The translations under genes and the position numbers were made by a program. Positions 1-32,419 of a stretch of 32,419 nucleotides of DNA are shown here, piece by piece (positions within the stretch are counted from its first letter, which is position 1; each line of letters begins with the position of its first letter). Origin of the DNA: Candidatus Moranbacteria bacterium RIFCSPHIGHO2_02_FULL_40_12b. Its GTDB lineage: Bacteria > Patescibacteriota > Minisyncoccia > Moranbacterales > 2-12-FULL-40-10. The DNA is taken from contig MFRX01000001.1 of NCBI GenBank assembly GCA_001784725.1, forward strand, positions 16,701-49,119, given 5' to 3'. Under the pieces are notes generated by a model, which made no database searches, was not told the DNA's origin, and saw only the letters and a list, made by a program, of their open reading frames with translations.

Positions 1-1
1 A

Positions 2-253
2 AGCGAATTAAAGCTTTCCCGAATCCAGGATGTTACCACTGAAGTCAATGGAATAATCCAAACGGTCTTGAATTTCGGCGATGTGCATATTCAGACCGCG
101 GGGGAAGAAAGCAAATTTTTTTTACGCCACATTCCCGATCCGGGCGGAATAAAAAGCATTTTAATGGATCTCCAGAAAAACAAGGAAAAAGAAGAAACGG
201 ACGAACTGGGAGAAATGATTGAAAAGAAAATCCACGAAAATACGATTTCATGA
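2..253 (+). CDS. C-terminal part of bacterial PH-domain (bPH2-like) protein, partial
   Basis: The reading frame is open from the window edge, so the gene begins upstream; the track's TTG start at 68 is only an internal codon. The visible 83 residues contain SRIQDV, then a GDVHIQTAGEE stretch, then IPDPGGIKSIL. These match the conserved core of the bacterial pleckstrin-homology-like domain of membrane proteins such as YdbS/YdbT. A charged tail rich in Lys and Glu follows. In the family this domain follows one or two N-terminal membrane helices, which would lie outside the window. The ligand is unknown. Family assignment is fairly sure and function is not. Confidence 0.75.
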   Translation, partial: SELKLSRIQDVTTEVNGIIQTVLNFGDVHIQTAGEESKFFLRHIPDPGGIKSILMDLQKNKEKEETDELGEMIEKKIHENTIS

Positions 254-333
254 AAACATTAAAGCATAAAAACATAAAAACAAAGTTATTATAGTGTTTT
301 AACGTTCTTGTGTTTTGATGACTTAAAATACGG

Positions 334-2304
334 GTGAGAAACAAAAACAAAAAAGGTGATTTGTTTTTTCTTTTTATCCTGCTTTGCGCAGGATTTTTTG
401 GGTTTAATGCAAAAGCGGAAACAATTGATCATTTAATAATTTCTGAAATTTTAGTCGGAGGAGAAAAAGCAGATGAAGAATTTGTGGAAATTTATAATCC
501 TACTGAAAACGAAATTAATTTTAAAAGTACATCTTTGAAGTTGCACATAGTTAATTCTACAGGGAAAAGTGATGTAAGCAAGACACTCACTTTTAATAAT
601 GAAAGCATAAAGGCACGGAACTATGTTATTATTTCATCGAGGGATTATAAAGAAAAATTCGGAGAGAACATTATTATTGATGCCTTTTATGGCAGTGGCA
701 GTTTGGTGTCAAAAGGAGCCGTTTATATAAGCAGAAACACCAAAGATTTAACAGATATTATAGATATGGTTGGTTGGGGAAATCATGAAGCATTTTATTT
801 TGAAAAAACACCTTTCAATTTTAATGAAAATAATAATATAAGTATTAATAGAAAATTTGACAATGGAACAATGCAAGATACGGATGATAATAGCGAAGAT
901 TTTATCATTGGTATTCCTAGTCCTAGAAAAGATTTTGTTCCTATACCAGAAGAAAAACCAAAAGAAAGAGTTGTTTATTCCGACAAAATTTACCTAAACG
1001 AAATCTTACCCAATGCTGACGAAGAATTTATTGAACTATTTAATTCCGGAGAAAATGACGAAGATCTTTCCGGCTGGATTTTGCGAGATGCGACTAAAAC
1101 CGGAAAATATGTTTTCCCGGAAAGTTCAATCATAAAATCCAAAGATTATTTTGTTGTCTACAAAAAGGATTACAAGTTTGCCCTAAATAACACAGGCAAC
1201 GAGTCGGTTTATCTTTATGATCCCAATGAAACTTTGGTTTCCAGCGTTTCCTATAACGGCGGCAAGGAAAATGTTTCCTATAATTTCGACGGGATAAGTT
1301 GGCGCTGGAGCAAATATCTTACTCCCGGAGCGGAAAATGAATTCAACGAACTCACTGGGGCAAGGATAAAAGCCGAGAGAAAAATTTATAAAAATACTTA
1401 TGCCGATTTTAAAGCCAAAGTGAAAAATCCGGATAACGATAAGCTGAAATTCACTTGGGACTTCGGCGACGGGCACAGGTCCTACAAGAAAAATACCCGG
1501 CACAAATACAAAAAAACCGGAAAATACAAAGTAACTCTCAAAATCTTTGACGGGAGCGAAGAGACCCAAGAAGAATTCAAAGTAGAAGTGAAAAAATTTC
1601 CCAAGAATAAGATTAAAATAATTGAAATTTCTCCCAATCCGGAAGGGCGCGACAGCGAGGGGGAATATATTGTCGTAAGAAACGAATCCAAAAGGAAAAT
1701 TAATCTTAAAAACTGGGCGATCGCATCGGGAAGCAAAAAATTATACAATCATCCGATAAGCAAGGACATTATCGTAAAACCGGGCAAAACGGTCAAAATC
1801 AGCCGCGATATTTCCAAATTCGCGCTAAACAATAAAAAAGCGAAAATTGAGCTGCGCTATCCGGACGGAAAAGTCGCGTATAAAATTAAATACGACAAGA
1901 AAGAAAATGTGCGGGAAGGCGAAACATACGCAAAAACAGAACTGGGATGGGCGTGGAAAAATAATAATCCGGAAACATTGCTGGCGGTAGCGAAAAAAAG
2001 CGCAGATGAAGCCATTGCAATAACAGGTAATGGTGGAGAAATGACTGAAAAAAATTCAGAAGATCAGGCAACTGTTTCGGAAGAAAAAGAAAAACTGGCG
2101 CTATCAAGCGAAGCGAATAATATTTCTCCGGAAAATGAAAAGGTTTTGGGAACTTCCGTAGAGGTTAAGGAGGATAATTCCGATGATATTATCAATAAAG
2201 CCGATAATCATCCGGAAAAACCTAATGTTATAATAAAACTTTTTGAAAATATAGGGTCTGGCATCAATTCTTTTGTTAACAGAATTATTCTCAAATTTTT
2301 CTAG
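334..2304 (+). CDS. secreted lamin-tail-domain / PKD-domain protein
   Basis: A 656-residue protein starting at GTG. It has a signal peptide (basic MRNKNKKGD, hydrophobic core to about residue 25, AKA-type cleavage site). Two lamin-tail-like (LTD) beta domains follow at about residues 32-195 and 218-330, each opening with an ISEIL/LNEIL strand and an EEF(V/I)E(I/L)(Y/F)N motif. A PKD domain at about 345-430 carries the typical WDFGDG loop. A third LTD lies at about 433-545. The tail is acidic and low-complexity and ends in an amphipathic helix. LTD proteins are common in CPR genomes and are thought to act at the cell surface, in adhesion or nucleic-acid binding; the role here is inferred only. 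No clear Shine-Dalgarno precedes the start. A hairpin terminator follows. Confidence 0.8.
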   Translation: MRNKNKKGDLFFLFILLCAGFFGFNAKAETIDHLIISEILVGGEKADEEFVEIYNPTENEINFKSTSLKLHIVNSTGKSDVSKTLTFNNESIKARNYVIISSRDYKEKFGENIIIDAFYGSGSLVSKGAVYISRNTKDLTDIIDMVGWGNHEAFYFEKTPFNFNENNNISINRKFDNGTMQDTDDNSEDFIIGIPSPRKDFVPIPEEKPKERVVYSDKIYLNEILPNADEEFIELFNSGENDEDLSGWILRDATKTGKYVFPESSIIKSKDYFVVYKKDYKFALNNTGNESVYLYDPNETLVSSVSYNGGKENVSYNFDGISWRWSKYLTPGAENEFNELTGARIKAERKIYKNTYADFKAKVKNPDNDKLKFTWDFGDGHRSYKKNTRHKYKKTGKYKVTLKIFDGSEETQEEFKVEVKKFPKNKIKIIEISPNPEGRDSEGEYIVVRNESKRKINLKNWAIASGSKKLYNHPISKDIIVKPGKTVKISRDISKFALNNKKAKIELRYPDGKVAYKIKYDKKENVREGETYAKTELGWAWKNNNPETLLAVAKKSADEAIAITGNGGEMTEKNSEDQATVSEEKEKLALSSEANNISPENEKVLGTSVEVKEDNSDDIINKADNHPEKPNVIIKLFENIGSGINSFVNRIILKFF

Positions 2305-2393
2305 CAACATAAATTCATTATAAATAATATAGCAGGTATGTTACAGAATCTTTCGATCGGAGTAAAGTGTATAATAACGAATTTATCAAAATT

Positions 2394-2425
2394 AAAAGCG
2401 GCGGGAAAGTTCTCCAGCCGCTTTT
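2394..2425. terminator. bidirectional rho-independent terminator
   Basis: AAAAGCGGC pairs perfectly with GCCGCTTTT across a 14-nt loop. A-runs on one side and T-runs on the other let it serve both the LTD gene and the convergent orphan gene. Confidence 0.8.
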
Positions 2426-2430
2426 TGAAA

Positions 2431-2940
2431 TTAGATATTTTTCCACTTACTGATTAATTCCATTCTGCCACGATATTCAGGAAAACCAGTAATTTGTCGA
2501 ATATTGTAAAGTGTTCTCCTGTGTATGCTTATGTCAGTGATCTTAAGCTTCAAGTGGGGAAAATAGACCATTTCCTTCCAAAAATCGGATTTCTGTACTC
2601 TAAAAGTTAAGCTTTGATCCGGACTTGTTTTATTACATTCCATTTCCTTCATCCAACAACAGAAGAAGAAAAGCACCCAGATCTTATAATCTTTATATCC
2701 ATTTTCCTCAACTCTTTTCAATGACCAATCCGCCCAATCCTTCGGACTTTGCCATTTTTTCGCGTCTTCCTCTGTTCCCGGAACAAACTTTCTGATTATG
2801 TGCATTCCTCCTTTTTTCTTGAATAAATCAAACTGTTTATGCCTGACACTCTTTTTCCTTGGAAGAATCGCATTATCAGTTTGCCTCTTATTTTCATTCT
2901 CTTCAGTTTTTTTCTGAATTTGATGTAATTCTAATTCCAT
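2431..2940 (-). CDS. hypothetical protein, strong SD
   Basis: A 169-residue orphan that I do not recognise. The N-terminus is charged and glutamine-rich. The middle has a WQSPKDWADW segment and a Phe/Cys/Trp-rich patch (FFFCCW); the C-terminus is basic. The start is well supported: GGAGGATAAT precedes the ATG and a consensus promoter lies upstream. It is transcribed divergently from a TrmB-type regulator, so that protein could control it through the shared 180-bp gap. It is one of several unrelated minus-strand orphans here with near-perfect Shine-Dalgarno sequences, unlike the housekeeping genes. Confidence 0.65.
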   Translation of the reverse strand: MELELHQIQKKTEENENKRQTDNAILPRKKSVRHKQFDLFKKKGGMHIIRKFVPGTEEDAKKWQSPKDWADWSLKRVEENGYKDYKIWVLFFFCCWMKEMECNKTSPDQSLTFRVQKSDFWKEMVYFPHLKLKITDISIHRRTLYNIRQITGFPEYRGRMELISKWKNI

Positions 2941-3004
2941 TATTATCCTCCTTTTTTATGAGATTTTAAATATCTATATATTTCCTTTTTATTTATAATA
3001 ATTA

Positions 3005-3033
3005 AGTATAGCAAAAAGTTTATATGTTGTCAA
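3005..3033 (-). promoter_or_regulatory. sigma70-type promoter of the orphan gene
   Basis: On the minus strand, TTGACA is followed by a 17-bp spacer and TATACT. The expected 5' leader is about 60 nt and carries the GGAGG ribosome-binding site. Confidence 0.75.
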
Positions 3034-3086
3034 CTATTAATCTATGAAAAGTCCATTTTTTGCCTTAAATTAAGAATAAAAAAGTG

Positions 3087-3115
3087 TTGACTTTGTTTCA
3101 ACAACTAGCTATAAT
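3087..3115 (+). promoter_or_regulatory. sigma70-type promoter giving a leaderless mRNA
   Basis: TTGACT, 17-bp spacer, TATAAT. The -10 ends only 6 bp before the ATG at 3122, so transcription should begin at or next to the start codon. No Shine-Dalgarno is present. Confidence 0.8.
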
Positions 3116-3121
3116 TAAACT

Positions 3122-3892
3122 ATGATTCAAGAAATACTTAAAAAATTGGGATTTAACGACAAGGAGGCTGAAATATATATTGAAGTTCTAAAATTGGGAC
3201 GCGCAACCCCAGCTCGGATTTCCAAAAGCACCGGAATCAATAGGACAACAATTTATAGTTCCTATAAAAAACTAGTAAAAAAAGGTGTTCTAGTTGAGGA
3301 TCTCGGTCACAAATATACCTATCTTATCGCTTTACCTCCTGAAAATTTACGCGGGATACTTGAACAACAAAAAAAGCGTCTCGAAGAAAAGGAGAAACTT
3401 ATTGATCAAGCGCTTGTTGAAATTTCTAATTTTCCCACCAATTCTGAATTCTCAATTCCCAAAATAAGATTTATTGAAGAGATGGACTTGGAAGATTGCC
3501 TCTATAAGCGAACCGAAGAATGGAATAAAAGCATAAAACAACACGATGGTACCTGGTGGGGATTTCAAGACCATACTTTTATAGAACATTATAAAAAATG
3601 GACTATTGATTATTGGTCTAAATTCAAATCATCGCAGAATATTAAAGAAAAAGTGCTAACAAACAAAACTGAAACAGAAAAACAAATGAAAGCCAAGATG
3701 ATAAGTGGCAGAGAAACTATGTTTTGGAATAAAAGTGATAATTTTTCTTCTTCCTTTTGGATTGGTGGCGACTACATTATTATGATTTATACGCAAAACC
3801 GACCATTTTATTTAATAGAAATTTATAACCCAGTTATGGCTCATAATTTAAGAGAGGTCTTCAGAAATTTATGGAAAGAAATAAAGCATTGA
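3122..3892 (+). CDS. TrmB-type winged-helix transcriptional regulator
   Basis: A 256-residue protein whose first 80 residues are a typical TrmB/sugar-sensing-type winged helix: KEAEIYIEVLKLG, then the recognition helix GINRTTIYSSYKKL and a wing. A short coiled coil follows (about 90-110, EQQKKRLEEKEK), then a C-terminal effector-like domain of about 150 residues rich in aromatics. The effector domain is divergent from those of the two other TrmB-type proteins in this window, and I see no ligand motif. It is divergent from the orphan gene at 2431-2940, a usual arrangement for local or autoregulation. The ATG follows immediately after a consensus -10, so it is probably translated from a leaderless mRNA. 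Confidence 0.8.
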   Translation: MIQEILKKLGFNDKEAEIYIEVLKLGRATPARISKSTGINRTTIYSSYKKLVKKGVLVEDLGHKYTYLIALPPENLRGILEQQKKRLEEKEKLIDQALVEISNFPTNSEFSIPKIRFIEEMDLEDCLYKRTEEWNKSIKQHDGTWWGFQDHTFIEHYKKWTIDYWSKFKSSQNIKEKVLTNKTETEKQMKAKMISGRETMFWNKSDNFSSSFWIGGDYIIMIYTQNRPFYLIEIYNPVMAHNLREVFRNLWKEIKH

Positions 3893-3946
3893 AATTAAAA
3901 TATCCGAATAGCAATTTTGTAATATAAAAGGTATAAAAGATTTTGT

Positions 3947-3995
3947 AACCCTCTTCTCGAATCCTCTCCCTATTCAGGGCGAGGAGGACAAGGAG
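3947..3995. repeat. palindromic repeat providing the yebC leader
   Basis: An element of the form CCCTC..CCTCTCCC..GGGCGAGGAGGACAAGG. A closely similar copy is at 26811-26856. Its right end supplies the AAGGAG ribosome-binding site of yebC. Confidence 0.65.
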
Positions 3996-4006
3996 AAACT
4001 ATTCAT

Positions 4007-4726
4007 ATGTCCGGACACTCGCATTGGGCGGGAATCAAGCACAAAAAAGCGCTGACTGACGCCAAGCGGGCGGGTATTTTTACCAAACTTGGCCGCGCTG
4101 TTACCCTTGCCGCGCGCGAAGGCGGTGGAAATCAAGAGTTTAACTTTAAGTTGAAATTAACCATTGATCAGGCGCGCTTCGCCAATATGCCCAAAGAAAA
4201 TATTGAGCGGGCGATTAAAAGAGGGACAGGCGAACTAAAAGACGGCGCGGAAATTGAAGAAATAATTTATGAAGCGTATGGACCGGGAAATGTCGCGATG
4301 CTTATCAAAACCGCGACGGACAATAAAAATCGGACCCTGGGGGACTTGAAAAATATCCTAACTAAGACCAGGGGGAAGATTGTTTCTGCCGGATCGGTAA
4401 GTTTCCTTTTTAAGCAAGTGGGAAACATAAACATAACCGTTCCGGAAGGAGTTGATCCATATGAACTGGAACTCAAAGCCATTGATGCCGGCGCGGAAGA
4501 CACAATTTATTCGGAAAACATACTAACTATTTATACGAAATCTGAAAACCTCCAAAAAACGAAAGAAAATCTGGAAAAAGAAGGGCTAAAAATCAGAAAT
4601 GCCATGATAATATACGCGCCATTACAAAAAATAACTCTCAATCAGCAAGATAAAATTGACTACGGGAAGATGATTAAAGCGCTGGACGACCAAGAGGATA
4701 TTCAGGAAGTTTATGATAACTTGTGA
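4007..4726 (+). CDS. yebC: YebC/TACO1-family protein
   Basis: A 239-residue full-length member of the YebC/PmpR/TACO1 family. The N-terminus has the diagnostic MSGHSHWAGIKHKK followed by DAKRAGIFTKLGR. Downstream are NMPKENIERAIKRG, YEAYGPGNVAML and the DNKNRT motif. Family members are cytoplasmic. They have been described both as DNA-binding regulators and, more recently, as ribosome-associated factors easing translation through proline-rich stretches; this sequence cannot choose between these. The start is preceded by AAGGAG within a repeat element, with a slightly long spacing of 11 nt. The stop is TGA, which shows that UGA is not reassigned. Confidence 0.95.
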   Translation: MSGHSHWAGIKHKKALTDAKRAGIFTKLGRAVTLAAREGGGNQEFNFKLKLTIDQARFANMPKENIERAIKRGTGELKDGAEIEEIIYEAYGPGNVAMLIKTATDNKNRTLGDLKNILTKTRGKIVSAGSVSFLFKQVGNINITVPEGVDPYELELKAIDAGAEDTIYSENILTIYTKSENLQKTKENLEKEGLKIRNAMIIYAPLQKITLNQQDKIDYGKMIKALDDQEDIQEVYDNL

Positions 4727-4729
4727 TGT

Positions 4730-4758
4730 TTGCAATTTCAATTTTTTTGTTGTAAAAT
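4730..4758 (+). promoter_or_regulatory. promoter downstream of yebC
   Basis: TTGCAA, 17-bp spacer, TAAAAT, beginning just after the yebC stop codon. It would drive the 4795 gene with a leader of about 30 nt that has no Shine-Dalgarno. Confidence 0.55.
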
Positions 4759-4794
4759 TAACGCAGACAACTAAAAATCACAACACACAAAAAA

Positions 4795-5787
4795 ATGTTT
4801 GGAATGAAAAATAATAAAAATGAAGAAAAGGCCGATATGTTTATTTCAGGAAACCAAGAAACGGTGAAGGATGATAATATAGCCGTGGGATCGATGCGTG
4901 ACGATCTTAATTCAAATTCTTCGGACGCGGAGCCGGCAAGTTATTCTAAAATAAAAAGCTTCGCCAAGAATGAGGGGGTTTCGCCGTGGCCAAATAATAA
5001 TAAGGATGATTCGAAAACAGAAGCAGAAAGCGGGAACGATAAGCCCAGCGCCCAAAAATCGAAATGGTACAGAATATTGGTTATAACCGTGGTTATATTG
5101 ACTATAATGACCTTTATGGCAGGCGGATATTATTACTGGATTACCCGTAAAGGGACAGAACAAGTCGAAACTGTTGTCAATTCCCAGGGAGAAAAGCCGC
5201 AAATTGAAATTACGGAAAAGAAATTTTCCGACGAGAATCCAAATATTCTCGCGGTGGATACTGAAACCATTAAGACCGCCGACTTACAGCAATTGCTGAT
5301 TCAAAAATCCAATGAAGTAAAAGAAGACGGACATGATAAGCCGGTTGAATTTATCGTAAACGATTTGAATAACAATCCTATTGCTTTTTCCAGGTTTGCC
5401 ATTATTTCCGGAATAAAAATTTCCACCAGCGTCCTGGATAATCTGGAAGAAAAGTTTTCACTGTATTTCTATAATGACGGAGGAAATATGAGGACGGGCA
5501 TCGTAATTAGTTTGAAAAACAAGGATAATGCCGTCCAGGAAATGAAGGATGAAGAAATTATTTTGGCCGATGATCTTATCCCATTATTTCTCGGAAACGA
5601 AGTTATGAAGGAAGGAGTAATATTTAAAGACGGAAATTATAATAATTCCCAAATACGTTACGCAAATTTAAATCCAGAAGGGACTGTTTCTTTGGACTAT
5701 AGCTTTGTGGGCATGAAGCTTGTAATCGGAACCAGTAAAAATACTACGCGGGCTGTTATTGATAAAATATCAAAAGAAAGCAATTAA
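4795..5787 (+). CDS. single-pass membrane protein of unknown function
   Basis: A 330-residue protein. The first ~95 residues are hydrophilic, acidic and disordered. One membrane helix (about 98-118, ILVITVVILTIMTFMAGGYYY) follows a KSKW anchor. The remaining ~210 residues are an outside domain with mixed alpha/beta character, without cysteines and with no catalytic motif that I recognise. The layout (disordered cytoplasmic tail, helix, folded extracellular domain) is common among CPR proteins. A second ATG three codons in is an alternative start. It has its own promoter just after yebC, so it is probably not in the yebC operon. Confidence 0.7.
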   Translation: MFGMKNNKNEEKADMFISGNQETVKDDNIAVGSMRDDLNSNSSDAEPASYSKIKSFAKNEGVSPWPNNNKDDSKTEAESGNDKPSAQKSKWYRILVITVVILTIMTFMAGGYYYWITRKGTEQVETVVNSQGEKPQIEITEKKFSDENPNILAVDTETIKTADLQQLLIQKSNEVKEDGHDKPVEFIVNDLNNNPIAFSRFAIISGIKISTSVLDNLEEKFSLYFYNDGGNMRTGIVISLKNKDNAVQEMKDEEIILADDLIPLFLGNEVMKEGVIFKDGNYNNSQIRYANLNPEGTVSLDYSFVGMKLVIGTSKNTTRAVIDKISKESN

Positions 5788-5789
5788 TT

Positions 5790-5809
5790 TGTGGATAAGT
5801 TGTGGAAAG
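5790..5809. other. two DnaA-box-like sequences
   Basis: TGTGGATAA is the exact reverse complement of the consensus DnaA box TTATCCACA. TGTGGAAAG follows two bases later as a near match. Two boxes alone do not make an origin, and no dnaA or dnaN lies in the window. Confidence 0.35.
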
Positions 5810-5950
5810 CAGGTTGTTTGTTTGAAAAGGAAAGAAAAAAGTAAATCACTTTCTTAAAAAGCAAACAATCAGGAATTGACAAAAAAAGTTTTCCATTGGT
5901 TGAAAGTTAGTTAAAAATGGCTCTAAACAAACAAATTTTGAAAATTTGCA

Positions 5951-5979
5951 TTGACGCTTGACTAAATTTTTGCTATAAT
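5951..5979 (+). promoter_or_regulatory. sigma70-type promoter of a noncoding region
   Basis: TTGACG, 17-bp spacer, TATAAT, with an expected start near 5986. No credible ORF follows for almost 600 bp; a run of perfect hairpins does. This is the basis for calling an RNA gene. Confidence 0.75.
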
Positions 5980-5985
5980 AGGGTT

Positions 5986-6425
5986 AGAATTTAATGAAAT
6001 TATTAGAATTTTTGTCCATTAAAAACCAATAAATTAATGGTAGAAGTACTTTCAACCACAATTTCCCCCTATTTGTGGTTGAAAATTCTTCTACTATTCA
6101 AGCATTAAGATCCACGTATCTTAATCGCCTCTGATTCTGACCAGAGGACCCTAAAACAAAAACAAAAATACTTTTAAAATAAAAATAAAAATAAAAGTAT
6201 AAAGTTCTTTGATACAAAGGTCTAGCGCCAGAGAACAGTAGAAGGAAGACATTGAAAGTCAGATAAAATGTCAAGCGCATGTATACAAAATACATGTTTA
6301 CATAGTGTATTATGACGCCTCTCACCCGGGCTAAATAAACCGTGTTTACATGTTGATACATGACAAACATCGGGCGAATGCGTCAAAAATTTATTTTTAT
6401 GGGCGTTCATTCGCCCGATTTCATA
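5986..6425 (+). ncRNA. candidate structured noncoding RNA, about 440 nt
   Basis: Downstream of a consensus promoter lie tandem hairpins with perfect stems: 6016-6040 (CCATTAA/TTAATGG), 6040-6094 (12-bp TTTCAACCACAA stem inside a 7-bp GTAGAAG/CTTCTAC stem), 6105-6124 (TTAAGAT/ATCTTAA), 6128-6147 (CCTCTG/CAGAGG), 6168-6200 (A-rich, ATACTTTTA/TAAAAGTAT), 6248-6272 (GACATT/AATGTC), 6278-6296 (CATGTAT/ATACATG), 6344-6368 (nested GTTT/CATGT) and 6369-6419 (12-bp ATCGGGCGAATG/CATTCGCCCGAT). I see none of the conserved cores of RNase P RNA, tmRNA or SRP RNA. It could be an unknown RNA class, or a long leader for the 6565 gene, although a terminator lies between. The 3' end is a guess placed after the strongest hairpin. 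Confidence 0.55.
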
Positions 6426-6497
6426 TTTTAGCAGATACTAGTTAATAAAAGATTGTTAATTGGCACCTGTTAAGGTAAAAGTAAGAGCCGCTTTTTA

Positions 6498-6525
6498 GAA
6501 AATGGACAAATAAGTCCATTTTTTG
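6498..6525 (+). terminator. rho-independent terminator
   Basis: AATGGAC pairs with GTCCATT across AAATAA and is followed by a T-run. It separates the noncoding RNA region from the 6565 gene and could be the RNA's true 3' end. Confidence 0.75.
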
Positions 6526-6564
6526 ATATCATAAAAAAAGGTTAACTTAATTAAATCTGAATTT

Positions 6565-7128
6565 ATGTCTATAGAAATTCCGATTAAAGAAAAACTCCCC
6601 GATTATGAAGAAAATTTTGGCCATGTTGCCGAAGTTATAATCAGGGATTCGATCAGAGAAAAAGCCGTACTATTTGTTGAAAAAGTGGAAAAAGGAACAA
6701 AACCGGAAGATTATCGGATGAAAGTGGATTTTTGGATTAAATTTGTCGGAATTGAGGAGCCATTAGGAATCCAATATACCGTGAGTAGCAATGAAGATAA
6801 AATCCAGGAAAAACTGGATTTTCTGAGATCGCGTAATTTTTTGGCCAAAAAAGAGAAAAGGCCTGACGCTGAAATCAACTGGTCGGGGAACGCCAATGTC
6901 GTGCTGGTGCGCGGGAATAAATTAAAAATGGGAAAAATAGACCGAGAGAGTCGCGAGAAGAATGTCAGCCCTTCAAAATTAATCGGCGAGGAATTTATCC
7001 TGAATTTCTTCAACCAGGTTATGATTATGATGGACGAAGCCAACCCTTTCAGGAAAAAAATTATTTATGAAACAATGCGAGCTATTTACCAAGAAACTTC
7101 GGGCAAGAGTAAAAATAAAAAGGATTGA
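6565..7128 (+). CDS. hypothetical protein
   Basis: A 187-residue soluble, highly charged protein that I do not recognise. The middle (about 45-95) has beta-strand-like segments including FWIKFVGIEEPLGIQYTV and an acidic/basic helix. This is vaguely like a PD-(D/E)xK nuclease-type core, but no full motif is visible and I do not claim it. The C-terminus is helical and Lys-rich. The stop codon lies inside a hairpin shared with the convergent gene at 7150. No good Shine-Dalgarno is seen. Confidence 0.6.
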   Translation: MSIEIPIKEKLPDYEENFGHVAEVIIRDSIREKAVLFVEKVEKGTKPEDYRMKVDFWIKFVGIEEPLGIQYTVSSNEDKIQEKLDFLRSRNFLAKKEKRPDAEINWSGNANVVLVRGNKLKMGKIDRESREKNVSPSKLIGEEFILNFFNQVMIMMDEANPFRKKIIYETMRAIYQETSGKSKNKKD

Positions 7129-7152
7129 ATTCTTTTAGAATCCAATCCTTTA
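7118..7152. terminator. bidirectional terminator overlapping two stop codons
   Basis: AAAGGATTG..ATTC pairs with GAAT..CAATCCTTT with one mismatch. It is so compact that both converging genes end inside it. Confidence 0.8.
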
Positions 7153-7383
7153 CGCATCTACCCCTTCATTTTTAATTAATATTTTAAATGTAAAGGGCAT
7201 CTCTTTCGTTTCCTTTTTTGGCGTGACGAGAAAGGACCCATTTCCCTGATACTCCGCTTTTTCAACGTTTTTTTGTCTTAGCAAAGCATTTAAAATACTT
7301 TGAGCGGACAGATCAAGAGAATCTATTTTCTCCAATTCTTCTTTGGAGAAAATATCTGAAGGGGTAATTACCTCTTTGGGCAT
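7150..7383 (-). CDS. small hypothetical protein, 77 aa
   Basis: The track starts this ORF at 7437. The real start is almost certainly the internal ATG at 7383 (MPKEVITPSD), because AAGGAGG sits 6 nt before it. The 77-residue product has a helical middle (SKEELEKIDSL..AQSILNALLRQ) and a C-terminal beta-like part. I do not recognise the family. It converges on the 6565 gene and shares its terminator. It is divergent from the guanylate-kinase-like gene, with 59 bp between the start codons. Confidence 0.65.
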   Translation of the reverse strand: MPKEVITPSDIFSKEELEKIDSLDLSAQSILNALLRQKNVEKAEYQGNGSFLVTPKKETKEMPFTFKILIKNEGVDA

Positions 7384-7442
7384 TTTAAACCTCCTTGCTT
7401 GGATTTTTCTAAGCTGACGTATGATAGCATAATACACAAATC

Positions 7443-8015
7443 ATGTCAATAGCCAATAAAAACAACATTTTCATCATTTCCGGGCCTTCCGGAGCGGGAG
7501 AGGATTCAATTATTGAAGGGCTGAAAAAATATTTTCCGATAGAGCGGATAGTAACTACTTCAACCAGAGAAATGCGCCCGGGCGAATCGCAAAGCGATCC
7601 TTATTGGTTTATCGCGCGCGAAGAATTTGAAAAACGCCGAAATAACAATGAATTTGTAGAATGGGCGGAGCAGTATAACGGTAATTTATACGGAGTGACC
7701 AAAAAAGAAATTGAAAGAGTGAAAAATTCCGGAAAAATCGGGACGTGGAAAATTGACTGGAAAGGCGTGATAACTGCCAAGAAATTGTATCCGGAAATTC
7801 CGGCGATTTTTGTCACCGTTCCGGATTTGAAAATTATGGAAAACCGCATCCGCCGCCGCGGCGGACTTTCCGAAAAATATATCCGGGAAAGAATGGAATA
7901 TACAAAGGCGTGGATGAAACACGCGGATATTTATGACTACACCGTGGTGAATAAAGAAGGAAAATTGAATGAAGCCATCGCTAAAACCGCGGAAATCATC
8001 AAATCTTATTTGTAA
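7443..8015 (+). CDS. guanylate kinase-like protein with altered P-loop
   Basis: A 190-residue protein aligning with guanylate kinase over its whole length: N-terminal P-loop region, TTSTREMRPGE (GMP-binding loop), EFVEWAEQYNGNLYG, the KIDWKGV strand, an RRRGG lid and a YDYTVVN C-terminal motif. True guanylate kinases phosphorylate GMP to GDP and need the P-loop lysine of GxxGxGK(S/T). Here the loop reads GPSGAGEDS, with Glu replacing that Lys. It may therefore be catalytically weak, use another lysine, or have another role. No ribosome-binding site is visible. A weak -10-like CATAAT lies 9 bp before the ATG. Confidence 0.85.
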   Translation: MSIANKNNIFIISGPSGAGEDSIIEGLKKYFPIERIVTTSTREMRPGESQSDPYWFIAREEFEKRRNNNEFVEWAEQYNGNLYGVTKKEIERVKNSGKIGTWKIDWKGVITAKKLYPEIPAIFVTVPDLKIMENRIRRRGGLSEKYIRERMEYTKAWMKHADIYDYTVVNKEGKLNEAIAKTAEIIKSYL

Positions 8016-8017
8016 GC

Positions 8018-8130
8018 AAGTTGTCAACTTTAATTTATTATTTATAAGAAAGTTAACAACATTAATTCGGCTAATTTTGTTTTATACAAAGCATTCTAAA
8101 AGCTTTTAGTTGTCAACTATTTGACAACTT
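8018..8130. promoter_or_regulatory. cluster of AGTTGTCAA-type inverted repeats
   Basis: AAGTTGTCAACTT (8018-8030) is a perfect odd palindrome. A degenerate AAGTTAACAAC lies at 8050. AGTTGTCAA-CTAT-TTGACAACT (8108-8129) is a perfect inverted repeat overlapping the -35 of the 8165 gene. They could be operators for the HTH protein encoded downstream. Part of the similarity may just be -35 sequence. Confidence 0.45.
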
Positions 8131-8149
8131 TTGTTTATTAGAGTATAGT
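8121..8149 (+). promoter_or_regulatory. consensus promoter of the HTH-ATPase-STAS gene
   Basis: TTGACA, 17-bp spacer, TATAGT. The -10 ends 15 bp before the ATG, so the leader would be only about 8-9 nt, with no Shine-Dalgarno. Confidence 0.8.
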
Positions 8150-8164
8150 TAAGTTAGCAACAAT

Positions 8165-9214
8165 ATGGAACTCAAAAAGCTTATTTTAGATTTGATTAAT
8201 AAAAAGGACTCGGTGAAATCCGTGGAAATAGTCAAAACTAGCGGTTTTTCGCGCGCCTATGTTAACCGGTTTCTAAAACAACTCCAGGAAGAAGGAGAAA
8301 TCGTTCTCATTGGGAAAGCCAACAAAGCTTCCTATGTCAGGGCTGACAATGAGCAATTAGCTTTGCAAAAGGGAAAGATTTTGTCGGTGCGAAAAAAAAT
8401 CGCCAACAAAGGCGTTTCCGAAGATTTGATTTTAGACGAAATTCAAAAGAATACAGGGATATTTTTAAACTTGCCGGAAAACACAGAACGCATAGTCAGC
8501 TACGCTTTTACGGAAATATTAAATAACGCCATTGAACACTCCCGTTCTGAATTCATCGAAATATTTATGGAAAAGACGGAAGGAAAAATCCGCTTTACCG
8601 TGGTTGATCGCGGAGTTGGAATCTTCCGCAATATTCAAGGCAAAAAAAAGCTTGCCAGCGAATTGGAAGCTATCCAGGATCTTCTGAAGGGTAAACAAAC
8701 CACTCTGCCGGAGCGGCACAGCGGAGAAGGCATATTTTTCACTTCTAAAGTGGCCGATGTTCTGACCATCAAAAGCTTCAGGAAATCATTGGTTTTTAAT
8801 AACATTCTTGGCGATGTTTTTGTCGAGGACTCCAAGGAATTCGCGGGAACAAAAGTGGTATTCGCCGTTTCCGAAAAAAGTGAAAAGGACTTGAAAAAAA
8901 TTTTTGATCAGTATACGAATGAATCCTTTGAATTTTCCAAAACCAAAGTTATTGTCAAACTGCACAAAGCGGGAACGGAATATCTTTCCCGTTCCCAGGC
9001 GCGAAGGATTACGGTCGGATTGGAAAAGTTCAAAACGGTAATTTTGGATTTCAAAGATGTGAAAACCGTCGGACAAGCGTTTGCCGATGAAATTTTCCGC
9101 GTCTGGAAAAATAAAAACCCGGGTATCGAAATTATTCCCGAAAACGCGAATGAGAATGTAATGTTCATGATTTATCGCGCCCAAGGCGGACATTATTCGG
9201 AAACACGAAAATAA
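8165..9214 (+). CDS. HTH - GHKL ATPase - STAS-like (DUF4325) fusion regulator
   Basis: A 349-residue protein with three parts. Residues 1-65 form a winged helix (GFSRAYVNRFLKQLQEEGEI). Residues about 85-240 form a GHKL/HATPase_c domain of anti-sigma-kinase type, with the N-box EILNNAIEHS, the G1 box DRGVGI and the G2-like HSGEGIFF. Residues about 255-340 are a STAS-like DUF4325 domain (LSRSQARRI..VILDFKDVKTVGQAFADEIFRVW). In partner-switching systems the kinase and the STAS antagonist are separate proteins; here they sit on one chain with a DNA-binding head. It is probably a cytoplasmic regulator that may bind the inverted repeats in its own promoter (inferred). The signal and targets are unknown. 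Confidence 0.85.
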   Translation: MELKKLILDLINKKDSVKSVEIVKTSGFSRAYVNRFLKQLQEEGEIVLIGKANKASYVRADNEQLALQKGKILSVRKKIANKGVSEDLILDEIQKNTGIFLNLPENTERIVSYAFTEILNNAIEHSRSEFIEIFMEKTEGKIRFTVVDRGVGIFRNIQGKKKLASELEAIQDLLKGKQTTLPERHSGEGIFFTSKVADVLTIKSFRKSLVFNNILGDVFVEDSKEFAGTKVVFAVSEKSEKDLKKIFDQYTNESFEFSKTKVIVKLHKAGTEYLSRSQARRITVGLEKFKTVILDFKDVKTVGQAFADEIFRVWKNKNPGIEIIPENANENVMFMIYRAQGGHYSETRK

Positions 9215-9229
9215 ATTTATTGAACGCAA

Positions 9230-9262
9230 AAAAGCAGGGTCGCGGTTGCGATTCCTGCCTTT
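9230..9262 (+). terminator. terminator after the HTH-ATPase-STAS gene
   Basis: GCAGG-TCGC pairs with GCGA-CCTGC across GGTT, followed by TTTGAGTTTTTT. It may also act for the convergent 9301 gene. Confidence 0.7.
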
Positions 9263-9300
9263 GAGTTTTTTGTGATAATTTTTACTCCCTCGGATAACGA

Positions 9301-9864
9301 TTATCCTCCTTTTTTATAAGTTTCTAATAACTCCTCAATGCTTTTGATTTGAATTTTTGTTTCTTGAAGATTGCCCAGTATTCCATCAATATTCGAATCT
9401 GGAAGATACTTAGGATATCTTTCTAATATTTTCAGATTATTATCCAGCTCATGATATAATCCCTTACTTCTGGATTTTATTTCTTCCAGTAATTCCTCCA
9501 GCGTTTTTACGGCATCAGTTTTTATTTCCTTTTTATGCTTAAACCCTAAACGTCTTTCAACTTCTCTAATTCGCGCTTTTTGATATGCCTCCAACCGAAA
9601 TTTCATTGATTTGATTACATCAGACGTGTCCTTTAACTCTTCCATTATCCAGTCGTTTCCATTAATAGAAAAATCTTCGCCTTTTGCAGATTTAATTGCC
9701 ACTTCTAAATTATCAACCTTGATTCGAAGCCATGCCGGAAAACTAGCGATTCCTGATTCTATATTTTCAAATCTTTTTATTTCCTCTTCATCCATTTCTC
9801 CTTGCCTTTTTTCCTCCTGTGCCGCCTTATACTTACTGGTCATTCTTTGAATCATTTTTTTCAT
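9301..9864 (-). CDS. coiled-coil hypothetical protein, strong SD
   Basis: A 187-residue, almost entirely helical and highly charged protein. Heptad-like stretches occur at about 5-35, 80-115 and 125-180. There is no membrane segment, no cysteine and no catalytic motif. An ASFPAWLRIKVDNLE segment is the only conspicuous non-charged part. AGGAGG precedes the ATG by 5-6 nt and a consensus promoter lies upstream, so it is very likely a real and well expressed gene. I do not recognise the family. It is divergent from the second TrmB-type regulator, as the 2431 orphan is from the first. Confidence 0.65.
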   Translation of the reverse strand: MKKMIQRMTSKYKAAQEEKRQGEMDEEEIKRFENIESGIASFPAWLRIKVDNLEVAIKSAKGEDFSINGNDWIMEELKDTSDVIKSMKFRLEAYQKARIREVERRLGFKHKKEIKTDAVKTLEELLEEIKSRSKGLYHELDNNLKILERYPKYLPDSNIDGILGNLQETKIQIKSIEELLETYKKGG

Positions 9865-9914
9865 TCTTTCCTCCTATATTTTATTGTTAAGCTGCATTTT
9901 TATTTTGACTCTCT

Positions 9915-9943
9915 ATTATACTCCTCTTTTAAAATTTTGTCAA
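9915..9943 (-). promoter_or_regulatory. consensus promoter of the coiled-coil gene
   Basis: On the minus strand: TTGACA, 17-bp spacer, TATAAT; a perfect match in both boxes. Confidence 0.85.
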
Positions 9944-10000
9944 GTAATTTGACATCGAATTACTTTTTTTGTCAGTATATCGCTGCATTTTTTCTTATTA

Positions 10001-10028
10001 TTGACAAAATAAGCCATTTATATATAAT
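10001..10028 (+). promoter_or_regulatory. promoter of the second TrmB-type regulator
   Basis: TTGACA, 16-bp spacer, TATAAT, about 28 bp before the ATG at 10057. It fixes the start downstream of the track's upstream ATG. Confidence 0.8.
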
Positions 10029-10056
10029 AAAATTGTTGTTATATTTTTTGACAAAT

Positions 10057-10821
10057 ATGGACAATTCAATTAAAAAAGTTTTGCAGGATATTGGACTGGC
10101 AAAAGAAGAATTGGAAATTTATCTGGCCGGATTGGAGCTGGGGGAGTCCTCGGTGCAGAATTTAGCCAAAAAAGCTTGCGTTAAGCGGCCTACGGCGTAT
10201 AATATTTTGACGGAGTTGGTTAATAAAGGCCTTTTTTATCAGACCTTTAAGGGCAAGAAAAGATTTTTTAACGCCGAAGATCCGGATAAATTAAAAATCT
10301 CCATAAAGCAGAAAGAGGCGGAGCTAGTAAAAATATTGCCGGAACTCAAGTCAATTTATAATTCTCCGGTGGCCAAGCCAAGAATAAAATTTTACGAGGG
10401 GGTCGCGGGAGCAATTGCGGTGTATGAAGATACCTTGAGTTCAATTAAAGAGGGAGATGAGATTTTAACATATACTTCTATTAAAAAATTATTTGATATA
10501 TTTCCCAAAGGTTACGCCGAAGAATATTTTAAAAAAAGAGTCGTTAAAAATATAACCGCCAAAGTTATCGCTATAGACAGCGAGGAAAGCAGGGAGTGGC
10601 AAAGGAACGCGGAAAGAGAAATGCGCAAAATAATTCTAGTTCCTGAAAATCAGCAACTTTTTTCCGGAGATACGGAAATTTACGGAGATAAAGTAGCGTT
10701 AATTTCTTATAAAGAAAATTTTATGGCGGTTGTGATAGAGAGCAAGGAAATCGCCAATATGCAGAGATTTATTTTTAATTTGGCGTGGCAAGGATTGGAA
10801 GGAAAAATAAGGACAGAATAA
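10057..10821 (+). CDS. TrmB-type transcriptional regulator (second paralogue)
   Basis: The track begins this ORF at 9802, but the first 85 codons are AT-rich filler running antisense through the divergent gene and its promoter. The true start is the ATG at 10057 (MDNSIKKVL), giving 254 residues. An N-terminal winged helix carries KRPTAYNILTELVNKGL. A short linker helix is followed by a C-terminal effector domain with FYEGVAGAIAVYEDTL and NIAN-type motifs. It is closely similar in layout and motifs to the 25941 protein and less so to the 3122 protein. It is followed 16 bp later by tilS, so the two may be co-transcribed. Confidence 0.85.
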   Translation: MDNSIKKVLQDIGLAKEELEIYLAGLELGESSVQNLAKKACVKRPTAYNILTELVNKGLFYQTFKGKKRFFNAEDPDKLKISIKQKEAELVKILPELKSIYNSPVAKPRIKFYEGVAGAIAVYEDTLSSIKEGDEILTYTSIKKLFDIFPKGYAEEYFKKRVVKNITAKVIAIDSEESREWQRNAEREMRKIILVPENQQLFSGDTEIYGDKVALISYKENFMAVVIESKEIANMQRFIFNLAWQGLEGKIRTE

Positions 10822-10837
10822 TTTCAGTAAAAATAAC

Positions 10838-11851
10838 ATGAAGAATTTAATTAAAACAATCCAAAACGCGGCGTTTCAACAAGGACTTTGGCAGAGAGGA
10901 TCAAAGATTGTTTTAGGCGTTTCCGGCGGGCCGGATTCGGTGTGCATGTTGGATATTATGGCGAAAATCGCGCCGAAGTATGATTTGCAACTGATTATCG
11001 CGCATATTAATTACGGTTTACGGGGGAAAGATAGCGATAAAGACGAGGAATTCGTGAGAAAATTGGCGGGGAAATATGGGATTCAGATTTTTACTCTTAT
11101 TCTCCCTCATCCGCCCGCCAAACCTCACCCGGCGCTTCGCGCCACCCTCTCCTTAAAAAAGGAGAGGAAGATTAGGAAAATTCATTCAGAGAATGAATTG
11201 CGCAACATTCGTTACGAATTTTTTGAAAAAGTAAGAAAGCAAAATAAATTAGATTTAATCGCGGTGGCGCATAATGCGGACGACCAAGTGGAGACATTTT
11301 TAATGCGCCTTATCCGCGGGGCGGGATTGCAAGGGTTGTCCGGGATGAAATATAAGAATGAAAAAATCATTCGGCCATTGCTGGGAATTTCGAGAAAAGA
11401 AATTCTCGGTTATTTAGATAAGACGAATAGGACTTATAGGGCAGATAGGACGAATGCCGAGAATTTATTTTTGCGGAACAAAATCAGAAATAAATTAATT
11501 CCCTATCTGAAAAAAAATTTCAATCCTGGTATTAAAAAAACTATTCTTGACTCGGCGGTTTCCATCGCGGATGATTATTCTTTATTAAGTGATATCGCGG
11601 AAAAAGAGGCAGAAAAAATGAAGAATTTAAGCGTTAAAAAGTTGCTAAATTTGCACCCTTCTCTGCAAAAAATGGCCTTGTTGAACTTTATTTTTAAAAT
11701 TAAAGGCAATCTGAAAGATATTGAATCAGCGCATGTGGAGGAAATTTTAAAGGCAGTAAAAAGCACTAAAAGCAAAAATCAGATTGTAATATTTAAAGGA
11801 TTGAAATTGACGCGTAAAGGTGATAAAATTATAATATCGCATAATTTATAA
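10838..11851 (+). CDS. tilS: tRNA(Ile)-lysidine synthase
   Basis: A 337-residue PP-loop ATPase. The signature SGGPDS is at 29-34, followed by IIAHINYGLRG, AHNADDQVETFLMRLIRGAGLQGL and RPLLGISRKEI. It adds lysine to C34 of tRNA-Ile2 (anticodon CAU) so that it reads AUA; a CAT-anticodon tRNA gene lies at 30188. It is shorter than the E. coli enzyme at the C-terminus, with the substrate-binding domain reduced. Residues about 88-111 (HPPAKPHPALRATLSLKK) are out of character and are encoded by a palindromic repeat inserted in frame between the conserved KYGI..F strand and the ENELRNIRY helix. The fold can probably tolerate this surface insertion. Confidence 0.93.
   Translation: MKNLIKTIQNAAFQQGLWQRGSKIVLGVSGGPDSVCMLDIMAKIAPKYDLQLIIAHINYGLRGKDSDKDEEFVRKLAGKYGIQIFTLILPHPPAKPHPALRATLSLKKERKIRKIHSENELRNIRYEFFEKVRKQNKLDLIAVAHNADDQVETFLMRLIRGAGLQGLSGMKYKNEKIIRPLLGISRKEILGYLDKTNRTYRADRTNAENLFLRNKIRNKLIPYLKKNFNPGIKKTILDSAVSIADDYSLLSDIAEKEAEKMKNLSVKKLLNLHPSLQKMALLNFIFKIKGNLKDIESAHVEEILKAVKSTKSKNQIVIFKGLKLTRKGDKIIISHNL
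11102..11170. repeat. palindromic repeat inserted in frame in tilS
   Basis: Contains GGCGCTTCGCGCC and CTCTCCTTAAAAAAGGAGAG hairpins preceded by CCCTCA..CCTCACC. It is related to the intergenic elements at 3947 and 26811. It adds about 23 residues to TilS without breaking the frame. Confidence 0.7.
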
Positions 11852-11879
11852 CTAATGTAATAACTTAATGGAGTTAATA

Positions 11880-11911
11880 ATTCGTATATTCGTACGAATT
11901 CGTAATTCGTA
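11880..11911. repeat. ATTCGTA short repeats upstream of ftsH
   Basis: Four copies of ATTCGTA starting at 11880, 11888, 11898 and 11905. The second forms the palindrome ATTCGTACGAAT. No recognisable promoter or ribosome-binding site is seen in this 70-bp gap. Confidence 0.6.
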
Positions 11912-11920
11912 GAGAATTTC

Positions 11921-13735
11921 ATGGAAAAACTGCTAAAAAACATATCTATCGTAATTCTTTTTTTTCTTTTAATATCCGGATTCCTTATTCTTTACAGTTC
12001 TCCTTCACAAACTCCTGCCGATATTTCCTTGAGTGATTTAGTCAAACAGATTAATGAAGGCAAGGTAAAACAGATAGAGGTTTTCAATGACGAGCTTAAA
12101 ATAGAACTGGCGGACGGAAAACAGGAAAAATCCGTAAAAGAAAGAGAGTCAGGGATAACCGAATCGCTTAAAAATTACGGAGTGAATCCGGAAAAACTTA
12201 ATTTAGTTAATATAGTGGTTAAAAAAGAGCCCTCCTGGGCTACCTGGATGGGCGCAATTTTGCCTTTTTTATTGCCGTTTCTTCTGATCGGCGGGTTCAT
12301 TTGGTTTATGATGCGCCAAGCCCAGAGGGGAAATACCCAGGCGCTTTCTTTCGGAATGAGCCGCGCGCGGATGGTTGATCCCAAAGATAAGAAAAAAAGA
12401 GTGACTTTCACTGATGTCGCCGGAGCCAAGGAAGCCAAAGAAGAATTGTATGAAATAGTTGAGTTTCTGAAGCATCCTAAGAAATTTTTAAATATCGGAG
12501 CCAAAATTCCCAAGGGAGTATTGCTTTTAGGTCCTCCTGGAACGGGCAAGACACTAATGGCTAAAGCGGTTGCCGGCGAGGCGGGCGTGCCATTCTTTAA
12601 CATCAGCGGATCGGAGTTTGTTGAGATGTTCGTGGGAGTCGGAGCCTCCCGGGTGAGGGATTTATTCCGCCAGGCAAAGAAGAACGCGCCTTCTATTGTC
12701 TTTATTGACGAAATAGACGCCGTTGGAAGGCACCGGGGCGCGGGACTGGGCGGAGGGCATGATGAAAGAGAACAAACGCTTAATCAGATTTTGGTTGAAA
12801 TGGATGGCTTTGAAACTGAAACTAATGTGATTGTTATTGCTGCGACCAACAGGCCGGATATTTTGGATCCGGCGTTGCTTCGGCCGGGAAGATTTGACCG
12901 GCGAGTTGTTCTAGATCTTCCGGATATCAATGAACGGGAAGAAATATTGAAAATCCATGCGAAAAACAAACCGCTTGGAAGTGACGTTAATTTGCGGATT
13001 TTGGCGGAGCGCACCCCGGGATTTTCGGGAGCGGATTTAGCTAATATGGTAAACGAAGCCGCCATACTTTCCGCCCGGCGCGACAAGAAATCAATAGATA
13101 TGCCGGAACTTGCTGAATCGATTGAAAAAGTGATTCTGGGCCCGGAAAGGAAAAGCAAGGCGATAAACAAAAAGGAGAAAGAGATAATCGCCTATCATGA
13201 AGCCGGGCACGCGCTGGTAGCCGCGAATCTTCCTAACGCCGATCCGGTTCACAAAATCTCCATAATTTCTCGCGGACAGGCCGGCGGCTACACGCTGGCA
13301 GTTCCCACTGAAGATAAACGATTGCATTCCAAGGCCTATTTTCTCGATGAATTGGCCGTCCTGCTTGGGGGCTATGCCAGCGAAAAAATAAAATTTAGCG
13401 ATGTAACGACTGGCGCGGCCAATGATCTTGAACGCGCGACGCGAATAGCCAGAAGTATGGTTACTCGCTACGGAATGAGTAAGTTGGGCTCCCGGACTTT
13501 TGGCAAAAAAGAAGAACTTATTTTTTTAGGGCGTGAAATCAGCGAAGAAAGGGACTATTCGGAAAGCACTGCCAATGAAATTGATCGCGAGGTCTCCCGT
13601 TTCATTGATGACTCTGGGAAAATCGCGGAAAAAATAATTACCGGAAAAAAGGAGATATTGGAAAAAATTGTCATCATTCTTTTGGAAAAAGAAACAATAG
13701 AAAAAGACGAGTTCAATGAGATTATCGGGAAATAA
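11921..13735 (+). CDS. ftsH: ATP-dependent zinc metalloprotease FtsH
   Basis: A 604-residue full-length FtsH. Two membrane helices (about 8-25 and 109-132) flank an extracytoplasmic FtsH_ext domain. The AAA module carries Walker A GPPGTGKT (205-212), Walker B FIDEID, the pore motif [11 protein letters not shown] and the arginine-finger segment RPGRFDR. The peptidase has the zinc motif HEAGH near residue 430 and the third ligand region in the [12 protein letters not shown] segment. It forms a hexamer that extracts and degrades membrane and misfolded proteins. It lies 69 bp after tilS, an order also seen in Firmicutes (tilS-hpt-ftsH), here without hpt. Confidence 0.97.
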
Positions 13736-13771
13736 CCGCAGGATTATAAGGAATTTTTTTATATTCTTACT

Positions 13772-14758
13772 GTGGATAAAATTAATTATCTGGAAATATT
13801 AAAAAGGGCTTGGGCTATCACCTGGGGAAATAAATTCCTTTGGTGGTTTGGCTTGCTGATTTCCTTTGGGTTTCCCAATTTAAGCTATAACTATAATATT
13901 CCGCTGAATAATTACAAGAAAGGAAGCGACATAGATGCCGGAAAAGAAGTCATAGGGAAAGCAATGGGTTTTGCGGTTTCGCACTATAAAATTATAACGG
14001 CAGTTCTTATCGCGCTTATAATCCTGGCTGTGTTTTTTTTAATAATCGGAATACTTGCCAGGGGAGGGTTGATTAAAACGATTCATGATATTGATAATAA
14101 GCGAAAAAAAAGCTTTAGAGAGGGTTTTAAAGAGGGGAAAAGATATTTTTGGCGGTTGCTTTTTTCCGGACTGCTGGTAAATATATTTTTAATAGGAACA
14201 GGGATAATTCTTTTTCTCCCGGTAATTTTTCTTTTTTATATGAAGTCATTTTTGCTTGGTTTCGTTACATTATTTTTGGCGATAATAATATTTCTTCCGC
14301 TTTTAATAATAAGTTCTTTTTTGAAAAATTACAGTTCTATGTATATTGTTTTAGGCGATTTGAAAATATTGTCTTCTTTGGAAAACGCTTATGCTCTCTT
14401 TAGGAAAAATATTTTTTCCAGCATAATTATGGCATTATTATTCATTCCCATAGGGATAGCAATTGGAGTCGCGCTTTTTTTTATTTCACTCTCGTTTCTA
14501 GCCGGATTGCTTCTGGCAGGATTTGTGATGCATTTGTTTCTTAATAAAGCCGGGATATTTATTATCGCGTCATTAGGAATTGCTGTTTTTTTGCTAATGT
14601 TCCTCTTAATTAGCGCTGTTTATAAGGTTTTTTGCCAAAGCGCCTGGATATTATTTTTTAAGGAAATAGCAAAATCGGAAAAAAAAGAAGAAGTGGTTGA
14701 GGAAGCATTATCTGATAAAAAAATCCCCGAACCGGAAGGAATTAAAATGGACGGCTAG
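13772..14758 (+). CDS. polytopic membrane protein
   Basis: A 328-residue protein with a GTG start and no good Shine-Dalgarno. It opens with a NYLEILKRAWAITWGNKFLWWFG segment typical of CPR membrane proteins of the glycerophosphodiester-phosphodiesterase membrane-domain/DUF975-like superfamily. Six or seven hydrophobic helices follow, with a cytoplasmic loop rich in Lys (DIDNKRKKSFREGFKEGKRYFW) in the middle. The tail is acidic and soluble. No catalytic residues are visible. It starts 36 bp after ftsH on the same strand and may be co-transcribed. A role in envelope assembly is a guess. Confidence 0.75.
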   Translation: MDKINYLEILKRAWAITWGNKFLWWFGLLISFGFPNLSYNYNIPLNNYKKGSDIDAGKEVIGKAMGFAVSHYKIITAVLIALIILAVFFLIIGILARGGLIKTIHDIDNKRKKSFREGFKEGKRYFWRLLFSGLLVNIFLIGTGIILFLPVIFLFYMKSFLLGFVTLFLAIIIFLPLLIISSFLKNYSSMYIVLGDLKILSSLENAYALFRKNIFSSIIMALLFIPIGIAIGVALFFISLSFLAGLLLAGFVMHLFLNKAGIFIIASLGIAVFLLMFLLISAVYKVFCQSAWILFFKEIAKSEKKEEVVEEALSDKKIPEPEGIKMDG

Positions 14759-14784
14759 TTCCCCGTAAAATCCCGCCAAAATTT

Positions 14785-14858
14785 GGGCTTGTAGCTCAGT
14801 TGGTCAGAGCGCTTCCTTGACATGGAAGAGGTCTCCAGTTCAAGTCTGGACAAGCCCA
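14785..14858 (+). tRNA. tRNA-Val(GAC)
   Basis: Complete cloverleaf: acceptor GGGCTTG/CAAGCCC, D-stem GCTC/GAGC, anticodon stem CTTCC/GGAAG with loop TTGACAT, T-stem TCCAG/CTGGA. CCA is not encoded. Confidence 0.95.
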
Positions 14859-14871
14859 CGCCCAAAAATTA

Positions 14872-14957
14872 GGGCGGGTGAAGTTAGAATGTCACATTGA
14901 TCCCACCCTTCGCGAAGGGTGGGATGAATGTCACAAGTTCGAGTCTTGTGCCGTCCA
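14872..14957 (+). pseudogene. tRNA remnant interrupted by a palindrome
   Basis: The outer ends can pair (GGGCGG with CCGTCC). A D-arm-like AGTTAGAATGTCAC and an intact T-arm (ACAAG-TTCGAGT-CTTGT) remain. The anticodon arm is missing; in its place is a 26-bp palindrome flanked by ATGTCACA direct repeats. The remnants look most like tRNA-Asp, but identity is uncertain and it should not function. Confidence 0.55.
14900..14925. repeat. 26-bp perfect palindrome with flanking direct repeats
   Basis: The core CACCCTTCGCGAAGGGTG is extended to 26 bp without mismatch. ATGTCACA occurs at 14889-14896 and again at 14928-14935, close to the two sides, like a target-site duplication. A related palindrome (CCCTTCGCGAAGGG core) is at 27495-27518. 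Confidence 0.8.
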
Positions 14958-14971
14958 CAGTCATGGCAGGC

Positions 14972-15010
14972 GGGTTTTAGAGATCAGAGGTTCGAATCCT
15001 CTTGTGTCCA
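14972..15010 (+). pseudogene. 3' fragment of a tRNA gene
   Basis: A T-arm (AGAGG-TTCGAAT-CCTCT) and a 3' acceptor strand ending TGTCCA are present. No matching 5' acceptor (GGACA..), D-arm or anticodon arm precedes it. Confidence 0.6.
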
Positions 15011-15026
15011 CTGAGCAAGAATTTAA

Positions 15027-15055
15027 AAAAACCTGGCTGCGCAAGCCAGGTTTTT
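15027..15055. terminator. bidirectional terminator
   Basis: AAAAACCTGGCT pairs with AGCCAGGTTTTT around GCGCA. It ends the minus-strand secreted operon and any transcript from tRNA-Val. Confidence 0.85.
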
Positions 15056-15073
15056 AAAATAAAACTGCAATTT

Positions 15074-15997
15074 CTAATACTGCGATTTATATTGGCTGGT
15101 TGTGCTGGAATTCGAATAATTCTGCTGATAATTCCCTCTTGTATTGCCAATCTCCTTTTGCACGGACTTCTGAATCGATCCCACTCCCTTCTGAAGCGCC
15201 TGCATTACCAGCCGGGAAACAAGAGAAGTGATAATTTCCGGAATACTGGTCGCGTTAGCTAATGCTTTATTACCTATATCCTGAGTATCAGCCTGGATGT
15301 CTTTTACTAATGATCCAGGAGTGACAATTTGCCCCCCACTTTCTTTTCCTTTATATCCTTGATACGCTATGGCCTTAGTCATAGCCAGCTTTTCCTCCTC
15401 CGCATATTTAGCACTCGCTTCCCGTAACGCAATATTTCTGTAGCCATATGGATTATTAGCATCATTGGAAAAATAAGCGCCCCAGGCCTGCCAATTACCA
15501 GTTGAAAGCATATCCGCCGGATCGCCTACATATTCATTCAAATTATAACGAGGAATATCGCCGGAAATTGCTTGTTTCGCGGTTTCCTGCAGATAACTGG
15601 AATAATTTCCCGAAACTCCTTCTGTACCGCTTGAATAATTCGAAGCGGAGCTGATTCCTCCCGTAGTAATGGAAAAAAGGTCGTTCATATACACGTCTGT
15701 TTTTTCTGCCGGCTCTTTAACGATAGCATCCCGCCAGTCGATTATAAACATAGCCCCGTCAGTTCCGCCGCCTGACACCATGTTATTTACTTGCTTGGTC
15801 AGCATTTGGACCGCCATTTGTTTCATCATGCCCCTGATCATCGCCATAATCTGGCTCATGATAGTTTCTAACACCTGCTTGAAGCCAGCCGCCCCGAAAT
15901 TTTCCCACCAAATTGCCGCGTGCGTAACTGGAACGGAGAAAAAGTTCACGCAAAGAGTGAAGAGAAGAAAAATTATTATTTTTGTTTTAATATTCAT
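15074..15997 (-). CDS. secreted protein, second gene of a two-gene operon
   Basis: A 307-residue protein with a clear signal peptide (MNIKTKIIIFLLFTLCVNFF, cleaved near THA-A). The mature part opens with a helical Met-rich stretch (ETIMSQIMAMIRGMMKQMAVQML), has a Gly/Ser/Asn-rich middle and further helices, and ends in a Gln/Asn/Ser-rich tail ending QYKSQY. I do not recognise the family. The helical, Met-rich secreted design is reminiscent of VirB5/TrbJ-type pilus components, but nothing decisive supports this. It begins 3 bp after the thrombospondin-type-3 protein gene stops, so the pair is translationally coupled and probably acts together at the surface. Confidence 0.75.
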   Translation of the reverse strand: MNIKTKIIIFLLFTLCVNFFSVPVTHAAIWWENFGAAGFKQVLETIMSQIMAMIRGMMKQMAVQMLTKQVNNMVSGGGTDGAMFIIDWRDAIVKEPAEKTDVYMNDLFSITTGGISSASNYSSGTEGVSGNYSSYLQETAKQAISGDIPRYNLNEYVGDPADMLSTGNWQAWGAYFSNDANNPYGYRNIALREASAKYAEEEKLAMTKAIAYQGYKGKESGGQIVTPGSLVKDIQADTQDIGNKALANATSIPEIITSLVSRLVMQALQKGVGSIQKSVQKEIGNTRGNYQQNYSNSSTTSQYKSQY

Positions 15998-16000
15998 TGC

Positions 16001-16987
16001 CTATAAATTAAACGGAGTTTCATTGATTCCAATTTCCTTAAATTTGCCTTCGACTTCCTGGGCGAAACTCAAGCTAATACTAATCAAGCTCTGGATATTG
16101 GAAAGTTGAGTAATAGTTCGTACTGGGTCATTATCATCCGGGTTGTCTTTATCTTTAAGGGAAATGGCGTATTTAAAAAGCCGCAGACCTTTCTCGTGAA
16201 TATCCAACATGTTTTCCGGAACTTCAACTTCTTTCATTTGGTCATAAGCAGCTTCTCCTTTTTCAGCGATGTCTTTGAAATAGGAGATATTGGACATTGA
16301 ATTTGAAAGCATGGTTACCTGTTGCAGAAATTCTTCGCTAAAAGCGTCAATATCCTTGATGTCGCTGATTTTTTTGGGTGAATTACTGATAGCAATATAG
16401 GAAAGCGCGGTCAAATATTCAGTGGTATCCCTTTTTTCCATTTCCTTCCTTTTTTCCTCGGATAATTCCGCATAATTTTGTTTTTTGATCTTAATATCCT
16501 TTTCGTCAATATCCGGCAGGTTGTCAAAGGTCAATTCATTTCCCAGCGAATTTTGCAGAATATTGTCCAAGTCCTCTATGGAGATTTCTTTATTATTGCT
16601 TATTCCGCTGCCTATCAATCCGGCTACTTGCGTGGACAATTCCTCCGTCAGGTTTATTTTATCCGCGCTTTTTTCGGACGTATTTTCGTCCTTTGTTTCT
16701 TCATTATTATCCGCGGTTTCAATTTTATCTCCCGGAGCCGGTTTTAGCGGATCATATCCGCCAAACACTTCCGCCCCGTCGGAATATCCATCGCCGTCAG
16801 AATCCTTATTGTTCGGGTCGGTTCCATAACCCTTTTCTTCTTCATCAGTCAGCCCGTCCTGATCCGAGTCCAAAAAAATATTTTTTCCGTTTTTTTTGTC
16901 TTCATCAGCCAAAGCAAAAACGGCGAAACTCAAAACCAAAAGTCCCGCGAAAACGGCCAATGATTTTTTTATAGTTTTTGTTTTCAT
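16001..16987 (-). CDS. secreted protein with thrombospondin type 3 (calcium-binding) repeats
   Basis: A 328-residue protein. It has a signal peptide (KKSLAVFAGLLVLSFAVFALA), then Asp-rich calcium loops of the thrombospondin type 3 kind: DSDQDGLTDEEE, DPNNKDSDGDGYSDGAE (residues about 38-75). A disordered acidic linker is followed by a helical C-terminal domain (about 110-328) with no known motif. Calcium binding is inferred from the DxDxDG spacing. Family members are extracellular. The start is supported by a -10 box (TATAAT) 8 bp upstream, which implies a leaderless or nearly leaderless mRNA. It is the first gene of the operon with the 15074 gene. Confidence 0.8.
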   Translation of the reverse strand: MKTKTIKKSLAVFAGLLVLSFAVFALADEDKKNGKNIFLDSDQDGLTDEEEKGYGTDPNNKDSDGDGYSDGAEVFGGYDPLKPAPGDKIETADNNEETKDENTSEKSADKINLTEELSTQVAGLIGSGISNNKEISIEDLDNILQNSLGNELTFDNLPDIDEKDIKIKKQNYAELSEEKRKEMEKRDTTEYLTALSYIAISNSPKKISDIKDIDAFSEEFLQQVTMLSNSMSNISYFKDIAEKGEAAYDQMKEVEVPENMLDIHEKGLRLFKYAISLKDKDNPDDNDPVRTITQLSNIQSLISISLSFAQEVEGKFKEIGINETPFNL

Positions 16988-16995
16988 CCGTTTAT

Positions 16996-17024
16996 ATTAT
17001 AGCACTATTTTAATTATACTACAA
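16996..17024 (-). promoter_or_regulatory. promoter of the secreted two-gene operon
   Basis: On the minus strand: TTGTAG, 17-bp spacer, TATAAT, ending 8 bp before the ATG. Confidence 0.65.
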
Positions 17025-17065
17025 AGCAAGGAAAATGGCTCTGTGAATAACTCAAAAAGTGGAAT

Positions 17066-17105
17066 AAAAAACCCGCGCGAATATATATTATTATTCACGC
17101 GGATT
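17066..17105 (-). terminator. terminator of the 17105 gene
   Basis: On the minus strand, CCGCGTGAATA pairs with TATTCGCGCGG, followed by GTTTTTT. Confidence 0.75.
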
Positions 17106-17644
17106 TATCCCTTTTTTTCCTCCTTTTTATTCTTATCACTAAGAACTTTTACTCCTTTTATTACTCCTAACGTTGCGATAGTTGTGGCTCCAATAAACCA
17201 CCAATTAATCCCTTTTTTTGGCCCCTTTTTGAATATTTCCATATCGTTGTCGGTAATCGCTAACGCTAAATTCAGGAGGGGAAATCTTCTCTCTATCAAT
17301 TCTTTTAATCCCGTTTTAAAGTCCCTTGGATCTATGTTTTTTTGGCGAGACCGCAATGACCATTCATCGGAAATAGAATTTCTAAACATGATGCACTCGC
17401 TTTCATAGTCGGGATTTTGGTAAATCGAAAGAGATGGATTGTCAAGTTGCCGATATACCGGCCAAAGGTATTTTTCCTCAAATTCCAGTATTTTTTCCCA
17501 TTTTTCATCCTGTGAAATATCAGGATCTTTCCAGTGATAAAGACAGTACATTTTCTCGGCAGTGCGGAAGAAATTTCGCAGAAGATCGGCCGAGATTTTT
17601 GTTTCTTTTTGCGTTTCTTTGACGAACCGTGATTCGCTTATCAT
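17105..17644 (-). CDS. hypothetical protein with C-terminal membrane helix, strong SD
   Basis: A 179-residue orphan. The first ~145 residues are soluble and helical, with aromatic-rich segments (MYCLYHWKDPDIS, EEKYLWPVYRQLDNP). A single membrane helix (about 148-166, NWWFIGATTIATLGVI) precedes a Lys-rich tail, so it is probably tail-anchored with the large domain in the cytoplasm. AAAGGAGG lies upstream of the ATG and a good promoter is present. I do not recognise the family. The stop codon touches its terminator hairpin. Confidence 0.65.
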   Translation of the reverse strand: MISESRFVKETQKETKISADLLRNFFRTAEKMYCLYHWKDPDISQDEKWEKILEFEEKYLWPVYRQLDNPSLSIYQNPDYESECIMFRNSISDEWSLRSRQKNIDPRDFKTGLKELIERRFPLLNLALAITDNDMEIFKKGPKKGINWWFIGATTIATLGVIKGVKVLSDKNKKEEKKG

Positions 17645-17680
17645 TTTCTCGCCTCCTTTTCAAAAATTTCCGTTCAGGCA

Positions 17681-17709
17681 ATTATATTACCAACCTGAAA
17701 TAAAAGCAA
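17681..17709 (-). promoter_or_regulatory. promoter of the 17105 gene
   Basis: On the minus strand: TTGCTT, 17-bp spacer, TATAAT. Confidence 0.7.
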
Positions 17710-17713
17710 ATAA

Positions 17714-17778
17714 ATGTATAGTTAACACCGTAAGGTAACACTTGGTATAGTTATGGGTAACACCTGTTAGCTATACAT
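17714..17778. repeat. nested inverted and direct repeats at the wzy-like stop codon
   Basis: ATGTATAG at 17714 and CTATACAT at 17771 form the outer arms. Inside are GTTAACACC, GGTAACAC and GGGTAACACC, three versions of one word. TTTTCCACA (17782-17790), a DnaA-box-like word, is adjacent within the gene end. The function is unknown; a terminator for the wzy-like gene is one option. Confidence 0.45.
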
Positions 17779-19370
17779 TAGTTTTCCACAGTAGTTACTC
17801 CAATAGAATTAACACCGACCAATAATTCTGCCGTCAACCAAAATAAAATTTGTCCTTGCTGAATGTCCCAAAAATAATGGTCAAAAAGCATGATGAAAAT
17901 AAATCCTATCACAACACTTTTTAATATTATTGTCAAGTAAAAATCCCTCTCCAATCTCCCTTTTGAAAAGGGAGAGAATTTGAATATTCTCCACAAAAAC
18001 CATAAAAATAAAATAAGTCCTATTAATCCCAACTCACTCCAGATTAGGAGAAAAACATTATGCACCGGCTGGAATTGCCAGGATTCAAGAATTATCACAC
18101 TGTATTTTTGCATTTCTAGAACAAACTGGCCATTTCCGATCCCGAAAATAGGATTATCGGATATAATTTTATCGGATAAATTTAAGTATATTATTCGCTC
18201 ATTAAGAGATTTAAGTATTAAGGAGTTAATATTCGGCTTTATTGCAATAATTAGCAGTAAGGAAATTAGAGATAACAGTAGTAATCTTTTTATATGTTCC
18301 ACGTGGAACATATTTCGAAGTAAATTTTTATGAATTGTTCCACACGGAACAATCCTATTCCTGTAAATTTTAAGGAAAATATATAAAATGGCCATAATAA
18401 GACCTAAAATGGCGGATTTAGAGAAAGTAATCATTAAAGCGATAAATTGGATAAATAATGCTATTTTTAAAAATCCCTCTTTATTTCTCCCTTTTAAAAA
18501 GGGAGAAAGTTTAAAAATTGTTCCACATGGAACAATTCCATTTTCCTCCTTTGTAAAAGGGGGATTAAGGGGGATTTTTATTAACTTCCAATATACCCAA
18601 GTTATAATTATTGAAAACAATAAAAATCCGCCTAAAATATTGGGATGCGGAAATAATCCATAAGCGCGGATGAATTTTTCTCCGCCGAAGATGACTTTGG
18701 CCACTCCTGGTATATTTGGTGAAATTAAGCTTTCTTTAAGCCAAAATAATCCAACGGAGTGCTGAATTAAATACTGCCAAATTCCAATTATTGCCTGAAA
18801 TAAGCCAATAAAAATGATAATTTGGAATACGCGCTGTAGAAATGTTTCATGTGAAACATTTTCGGCTTCTGTCATTCCGGCCATCAAGCCGGAATCTAGA
18901 AAAACTTTAGATCCTGAATCGAATTCAGGATGACATTTCTTATAAATTTTTCCACATGGAACAATTCTGACAATAATATACAGAAATAATAAATTAAACT
19001 CCAAAATTTTAATCGCACGGAACAGGGCAATTACCTGATTGTCAGACCAAAGGATGGAAATAAAAATCCAAAGGTTAAAAATCAACAGAATTTTAAGTAA
19101 CGGATTATTTAAGCCAAAACATTGTTTAATACTTGACAAATACTCCGATTTATTTCGTAATATAAATGTTCCCCAAAAAACAACAGTTAAAATAAGAAAA
19201 ATATCGCTTAAATAAAGGTAAATTCCGGAATATTCGTTAAATTGGCCGTTTATTGGATAAAAAAACAGTACTTTTCGGACAAATAAAGTAAAGGTCAGGA
19301 GAAAACCATAAAAAAACCAGATATCCGGGCGGGTTTTGAAATTGTTCCAAAAATTTTTTAGTGCATTCAT
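17778..19370 (-). CDS. O-antigen ligase/polymerase (WaaL/Wzy)-like membrane protein with repeat insertions
   Basis: A 530-residue protein with about 10-12 membrane helices. The Wzy_C-type features are ITFSKSAILGLIMAI, the large outside loop with NPIFGIGNGQF and QPVHNVFLLIWSELGLIGL; the His-Asn pair and following Glu are typical. Such enzymes join or polymerise surface polysaccharide units at the outer face of the membrane. Several stretches do not belong to the family and are encoded by inserted repeats: IVPCGKIYKK plus HPEFDSGSKVFLDSGLMAG, IPLNPPFTKEENG, IVPCGTIFKLSPFLKGR, IVPCGTIHKN, NMFHVEHIK and FKFSPFSKGR. All keep the frame and fall in loops between helices. A TATAAT box ends 7 bp before the ATG, so the mRNA is probably leaderless. 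Confidence 0.85.
   Translation of the reverse strand: MNALKNFWNNFKTRPDIWFFYGFLLTFTLFVRKVLFFYPINGQFNEYSGIYLYLSDIFLILTVVFWGTFILRNKSEYLSSIKQCFGLNNPLLKILLIFNLWIFISILWSDNQVIALFRAIKILEFNLLFLYIIVRIVPCGKIYKKCHPEFDSGSKVFLDSGLMAGMTEAENVSHETFLQRVFQIIIFIGLFQAIIGIWQYLIQHSVGLFWLKESLISPNIPGVAKVIFGGEKFIRAYGLFPHPNILGGFLLFSIIITWVYWKLIKIPLNPPFTKEENGIVPCGTIFKLSPFLKGRNKEGFLKIALFIQFIALMITFSKSAILGLIMAILYIFLKIYRNRIVPCGTIHKNLLRNMFHVEHIKRLLLLSLISLLLIIAIKPNINSLILKSLNERIIYLNLSDKIISDNPIFGIGNGQFVLEMQKYSVIILESWQFQPVHNVFLLIWSELGLIGLILFLWFLWRIFKFSPFSKGRLERDFYLTIILKSVVIGFIFIMLFDHYFWDIQQGQILFWLTAELLVGVNSIGVTTVEN
17939..17981. repeat. AAAAATCCCTC-type repeat inside the wzy-like gene
   Basis: AAAAATCCCTC followed by CTCCCTTTTGAAAAGGGAG. 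Related copies are at 18469, 18537 (opposite orientation), 26747 and, in short form, 31231. Confidence 0.7.
18295..18310. repeat. parS-like palindrome 1 (perfect)
   Basis: TGTTCCACGTGGAACA fits the ParB-site consensus NGTTNCACGTGNAACN at every fixed position, and the palindrome extends to 22 bp. It is read as MFHVEH in the wzy-like protein. Confidence 0.7.
18336..18351. repeat. parS-like palindrome 2
   Basis: TGTTCCACACGGAACA; two central differences from site 1. Read in frame as IVPCGTI. Confidence 0.55.
18469..18580. repeat. compound repeat: two AAAAATCCC arms around a parS-like site
   Basis: AAAAATCCCTC..CTCCCTTTTTAAAAAGGGAG on the left, TGTTCCACATGGAACA (18519-18534, one base from site 1) in the middle, and CCTCCTTTGTAAAAGGGGGA..GGGGGATTTTT on the right. 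The outer ends are inverted copies. The whole unit is read in frame. Confidence 0.65.
18843..18963. repeat. compound repeat: two parS-like sites around two hairpins
   Basis: TGTTTCATGTGAAACA (18843-18858), hairpin ATTCCGGC..GCCGGAAT, hairpin ATCCTGAA..TTCAGGAT, then TTTTCCACATGGAACA (18948-18963). It is read in frame as about 40 residues that are foreign to the ligase family. Confidence 0.65.
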
Positions 19371-19572
19371 TAATTACATTATACATTTATTTTACGCTAT
19401 TATAAATATATCCTGAATGAATTTCTAACAGGGTTGACAATATATTCTATGGTATAGTAAGTTAGTTTATTAAGATATTAAGGTGTATAATAGTATAAAA
19501 TTAGTTTTTTAAAAACTGAATAAAAAAAATCAAAAAATCAAAAAATTCTAAAAAAGAAAGAGAGGAAAAAAA

Positions 19573-21267
19573 ATGAAAAATATTTATTTCATTGAAGCAA
19601 AATCTCCGGGAGCGCATATTTTCAGCAGGACTCGGATACCGCGACTTGGCGCTATTATGATGGCCACTATTCTAAGAGACAGGGGTTACAATACAAAAGT
19701 TTTTATTGAAGACATTGCAAAAATAGATTGGTCATTACTGGAAGATGCAGATATGATATGTATTTCTTCCATTACATCTACCGCGCCAAGAGCATACGAG
19801 ATTGCAAAGCGTTTCAGCGGAAAAAAAATTCCTGTTGTAATGGGAGGTCCGCACTCAACTTTTATGACTGAGGAAAGTTTGCAACATGCTAATTATGTGG
19901 TAAGAGGTGAAGGAGAAGAAACTATTATTGAACTGGTTAATCTTTTAAGCGGTAATGCAAATATTAATCAGCATGTTGGAATAATAAAAGGGTTGTCCTA
20001 CTGGCATAACGGGAGGATTTATCACAATCCTAACAGAGAACTTATTCCCGATCTTAATATCTATCCCATTCCAGATCTTAATCTGGTTTATCGATGGAAC
20101 AAAACAGTAATTCCAGTTGCAACTTCCAGAGGATGCCCATTTAACTGCAAATTCTGTTCAGTAATTCCGATGTTCGGAAGAAAAATTCGCACCAGAAGTA
20201 CTGGTTTAGTTATTGAGGAACTGAAACAGGTAGAGAAGTATAAACCAAGACATGTTTTTATCATCGATGACAATTTTGCTCCGAAAAAAGAAAGAGCGAG
20301 AGTGAAAGAATTACTGAAAGCGATGATAGAAAACAGCATAAAACTTGAATGGAGCGCTCAAGTCAGGGCTGATGCGGCGGAGGACGAAGAACTGCTGGTG
20401 TTGATGAAGAAAGCCGGATGCTTTGCGGTGTATATAGGATTTGAATCAATAAATCCAGAAACACTTCGGCTTTATAACAAAGGTCAGAGTTTAGACGATA
20501 TTAGAAATGCTATCCATGTCTTCAAAAAGTATTCAATAAATATTCACGGGATGTTCGTGTTGGGTTCGGACACGGATGATATCCAAACGATAAAAAATAC
20601 TGCCCGGCTTGCAAAAGAATTAGAGATTGACTCTGTTCAATTTATGATGTTAACGCCGCTTCCCGGAACACCTCTTTTTGGAGAACTAAAAGACCAGGGA
20701 CGACTACTTCATACCGATTGGAGCAAATATGACGCTCACCATGCGGTATTTGATCCATGTAATATGTCGGCACTTGAGCTTCATATCTATACACTAAAAG
20801 CTATGAAAAAATTCTATTCCTGGTGGGAAATATTAAGGAAACTCGTGAAGATAAAATGGTATCATGTTATGGTAAAATGGTACGGAAATAGATCTGTCTC
20901 CAAAGCCCTGAGAAAGAAAAAAAAATATCTAAGCTTGCTTTCTGATATTATAGATGGTTCAGTTAAGAAATTTCCGCGGGAGAAAGTGAAAGGGATTGCC
21001 GTAGTTACTGAAGGCCATGAGGCAGACAATTATGGAAGAAATTTTTTCAAGATTTTTCTGGAAGATCTTGGGATAGAAGATCCACAAATTGAAATGGTGC
21101 AAGAAGGAAGTTTACCTATTAGGGGATTTTCATTGAACCAACTTTGCCGAAAAATCGGCAACAGTTTGGGTGCAAAAGACAAAAAAATAAGGAGGGCATT
21201 CGAAATTGCCAGGGGCGTTCTAAATGGTGTGGATTTAGAGTGCACTAAGGCGAAGTTTATTATGTAG
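19573..21267 (+). CDS. B12-binding-domain radical SAM protein
   Basis: A 564-residue protein. Residues about 1-135 form a cobalamin-binding-type Rossmann domain (PRLGAIMMATILRDRGY, MGGPHSTF, VRGEGEETI). The usual DxHxxG histidine ligand is not visible. The radical SAM core spans about 178-400, with CxxxCxxC cysteines at 188, 192 and 195 (CPFNCKFC), the GFES motif and a GMFVLGSD strand. The last ~130 residues form an extra domain without a motif I know. Architecture resembles BchE/HpnJ-type methyltransferases or cyclases; the substrate cannot be told. Upstream lies a 130-nt A-rich leader with a GAGAGG ribosome-binding site. A terminator follows. Confidence 0.9.
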   Translation: MKNIYFIEAKSPGAHIFSRTRIPRLGAIMMATILRDRGYNTKVFIEDIAKIDWSLLEDADMICISSITSTAPRAYEIAKRFSGKKIPVVMGGPHSTFMTEESLQHANYVVRGEGEETIIELVNLLSGNANINQHVGIIKGLSYWHNGRIYHNPNRELIPDLNIYPIPDLNLVYRWNKTVIPVATSRGCPFNCKFCSVIPMFGRKIRTRSTGLVIEELKQVEKYKPRHVFIIDDNFAPKKERARVKELLKAMIENSIKLEWSAQVRADAAEDEELLVLMKKAGCFAVYIGFESINPETLRLYNKGQSLDDIRNAIHVFKKYSINIHGMFVLGSDTDDIQTIKNTARLAKELEIDSVQFMMLTPLPGTPLFGELKDQGRLLHTDWSKYDAHHAVFDPCNMSALELHIYTLKAMKKFYSWWEILRKLVKIKWYHVMVKWYGNRSVSKALRKKKKYLSLLSDIIDGSVKKFPREKVKGIAVVTEGHEADNYGRNFFKIFLEDLGIEDPQIEMVQEGSLPIRGFSLNQLCRKIGNSLGAKDKKIRRAFEIARGVLNGVDLECTKAKFIM

Positions 21268-21271
21268 AATT

Positions 21272-21312
21272 GGGGCGAAGTCGCTTAAGTATGCGACCCG
21301 CCCTTCTTTTTT
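21272..21312 (+). terminator. terminator of the radical SAM gene
   Basis: GGGGC..GTCGC pairs with GCGAC..GCCC, followed by TTCTTTTTT. Confidence 0.7.
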
Positions 21313-21401
21313 ATCCTATTAGAAATTCTAATAGCACTTTATTTCTAAAGGGATTTATTGACTAACTTTTTTGAATTGATATGATTACTTATAGTTTCGC
21401 G

Positions 21402-21450
21402 CGGGCCTATATTCTAGTGGTAAAACACTTCATGGCACCCGCCTGCTGTG
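21402..21450 (+). pseudogene. tRNA-Gly-like 5' fragment
   Basis: GCGGGC followed by a D-arm (TTCTAGTGGTAAAAC) resembles the intact tRNA-Gly at 30270. The anticodon arm is abnormal and there is no T-arm; an intact tRNA-Ala begins 5 bp later. Confidence 0.5.
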
Positions 21451-21454
21451 AAAT

Positions 21455-21527
21455 GGGGATATAGCTCAGTTGGTAGAGCGCTTCCATGGCATGGAAGAGG
21501 TCAGGAGTTCGAGTCTCCTTATCTCCA
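21455..21527 (+). tRNA. tRNA-Ala(GGC)
   Basis: Acceptor GGGGATA/TATCTCC with the alanine identity pair G3-U70, D-stem GCTC/GAGC, anticodon loop ATGGCAT, T-stem AGGAG/CTCCT. CCA is not encoded. Confidence 0.95.
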
Positions 21528-21581
21528 CAGCATTTCGGGCAGGTGGAGAAAGTTAAGGGCGTGATTCTCTTTAGATCCACT

Positions 21582-21652
21582 GGGCTTATAGTTAAACGGT
21601 ATAACAGGGCATTCGCATTGCTCAATTCCGGGTTCAATTCCCGGTAAGTCCA
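21582..21652 (+). tRNA. tRNA-Ala(CGC)
   Basis: Acceptor GGGCTTA/TAAGTCC with G3-U70, D-stem GTTA/TAAC, anticodon stem GGGCA/TGCTC with loop TTCGCAT, T-stem CCGGG/CCCGG. The G3-U70 pair supports Ala despite the divergent body. Confidence 0.88.
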
Positions 21653-21730
21653 CAATAAAAAATTTAGCGTGATAATTTTTAAAAGCAGCTGGTTTGAGTA
21701 ATTAAAAAATTTTGAATTTAAAATGAAAGA

Positions 21731-21756
21731 GGCCTCTGATAATTGATCAGGGCCCC
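21731..21756 (-). terminator. probable terminator of the LuxI-like gene
   Basis: On the minus strand, GGCCCTGAT pairs with ATCAGAGGCC around CAATT, followed by TCTTTCATTTT. Confidence 0.55.
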
Positions 21757-21785
21757 GTAGTTTAGATTAATGTTAAGAAACTCTC
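21750..21785 (+). pseudogene. 5' tRNA fragment at the LuxI-like gene end
   Basis: GGGCCCCGTAGTTTAGA has a tRNA-type acceptor, TA and D-arm. It stops in a degenerate D-arm that overlaps the 3' end of the minus-strand gene. There is no anticodon arm or T-arm. Confidence 0.4.
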
Positions 21786-22358
21786 ATTTTTTGCCAAGTG
21801 CGGCACCTGGCTGATGTGCGTCATCATTGGAACCAGCCGCAGATTTGCAGATTTTTTGTGAGTCAATTCCTCTCCCAATTCTATGAAAACATCCATTTTT
21901 TCCCGTTTCACTATGCGGGCAATTCCTCTTCTTGCCAATGCGTAGATATATTCATATCCCCGATCAACTGCGTACTGGTAAATAAGAGCATACAACATGC
22001 ATTTGACCGCGGGATCTTTGGAAATTATCCGAGAAATTTCAAGAGAATGCGGTTGTATTTTTCCAATCGCTTTAGCTGCAGGAAGCTCTATTTTATCATC
22101 AGTTATCAATCGACATCCGGTTATTATTTTTCTTCTTTCGCAGTTTTCTCCCGAGATACAAACAATATAATCCGCGTACTGATCAATTAAATCCCTTTCT
22201 ATTTTTTCTTCATTCTCCGGTTCCCATCTGCGGTTATGTTTAATAACAAATTCGTAATATCGCAGACGTTGGAACTCTTTGCGGAGTGGTTCGTCATGAG
22301 TCGTAGGTTCTAAAAGAAGAAATATCCTTCCCGTAATGTCTTCCATCAGTTTTTGCAT
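21762..22358 (-). CDS. LuxI-type autoinducer synthase-like acyltransferase
   Basis: A 198-residue protein with the acyl-homoserine-lactone synthase/GNAT-like layout. Residues matching the LuxI signature are visible in order: R33 and F37 (R-x3-F), W45, D59/D63, R83 in GCRLI, and E107/R110 in LEISR. A helix (KCMLYALIYQYAVDRGYEYIYALA) and RIVKREKMD follow, as in the family. LuxI enzymes make acyl-homoserine lactones from SAM and acyl-ACP; relatives such as FeeM and exosortase-associated enzymes make other N-acyl amino acids, so the product here is unknown. AAAGGAGG precedes the ATG and can be hidden in an RNA hairpin (see leader). No LuxR-type receptor is in the window. Fold confidence is good; exact activity is open. 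Confidence 0.72.
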   Translation of the reverse strand: MQKLMEDITGRIFLLLEPTTHDEPLRKEFQRLRYYEFVIKHNRRWEPENEEKIERDLIDQYADYIVCISGENCERRKIITGCRLITDDKIELPAAKAIGKIQPHSLEISRIISKDPAVKCMLYALIYQYAVDRGYEYIYALARRGIARIVKREKMDVFIELGEELTHKKSANLRLVPMMTHISQVPHLAKNESFLTLI

Positions 22359-22360
22359 CT

Positions 22361-22431
22361 TTTACCTCCTTTGCATTTTGAGGGGGATACCCCCTTTTTT
22401 AGCGCAACGCAAAGGGAGGTAAATCCCCTTT
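22361..22431 (-). promoter_or_regulatory. switch-like leader hiding the ribosome-binding site of the LuxI-like gene
   Basis: In the RNA, GCAAAGGAGGUAAA (containing the ribosome-binding site) can pair with UUUACCUCCCUUUGC upstream: 14 bp with one bulged C. Inside the loop is a GGGGG-UAU-CCCCC hairpin. The upstream strand can instead form AAAGGG..CCCUUU on its own, which would free the ribosome-binding site. The two folds exclude each other. Confidence 0.65.
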
Positions 22432-22488
22432 ATTTGGTTAAATTTTAGTTAAATTATTGTTTTTTTAAAGATCTTTCTTGGACATTAA

Positions 22489-22518
22489 ATTGTATTCCTA
22501 AAATGCTAATCTTGTCAA
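22489..22518 (-). promoter_or_regulatory. promoter of the LuxI-like gene
   Basis: On the minus strand: TTGACA, 18-bp spacer, TACAAT. The leader would be about 125 nt. An imperfect inverted repeat (CCTAAAATGC..GCATTAGG) surrounds the -35. Confidence 0.7.
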
Positions 22519-22585
22519 GAGGCATTAGGATTGATATTGTATAAACGATTACTATTTGTCGCTTAACTTATCCCGTAAATTTTTT

Positions 22586-22640
22586 GCCCCCGTAGTTCAG
22601 TGATATAATTAGAAACTACCTTTTTCTTGTTAGGTGTGCT
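22586..22640 (+). pseudogene. broken tRNA beside the LAGLIDADG-like gene
   Basis: GCCCCCGTAGTTCAG is a tRNA-type acceptor plus D-arm, followed by a degenerate anticodon-arm-like ACCTTTTTCTTGTTAGGT. No T-arm or pairing 3' acceptor (CGGGGGC) follows; instead the promoter of the 22674 gene begins. Confidence 0.45.
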
Positions 22641-22667
22641 TGATGTTTCTAATAGGTTTGATATAAT
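22640..22667 (+). promoter_or_regulatory. promoter giving a leaderless mRNA for the LAGLIDADG-like gene
   Basis: TTGATG, 16-bp spacer, TATAAT, ending 6 bp before the ATG. Confidence 0.65.
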
Positions 22668-22673
22668 AAAAAT

Positions 22674-23300
22674 ATGCGGAAACACTCATGGCAAAAATTG
22701 AAAAGAATTAAGGAATTAAGAAAAACTGGCTACAGTATTAATGAGCTTGTAAAGGAACTTTCTGTTCCTAAAACTACAATTTGGTATCATATTCAGGGAG
22801 TTAAAGTATCGCCAAAATATATTTCTATATTAAATGCTAAAAGAGGTGGAAGCAAAAAAATAAAAGAAAAGAATTTACAAATAGCAAGGGAAAAAGCAAA
22901 AAAATTACTCCAAAATTCAAATAAAGATTTAGCTATAATCCTAGCAATGCTTTACTGGGGTGAGGGTAGTAAAAAAGTTTGTGAGTTTATTAACTCTGAT
23001 GGAAAAATGATACAAGTTTATCTAAAAATTTTAAGAAGTTATCTTAATATATCTAATGATTTCATTAAAATTACTATCAGATATTTTTCTGGTATGAAAA
23101 AAAATAAATGTCTAAATTACTGGTCTAAAATCACGGGTATCTCTAAGAACAAGTTTATAGTTCGTTTTAATGATGGGGGAACACGAGGTAAAACTAAATA
23201 TGGCATGTGTAGAATAACTGTTAGACGCGGTCACAATACTTTGAAACTGATTTACTCTTTAATAGATAAAATTTATAGTCAGATATTAGAAATTCATTAA
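22674..23300 (+). CDS. HTH plus LAGLIDADG-like (homing-endonuclease-like) protein
   Basis: A 208-residue basic protein. Residues about 8-45 form a helix-turn-helix (GYSINELVKELSVPKTTIWYHI). Near residue 87 is ILAMLYWGEGSKK, which resembles a single LAGLIDADG helix ending in the catalytic-type acidic residue. NSDGKMIQVYLKILR and a beta-rich half with RFSG/FNDGG follow. One motif per chain would fit a dimer. I know this type as a widespread but poorly characterised CPR/archaeal family; nuclease activity is inferred, not shown. It sits exactly between a broken tRNA and an intact tRNA-Arg (7 bp away), is more AT-rich than its neighbours, and has a promoter giving a leaderless mRNA. Confidence 0.6.
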   Translation: MRKHSWQKLKRIKELRKTGYSINELVKELSVPKTTIWYHIQGVKVSPKYISILNAKRGGSKKIKEKNLQIAREKAKKLLQNSNKDLAIILAMLYWGEGSKKVCEFINSDGKMIQVYLKILRSYLNISNDFIKITIRYFSGMKKNKCLNYWSKITGISKNKFIVRFNDGGTRGKTKYGMCRITVRRGHNTLKLIYSLIDKIYSQILEIH

Positions 23301-23307
23301 TTTTTTT

Positions 23308-23381
23308 GTCCTCGTAGCTCAGTGGATTAGAGCGCCACCGTCCTAAGGTGGGCGTCGCAGGTTCGATTCCTGCCGAGGACA
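23308..23381 (+). tRNA. tRNA-Arg(CCT)
   Basis: Acceptor GTCCTCG/CGAGGAC, D-stem GCTC/GAGC, anticodon stem CCACC/GGTGG with loop GTCCTAA, T-stem GCAGG/CCTGC. Confidence 0.95.
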
Positions 23382-23414
23382 CCTTATAAATTCAAAAATT
23401 AAAATGCAAAATTA

Positions 23415-23443
23415 TTGAATCGTTTCGCGATGACTTTTATAGT
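23415..23443 (+). promoter_or_regulatory. promoter of cca; decides its start
   Basis: TTGAAT, 17-bp spacer, TATAGT, ending 7 bp before the ATG at 23451. The TTG that the track uses as a start codon (23415) is part of this -35 box. Confidence 0.7.
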
Positions 23444-23450
23444 AATTTTT

Positions 23451-24950
23451 ATGATTAAAAAAATTCCCAAGCAGGTTAAAGAGGTCTTGGAAAAGTTTGA
23501 AGAAAACAATTTTGAGGCCTATATCGTGGGCGGATGCGTGCGAGATTTGATAATGGATAATCCGCCAGCTGGCGGACCAAAGGACTGGGATGTGGCAACC
23601 AACGCCAAGCCGGAAGAAATAATAAAAATTTTCCCGGACAGTTTTTATGAAAATGAATTTGGGACAGTGGGAGTTAAAGTAGAAAGATTTATTGAGAATG
23701 GATTTTTGAATCCGGAATGCGAGCATGATGTTGTTGAGGTGACAACTTATAGGATTGAAAGTAAATATTCCGATAAACGCCGGCCGGACAAAGTCGAGTT
23801 CGCGAAAACCTTGGAAGAAGATTTATCAAGGAGGGATTTTACGATGAACGCGATTGCCTTAAAACTGATAACAAACAACAAACAACAAACAACTTACGAG
23901 ATTGTGGATTTGTTCAGCGGACAGGAAGACATTAAAAATAAAATTATCCGGACTGTCGGCGATCCGCATGAAAGATTTGATGAAGACGCGCTGCGGATGA
24001 TGCGGGCGGTGAGGTTCCACGCGGAACTCGGATTTGATGTTGAGAAAAAAACTTTTGAAGCAGTGAAAAAATACCACGCGCATATGAAGCATATAGCTAT
24101 GGAAAGAATAAAGGATGAATTAACCCGAATAATCTTATCAGACAATCCCGCTGAAGGCATAAATATGCTTCATGAAGCTAAACTGCTTGATTATGTCATT
24201 CCCGAATTAGAAAAAGGAGTAGGCGTGAAACAAAACCGCCATCACATCTATACGATTTACAAGCACAGTATTTTATCTTTGAAGCATTGTCCTTCGGAAA
24301 AGTTGGAAGTGCGACTGGCTTCCCTTCTCCATGACATTGCCAAGCCGCAAACGAAAAGAGGCGAAGGTGAATACGCGACTTTTTACAATCACGACCATGT
24401 CGGAGCGCGGGTGGCGGAAAAAATGTTAACTCGTCTGCGGTTTTCAGGTAACGTAATACAGAAAGTAAAATTATTAGTGGACAGTCATATGTTTTATTAC
24501 AATCCAGATGAAGTGGGGGAAAGTTCAGTGCGCCGATTAATTCAAAAAGTCGGTTTGGAAAACATAAAAGACCTTATTGATGTCCGTATCGCCGACCGGC
24601 TGGGGTCGGGCGTTCCTAAAGCCAAGCCGTATAAACTTCGCCATTTGGAATATATGATTGATAAAGTTTCGCAGGATGCGGTTTCAGTGAAAATGCTCAA
24701 AATCAACGGCAATGATTTAATGAAAGAGTTAAATATAAATTCCGGCCCAAAAATCGGCGCGATTTTAGATGTGCTTTTGGCGGAAGTGATTGAAAATTCC
24801 TCTAAAAATGAAAAAACCCTGCTTCTTTCCCGCGCCAAGGAGCTTATAAATTTGGATTTGTCTAAACTCCGCGAAATGGCGAAAGAAAAAATCGAAGAAA
24901 AGAAAGAAGAGGATGATAAGGAAATCAAAAGCAAACATTGGGTAAAATAA
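23451..24950 (+). CDS. cca: CCA tRNA nucleotidyltransferase with HD domain
   Basis: A 499-residue class II nucleotidyltransferase. GGCVRDLIM and the catalytic DWD lie near residue 45, followed by RRDFTMNA, the head-neck motif RFDEDALRMMRAVRF, a middle helical domain, and a C-terminal HD domain (LLHDIAKP). It adds CCA to tRNA 3' ends, which is needed here because nearly all the tRNA genes lack CCA. The start at 23451 is chosen because a promoter ends 7 bp before it. A palindrome (TCCGCCAGCTGGCGGA) inserts NPPAGG just before the catalytic KDWD, between GGCVRDLIM and the active site, an odd place for an insertion. The C-terminal tail is Lys/Glu-rich. Confidence 0.93.
   Translation: MIKKIPKQVKEVLEKFEENNFEAYIVGGCVRDLIMDNPPAGGPKDWDVATNAKPEEIIKIFPDSFYENEFGTVGVKVERFIENGFLNPECEHDVVEVTTYRIESKYSDKRRPDKVEFAKTLEEDLSRRDFTMNAIALKLITNNKQQTTYEIVDLFSGQEDIKNKIIRTVGDPHERFDEDALRMMRAVRFHAELGFDVEKKTFEAVKKYHAHMKHIAMERIKDELTRIILSDNPAEGINMLHEAKLLDYVIPELEKGVGVKQNRHHIYTIYKHSILSLKHCPSEKLEVRLASLLHDIAKPQTKRGEGEYATFYNHDHVGARVAEKMLTRLRFSGNVIQKVKLLVDSHMFYYNPDEVGESSVRRLIQKVGLENIKDLIDVRIADRLGSGVPKAKPYKLRHLEYMIDKVSQDAVSVKMLKINGNDLMKELNINSGPKIGAILDVLLAEVIENSSKNEKTLLLSRAKELINLDLSKLREMAKEKIEEKKEEDDKEIKSKHWVK
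23561..23576. repeat. 16-bp palindrome inserted in cca
   Basis: TCCGCCAGCTGGCGGA is perfect. It is similar to the arms of the hairpin at 32329 (CTGGCGGATTT). Confidence 0.7.
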
Positions 24951-24957
24951 CGCTGTA

Positions 24958-24985
24958 TGTCATCCCGAGCACAGTCGAGGGATCT
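24958..24985. repeat. TGTCATCCCGAG-type intergenic repeat
   Basis: TGTCATCCCGAGCACAGTCG followed by AGGGATCT, a form found as a dispersed repeat in many bacteria. It lies between cca and its terminator. Confidence 0.6.
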
Positions 24986-24998
24986 AATAAAAAACAGA

Positions 24999-25030
24999 AA
25001 AAGGCGGAACCGCGATGGGCTCCGCCTTAG
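24999..25030. terminator. bidirectional terminator
   Basis: AAGGCGGA pairs with TCCGCCTT around a 12-nt loop, between the convergent cca and 25066 genes. Confidence 0.8.
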
Positions 25031-25065
25031 GTCTTTTTGAGTCAGGTTTTTCCTGCCTCGCGTGT

Positions 25066-25590
25066 TTATGGATCGACTTTAAACTTTCGAGCAAGTCTCG
25101 TATCTATCCACTCAAGCAACTCTAGATAGGATAATTTCATGGCATAATTTTTTTCTGCAACCGCTAGTTCATCTGAAGGTTTCGCCTCATTATATTGGCG
25201 CTTTGGCAAGGCAACTTCTTTAGCTTTCAGAAAATCCGGTTTCAAATCTTGTTCAATGTAAGTTAATAAAAAGATAATTTCTCGATCATAAACACGGGCA
25301 CGGTATTTGTCTTCAAATCTTTGAAGAAATTCTTCCCAAACAAGACTCTTACTTCCGGAAGAAGTGCTTATCATTCTTTTATAATACGCTGCCGCTTTTC
25401 TTGTCGCATAATCGTTTTCACCATCAGCTCTTATGCCTATGTGTCTAAAACCATAAATCATGCTCCAAATAGCATCATTCAGTTTACGGAAATATTCCCA
25501 AAATAATTTTTTTCGAGTCCATCTTAATTCCTTCGACAAGCGCTTTATTTCATCGCTTGCTTTATCATTCTTAGTTTTGTATATAGCCAT
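25066..25590 (-). CDS. hypothetical protein, strong SD
   Basis: A 174-residue, helical, very basic and aromatic protein (ELRWTRKKLFWEYFRKLNDAIWSMIYGF near the N-terminus). It has no membrane segment and no catalytic motif that I recognise. AAAGGAGG precedes the ATG by 4-5 nt, so the start is secure. It follows a 42-codon membrane peptide gene by 33 bp and is probably co-transcribed with it. Its helical character with many Trp/Tyr residues resembles the other orphans in a general way only. Confidence 0.65.
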   Translation of the reverse strand: MAIYKTKNDKASDEIKRLSKELRWTRKKLFWEYFRKLNDAIWSMIYGFRHIGIRADGENDYATRKAAAYYKRMISTSSGSKSLVWEEFLQRFEDKYRARVYDREIIFLLTYIEQDLKPDFLKAKEVALPKRQYNEAKPSDELAVAEKNYAMKLSYLELLEWIDTRLARKFKVDP

Positions 25591-25623
25591 TTCTCCTCCT
25601 TTAATTTTTTGACGGGTTTGTAG

Positions 25624-25752
25624 TTATAAAAAATATTCTTTAATACTTGCGGCAATGGCTACAATAATAAATCCAAAAAACATGCCCGCAGTAAATCCAT
25701 CCCAAAATCCATCCCAAAACTTTTCACTTAGTTTTTTATCATTTTCCATCAT
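25624..25752 (-). CDS. small membrane protein, 42 aa, missed by the ORF track
   Basis: Two adjacent ATGs follow a GGAAAGGGGATA ribosome-binding site. The 42-residue product has a charged start (MMENDKKLSEK), a tandem FWDGFWDGF, and one membrane helix (about 21-36, TAGMFFGFIIVAIAAS), ending IKEYFL. A TTGACT-17-TATTAT promoter lies upstream on the same strand. It precedes the 25066 gene, so a two-gene unit is likely. I do not recognise it. A small membrane protein paired with a basic soluble partner could be a regulatory or toxin-like module, but nothing proves that. Confidence 0.6.
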   Translation of the reverse strand: MMENDKKLSEKFWDGFWDGFTAGMFFGFIIVAIAASIKEYFL

Positions 25753-25940
25753 TATCCCCTTTCCTACATTTTTTGCTAATCTGATAATATTTACTTTTTA
25801 ATGTTCTAAACAGTTAATAATAGCACTTTTAAGCATTATAGTCAATAATAATAGTCAAGTGAGATATAAAAATAGCAAAACTTGCTTTATTTCAGCCAAT
25901 ATGCCATACTATATTTAGTAGTCGGAAATTTACGAATAAT

Positions 25941-26681
25941 ATGGAAATAAAGCAGATTTTGGAACAAATTAATATTGACGGCAAAAAGGCGGAAGTATAT
26001 CTCGCCTGTTTGGAAATGGGCGGGGCGACTGGGTATTTGCTTGCGAAAAAGACCGGTCTCAAGCGGCCTACGGCGTATGATCTCATAAACCAGCTAATGA
26101 AAGAAGGTTTAGTTTATAAGTCCATAAAAGGGAAGATAAAATATTTTTCCCCGGCTGATCCGGAAGTTTTGATTTCCAAGCTGAAAGAAAAAGAAGAAAA
26201 AATAAAATCCATCATGCCTGCCCTTCAAAACTTATACAACTCTCCAAAAACAAAACCATTCATCAGATATTTCGAAGACAAGGAAGGTATCAAAGAAATG
26301 TATGAAGACAGTTTGCGCAGTTGCAAAAAAGGTGATGAAATTTTGGCCTATGTGGGAGACGATGTCTATGAGAACATGTCCGGATATATAGATGAGTATA
26401 TTCGGAGAAGGGTGGAAAAAGGGATACGGATTCGGGGAATTTACAAAGAAGCCGTCCTAGCGAAAAATTTTATGGAAAAAAACCGAGAACAATTGCGAGA
26501 GGTCCGGATTCTGCCGAAAAAAGATTTTCCTATTTCCAATGAAATTGATATTTATAAAAATAAAATTGCCATTGCCAGCTATGGCGCGGAAATGTTCGGA
26601 ATGATCATTGAATCAGCTGAAATCGCCCGCTCGCAAAAAGCCATTTTTGAACTAGCATGGAAAGGTGCAATCGATATTTGA
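25941..26681 (+). CDS. TrmB-type transcriptional regulator (third paralogue)
   Basis: A 246-residue protein. The N-terminal winged helix has GLKRPTAYDLINQLMKEGLVYK. A linker helix (LKEKEEKIKSIMPALQNLYNSP) precedes an effector domain with RYFEDKEGIKEMYEDSL and AEIARSQKAIFELAWKG. It aligns throughout with the 10057 protein: the same KRPTAY, NLYNSP/SIYNSP and FELAW/FNLAW landmarks. They are paralogues and may bind similar ligands. A promoter with TTGCTT-17-CATACT lies about 30 bp upstream. It is divergent from the 42-codon membrane gene, repeating the pattern of a TrmB-type regulator divergent from an orphan. Confidence 0.85.
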   Translation: MEIKQILEQINIDGKKAEVYLACLEMGGATGYLLAKKTGLKRPTAYDLINQLMKEGLVYKSIKGKIKYFSPADPEVLISKLKEKEEKIKSIMPALQNLYNSPKTKPFIRYFEDKEGIKEMYEDSLRSCKKGDEILAYVGDDVYENMSGYIDEYIRRRVEKGIRIRGIYKEAVLAKNFMEKNREQLREVRILPKKDFPISNEIDIYKNKIAIASYGAEMFGMIIESAEIARSQKAIFELAWKGAIDI

Positions 26682-26746
26682 TATAATATGGAACAGCGTG
26701 GCGATATAATCTAGTAACTGGTAATAAGTAATTAGTAAATAGTAAT

Positions 26747-26787
26747 AAAAATCCTTCTTAATCTCCCTTTTAAAAACGGAGAGAGCG
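26747..26787. repeat. AAAAATCC-type intergenic repeat
   Basis: AAAAATCCTTCTTAATCTCC followed by CTTTTAAAAACGGAGAG; a degenerate copy of the element seen in the wzy-like gene. Confidence 0.6.
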
Positions 26788-26810
26788 AAAAATATTTCAG
26801 ATTATTTTTA

Positions 26811-26856
26811 CCCTCACCTCAAATCCTCTCCCTGAAAAGGAGAGGAGGACAAGGAA
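26811..26856. repeat. palindromic repeat providing the 26870 gene leader
   Basis: CCCTCACCTC followed by CCTCTCCCTGAAAAGGAGAGG and AGGACAAGG. The end and the following ACTATT..ATG nearly match the yebC leader at 3980-4009. Confidence 0.65.
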
Positions 26857-26869
26857 AAAAACTATTTGT

Positions 26870-27484
26870 ATGGCTTGTCCCGTATCACACATCATTTACG
26901 TGAATAAATATTTTGAAAAAAATCCTTCCCATCAATTTGACACAGATGAGTTTATTTTGGGCTGTGTTTTTCCAGATATTCGGAGAATTGACAAATCAAT
27001 AAAAAGAAAAGACACGCATCTTAGGTTCAAACCGGTCGATCTAAATTTTGAGGGGCTGGATTCTTTTAACGCCGGCTGGAAATATCATGTATACTGCGAT
27101 ATGAAAAGAGAGGAAATTTTAAATAAATATAATTTCTATGCTCTAGGCAATGCGGGCGATGCATGGGGGTTGGCGGGAAAATTTTTAGAGGATGAAATTA
27201 TTTATGAAAAATATAACAATTGGGAAAAGCTTGTTTATTATTTTGAAAATATCCCAGGAATCGAAATAGGAGTTGATGTTTCACATGAAACTATGGATCT
27301 TTGGTACGCAATTTTAGCTAAATACATAGAAAAAAAACCGGATGGAAAAGCAATCAGAATTTTTTTGAGCAAGCAGCCAAAACTCGCTCCGAAATCGAAA
27401 GAAATAGTTTTGTCTGTGGACAAACTGGCAAGAAATGATAAAGTAGTTGAGATATTGGAAAAGGTTAAAGATGAAATTGTTTGA
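26870..27484 (+). CDS. putative metal-dependent hydrolase of zinc-dependent phospholipase C type
   Basis: A 204-residue protein starting MACPVSHIIY. Spaced His and Asp residues in the first 85 residues (SHIIYVN, FILGCVFPDIRR, KDTHLRF, WKYHVYCD) resemble the metal-binding pattern of small zinc-dependent phospholipase C/HD-like hydrolases common in CPR and Firmicutes. The C-terminal half is helical with VSHETMDLWYAIL, which could supply another His. No signal peptide. Substrate is unknown. A parS-like palindrome (TGTTTCACATGAAACT, 27277-27292) encodes DVSHET, the same peptide that a repeat adds in the wzy-like protein. The leader comes from a repeat element shared with yebC. Confidence 0.6.
   Translation: MACPVSHIIYVNKYFEKNPSHQFDTDEFILGCVFPDIRRIDKSIKRKDTHLRFKPVDLNFEGLDSFNAGWKYHVYCDMKREEILNKYNFYALGNAGDAWGLAGKFLEDEIIYEKYNNWEKLVYYFENIPGIEIGVDVSHETMDLWYAILAKYIEKKPDGKAIRIFLSKQPKLAPKSKEIVLSVDKLARNDKVVEILEKVKDEIV
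27277..27292. repeat. parS-like palindrome 6
   Basis: TGTTTCACATGAAACT differs from TGTTTCACGTGAAACA at two positions. It lies inside the 26870 gene. Confidence 0.45.
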
Positions 27485-27494
27485 CGGGGCATAG

Positions 27495-27518
27495 CCCCGC
27501 CCTTCGCGAAGGGCGGGG
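27495..27518. repeat. 24-bp perfect palindrome before a tRNA-Pro fragment
   Basis: Core GCCCTTCGCGAAGGGC extended by CCC/GGG-type arms to 24 bp. It shares the CCCTTCGCGAAGGG core with the palindrome at 14900. CGGGGCATA on the left and CGGGGTAAA on the right look like an imperfect duplication. Confidence 0.75.
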
Positions 27519-27540
27519 TAAATATACCGGTAGTACGCAC
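27514..27540 (+). pseudogene. tRNA-Pro-like 5' fragment
   Basis: CGGGGTAAATATACCGGTAG followed by TACGCAC is nearly the 5' half of the intact tRNA-Pro at 27652. It stops before the anticodon arm. Confidence 0.6.
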
Positions 27541-27566
27541 GACTTGCTTTGTTAAATTATATTATT

Positions 27567-27630
27567 GGAGCGTGGTATAGTGGCATTACCCCAGCATCAA
27601 AGCAAGGCGCTTGATGCGGGGCAGGCGCAC
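27567..27630 (+). pseudogene. tRNA 5' fragment with long hairpin
   Basis: GGAGCGTGGTATAGTGG has a tRNA-type acceptor and D-arm. Where an anticodon arm should be is a hairpin CCCC-GCATCAA/TTGATGC-GGGG; no T-arm follows. Confidence 0.45.
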
Positions 27631-27651
27631 TTTTATTTAATTCAAAATTAA

Positions 27652-27725
27652 CGGGGTATAGTATATCGGTAGTACGCGCCCTTCGGGTGGGTGAAGGCTG
27701 AGTTCAATTCTCAGTACCCCGACCA
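27652..27725 (+). tRNA. tRNA-Pro(CGG)
   Basis: Acceptor CGGGGTA/TACCCCG, D-stem GTAT/GTAC, anticodon stem CGCCC/GGGTG with loop TTCGGGT, T-stem CTGAG/CTCAG, then ACCA. It is the only tRNA in the window with CCA in the DNA. Confidence 0.9.
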
Positions 27726-27761
27726 ACTTAGAAGCAAGAAGTAAATATTAAGCGATATAAA

Positions 27762-28058
27762 ATGAAATTAGTCATAAAAAATATAAAAGAAAATTCAGTT
27801 AATATGCTAAGAAAAGTGGGCTATGTTTTTCAGCGGCATGAGGGCAGTGAAATGAGTTTTGTGCGGGTCTTAGCGCGGTCTGGTTTTCCCCGTTTCCATG
27901 TTTTTGTAAAGATGAAAGAAAATAATTTGTTGATTAATATTCATTTAGACCAAAAAAAGGAAACATACGGGAAAGCCAAAAGGCATCACGGGGAATATAG
28001 TGATAGCCAATTATTAAATGAGGAAATAGAGAGAATTCGAGAAATAATACAAGGTTAA
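27762..28058 (+). CDS. small conserved-looking hypothetical protein
   Basis: A 98-residue basic protein. A NMLRKVGYVFQRH segment leads into beta strands (FHVFVKM, LLINIHLDQKK) and a His-rich loop (KAKRHHGEYSDS), and a C-terminal helix. The strand-His pattern is loosely like small HicA-type or RNA-binding folds, but the HicA signature (G..hhRq.GSH) is only partly there, and no antitoxin gene is adjacent. No Shine-Dalgarno is seen. I leave the function open. Confidence 0.6.
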   Translation: MKLVIKNIKENSVNMLRKVGYVFQRHEGSEMSFVRVLARSGFPRFHVFVKMKENNLLINIHLDQKKETYGKAKRHHGEYSDSQLLNEEIERIREIIQG

Positions 28059-28148
28059 GCGAAAAAATAAGATTATCTAATTTCTAATTTTCAATTTCTA
28101 ATTTCTAAACGAATCCAATTTTTAAAAATTTAAAATTTTATTTAATAT

Positions 28149-28231
28149 GCCGGGGTGGTGGAACGGCAGACACGCTAGCCTTAGGAGCTAGTGCTCGAAA
28201 GAGTGTGGAGGTTCGAGTCCTCTCCCCGGCA
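28149..28231 (+). tRNA. tRNA-Leu(TAG)
   Basis: A class II tRNA with acceptor GCCGGGG/CCCCGGC, anticodon stem CTAGC/GCTAG with loop CTTAGGA, a variable arm, and T-stem GGAGG/CCTCT. The next gene's ATG starts 1 bp after its last base. Confidence 0.95.
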
Positions 28232-28232
28232 C

Positions 28233-29219
28233 ATGAAAAAAATAATAATTAAAAAAGAAAATTCAGGACAAAGAATTGATAAATTCCTTTCCTCCTATGC
28301 TAAAGCTTCGGCGGATAAAAAGCCAGAAGTTTTTTTAAATATGGAAATAACCCGCGGAGAAATTATTCGGATGATAAAAAACGGGAAAATTAAAGTAAAT
28401 AATAAGAATATAAAACCGAGTTATGTTTTGAAGGAAGGAGACAAGATAAGCGCAGAGCGAAAAGCGAAAAGCGAAAAGTTAATCCCGAAGGACAATATTA
28501 AAATTAAAATAATTTATCAAGATAAAAATATTATAGTTATTGATAAGCCAGATGGATTGAAAATACATCCAAATAATTTTGAGGAAAAAAATACTTTGGT
28601 GAATTTTTTAATTTCAAAGTTTCCGGAAATAGAAAATATAAATGATGGCTCGACGGGTTCGGATTTAAGGCCCGGAATCGTGCATCGTCTGGACAAAGAC
28701 ACTTCTGGCGTTATGATAATCGCGCGGAAGCAGGAGTCCTTTAATGAATTGAAAAATTTATTTAAAAACAGAAAAGTGGAAAAGAAATATTTGGCGGTAG
28801 TGCGCGGAAAATTAAAAAATAAAAAAGGGGTGATTGAAAAACCGATCGCGCGCGCGGAAAATTATAAAAAGCAGGTCATCGCCGGCGGGAAAACGAAAAC
28901 AAAAACAAGATCGGCCGTGACGGAATACGAAGTTATTAAGGAGTATGATAGCTGTTCTTTGCTGGAAATCCGCCCAAAGACCGGCCGGACGCACCAGATC
29001 AGGATCCATCTATTTTCTCTGGGACATCCGGTTATTGGGGATGAAATATATAAATTAAAATCCAAGATTCAACCTTTTTCTTCTTCAGGACTAAAACTTA
29101 ACGCAAAAAGGCAGCTGCTTCACGCGCAGGAAATAAAATTCGAATTATTTAGAAAAAAATATTATTTCCAAAGCAAGATTCCGGATGATTTTACCAATTT
29201 TCTAAGGAATCTTGACTAG
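28233..29219 (+). CDS. RluA/RluD-family pseudouridine synthase
   Basis: The track extends this ORF into tRNA-Leu; the true start is the ATG at 28233 (MKKIIIKKENSGQRID), giving 328 residues. An N-terminal S4 RNA-binding domain (GEIIRMIKNGKIKVNNKNI) is followed by the catalytic domain with IDKPDGLKIHP, the active-site motif HRLDKDTSG and RTHQIRIH. The family converts specific uridines in 23S rRNA or tRNA to pseudouridine; the target cannot be told (RluD-like by architecture). A repeat adds YAKASADKK at about residue 21, within the S4 start. Because the ATG is 1 bp after tRNA-Leu, its mRNA 5' end is probably made by tRNA 3' processing and would be leaderless. Confidence 0.92.
   Translation: MKKIIIKKENSGQRIDKFLSSYAKASADKKPEVFLNMEITRGEIIRMIKNGKIKVNNKNIKPSYVLKEGDKISAERKAKSEKLIPKDNIKIKIIYQDKNIIVIDKPDGLKIHPNNFEEKNTLVNFLISKFPEIENINDGSTGSDLRPGIVHRLDKDTSGVMIIARKQESFNELKNLFKNRKVEKKYLAVVRGKLKNKKGVIEKPIARAENYKKQVIAGGKTKTKTRSAVTEYEVIKEYDSCSLLEIRPKTGRTHQIRIHLFSLGHPVIGDEIYKLKSKIQPFSSSGLKLNAKRQLLHAQEIKFELFRKKYYFQSKIPDDFTNFLRNLD
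28294..28319. repeat. short repeat inserted in the rluA-type gene
   Basis: CTATGCTAAAGCTTCGGCGG followed by ATAAAA is read as YAKASADK. It interrupts the conserved start of the S4 domain (RIDKFLS..ITRGEIIRMI). Confidence 0.55.
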
Positions 29220-29332
29220 TCAATAGGAAAAAGATATTATGAAATGGCTTTAAATTTAATTAATTCGTTAAGAAATACTCAGTTATTGAGTTTGTTTTTA
29301 ATTTAATAAACTTCGAGTATAATAATAACCAT

Positions 29333-29773
29333 ATGAAGAAAAAAATGATTGAATTTAATTCCAGCCAAAGGACTAAGAAAATTCCTGAACTTAGAGCTGG
29401 AGATATCGTGAAAATTCACCGCAAAATAAAGGAAGGAGAAAAAGAACGACTGCAGGTCTTTGAAGGCATTATTATCGCCATAAAAGGAAAACAAAGCTCA
29501 TCGCCAATGATAACTATCAGAAAAATTTCTTTTGGTATTGGAGTGGAGCTTATATTACCTCTCTATTCTCCGCAAATTGAAAAAGTAGAATTAATCAAAA
29601 GGGCAAAAGTCAGAAGATCAAAATTGTATTACATAAGAAATAAATCCGCAAAATCCCTAAGGATGAAATATAAAGACATCATGGGATATGCAAAAGCGGA
29701 AGAGGAAAAACCCGAGCTGGAAAAAACGGAACAACCTCCGGAAAATATGCCGTCAGAAAAACATAGCCATTGA
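29333..29773 (+). CDS. rplS: 50S ribosomal protein L19
   Basis: A 146-residue protein. The L19 core covers about residues 12-112: PELRAGDIVKIHRKIKEGEKERLQVFEG, IRKISFGIGVE, PLYSPQIEKVELI and RAKVRRSKLYYIRN. L19 sits at the 30S-50S interface. A 30-residue Lys/Glu/Pro-rich C-terminal extension (ending SEKHSH) goes beyond the usual ~115 residues. The TATAAT box at 29318-29323 ends 9 bp before the ATG and there is no Shine-Dalgarno, so the mRNA is nearly leaderless. In most bacteria rplS follows rimM-trmD; here neither is present and the gene stands alone beside tRNAs. Confidence 0.96.
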   Translation: MKKKMIEFNSSQRTKKIPELRAGDIVKIHRKIKEGEKERLQVFEGIIIAIKGKQSSSPMITIRKISFGIGVELILPLYSPQIEKVELIKRAKVRRSKLYYIRNKSAKSLRMKYKDIMGYAKAEEEKPELEKTEQPPENMPSEKHSH

Positions 29774-29822
29774 TAAATTATTTTCAACGATAGTCGTTTG
29801 GGTAGATAGTTTACGTCTAGTC

Positions 29823-29905
29823 GGGCATGTGGCGGAATTTGGTATACGCGTATGCTTGAGGTGCATATGCCGCAAGGATTGGAGGTTCGAGTCCTCTCAT
29901 GCCCA
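29823..29905 (+). tRNA. tRNA-Leu(GAG)
   Basis: Class II tRNA: acceptor GGGCATG/CATGCCC, anticodon stem TATGC/GCATA with loop TTGAGGT, variable arm, T-stem GGAGG/CCTCT. Confidence 0.93.
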
Positions 29906-29911
29906 CTTTTT

Positions 29912-29962
29912 GGATGATTAGCTCAGTTGGCTAGAATATCTCTCTTTTGCTTCAGAAAGGAT
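29912..29962 (+). pseudogene. 5' tRNA fragment between tRNA-Leu and tRNA-Val
   Basis: GGATGATTAGCTCAGTTGGC is a full acceptor strand and D-arm start. A degenerate anticodon-arm-like CTTTTGCTTCAGAAAG follows, and the next intact tRNA begins without any T-arm. Confidence 0.5.
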
Positions 29963-29965
29963 TTT

Positions 29966-30039
29966 GGGTCTGTAGCTCAGTTGGCTAGAGCGCTTCTCTT
30001 ACAAAGAAGAAGTCACTGGTTCGAGTCCAGTCAGACCCA
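29966..30039 (+). tRNA. tRNA-Val(TAC)
   Basis: Acceptor GGGTCTG/CAGACCC, anticodon stem CTTCT/AGAAG with loop CTTACAA, T-stem ACTGG/CCAGT. Confidence 0.95.
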
Positions 30040-30043
30040 CATT

Positions 30044-30115
30044 GCCGCGGTAGCTCAGTGGTAGAGCGAAGGACTGAAAATCCTTGCGTTGGCAGTTCGA
30101 TTCTGCCCTGCGGCA
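30044..30115 (+). tRNA. tRNA-Phe(GAA)
   Basis: Acceptor GCCGCGG/CTGCGGC, anticodon stem AAGGA/TCCTT with loop CTGAAAA, T-stem GGCAG/CTGCC. Four bases after tRNA-Val. Confidence 0.93.
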
Positions 30116-30118
30116 CAT

Positions 30119-30161
30119 AACTAGAATCATGAATTACGAAGTATGAATTATGCATGATTCT
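30119..30161. repeat. inverted repeat between tRNAs
   Basis: GAATCATG and CATGATTC flank AATTACGAAGTATGAATTATG, an A/T repeat in the style of the ATTCGTA array before ftsH. Confidence 0.5.
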
Positions 30162-30187
30162 TTATTTGTTTTTTATAATTTATATTT

Positions 30188-30259
30188 GGGACTGTAGCTC
30201 AGTGGTAGAGCGAGCGGCTCATAACCGCCTGGTCGTAGGTCCGATCCCTACCAGTCCCA
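30188..30259 (+). tRNA. tRNA with CAT anticodon (elongator Met or Ile2)
   Basis: Acceptor GGGACTG/CAGTCCC, anticodon stem AGCGG/CCGCC (near full) with loop CTCATAA, T-stem GTAGG/CCTAC. The first base pair is G-C, so it is not the initiator. It could be elongator tRNA-Met or the tRNA-Ile2 that TilS modifies; this cannot be decided by eye. Confidence 0.85.
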
Positions 30260-30269
30260 TATAGATTTA

Positions 30270-30340
30270 GCGGGCATAGTATAGTGGTAATACACGTCCT
30301 TGCCAAGGATGAGCCGGCAGTTCGATTCTGCTTGCCCGCT
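30270..30340 (+). tRNA. tRNA-Gly(GCC)
   Basis: Acceptor GCGGGCA/TGCCCGC, D-stem GTAT/ATAC, anticodon loop TTGCCAA, T-stem GGCAG/CTGCT. Confidence 0.93.
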
Positions 30341-30363
30341 CAAGAATTTTAGAATATTTTACC

Positions 30364-30391
30364 TTGACATAAATAAACTTGCCAGTATAAT
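30364..30391 (+). promoter_or_regulatory. consensus promoter of the metalloprotease gene
   Basis: TTGACA, 16-bp spacer, TATAAT. The leader is about 27 nt, without a Shine-Dalgarno. Confidence 0.8.
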
Positions 30392-30424
30392 ATAACTACA
30401 GAAAGATAATTTTTAATATATCAT

Positions 30425-31204
30425 ATGAAAAAAATAATTATTCTCCTTGCCATCTATATTTTTTTGGCAGTGGTATTTTTTAATCCAGTATCCGCAAATA
30501 ATTCGGAAAATGATAATATGGAAGTTATTCCAGAAAAAGACGGGGTTTATGATGTTCCGGGACACCCCAATCTAAAAGTTAGGGTTTTTATCCATAAGGC
30601 AAGACCGCCAAGAATAATTGAACCTTCTTTAATTTGCGATTTGTCTGATCCGGATTCTTCTTCCGTTGTCGGCGCAACCGGCTGGCGATTGCCCGCGGTC
30701 TGGACCTATAATTTGAATCCTGGTAGCGTTCCTTCTTCGGTAGGGTCAGCCAATATAGCCAATATTTCTTCTTTATCCTTTGGGAATTGGCAATCCGCGA
30801 GTGGCAGCAAAGTAACCTTTATTACGGGTCCCAATACCACGATTTCAAGGAAAGGTCTGGACGGAAAAAATATTATTGCCTGGGGAAGAACTTCAGGATC
30901 CGCGCTGGGAGTGACGTATACCTGGTATAATCCCAGCACCGGTCTGGCCGTTGAAACGGATACCATAATGAACAAAAAATTTTCCTGGAGCTGGTCGGGA
31001 AACTTCGGGGGTTGCGCCGATGGCAATTCCTATGACGCGCAAAACATATTAACGCACGAACTGGGACACTGGATTGGCCTGGATGATGAATATGCCTCGG
31101 GGTTTGCCAATAACACTATGTACGGATACGGGTCAAAAGGAGAAATCAAGAAAGATACTTTGACCTCCGGCGATATTACGGGAGTTTCCGAAATTTATCC
31201 GTAA
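30425..31204 (+). CDS. secreted matrixin-like zinc metalloprotease
   Basis: A 259-residue protein. It has a signal peptide (KKIIILLAIYIFLAVVFFNP, cleaved near VSA). The mature part is beta-rich and ends in a catalytic region with HELGHWIGLDDE (from about 211), the HExxHxxGxxD/H zinc motif, and NTMYGYG as the Met-turn. This is the layout of metzincin M10/matrixin-type proteases, with Asp as the likely third zinc ligand. A propeptide is not obvious; only a short linker with one Cys-containing segment (SLICDLSDPD) precedes the domain. It is likely exported and may act on host or neighbour proteins. It has its own promoter and terminator. Confidence 0.88.
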   Translation: MKKIIILLAIYIFLAVVFFNPVSANNSENDNMEVIPEKDGVYDVPGHPNLKVRVFIHKARPPRIIEPSLICDLSDPDSSSVVGATGWRLPAVWTYNLNPGSVPSSVGSANIANISSLSFGNWQSASGSKVTFITGPNTTISRKGLDGKNIIAWGRTSGSALGVTYTWYNPSTGLAVETDTIMNKKFSWSWSGNFGGCADGNSYDAQNILTHELGHWIGLDDEYASGFANNTMYGYGSKGEIKKDTLTSGDITGVSEIYP

Positions 31205-31230
31205 TTTATAAAATAGCGAATACAATTTTA

Positions 31231-31260
31231 CTTAAAAATCCCTCTCAAGGGATTTTTAAG
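31231..31260 (+). terminator. terminator of the metalloprotease gene, made from a short repeat
   Basis: CTTAAAAATCCC pairs perfectly with GGGATTTTTAAG around TCTCAA, followed by TTTTTT. The arms are those of the AAAAATCCC repeat family. Confidence 0.8.
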
Positions 31261-31436
31261 TTTTTTGCCTTTATTAAGCCACCATTCGGTATAGCTTAAA
31301 ATTTTTTTGCTTTATTTAAGCCAAAATGAGTTATTCCTGCTTGACTTATCGGATAATTTTTGTTAAACTTATCAATTGGCTCAAAATGGGCCAATCCAGT
31401 TCTTAAAAAACTAGGATTAAACATTAACTGAAACGA
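31261..31436 (+). other. leader region of the 3D-domain protein gene
   Basis: A possible promoter (TTGACT, 17-bp spacer, TAAACT; 31341-31369) is followed by two small hairpins, ATTGGC..GCCAAT and CCAGTT..AACTAGG, before the ATG. No known riboswitch core is recognised. Confidence 0.35.
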
Positions 31437-31997
31437 ATGCGTAACATTAGTATTTTTGCCATTTTGCCGGCAATAGTAGCGCTTGCTTTTCCTCAAACAG
31501 CGCTGGCAAACGGAACAATAAATACTAATACAAAAATAGAATTTGAGATGTCAGAAAATGCGGTATTAACTAACGATGTAATAGCAAATGGTTTACTAAA
31601 AATTCCGTATAACTACGAGGGCTATGTTCCCATTGAACAAAAAGAAGACGCGGAACATTCCAAGATTTTGGCTAAATGGAAGGCAAAGCAAAAATCAGGA
31701 AACTTGCCTTCTGATAAATTCACAATTAACGCCAGCGCTTATACGGCAGCCGCCGACGAGTGCGGGAAATCTGACGGAATAACCGCCAGTGGAATCCGGG
31801 TAAAAGAGAAGCACACCCTGGCCTGCCCTCCCCAATATCCATTCGGAACAAAGGTTAAAATTGAAGGGCATGGAACATATACTTGTGAAGATCGCGGGGG
31901 AGCGATCAAGGGAAACCACTTTGACATCTATATGAAAACCAAAAAAGAGGCCTTCGCCTTCGGAAGAAGAAATCTTGAGGCGGAAGTAGTAAATTAA
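31437..31997 (+). CDS. secreted 3D-domain (RlpA/MltA-like barrel) protein
   Basis: A 186-residue protein. The signal peptide is MRNISIFAILPAIVALAFPQ, cleaved near ALA-N. The C-terminal ~85 residues form a 3D domain: FTINASAYTAAADECGKSDGITASG, then LACPPQYPFGTKVKIEG and the DRGGAIKGNHFDIYM motif with its conserved Asp residues. 3D domains are double-psi beta barrels found in MltA, Rpf2/YuiC-type and RlpA-type peptidoglycan lytic enzymes, so a cell-wall-remodelling role is likely. Two or three cysteines suggest a disulfide. It ends at a strong terminator. Confidence 0.85.
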   Translation: MRNISIFAILPAIVALAFPQTALANGTINTNTKIEFEMSENAVLTNDVIANGLLKIPYNYEGYVPIEQKEDAEHSKILAKWKAKQKSGNLPSDKFTINASAYTAAADECGKSDGITASGIRVKEKHTLACPPQYPFGTKVKIEGHGTYTCEDRGGAIKGNHFDIYMKTKKEAFAFGRRNLEAEVVN

Positions 31998-32020
31998 ATA
32001 AAAAGAGAATTTGAATAAAT

Positions 32021-32050
32021 AAAACATCCCGATGCAAGTCGGGATGTTTT
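32021..32050 (+). terminator. terminator of the 3D-domain gene
   Basis: AAAACATCCCGA pairs perfectly with TCGGGATGTTTT around TGCAAG. Confidence 0.85.
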
Positions 32051-32096
32051 CGTATCTTGATTATAATGTAGGGCTTTGGTATATTTTATAAAGTTA

Positions 32097-32169
32097 GGTC
32101 GTGTGGCGAAGTAGCTAACGCGGCGGTCTGCAAAACCGCTATTCGTGGGTGCAAATCTCACCGCGACCT
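32097..32169 (+). tRNA. tRNA-Cys(GCA)
   Basis: Acceptor GGTCGTG/CGCGACC, anticodon stem GCGGT/ACCGC with loop CTGCAAA, T-stem GTGGG/CTCAC. Confidence 0.92.
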
Positions 32170-32183
32170 CAAATAAATATCAA

Positions 32184-32268
32184 GCCCGGGTGGTGGAATC
32201 GGTAGACACAAGGGACTTAAAATCCCTCGGATGAATAATCCGTGCGAGTTCGAGTCTCGCCTCGGGCA
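32184..32268 (+). tRNA. tRNA-Leu(TAA)
   Basis: Class II tRNA: acceptor GCCCGGG/CTCGGGC, anticodon stem AGGGA/TCCCT with loop CTTAAAA, variable arm, T-stem GCGAG/CTCGC. Confidence 0.94.
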
Positions 32269-32293
32269 CTAGAGTTTGTTTTTTAATTTAATA

Positions 32294-32340
32294 GCCGGGT
32301 TCCCGGAAGAGGAAGTGTACTGAATTTAAAATCCGTCAGA
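32294..32340 (+). pseudogene. degenerate tRNA-Leu(TAA)-like fragment
   Basis: GCCGGGT, a GGAAGAGG stretch and ACTGAATTTAAAATCCGTC resemble the acceptor, D-arm and anticodon arm of a tRNA-Leu(TAA). There is no T-arm or 3' acceptor. Confidence 0.35.
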
Positions 32341-32354
32341 AAACTGGCGGATTT
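32329..32354. terminator. hairpin terminator at the window end
   Basis: AAATCCGTCAG pairs with CTGGCGGATTT around AAAA (one G-T), with T-runs on both sides. It can end the tRNA transcript and the minus-strand gene beyond. Confidence 0.7.
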
Positions 32355-32368
32355 GTTTTTTTAAAAAA

Positions 32369-32419
32369 TTAAAACAAACTTTCCTGCTTGTCGTCGGGCG
32401 GTTCGGCGCTTAAAAATTC
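32369..32419 (-). CDS. C-terminal end of a minus-strand gene, partial
   Basis: The minus-strand frame from the window edge reads EFLSAEPPDDKQESLF and stops with TAA just before a terminator hairpin. Sixteen residues are too few to name it. The open frame, the acidic tail ending in LF and the terminator position suggest a real gene end. Confidence 0.35.
   Translation of the reverse strand, partial: EFLSAEPPDDKQESLF

Follow-up and report, generated by a model that had tools for sequence, protein, structure and literature searches.

Profile comparisons place P0001, the product of a solitary gene in a CPR-like genome, as a real but very diverged member of the LuxI/N-acyl-amino-acid-synthase acyltransferase superfamily. 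Its clade is small, has been seen so far in one order only and has no linked receptor. The initial annotation had named the gene a LuxI-type synthase, a label that is too specific, although the family call is right at the superfamily level. Our leading reading, which we hold with a probability of roughly 0.6, is that P0001 is a single-domain GNAT-fold acyltransferase that uses a thioester donor, scavenged at least in part, to N-acylate an amino acid or a similar amine.

The gene, its flanks and its leader RNA

The ORF at 21762..22358 on the minus strand is a real gene. Within the window, which is the whole stretch of 32,419 nucleotides that was analysed, the gene and its surroundings comprise the following features.

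21762..22358, minus strand: orphan LuxI/NAS-superfamily acyltransferase gene encoding P0001 (198 aa, ATG start)
22361..22423, minus strand: predicted leader hairpin (z about -2.6); the 3' arm (22361-22377) holds the Shine-Dalgarno sequence and the 5' arm (22406-22423) its near-exact complement
22381-22395, minus strand: GC-rich hairpin nested inside the leader hairpin
22489..22518, minus strand: promoter-like TTGACA-18-TACAAT upstream of the gene (11/12 sigma-70-like consensus matches; a consensus match only)
21729..21756, minus strand: strong hairpin just past the stop codon (z -4.1), terminator-like but poor in U-tract
19573-21267, plus strand: B12-binding radical SAM gene, flanking the P0001 gene on one side
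Same flank, plus strand: two tRNA-Ala genes
Opposite flank, plus strand: unnamed HTH protein, tRNA-Arg and CCA nucleotidyltransferase

Read on the minus strand, the gene is preceded by a strong ribosome-binding site (AAGGAGGTAAAAG-ATG). It stands alone, its neighbours on both sides being encoded on the plus strand, and the hairpin past its stop codon received no call in the terminator scan. Its GC content (0.394) is typical of the contig (mean 0.388) and thus gives no sign of recent horizontal gain. In line with the initial annotation, which had noted no LuxR receptor nearby, the window proteins that were scanned contained no LuxR-like match, a difference from LuxI N-acyl homoserine lactone (AHL) synthases. 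A 38-nt direct repeat with 71% identity flanks the gene on both sides (21753-21790 and 22588-22625, 835 nt apart); it starts with CCCCGTAGTT and is similar to the first part of a tRNA gene. Elsewhere in the window, positions 8165-9214 (plus strand) encode an unusual fusion of a winged-helix-like start, HATPase_c_2 and a STAS-like DUF4325 domain.

The leader (22359-22482), from the predicted transcription start to the ATG, spans about 124 nt. In its predicted fold, ATTTACCTCC-CTTTGCGT is paired with ATGCAAAGGAGGTAAA, which would hide the ribosome-binding site. On the 99-kb contig, 17 genes have a recognised ribosome-binding site, and that of P0001 is the most occluded, with two other genes close behind. 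This predicted hairpin hints at translational control; the leader could be a riboswitch, a thermosensor or a protein-controlled element, or could carry no regulation at all.

Profile matches and catalytic residues

Searched alone against Pfam, P0001 scored 15.5 bits with Autoind_synth (PF00765) and 18.6 bits with Acetyltransf_5, both below threshold (24 bits, the curated LuxI cut-off, and 22.4 bits, respectively). The comparison with the Autoind_synth profile that was suggested at the outset as a check gives a match, but one that does not reach the family cut-off. The best NCBIfam match, exosort_acyl (TIGR03694), reached 18.3 bits, far under its cut-off of 111.95. The single sequence returned nothing from the PDB and no FeeM match, and its single-sequence AlphaFold model had a pLDDT of 37.9.

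A narrow profile of P0001 and its three nearest relatives (L002, L003 and L014) matched LasI (1e-8), 5w8c (5e-7) and EsaI (1e-6) in the PDB. Seven LuxI-type synthases (1e-8 to 9e-4) were its only matches below E 0.1, and the next was a designed protein at E 0.19. When the P0001 group was aligned to four annotated plasmid LuxI proteins with hhalign, the result was a probability of 97.2% (3.9e-11), compared with 0.1% for P0001 alone, so the LuxI signal comes from the group. With a broad profile of 20 CPR relatives, E values ran from 3e-20 to 4e-12 for LuxI-type enzymes, while FeeM reached only 0.17; the GNAT acetyltransferase SACOL1063 was also matched weakly. At E <= 0.01, 18 of these 20 relatives matched exosort_acyl, 16 Acetyltransf_5, 14 Autoind_synth and 14 FeeM. 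P0001 would share its superfamily with the N-acyl amino acid synthase FeeM (PF21926, 2G0B); relative L004 passes both the Acetyltransf_5 and FeeM cut-offs. The LuxI-type matches to known structures and the hhalign result indicate that P0001 is a distant member of the superfamily.

Direct reading of P0001 finds R33-x3-F37, W45, E54-x-D56-x2-D59, G81-C-R83-L-I and E107-I-S-R110, which bears out the earlier statement that the LuxI-type positions occur in order and at near-correct spacing. Aligned to annotated plasmid LuxI, the set falls onto R25, F29, W35, E44, D46, D49, R70, E101, S103 and R104, with motif spacing shifted by 2 to 7 residues. P0001 thus carries the full conserved R, F, W, E, D, D, R, E, S, R set of LuxI (PF00765), and eight of these positions (R33, E54, D56, D59, R83, E107, S109 and R110) are invariant in the P0001 group and true LuxI. 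Shuffling the protein 200,000 times never produced the ordered pattern, and among 190,506 translated residues of CPR DNA it occurred only in members of the P0001 family; it is therefore not a product of chance.

With LuxI AHL synthases (PF00765; LasI, 1RO5; EsaI, 1KZF), P0001 has in common the N-terminal catalytic residues, in both kind and sequence, and the single-domain size, and they are its best PDB profile matches. It differs from them in lacking the F-P motif (F84-P85). The acyl pocket of LuxI lies in the C-terminal third, and this third of P0001 aligns poorly with LuxI. Inspection by eye shows that P0001, like LuxI, lacks after the EISR strand the glycine-rich Q/R-x-x-G-x-G/A loop with which ordinary GNATs bind acetyl-CoA. 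The E-x-D-x-x-D, R, E-x-S-R core is also common to PEP-CTERM/exosortase N-acyl amino acid synthases (TIGR03694, related to PF13444), although no exosortase genes were seen in the window. Because the catalytic set is found in N-acyl amino acid synthases and exosortase-associated acyltransferases as well, it does not single out AHL synthesis.

Solo and kinase-linked relatives

Within the order, P0001 has the relatives L002 (34% identity, 3.5e-12), L003 (2e-7) and L004 (9e-5), with L014 as a second copy in the L003 genome; 4/131 genomes of the order contain a match to the gene. Genome contigs and viral contigs searched with P0001 or the P0001+L002 alignment gave no close relatives; there were none in phages and plasmids searched with P0001, and none in viral contigs searched with L015, L003 and L004 as seeds. 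A further candidate, L020, was set aside because its sequence reads like that of a glycosyltransferase. One genome (G084:C1) contains two diverged solo copies, L045 and L046, about 18 kb apart; one adjoins ribosomal protein L9 and CTP synthase, and the other lies near an alanyl-tRNA synthetase-like gene.

In an unrooted tree of 24 proteins with a long P0001 branch, the five solo CPR genes form one clade (98/97) and five plasmid LuxI-type proteins form a separate group (100/98). Kinase-linked CPR proteins fall in between, with L007 and L015 joining LuxI at 86/83. In this tree, given its unrooted form and long branches, P0001 does not group with known AHL synthases. A model of the four other orphans, built with P0001 left out, gave P0001 89.6 bits; a model of the kinase-linked CPR proteins gave it 56.7 bits, with true LuxI proteins scoring similarly (41-62 bits), and a LuxI-only model gave 2.6 bits. 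P0001 thus falls outside LuxI proper on two counts, the Pfam cut-off and the tree, so that of the original LuxI-type assignment the superfamily homology stands and the strict sense does not. P0001 shares ancestral stock with LuxI and N-acyl amino acid synthases, and it probably works like them.

In other CPR families, relatives belong to a recurring cassette (L032-L044, L049 and L050, the regions around relatives) that combines the acyltransferase with a histidine kinase bearing an N-terminal 7TM region and with response regulators, often adding a ThiF-type or SAM-methyltransferase gene. PF16927 was confirmed for the L032 and L037 kinases, and the remaining cassette members were recognised by eye. 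A relative lies beside this kinase class in at least 13 CPR loci; the acyltransferase is fused to a methyltransferase in L009/L042 and to ThiF in L018/L035. Among the five orphans, none has a kinase cassette neighbourhood (regions of four, and the window for P0001). A survey in mSystems in 2020 had already listed 36 CPR LuxI homologues with conserved catalytic residues, 18 of them adjacent to a sensory kinase (PMC7567580). Like P0001, these are of LuxI type and conserve catalytic residues, whereas the P0001 clade is solo, which suggests that CPR LuxI-type genes are of at least two kinds, kinase-linked and solo. The presence of such a gene in CPR is less novel because of that survey.

Substrate supply and proposed function

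The genome (0.94 Mb, 94% complete) yielded no match to the acyl carrier protein (ACP) family, to ketoacyl synthase or to the bacterial and archaeal families of SAM synthetase, searches that were positive in most or all suitable control genomes. An enzyme supplying a long acyl thioester was likewise not found in the genome. The initial annotation had called the acyl donor a puzzle, and these missing functions sharpen it. The radical SAM gene beside P0001 implies some source of SAM for the cell to draw on. Contig C9 carries pyruvate-type ferredoxin oxidoreductase genes that could be a source of acetyl-CoA or another short acyl-CoA; long-chain acyl donors would need to come from scavenging. Both the small size of the genome and the pathways that it lacks fit a CPR bacterium, which is probably host-dependent.

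In the proposed mechanism, P0001 would have the GNAT fold of its superfamily, whose members include LuxI AHL synthases, N-acyl amino acid synthases of the FeeM type and exosortase-associated acyltransferases, and would take an acyl group from a phosphopantetheine thioester, either acyl-CoA or acyl-ACP from another cell. By analogy, a small amine would then accept this group on its amino nitrogen, an amino acid being a likelier acceptor than SAM. At least part of its substrates would be scavenged, and the clade would work without a linked receptor. Expression of exosortase-associated Acetyltransf_5 members in E. coli leads to N-acyl amino acids (PMC9762135).

A true AHL synthase would instead couple the acyl group to SAM, lactonise the product and release methylthioadenosine, giving a signal to other cells or the host. 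The ten LuxI positions are all kept in P0001, F37 and W45 among them (some relatives have lost W45), its PDB profile matches are AHL synthases, and its residues 143-154 form a basic stretch (RRGIARIVKREK) near the position of the LasI ACP-binding helix (residues 146-173; PMC4234381). We nevertheless regard this reading as unlikely, given a clade apart from LuxI, the low LuxI-only score, a genome in which neither SAM synthetase nor ACP was found, and the missing F84-P85. GNATs are common, and an ordinary acetyl-CoA GNAT acting on a small molecule or protein, with LuxI-like residues retained by descent, would be served by the acetyl-CoA that the oxidoreductases could give and would agree with the weak SACOL1063 match; yet the narrow profile finds LuxI-type enzymes rather than general GNATs and the canonical acetyl-CoA loop is not visible, which makes this alternative quite improbable.

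Compatible with the N-acyltransferase reading that we favour is a scheme in which the only 7TM histidine kinase of the genome, on contig C9 and unlinked to the gene, senses what P0001 makes. This kinase is homologous along its length to the cassette kinases (26%, 7e-44), the class that relatives adjoin elsewhere in CPR. However, such a kinase occurs in 53% of 124 genomes of the order, compared with the few that match the P0001 gene, so its presence says little, and the orphan clade never adjoins one; we consider such a pairing very unlikely. A fuller version of the favoured reading is similarly doubtful: that this order-specific solo clade builds an acylated amine wholly from scavenged blocks (an acyl thioester, plus SAM in the case of an AHL-like product) to serve as signal or effector towards the host or neighbours, with a leader RNA switch gating translation.

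To the CPR homologues already listed, this analysis adds a solo clade known so far from one order only, a genome in which ACP, ketoacyl synthase and SAM synthetase were not detected, and what may be a switch in the leader RNA. If P0001 is active, a reduced, probably host-dependent bacterium would be making an N-acyl compound without fatty-acid or SAM synthesis of its own, and the exchange between CPR bacterium and host, what is taken and what is sent back, could be tested directly by mass spectrometry with a single recombinant protein.
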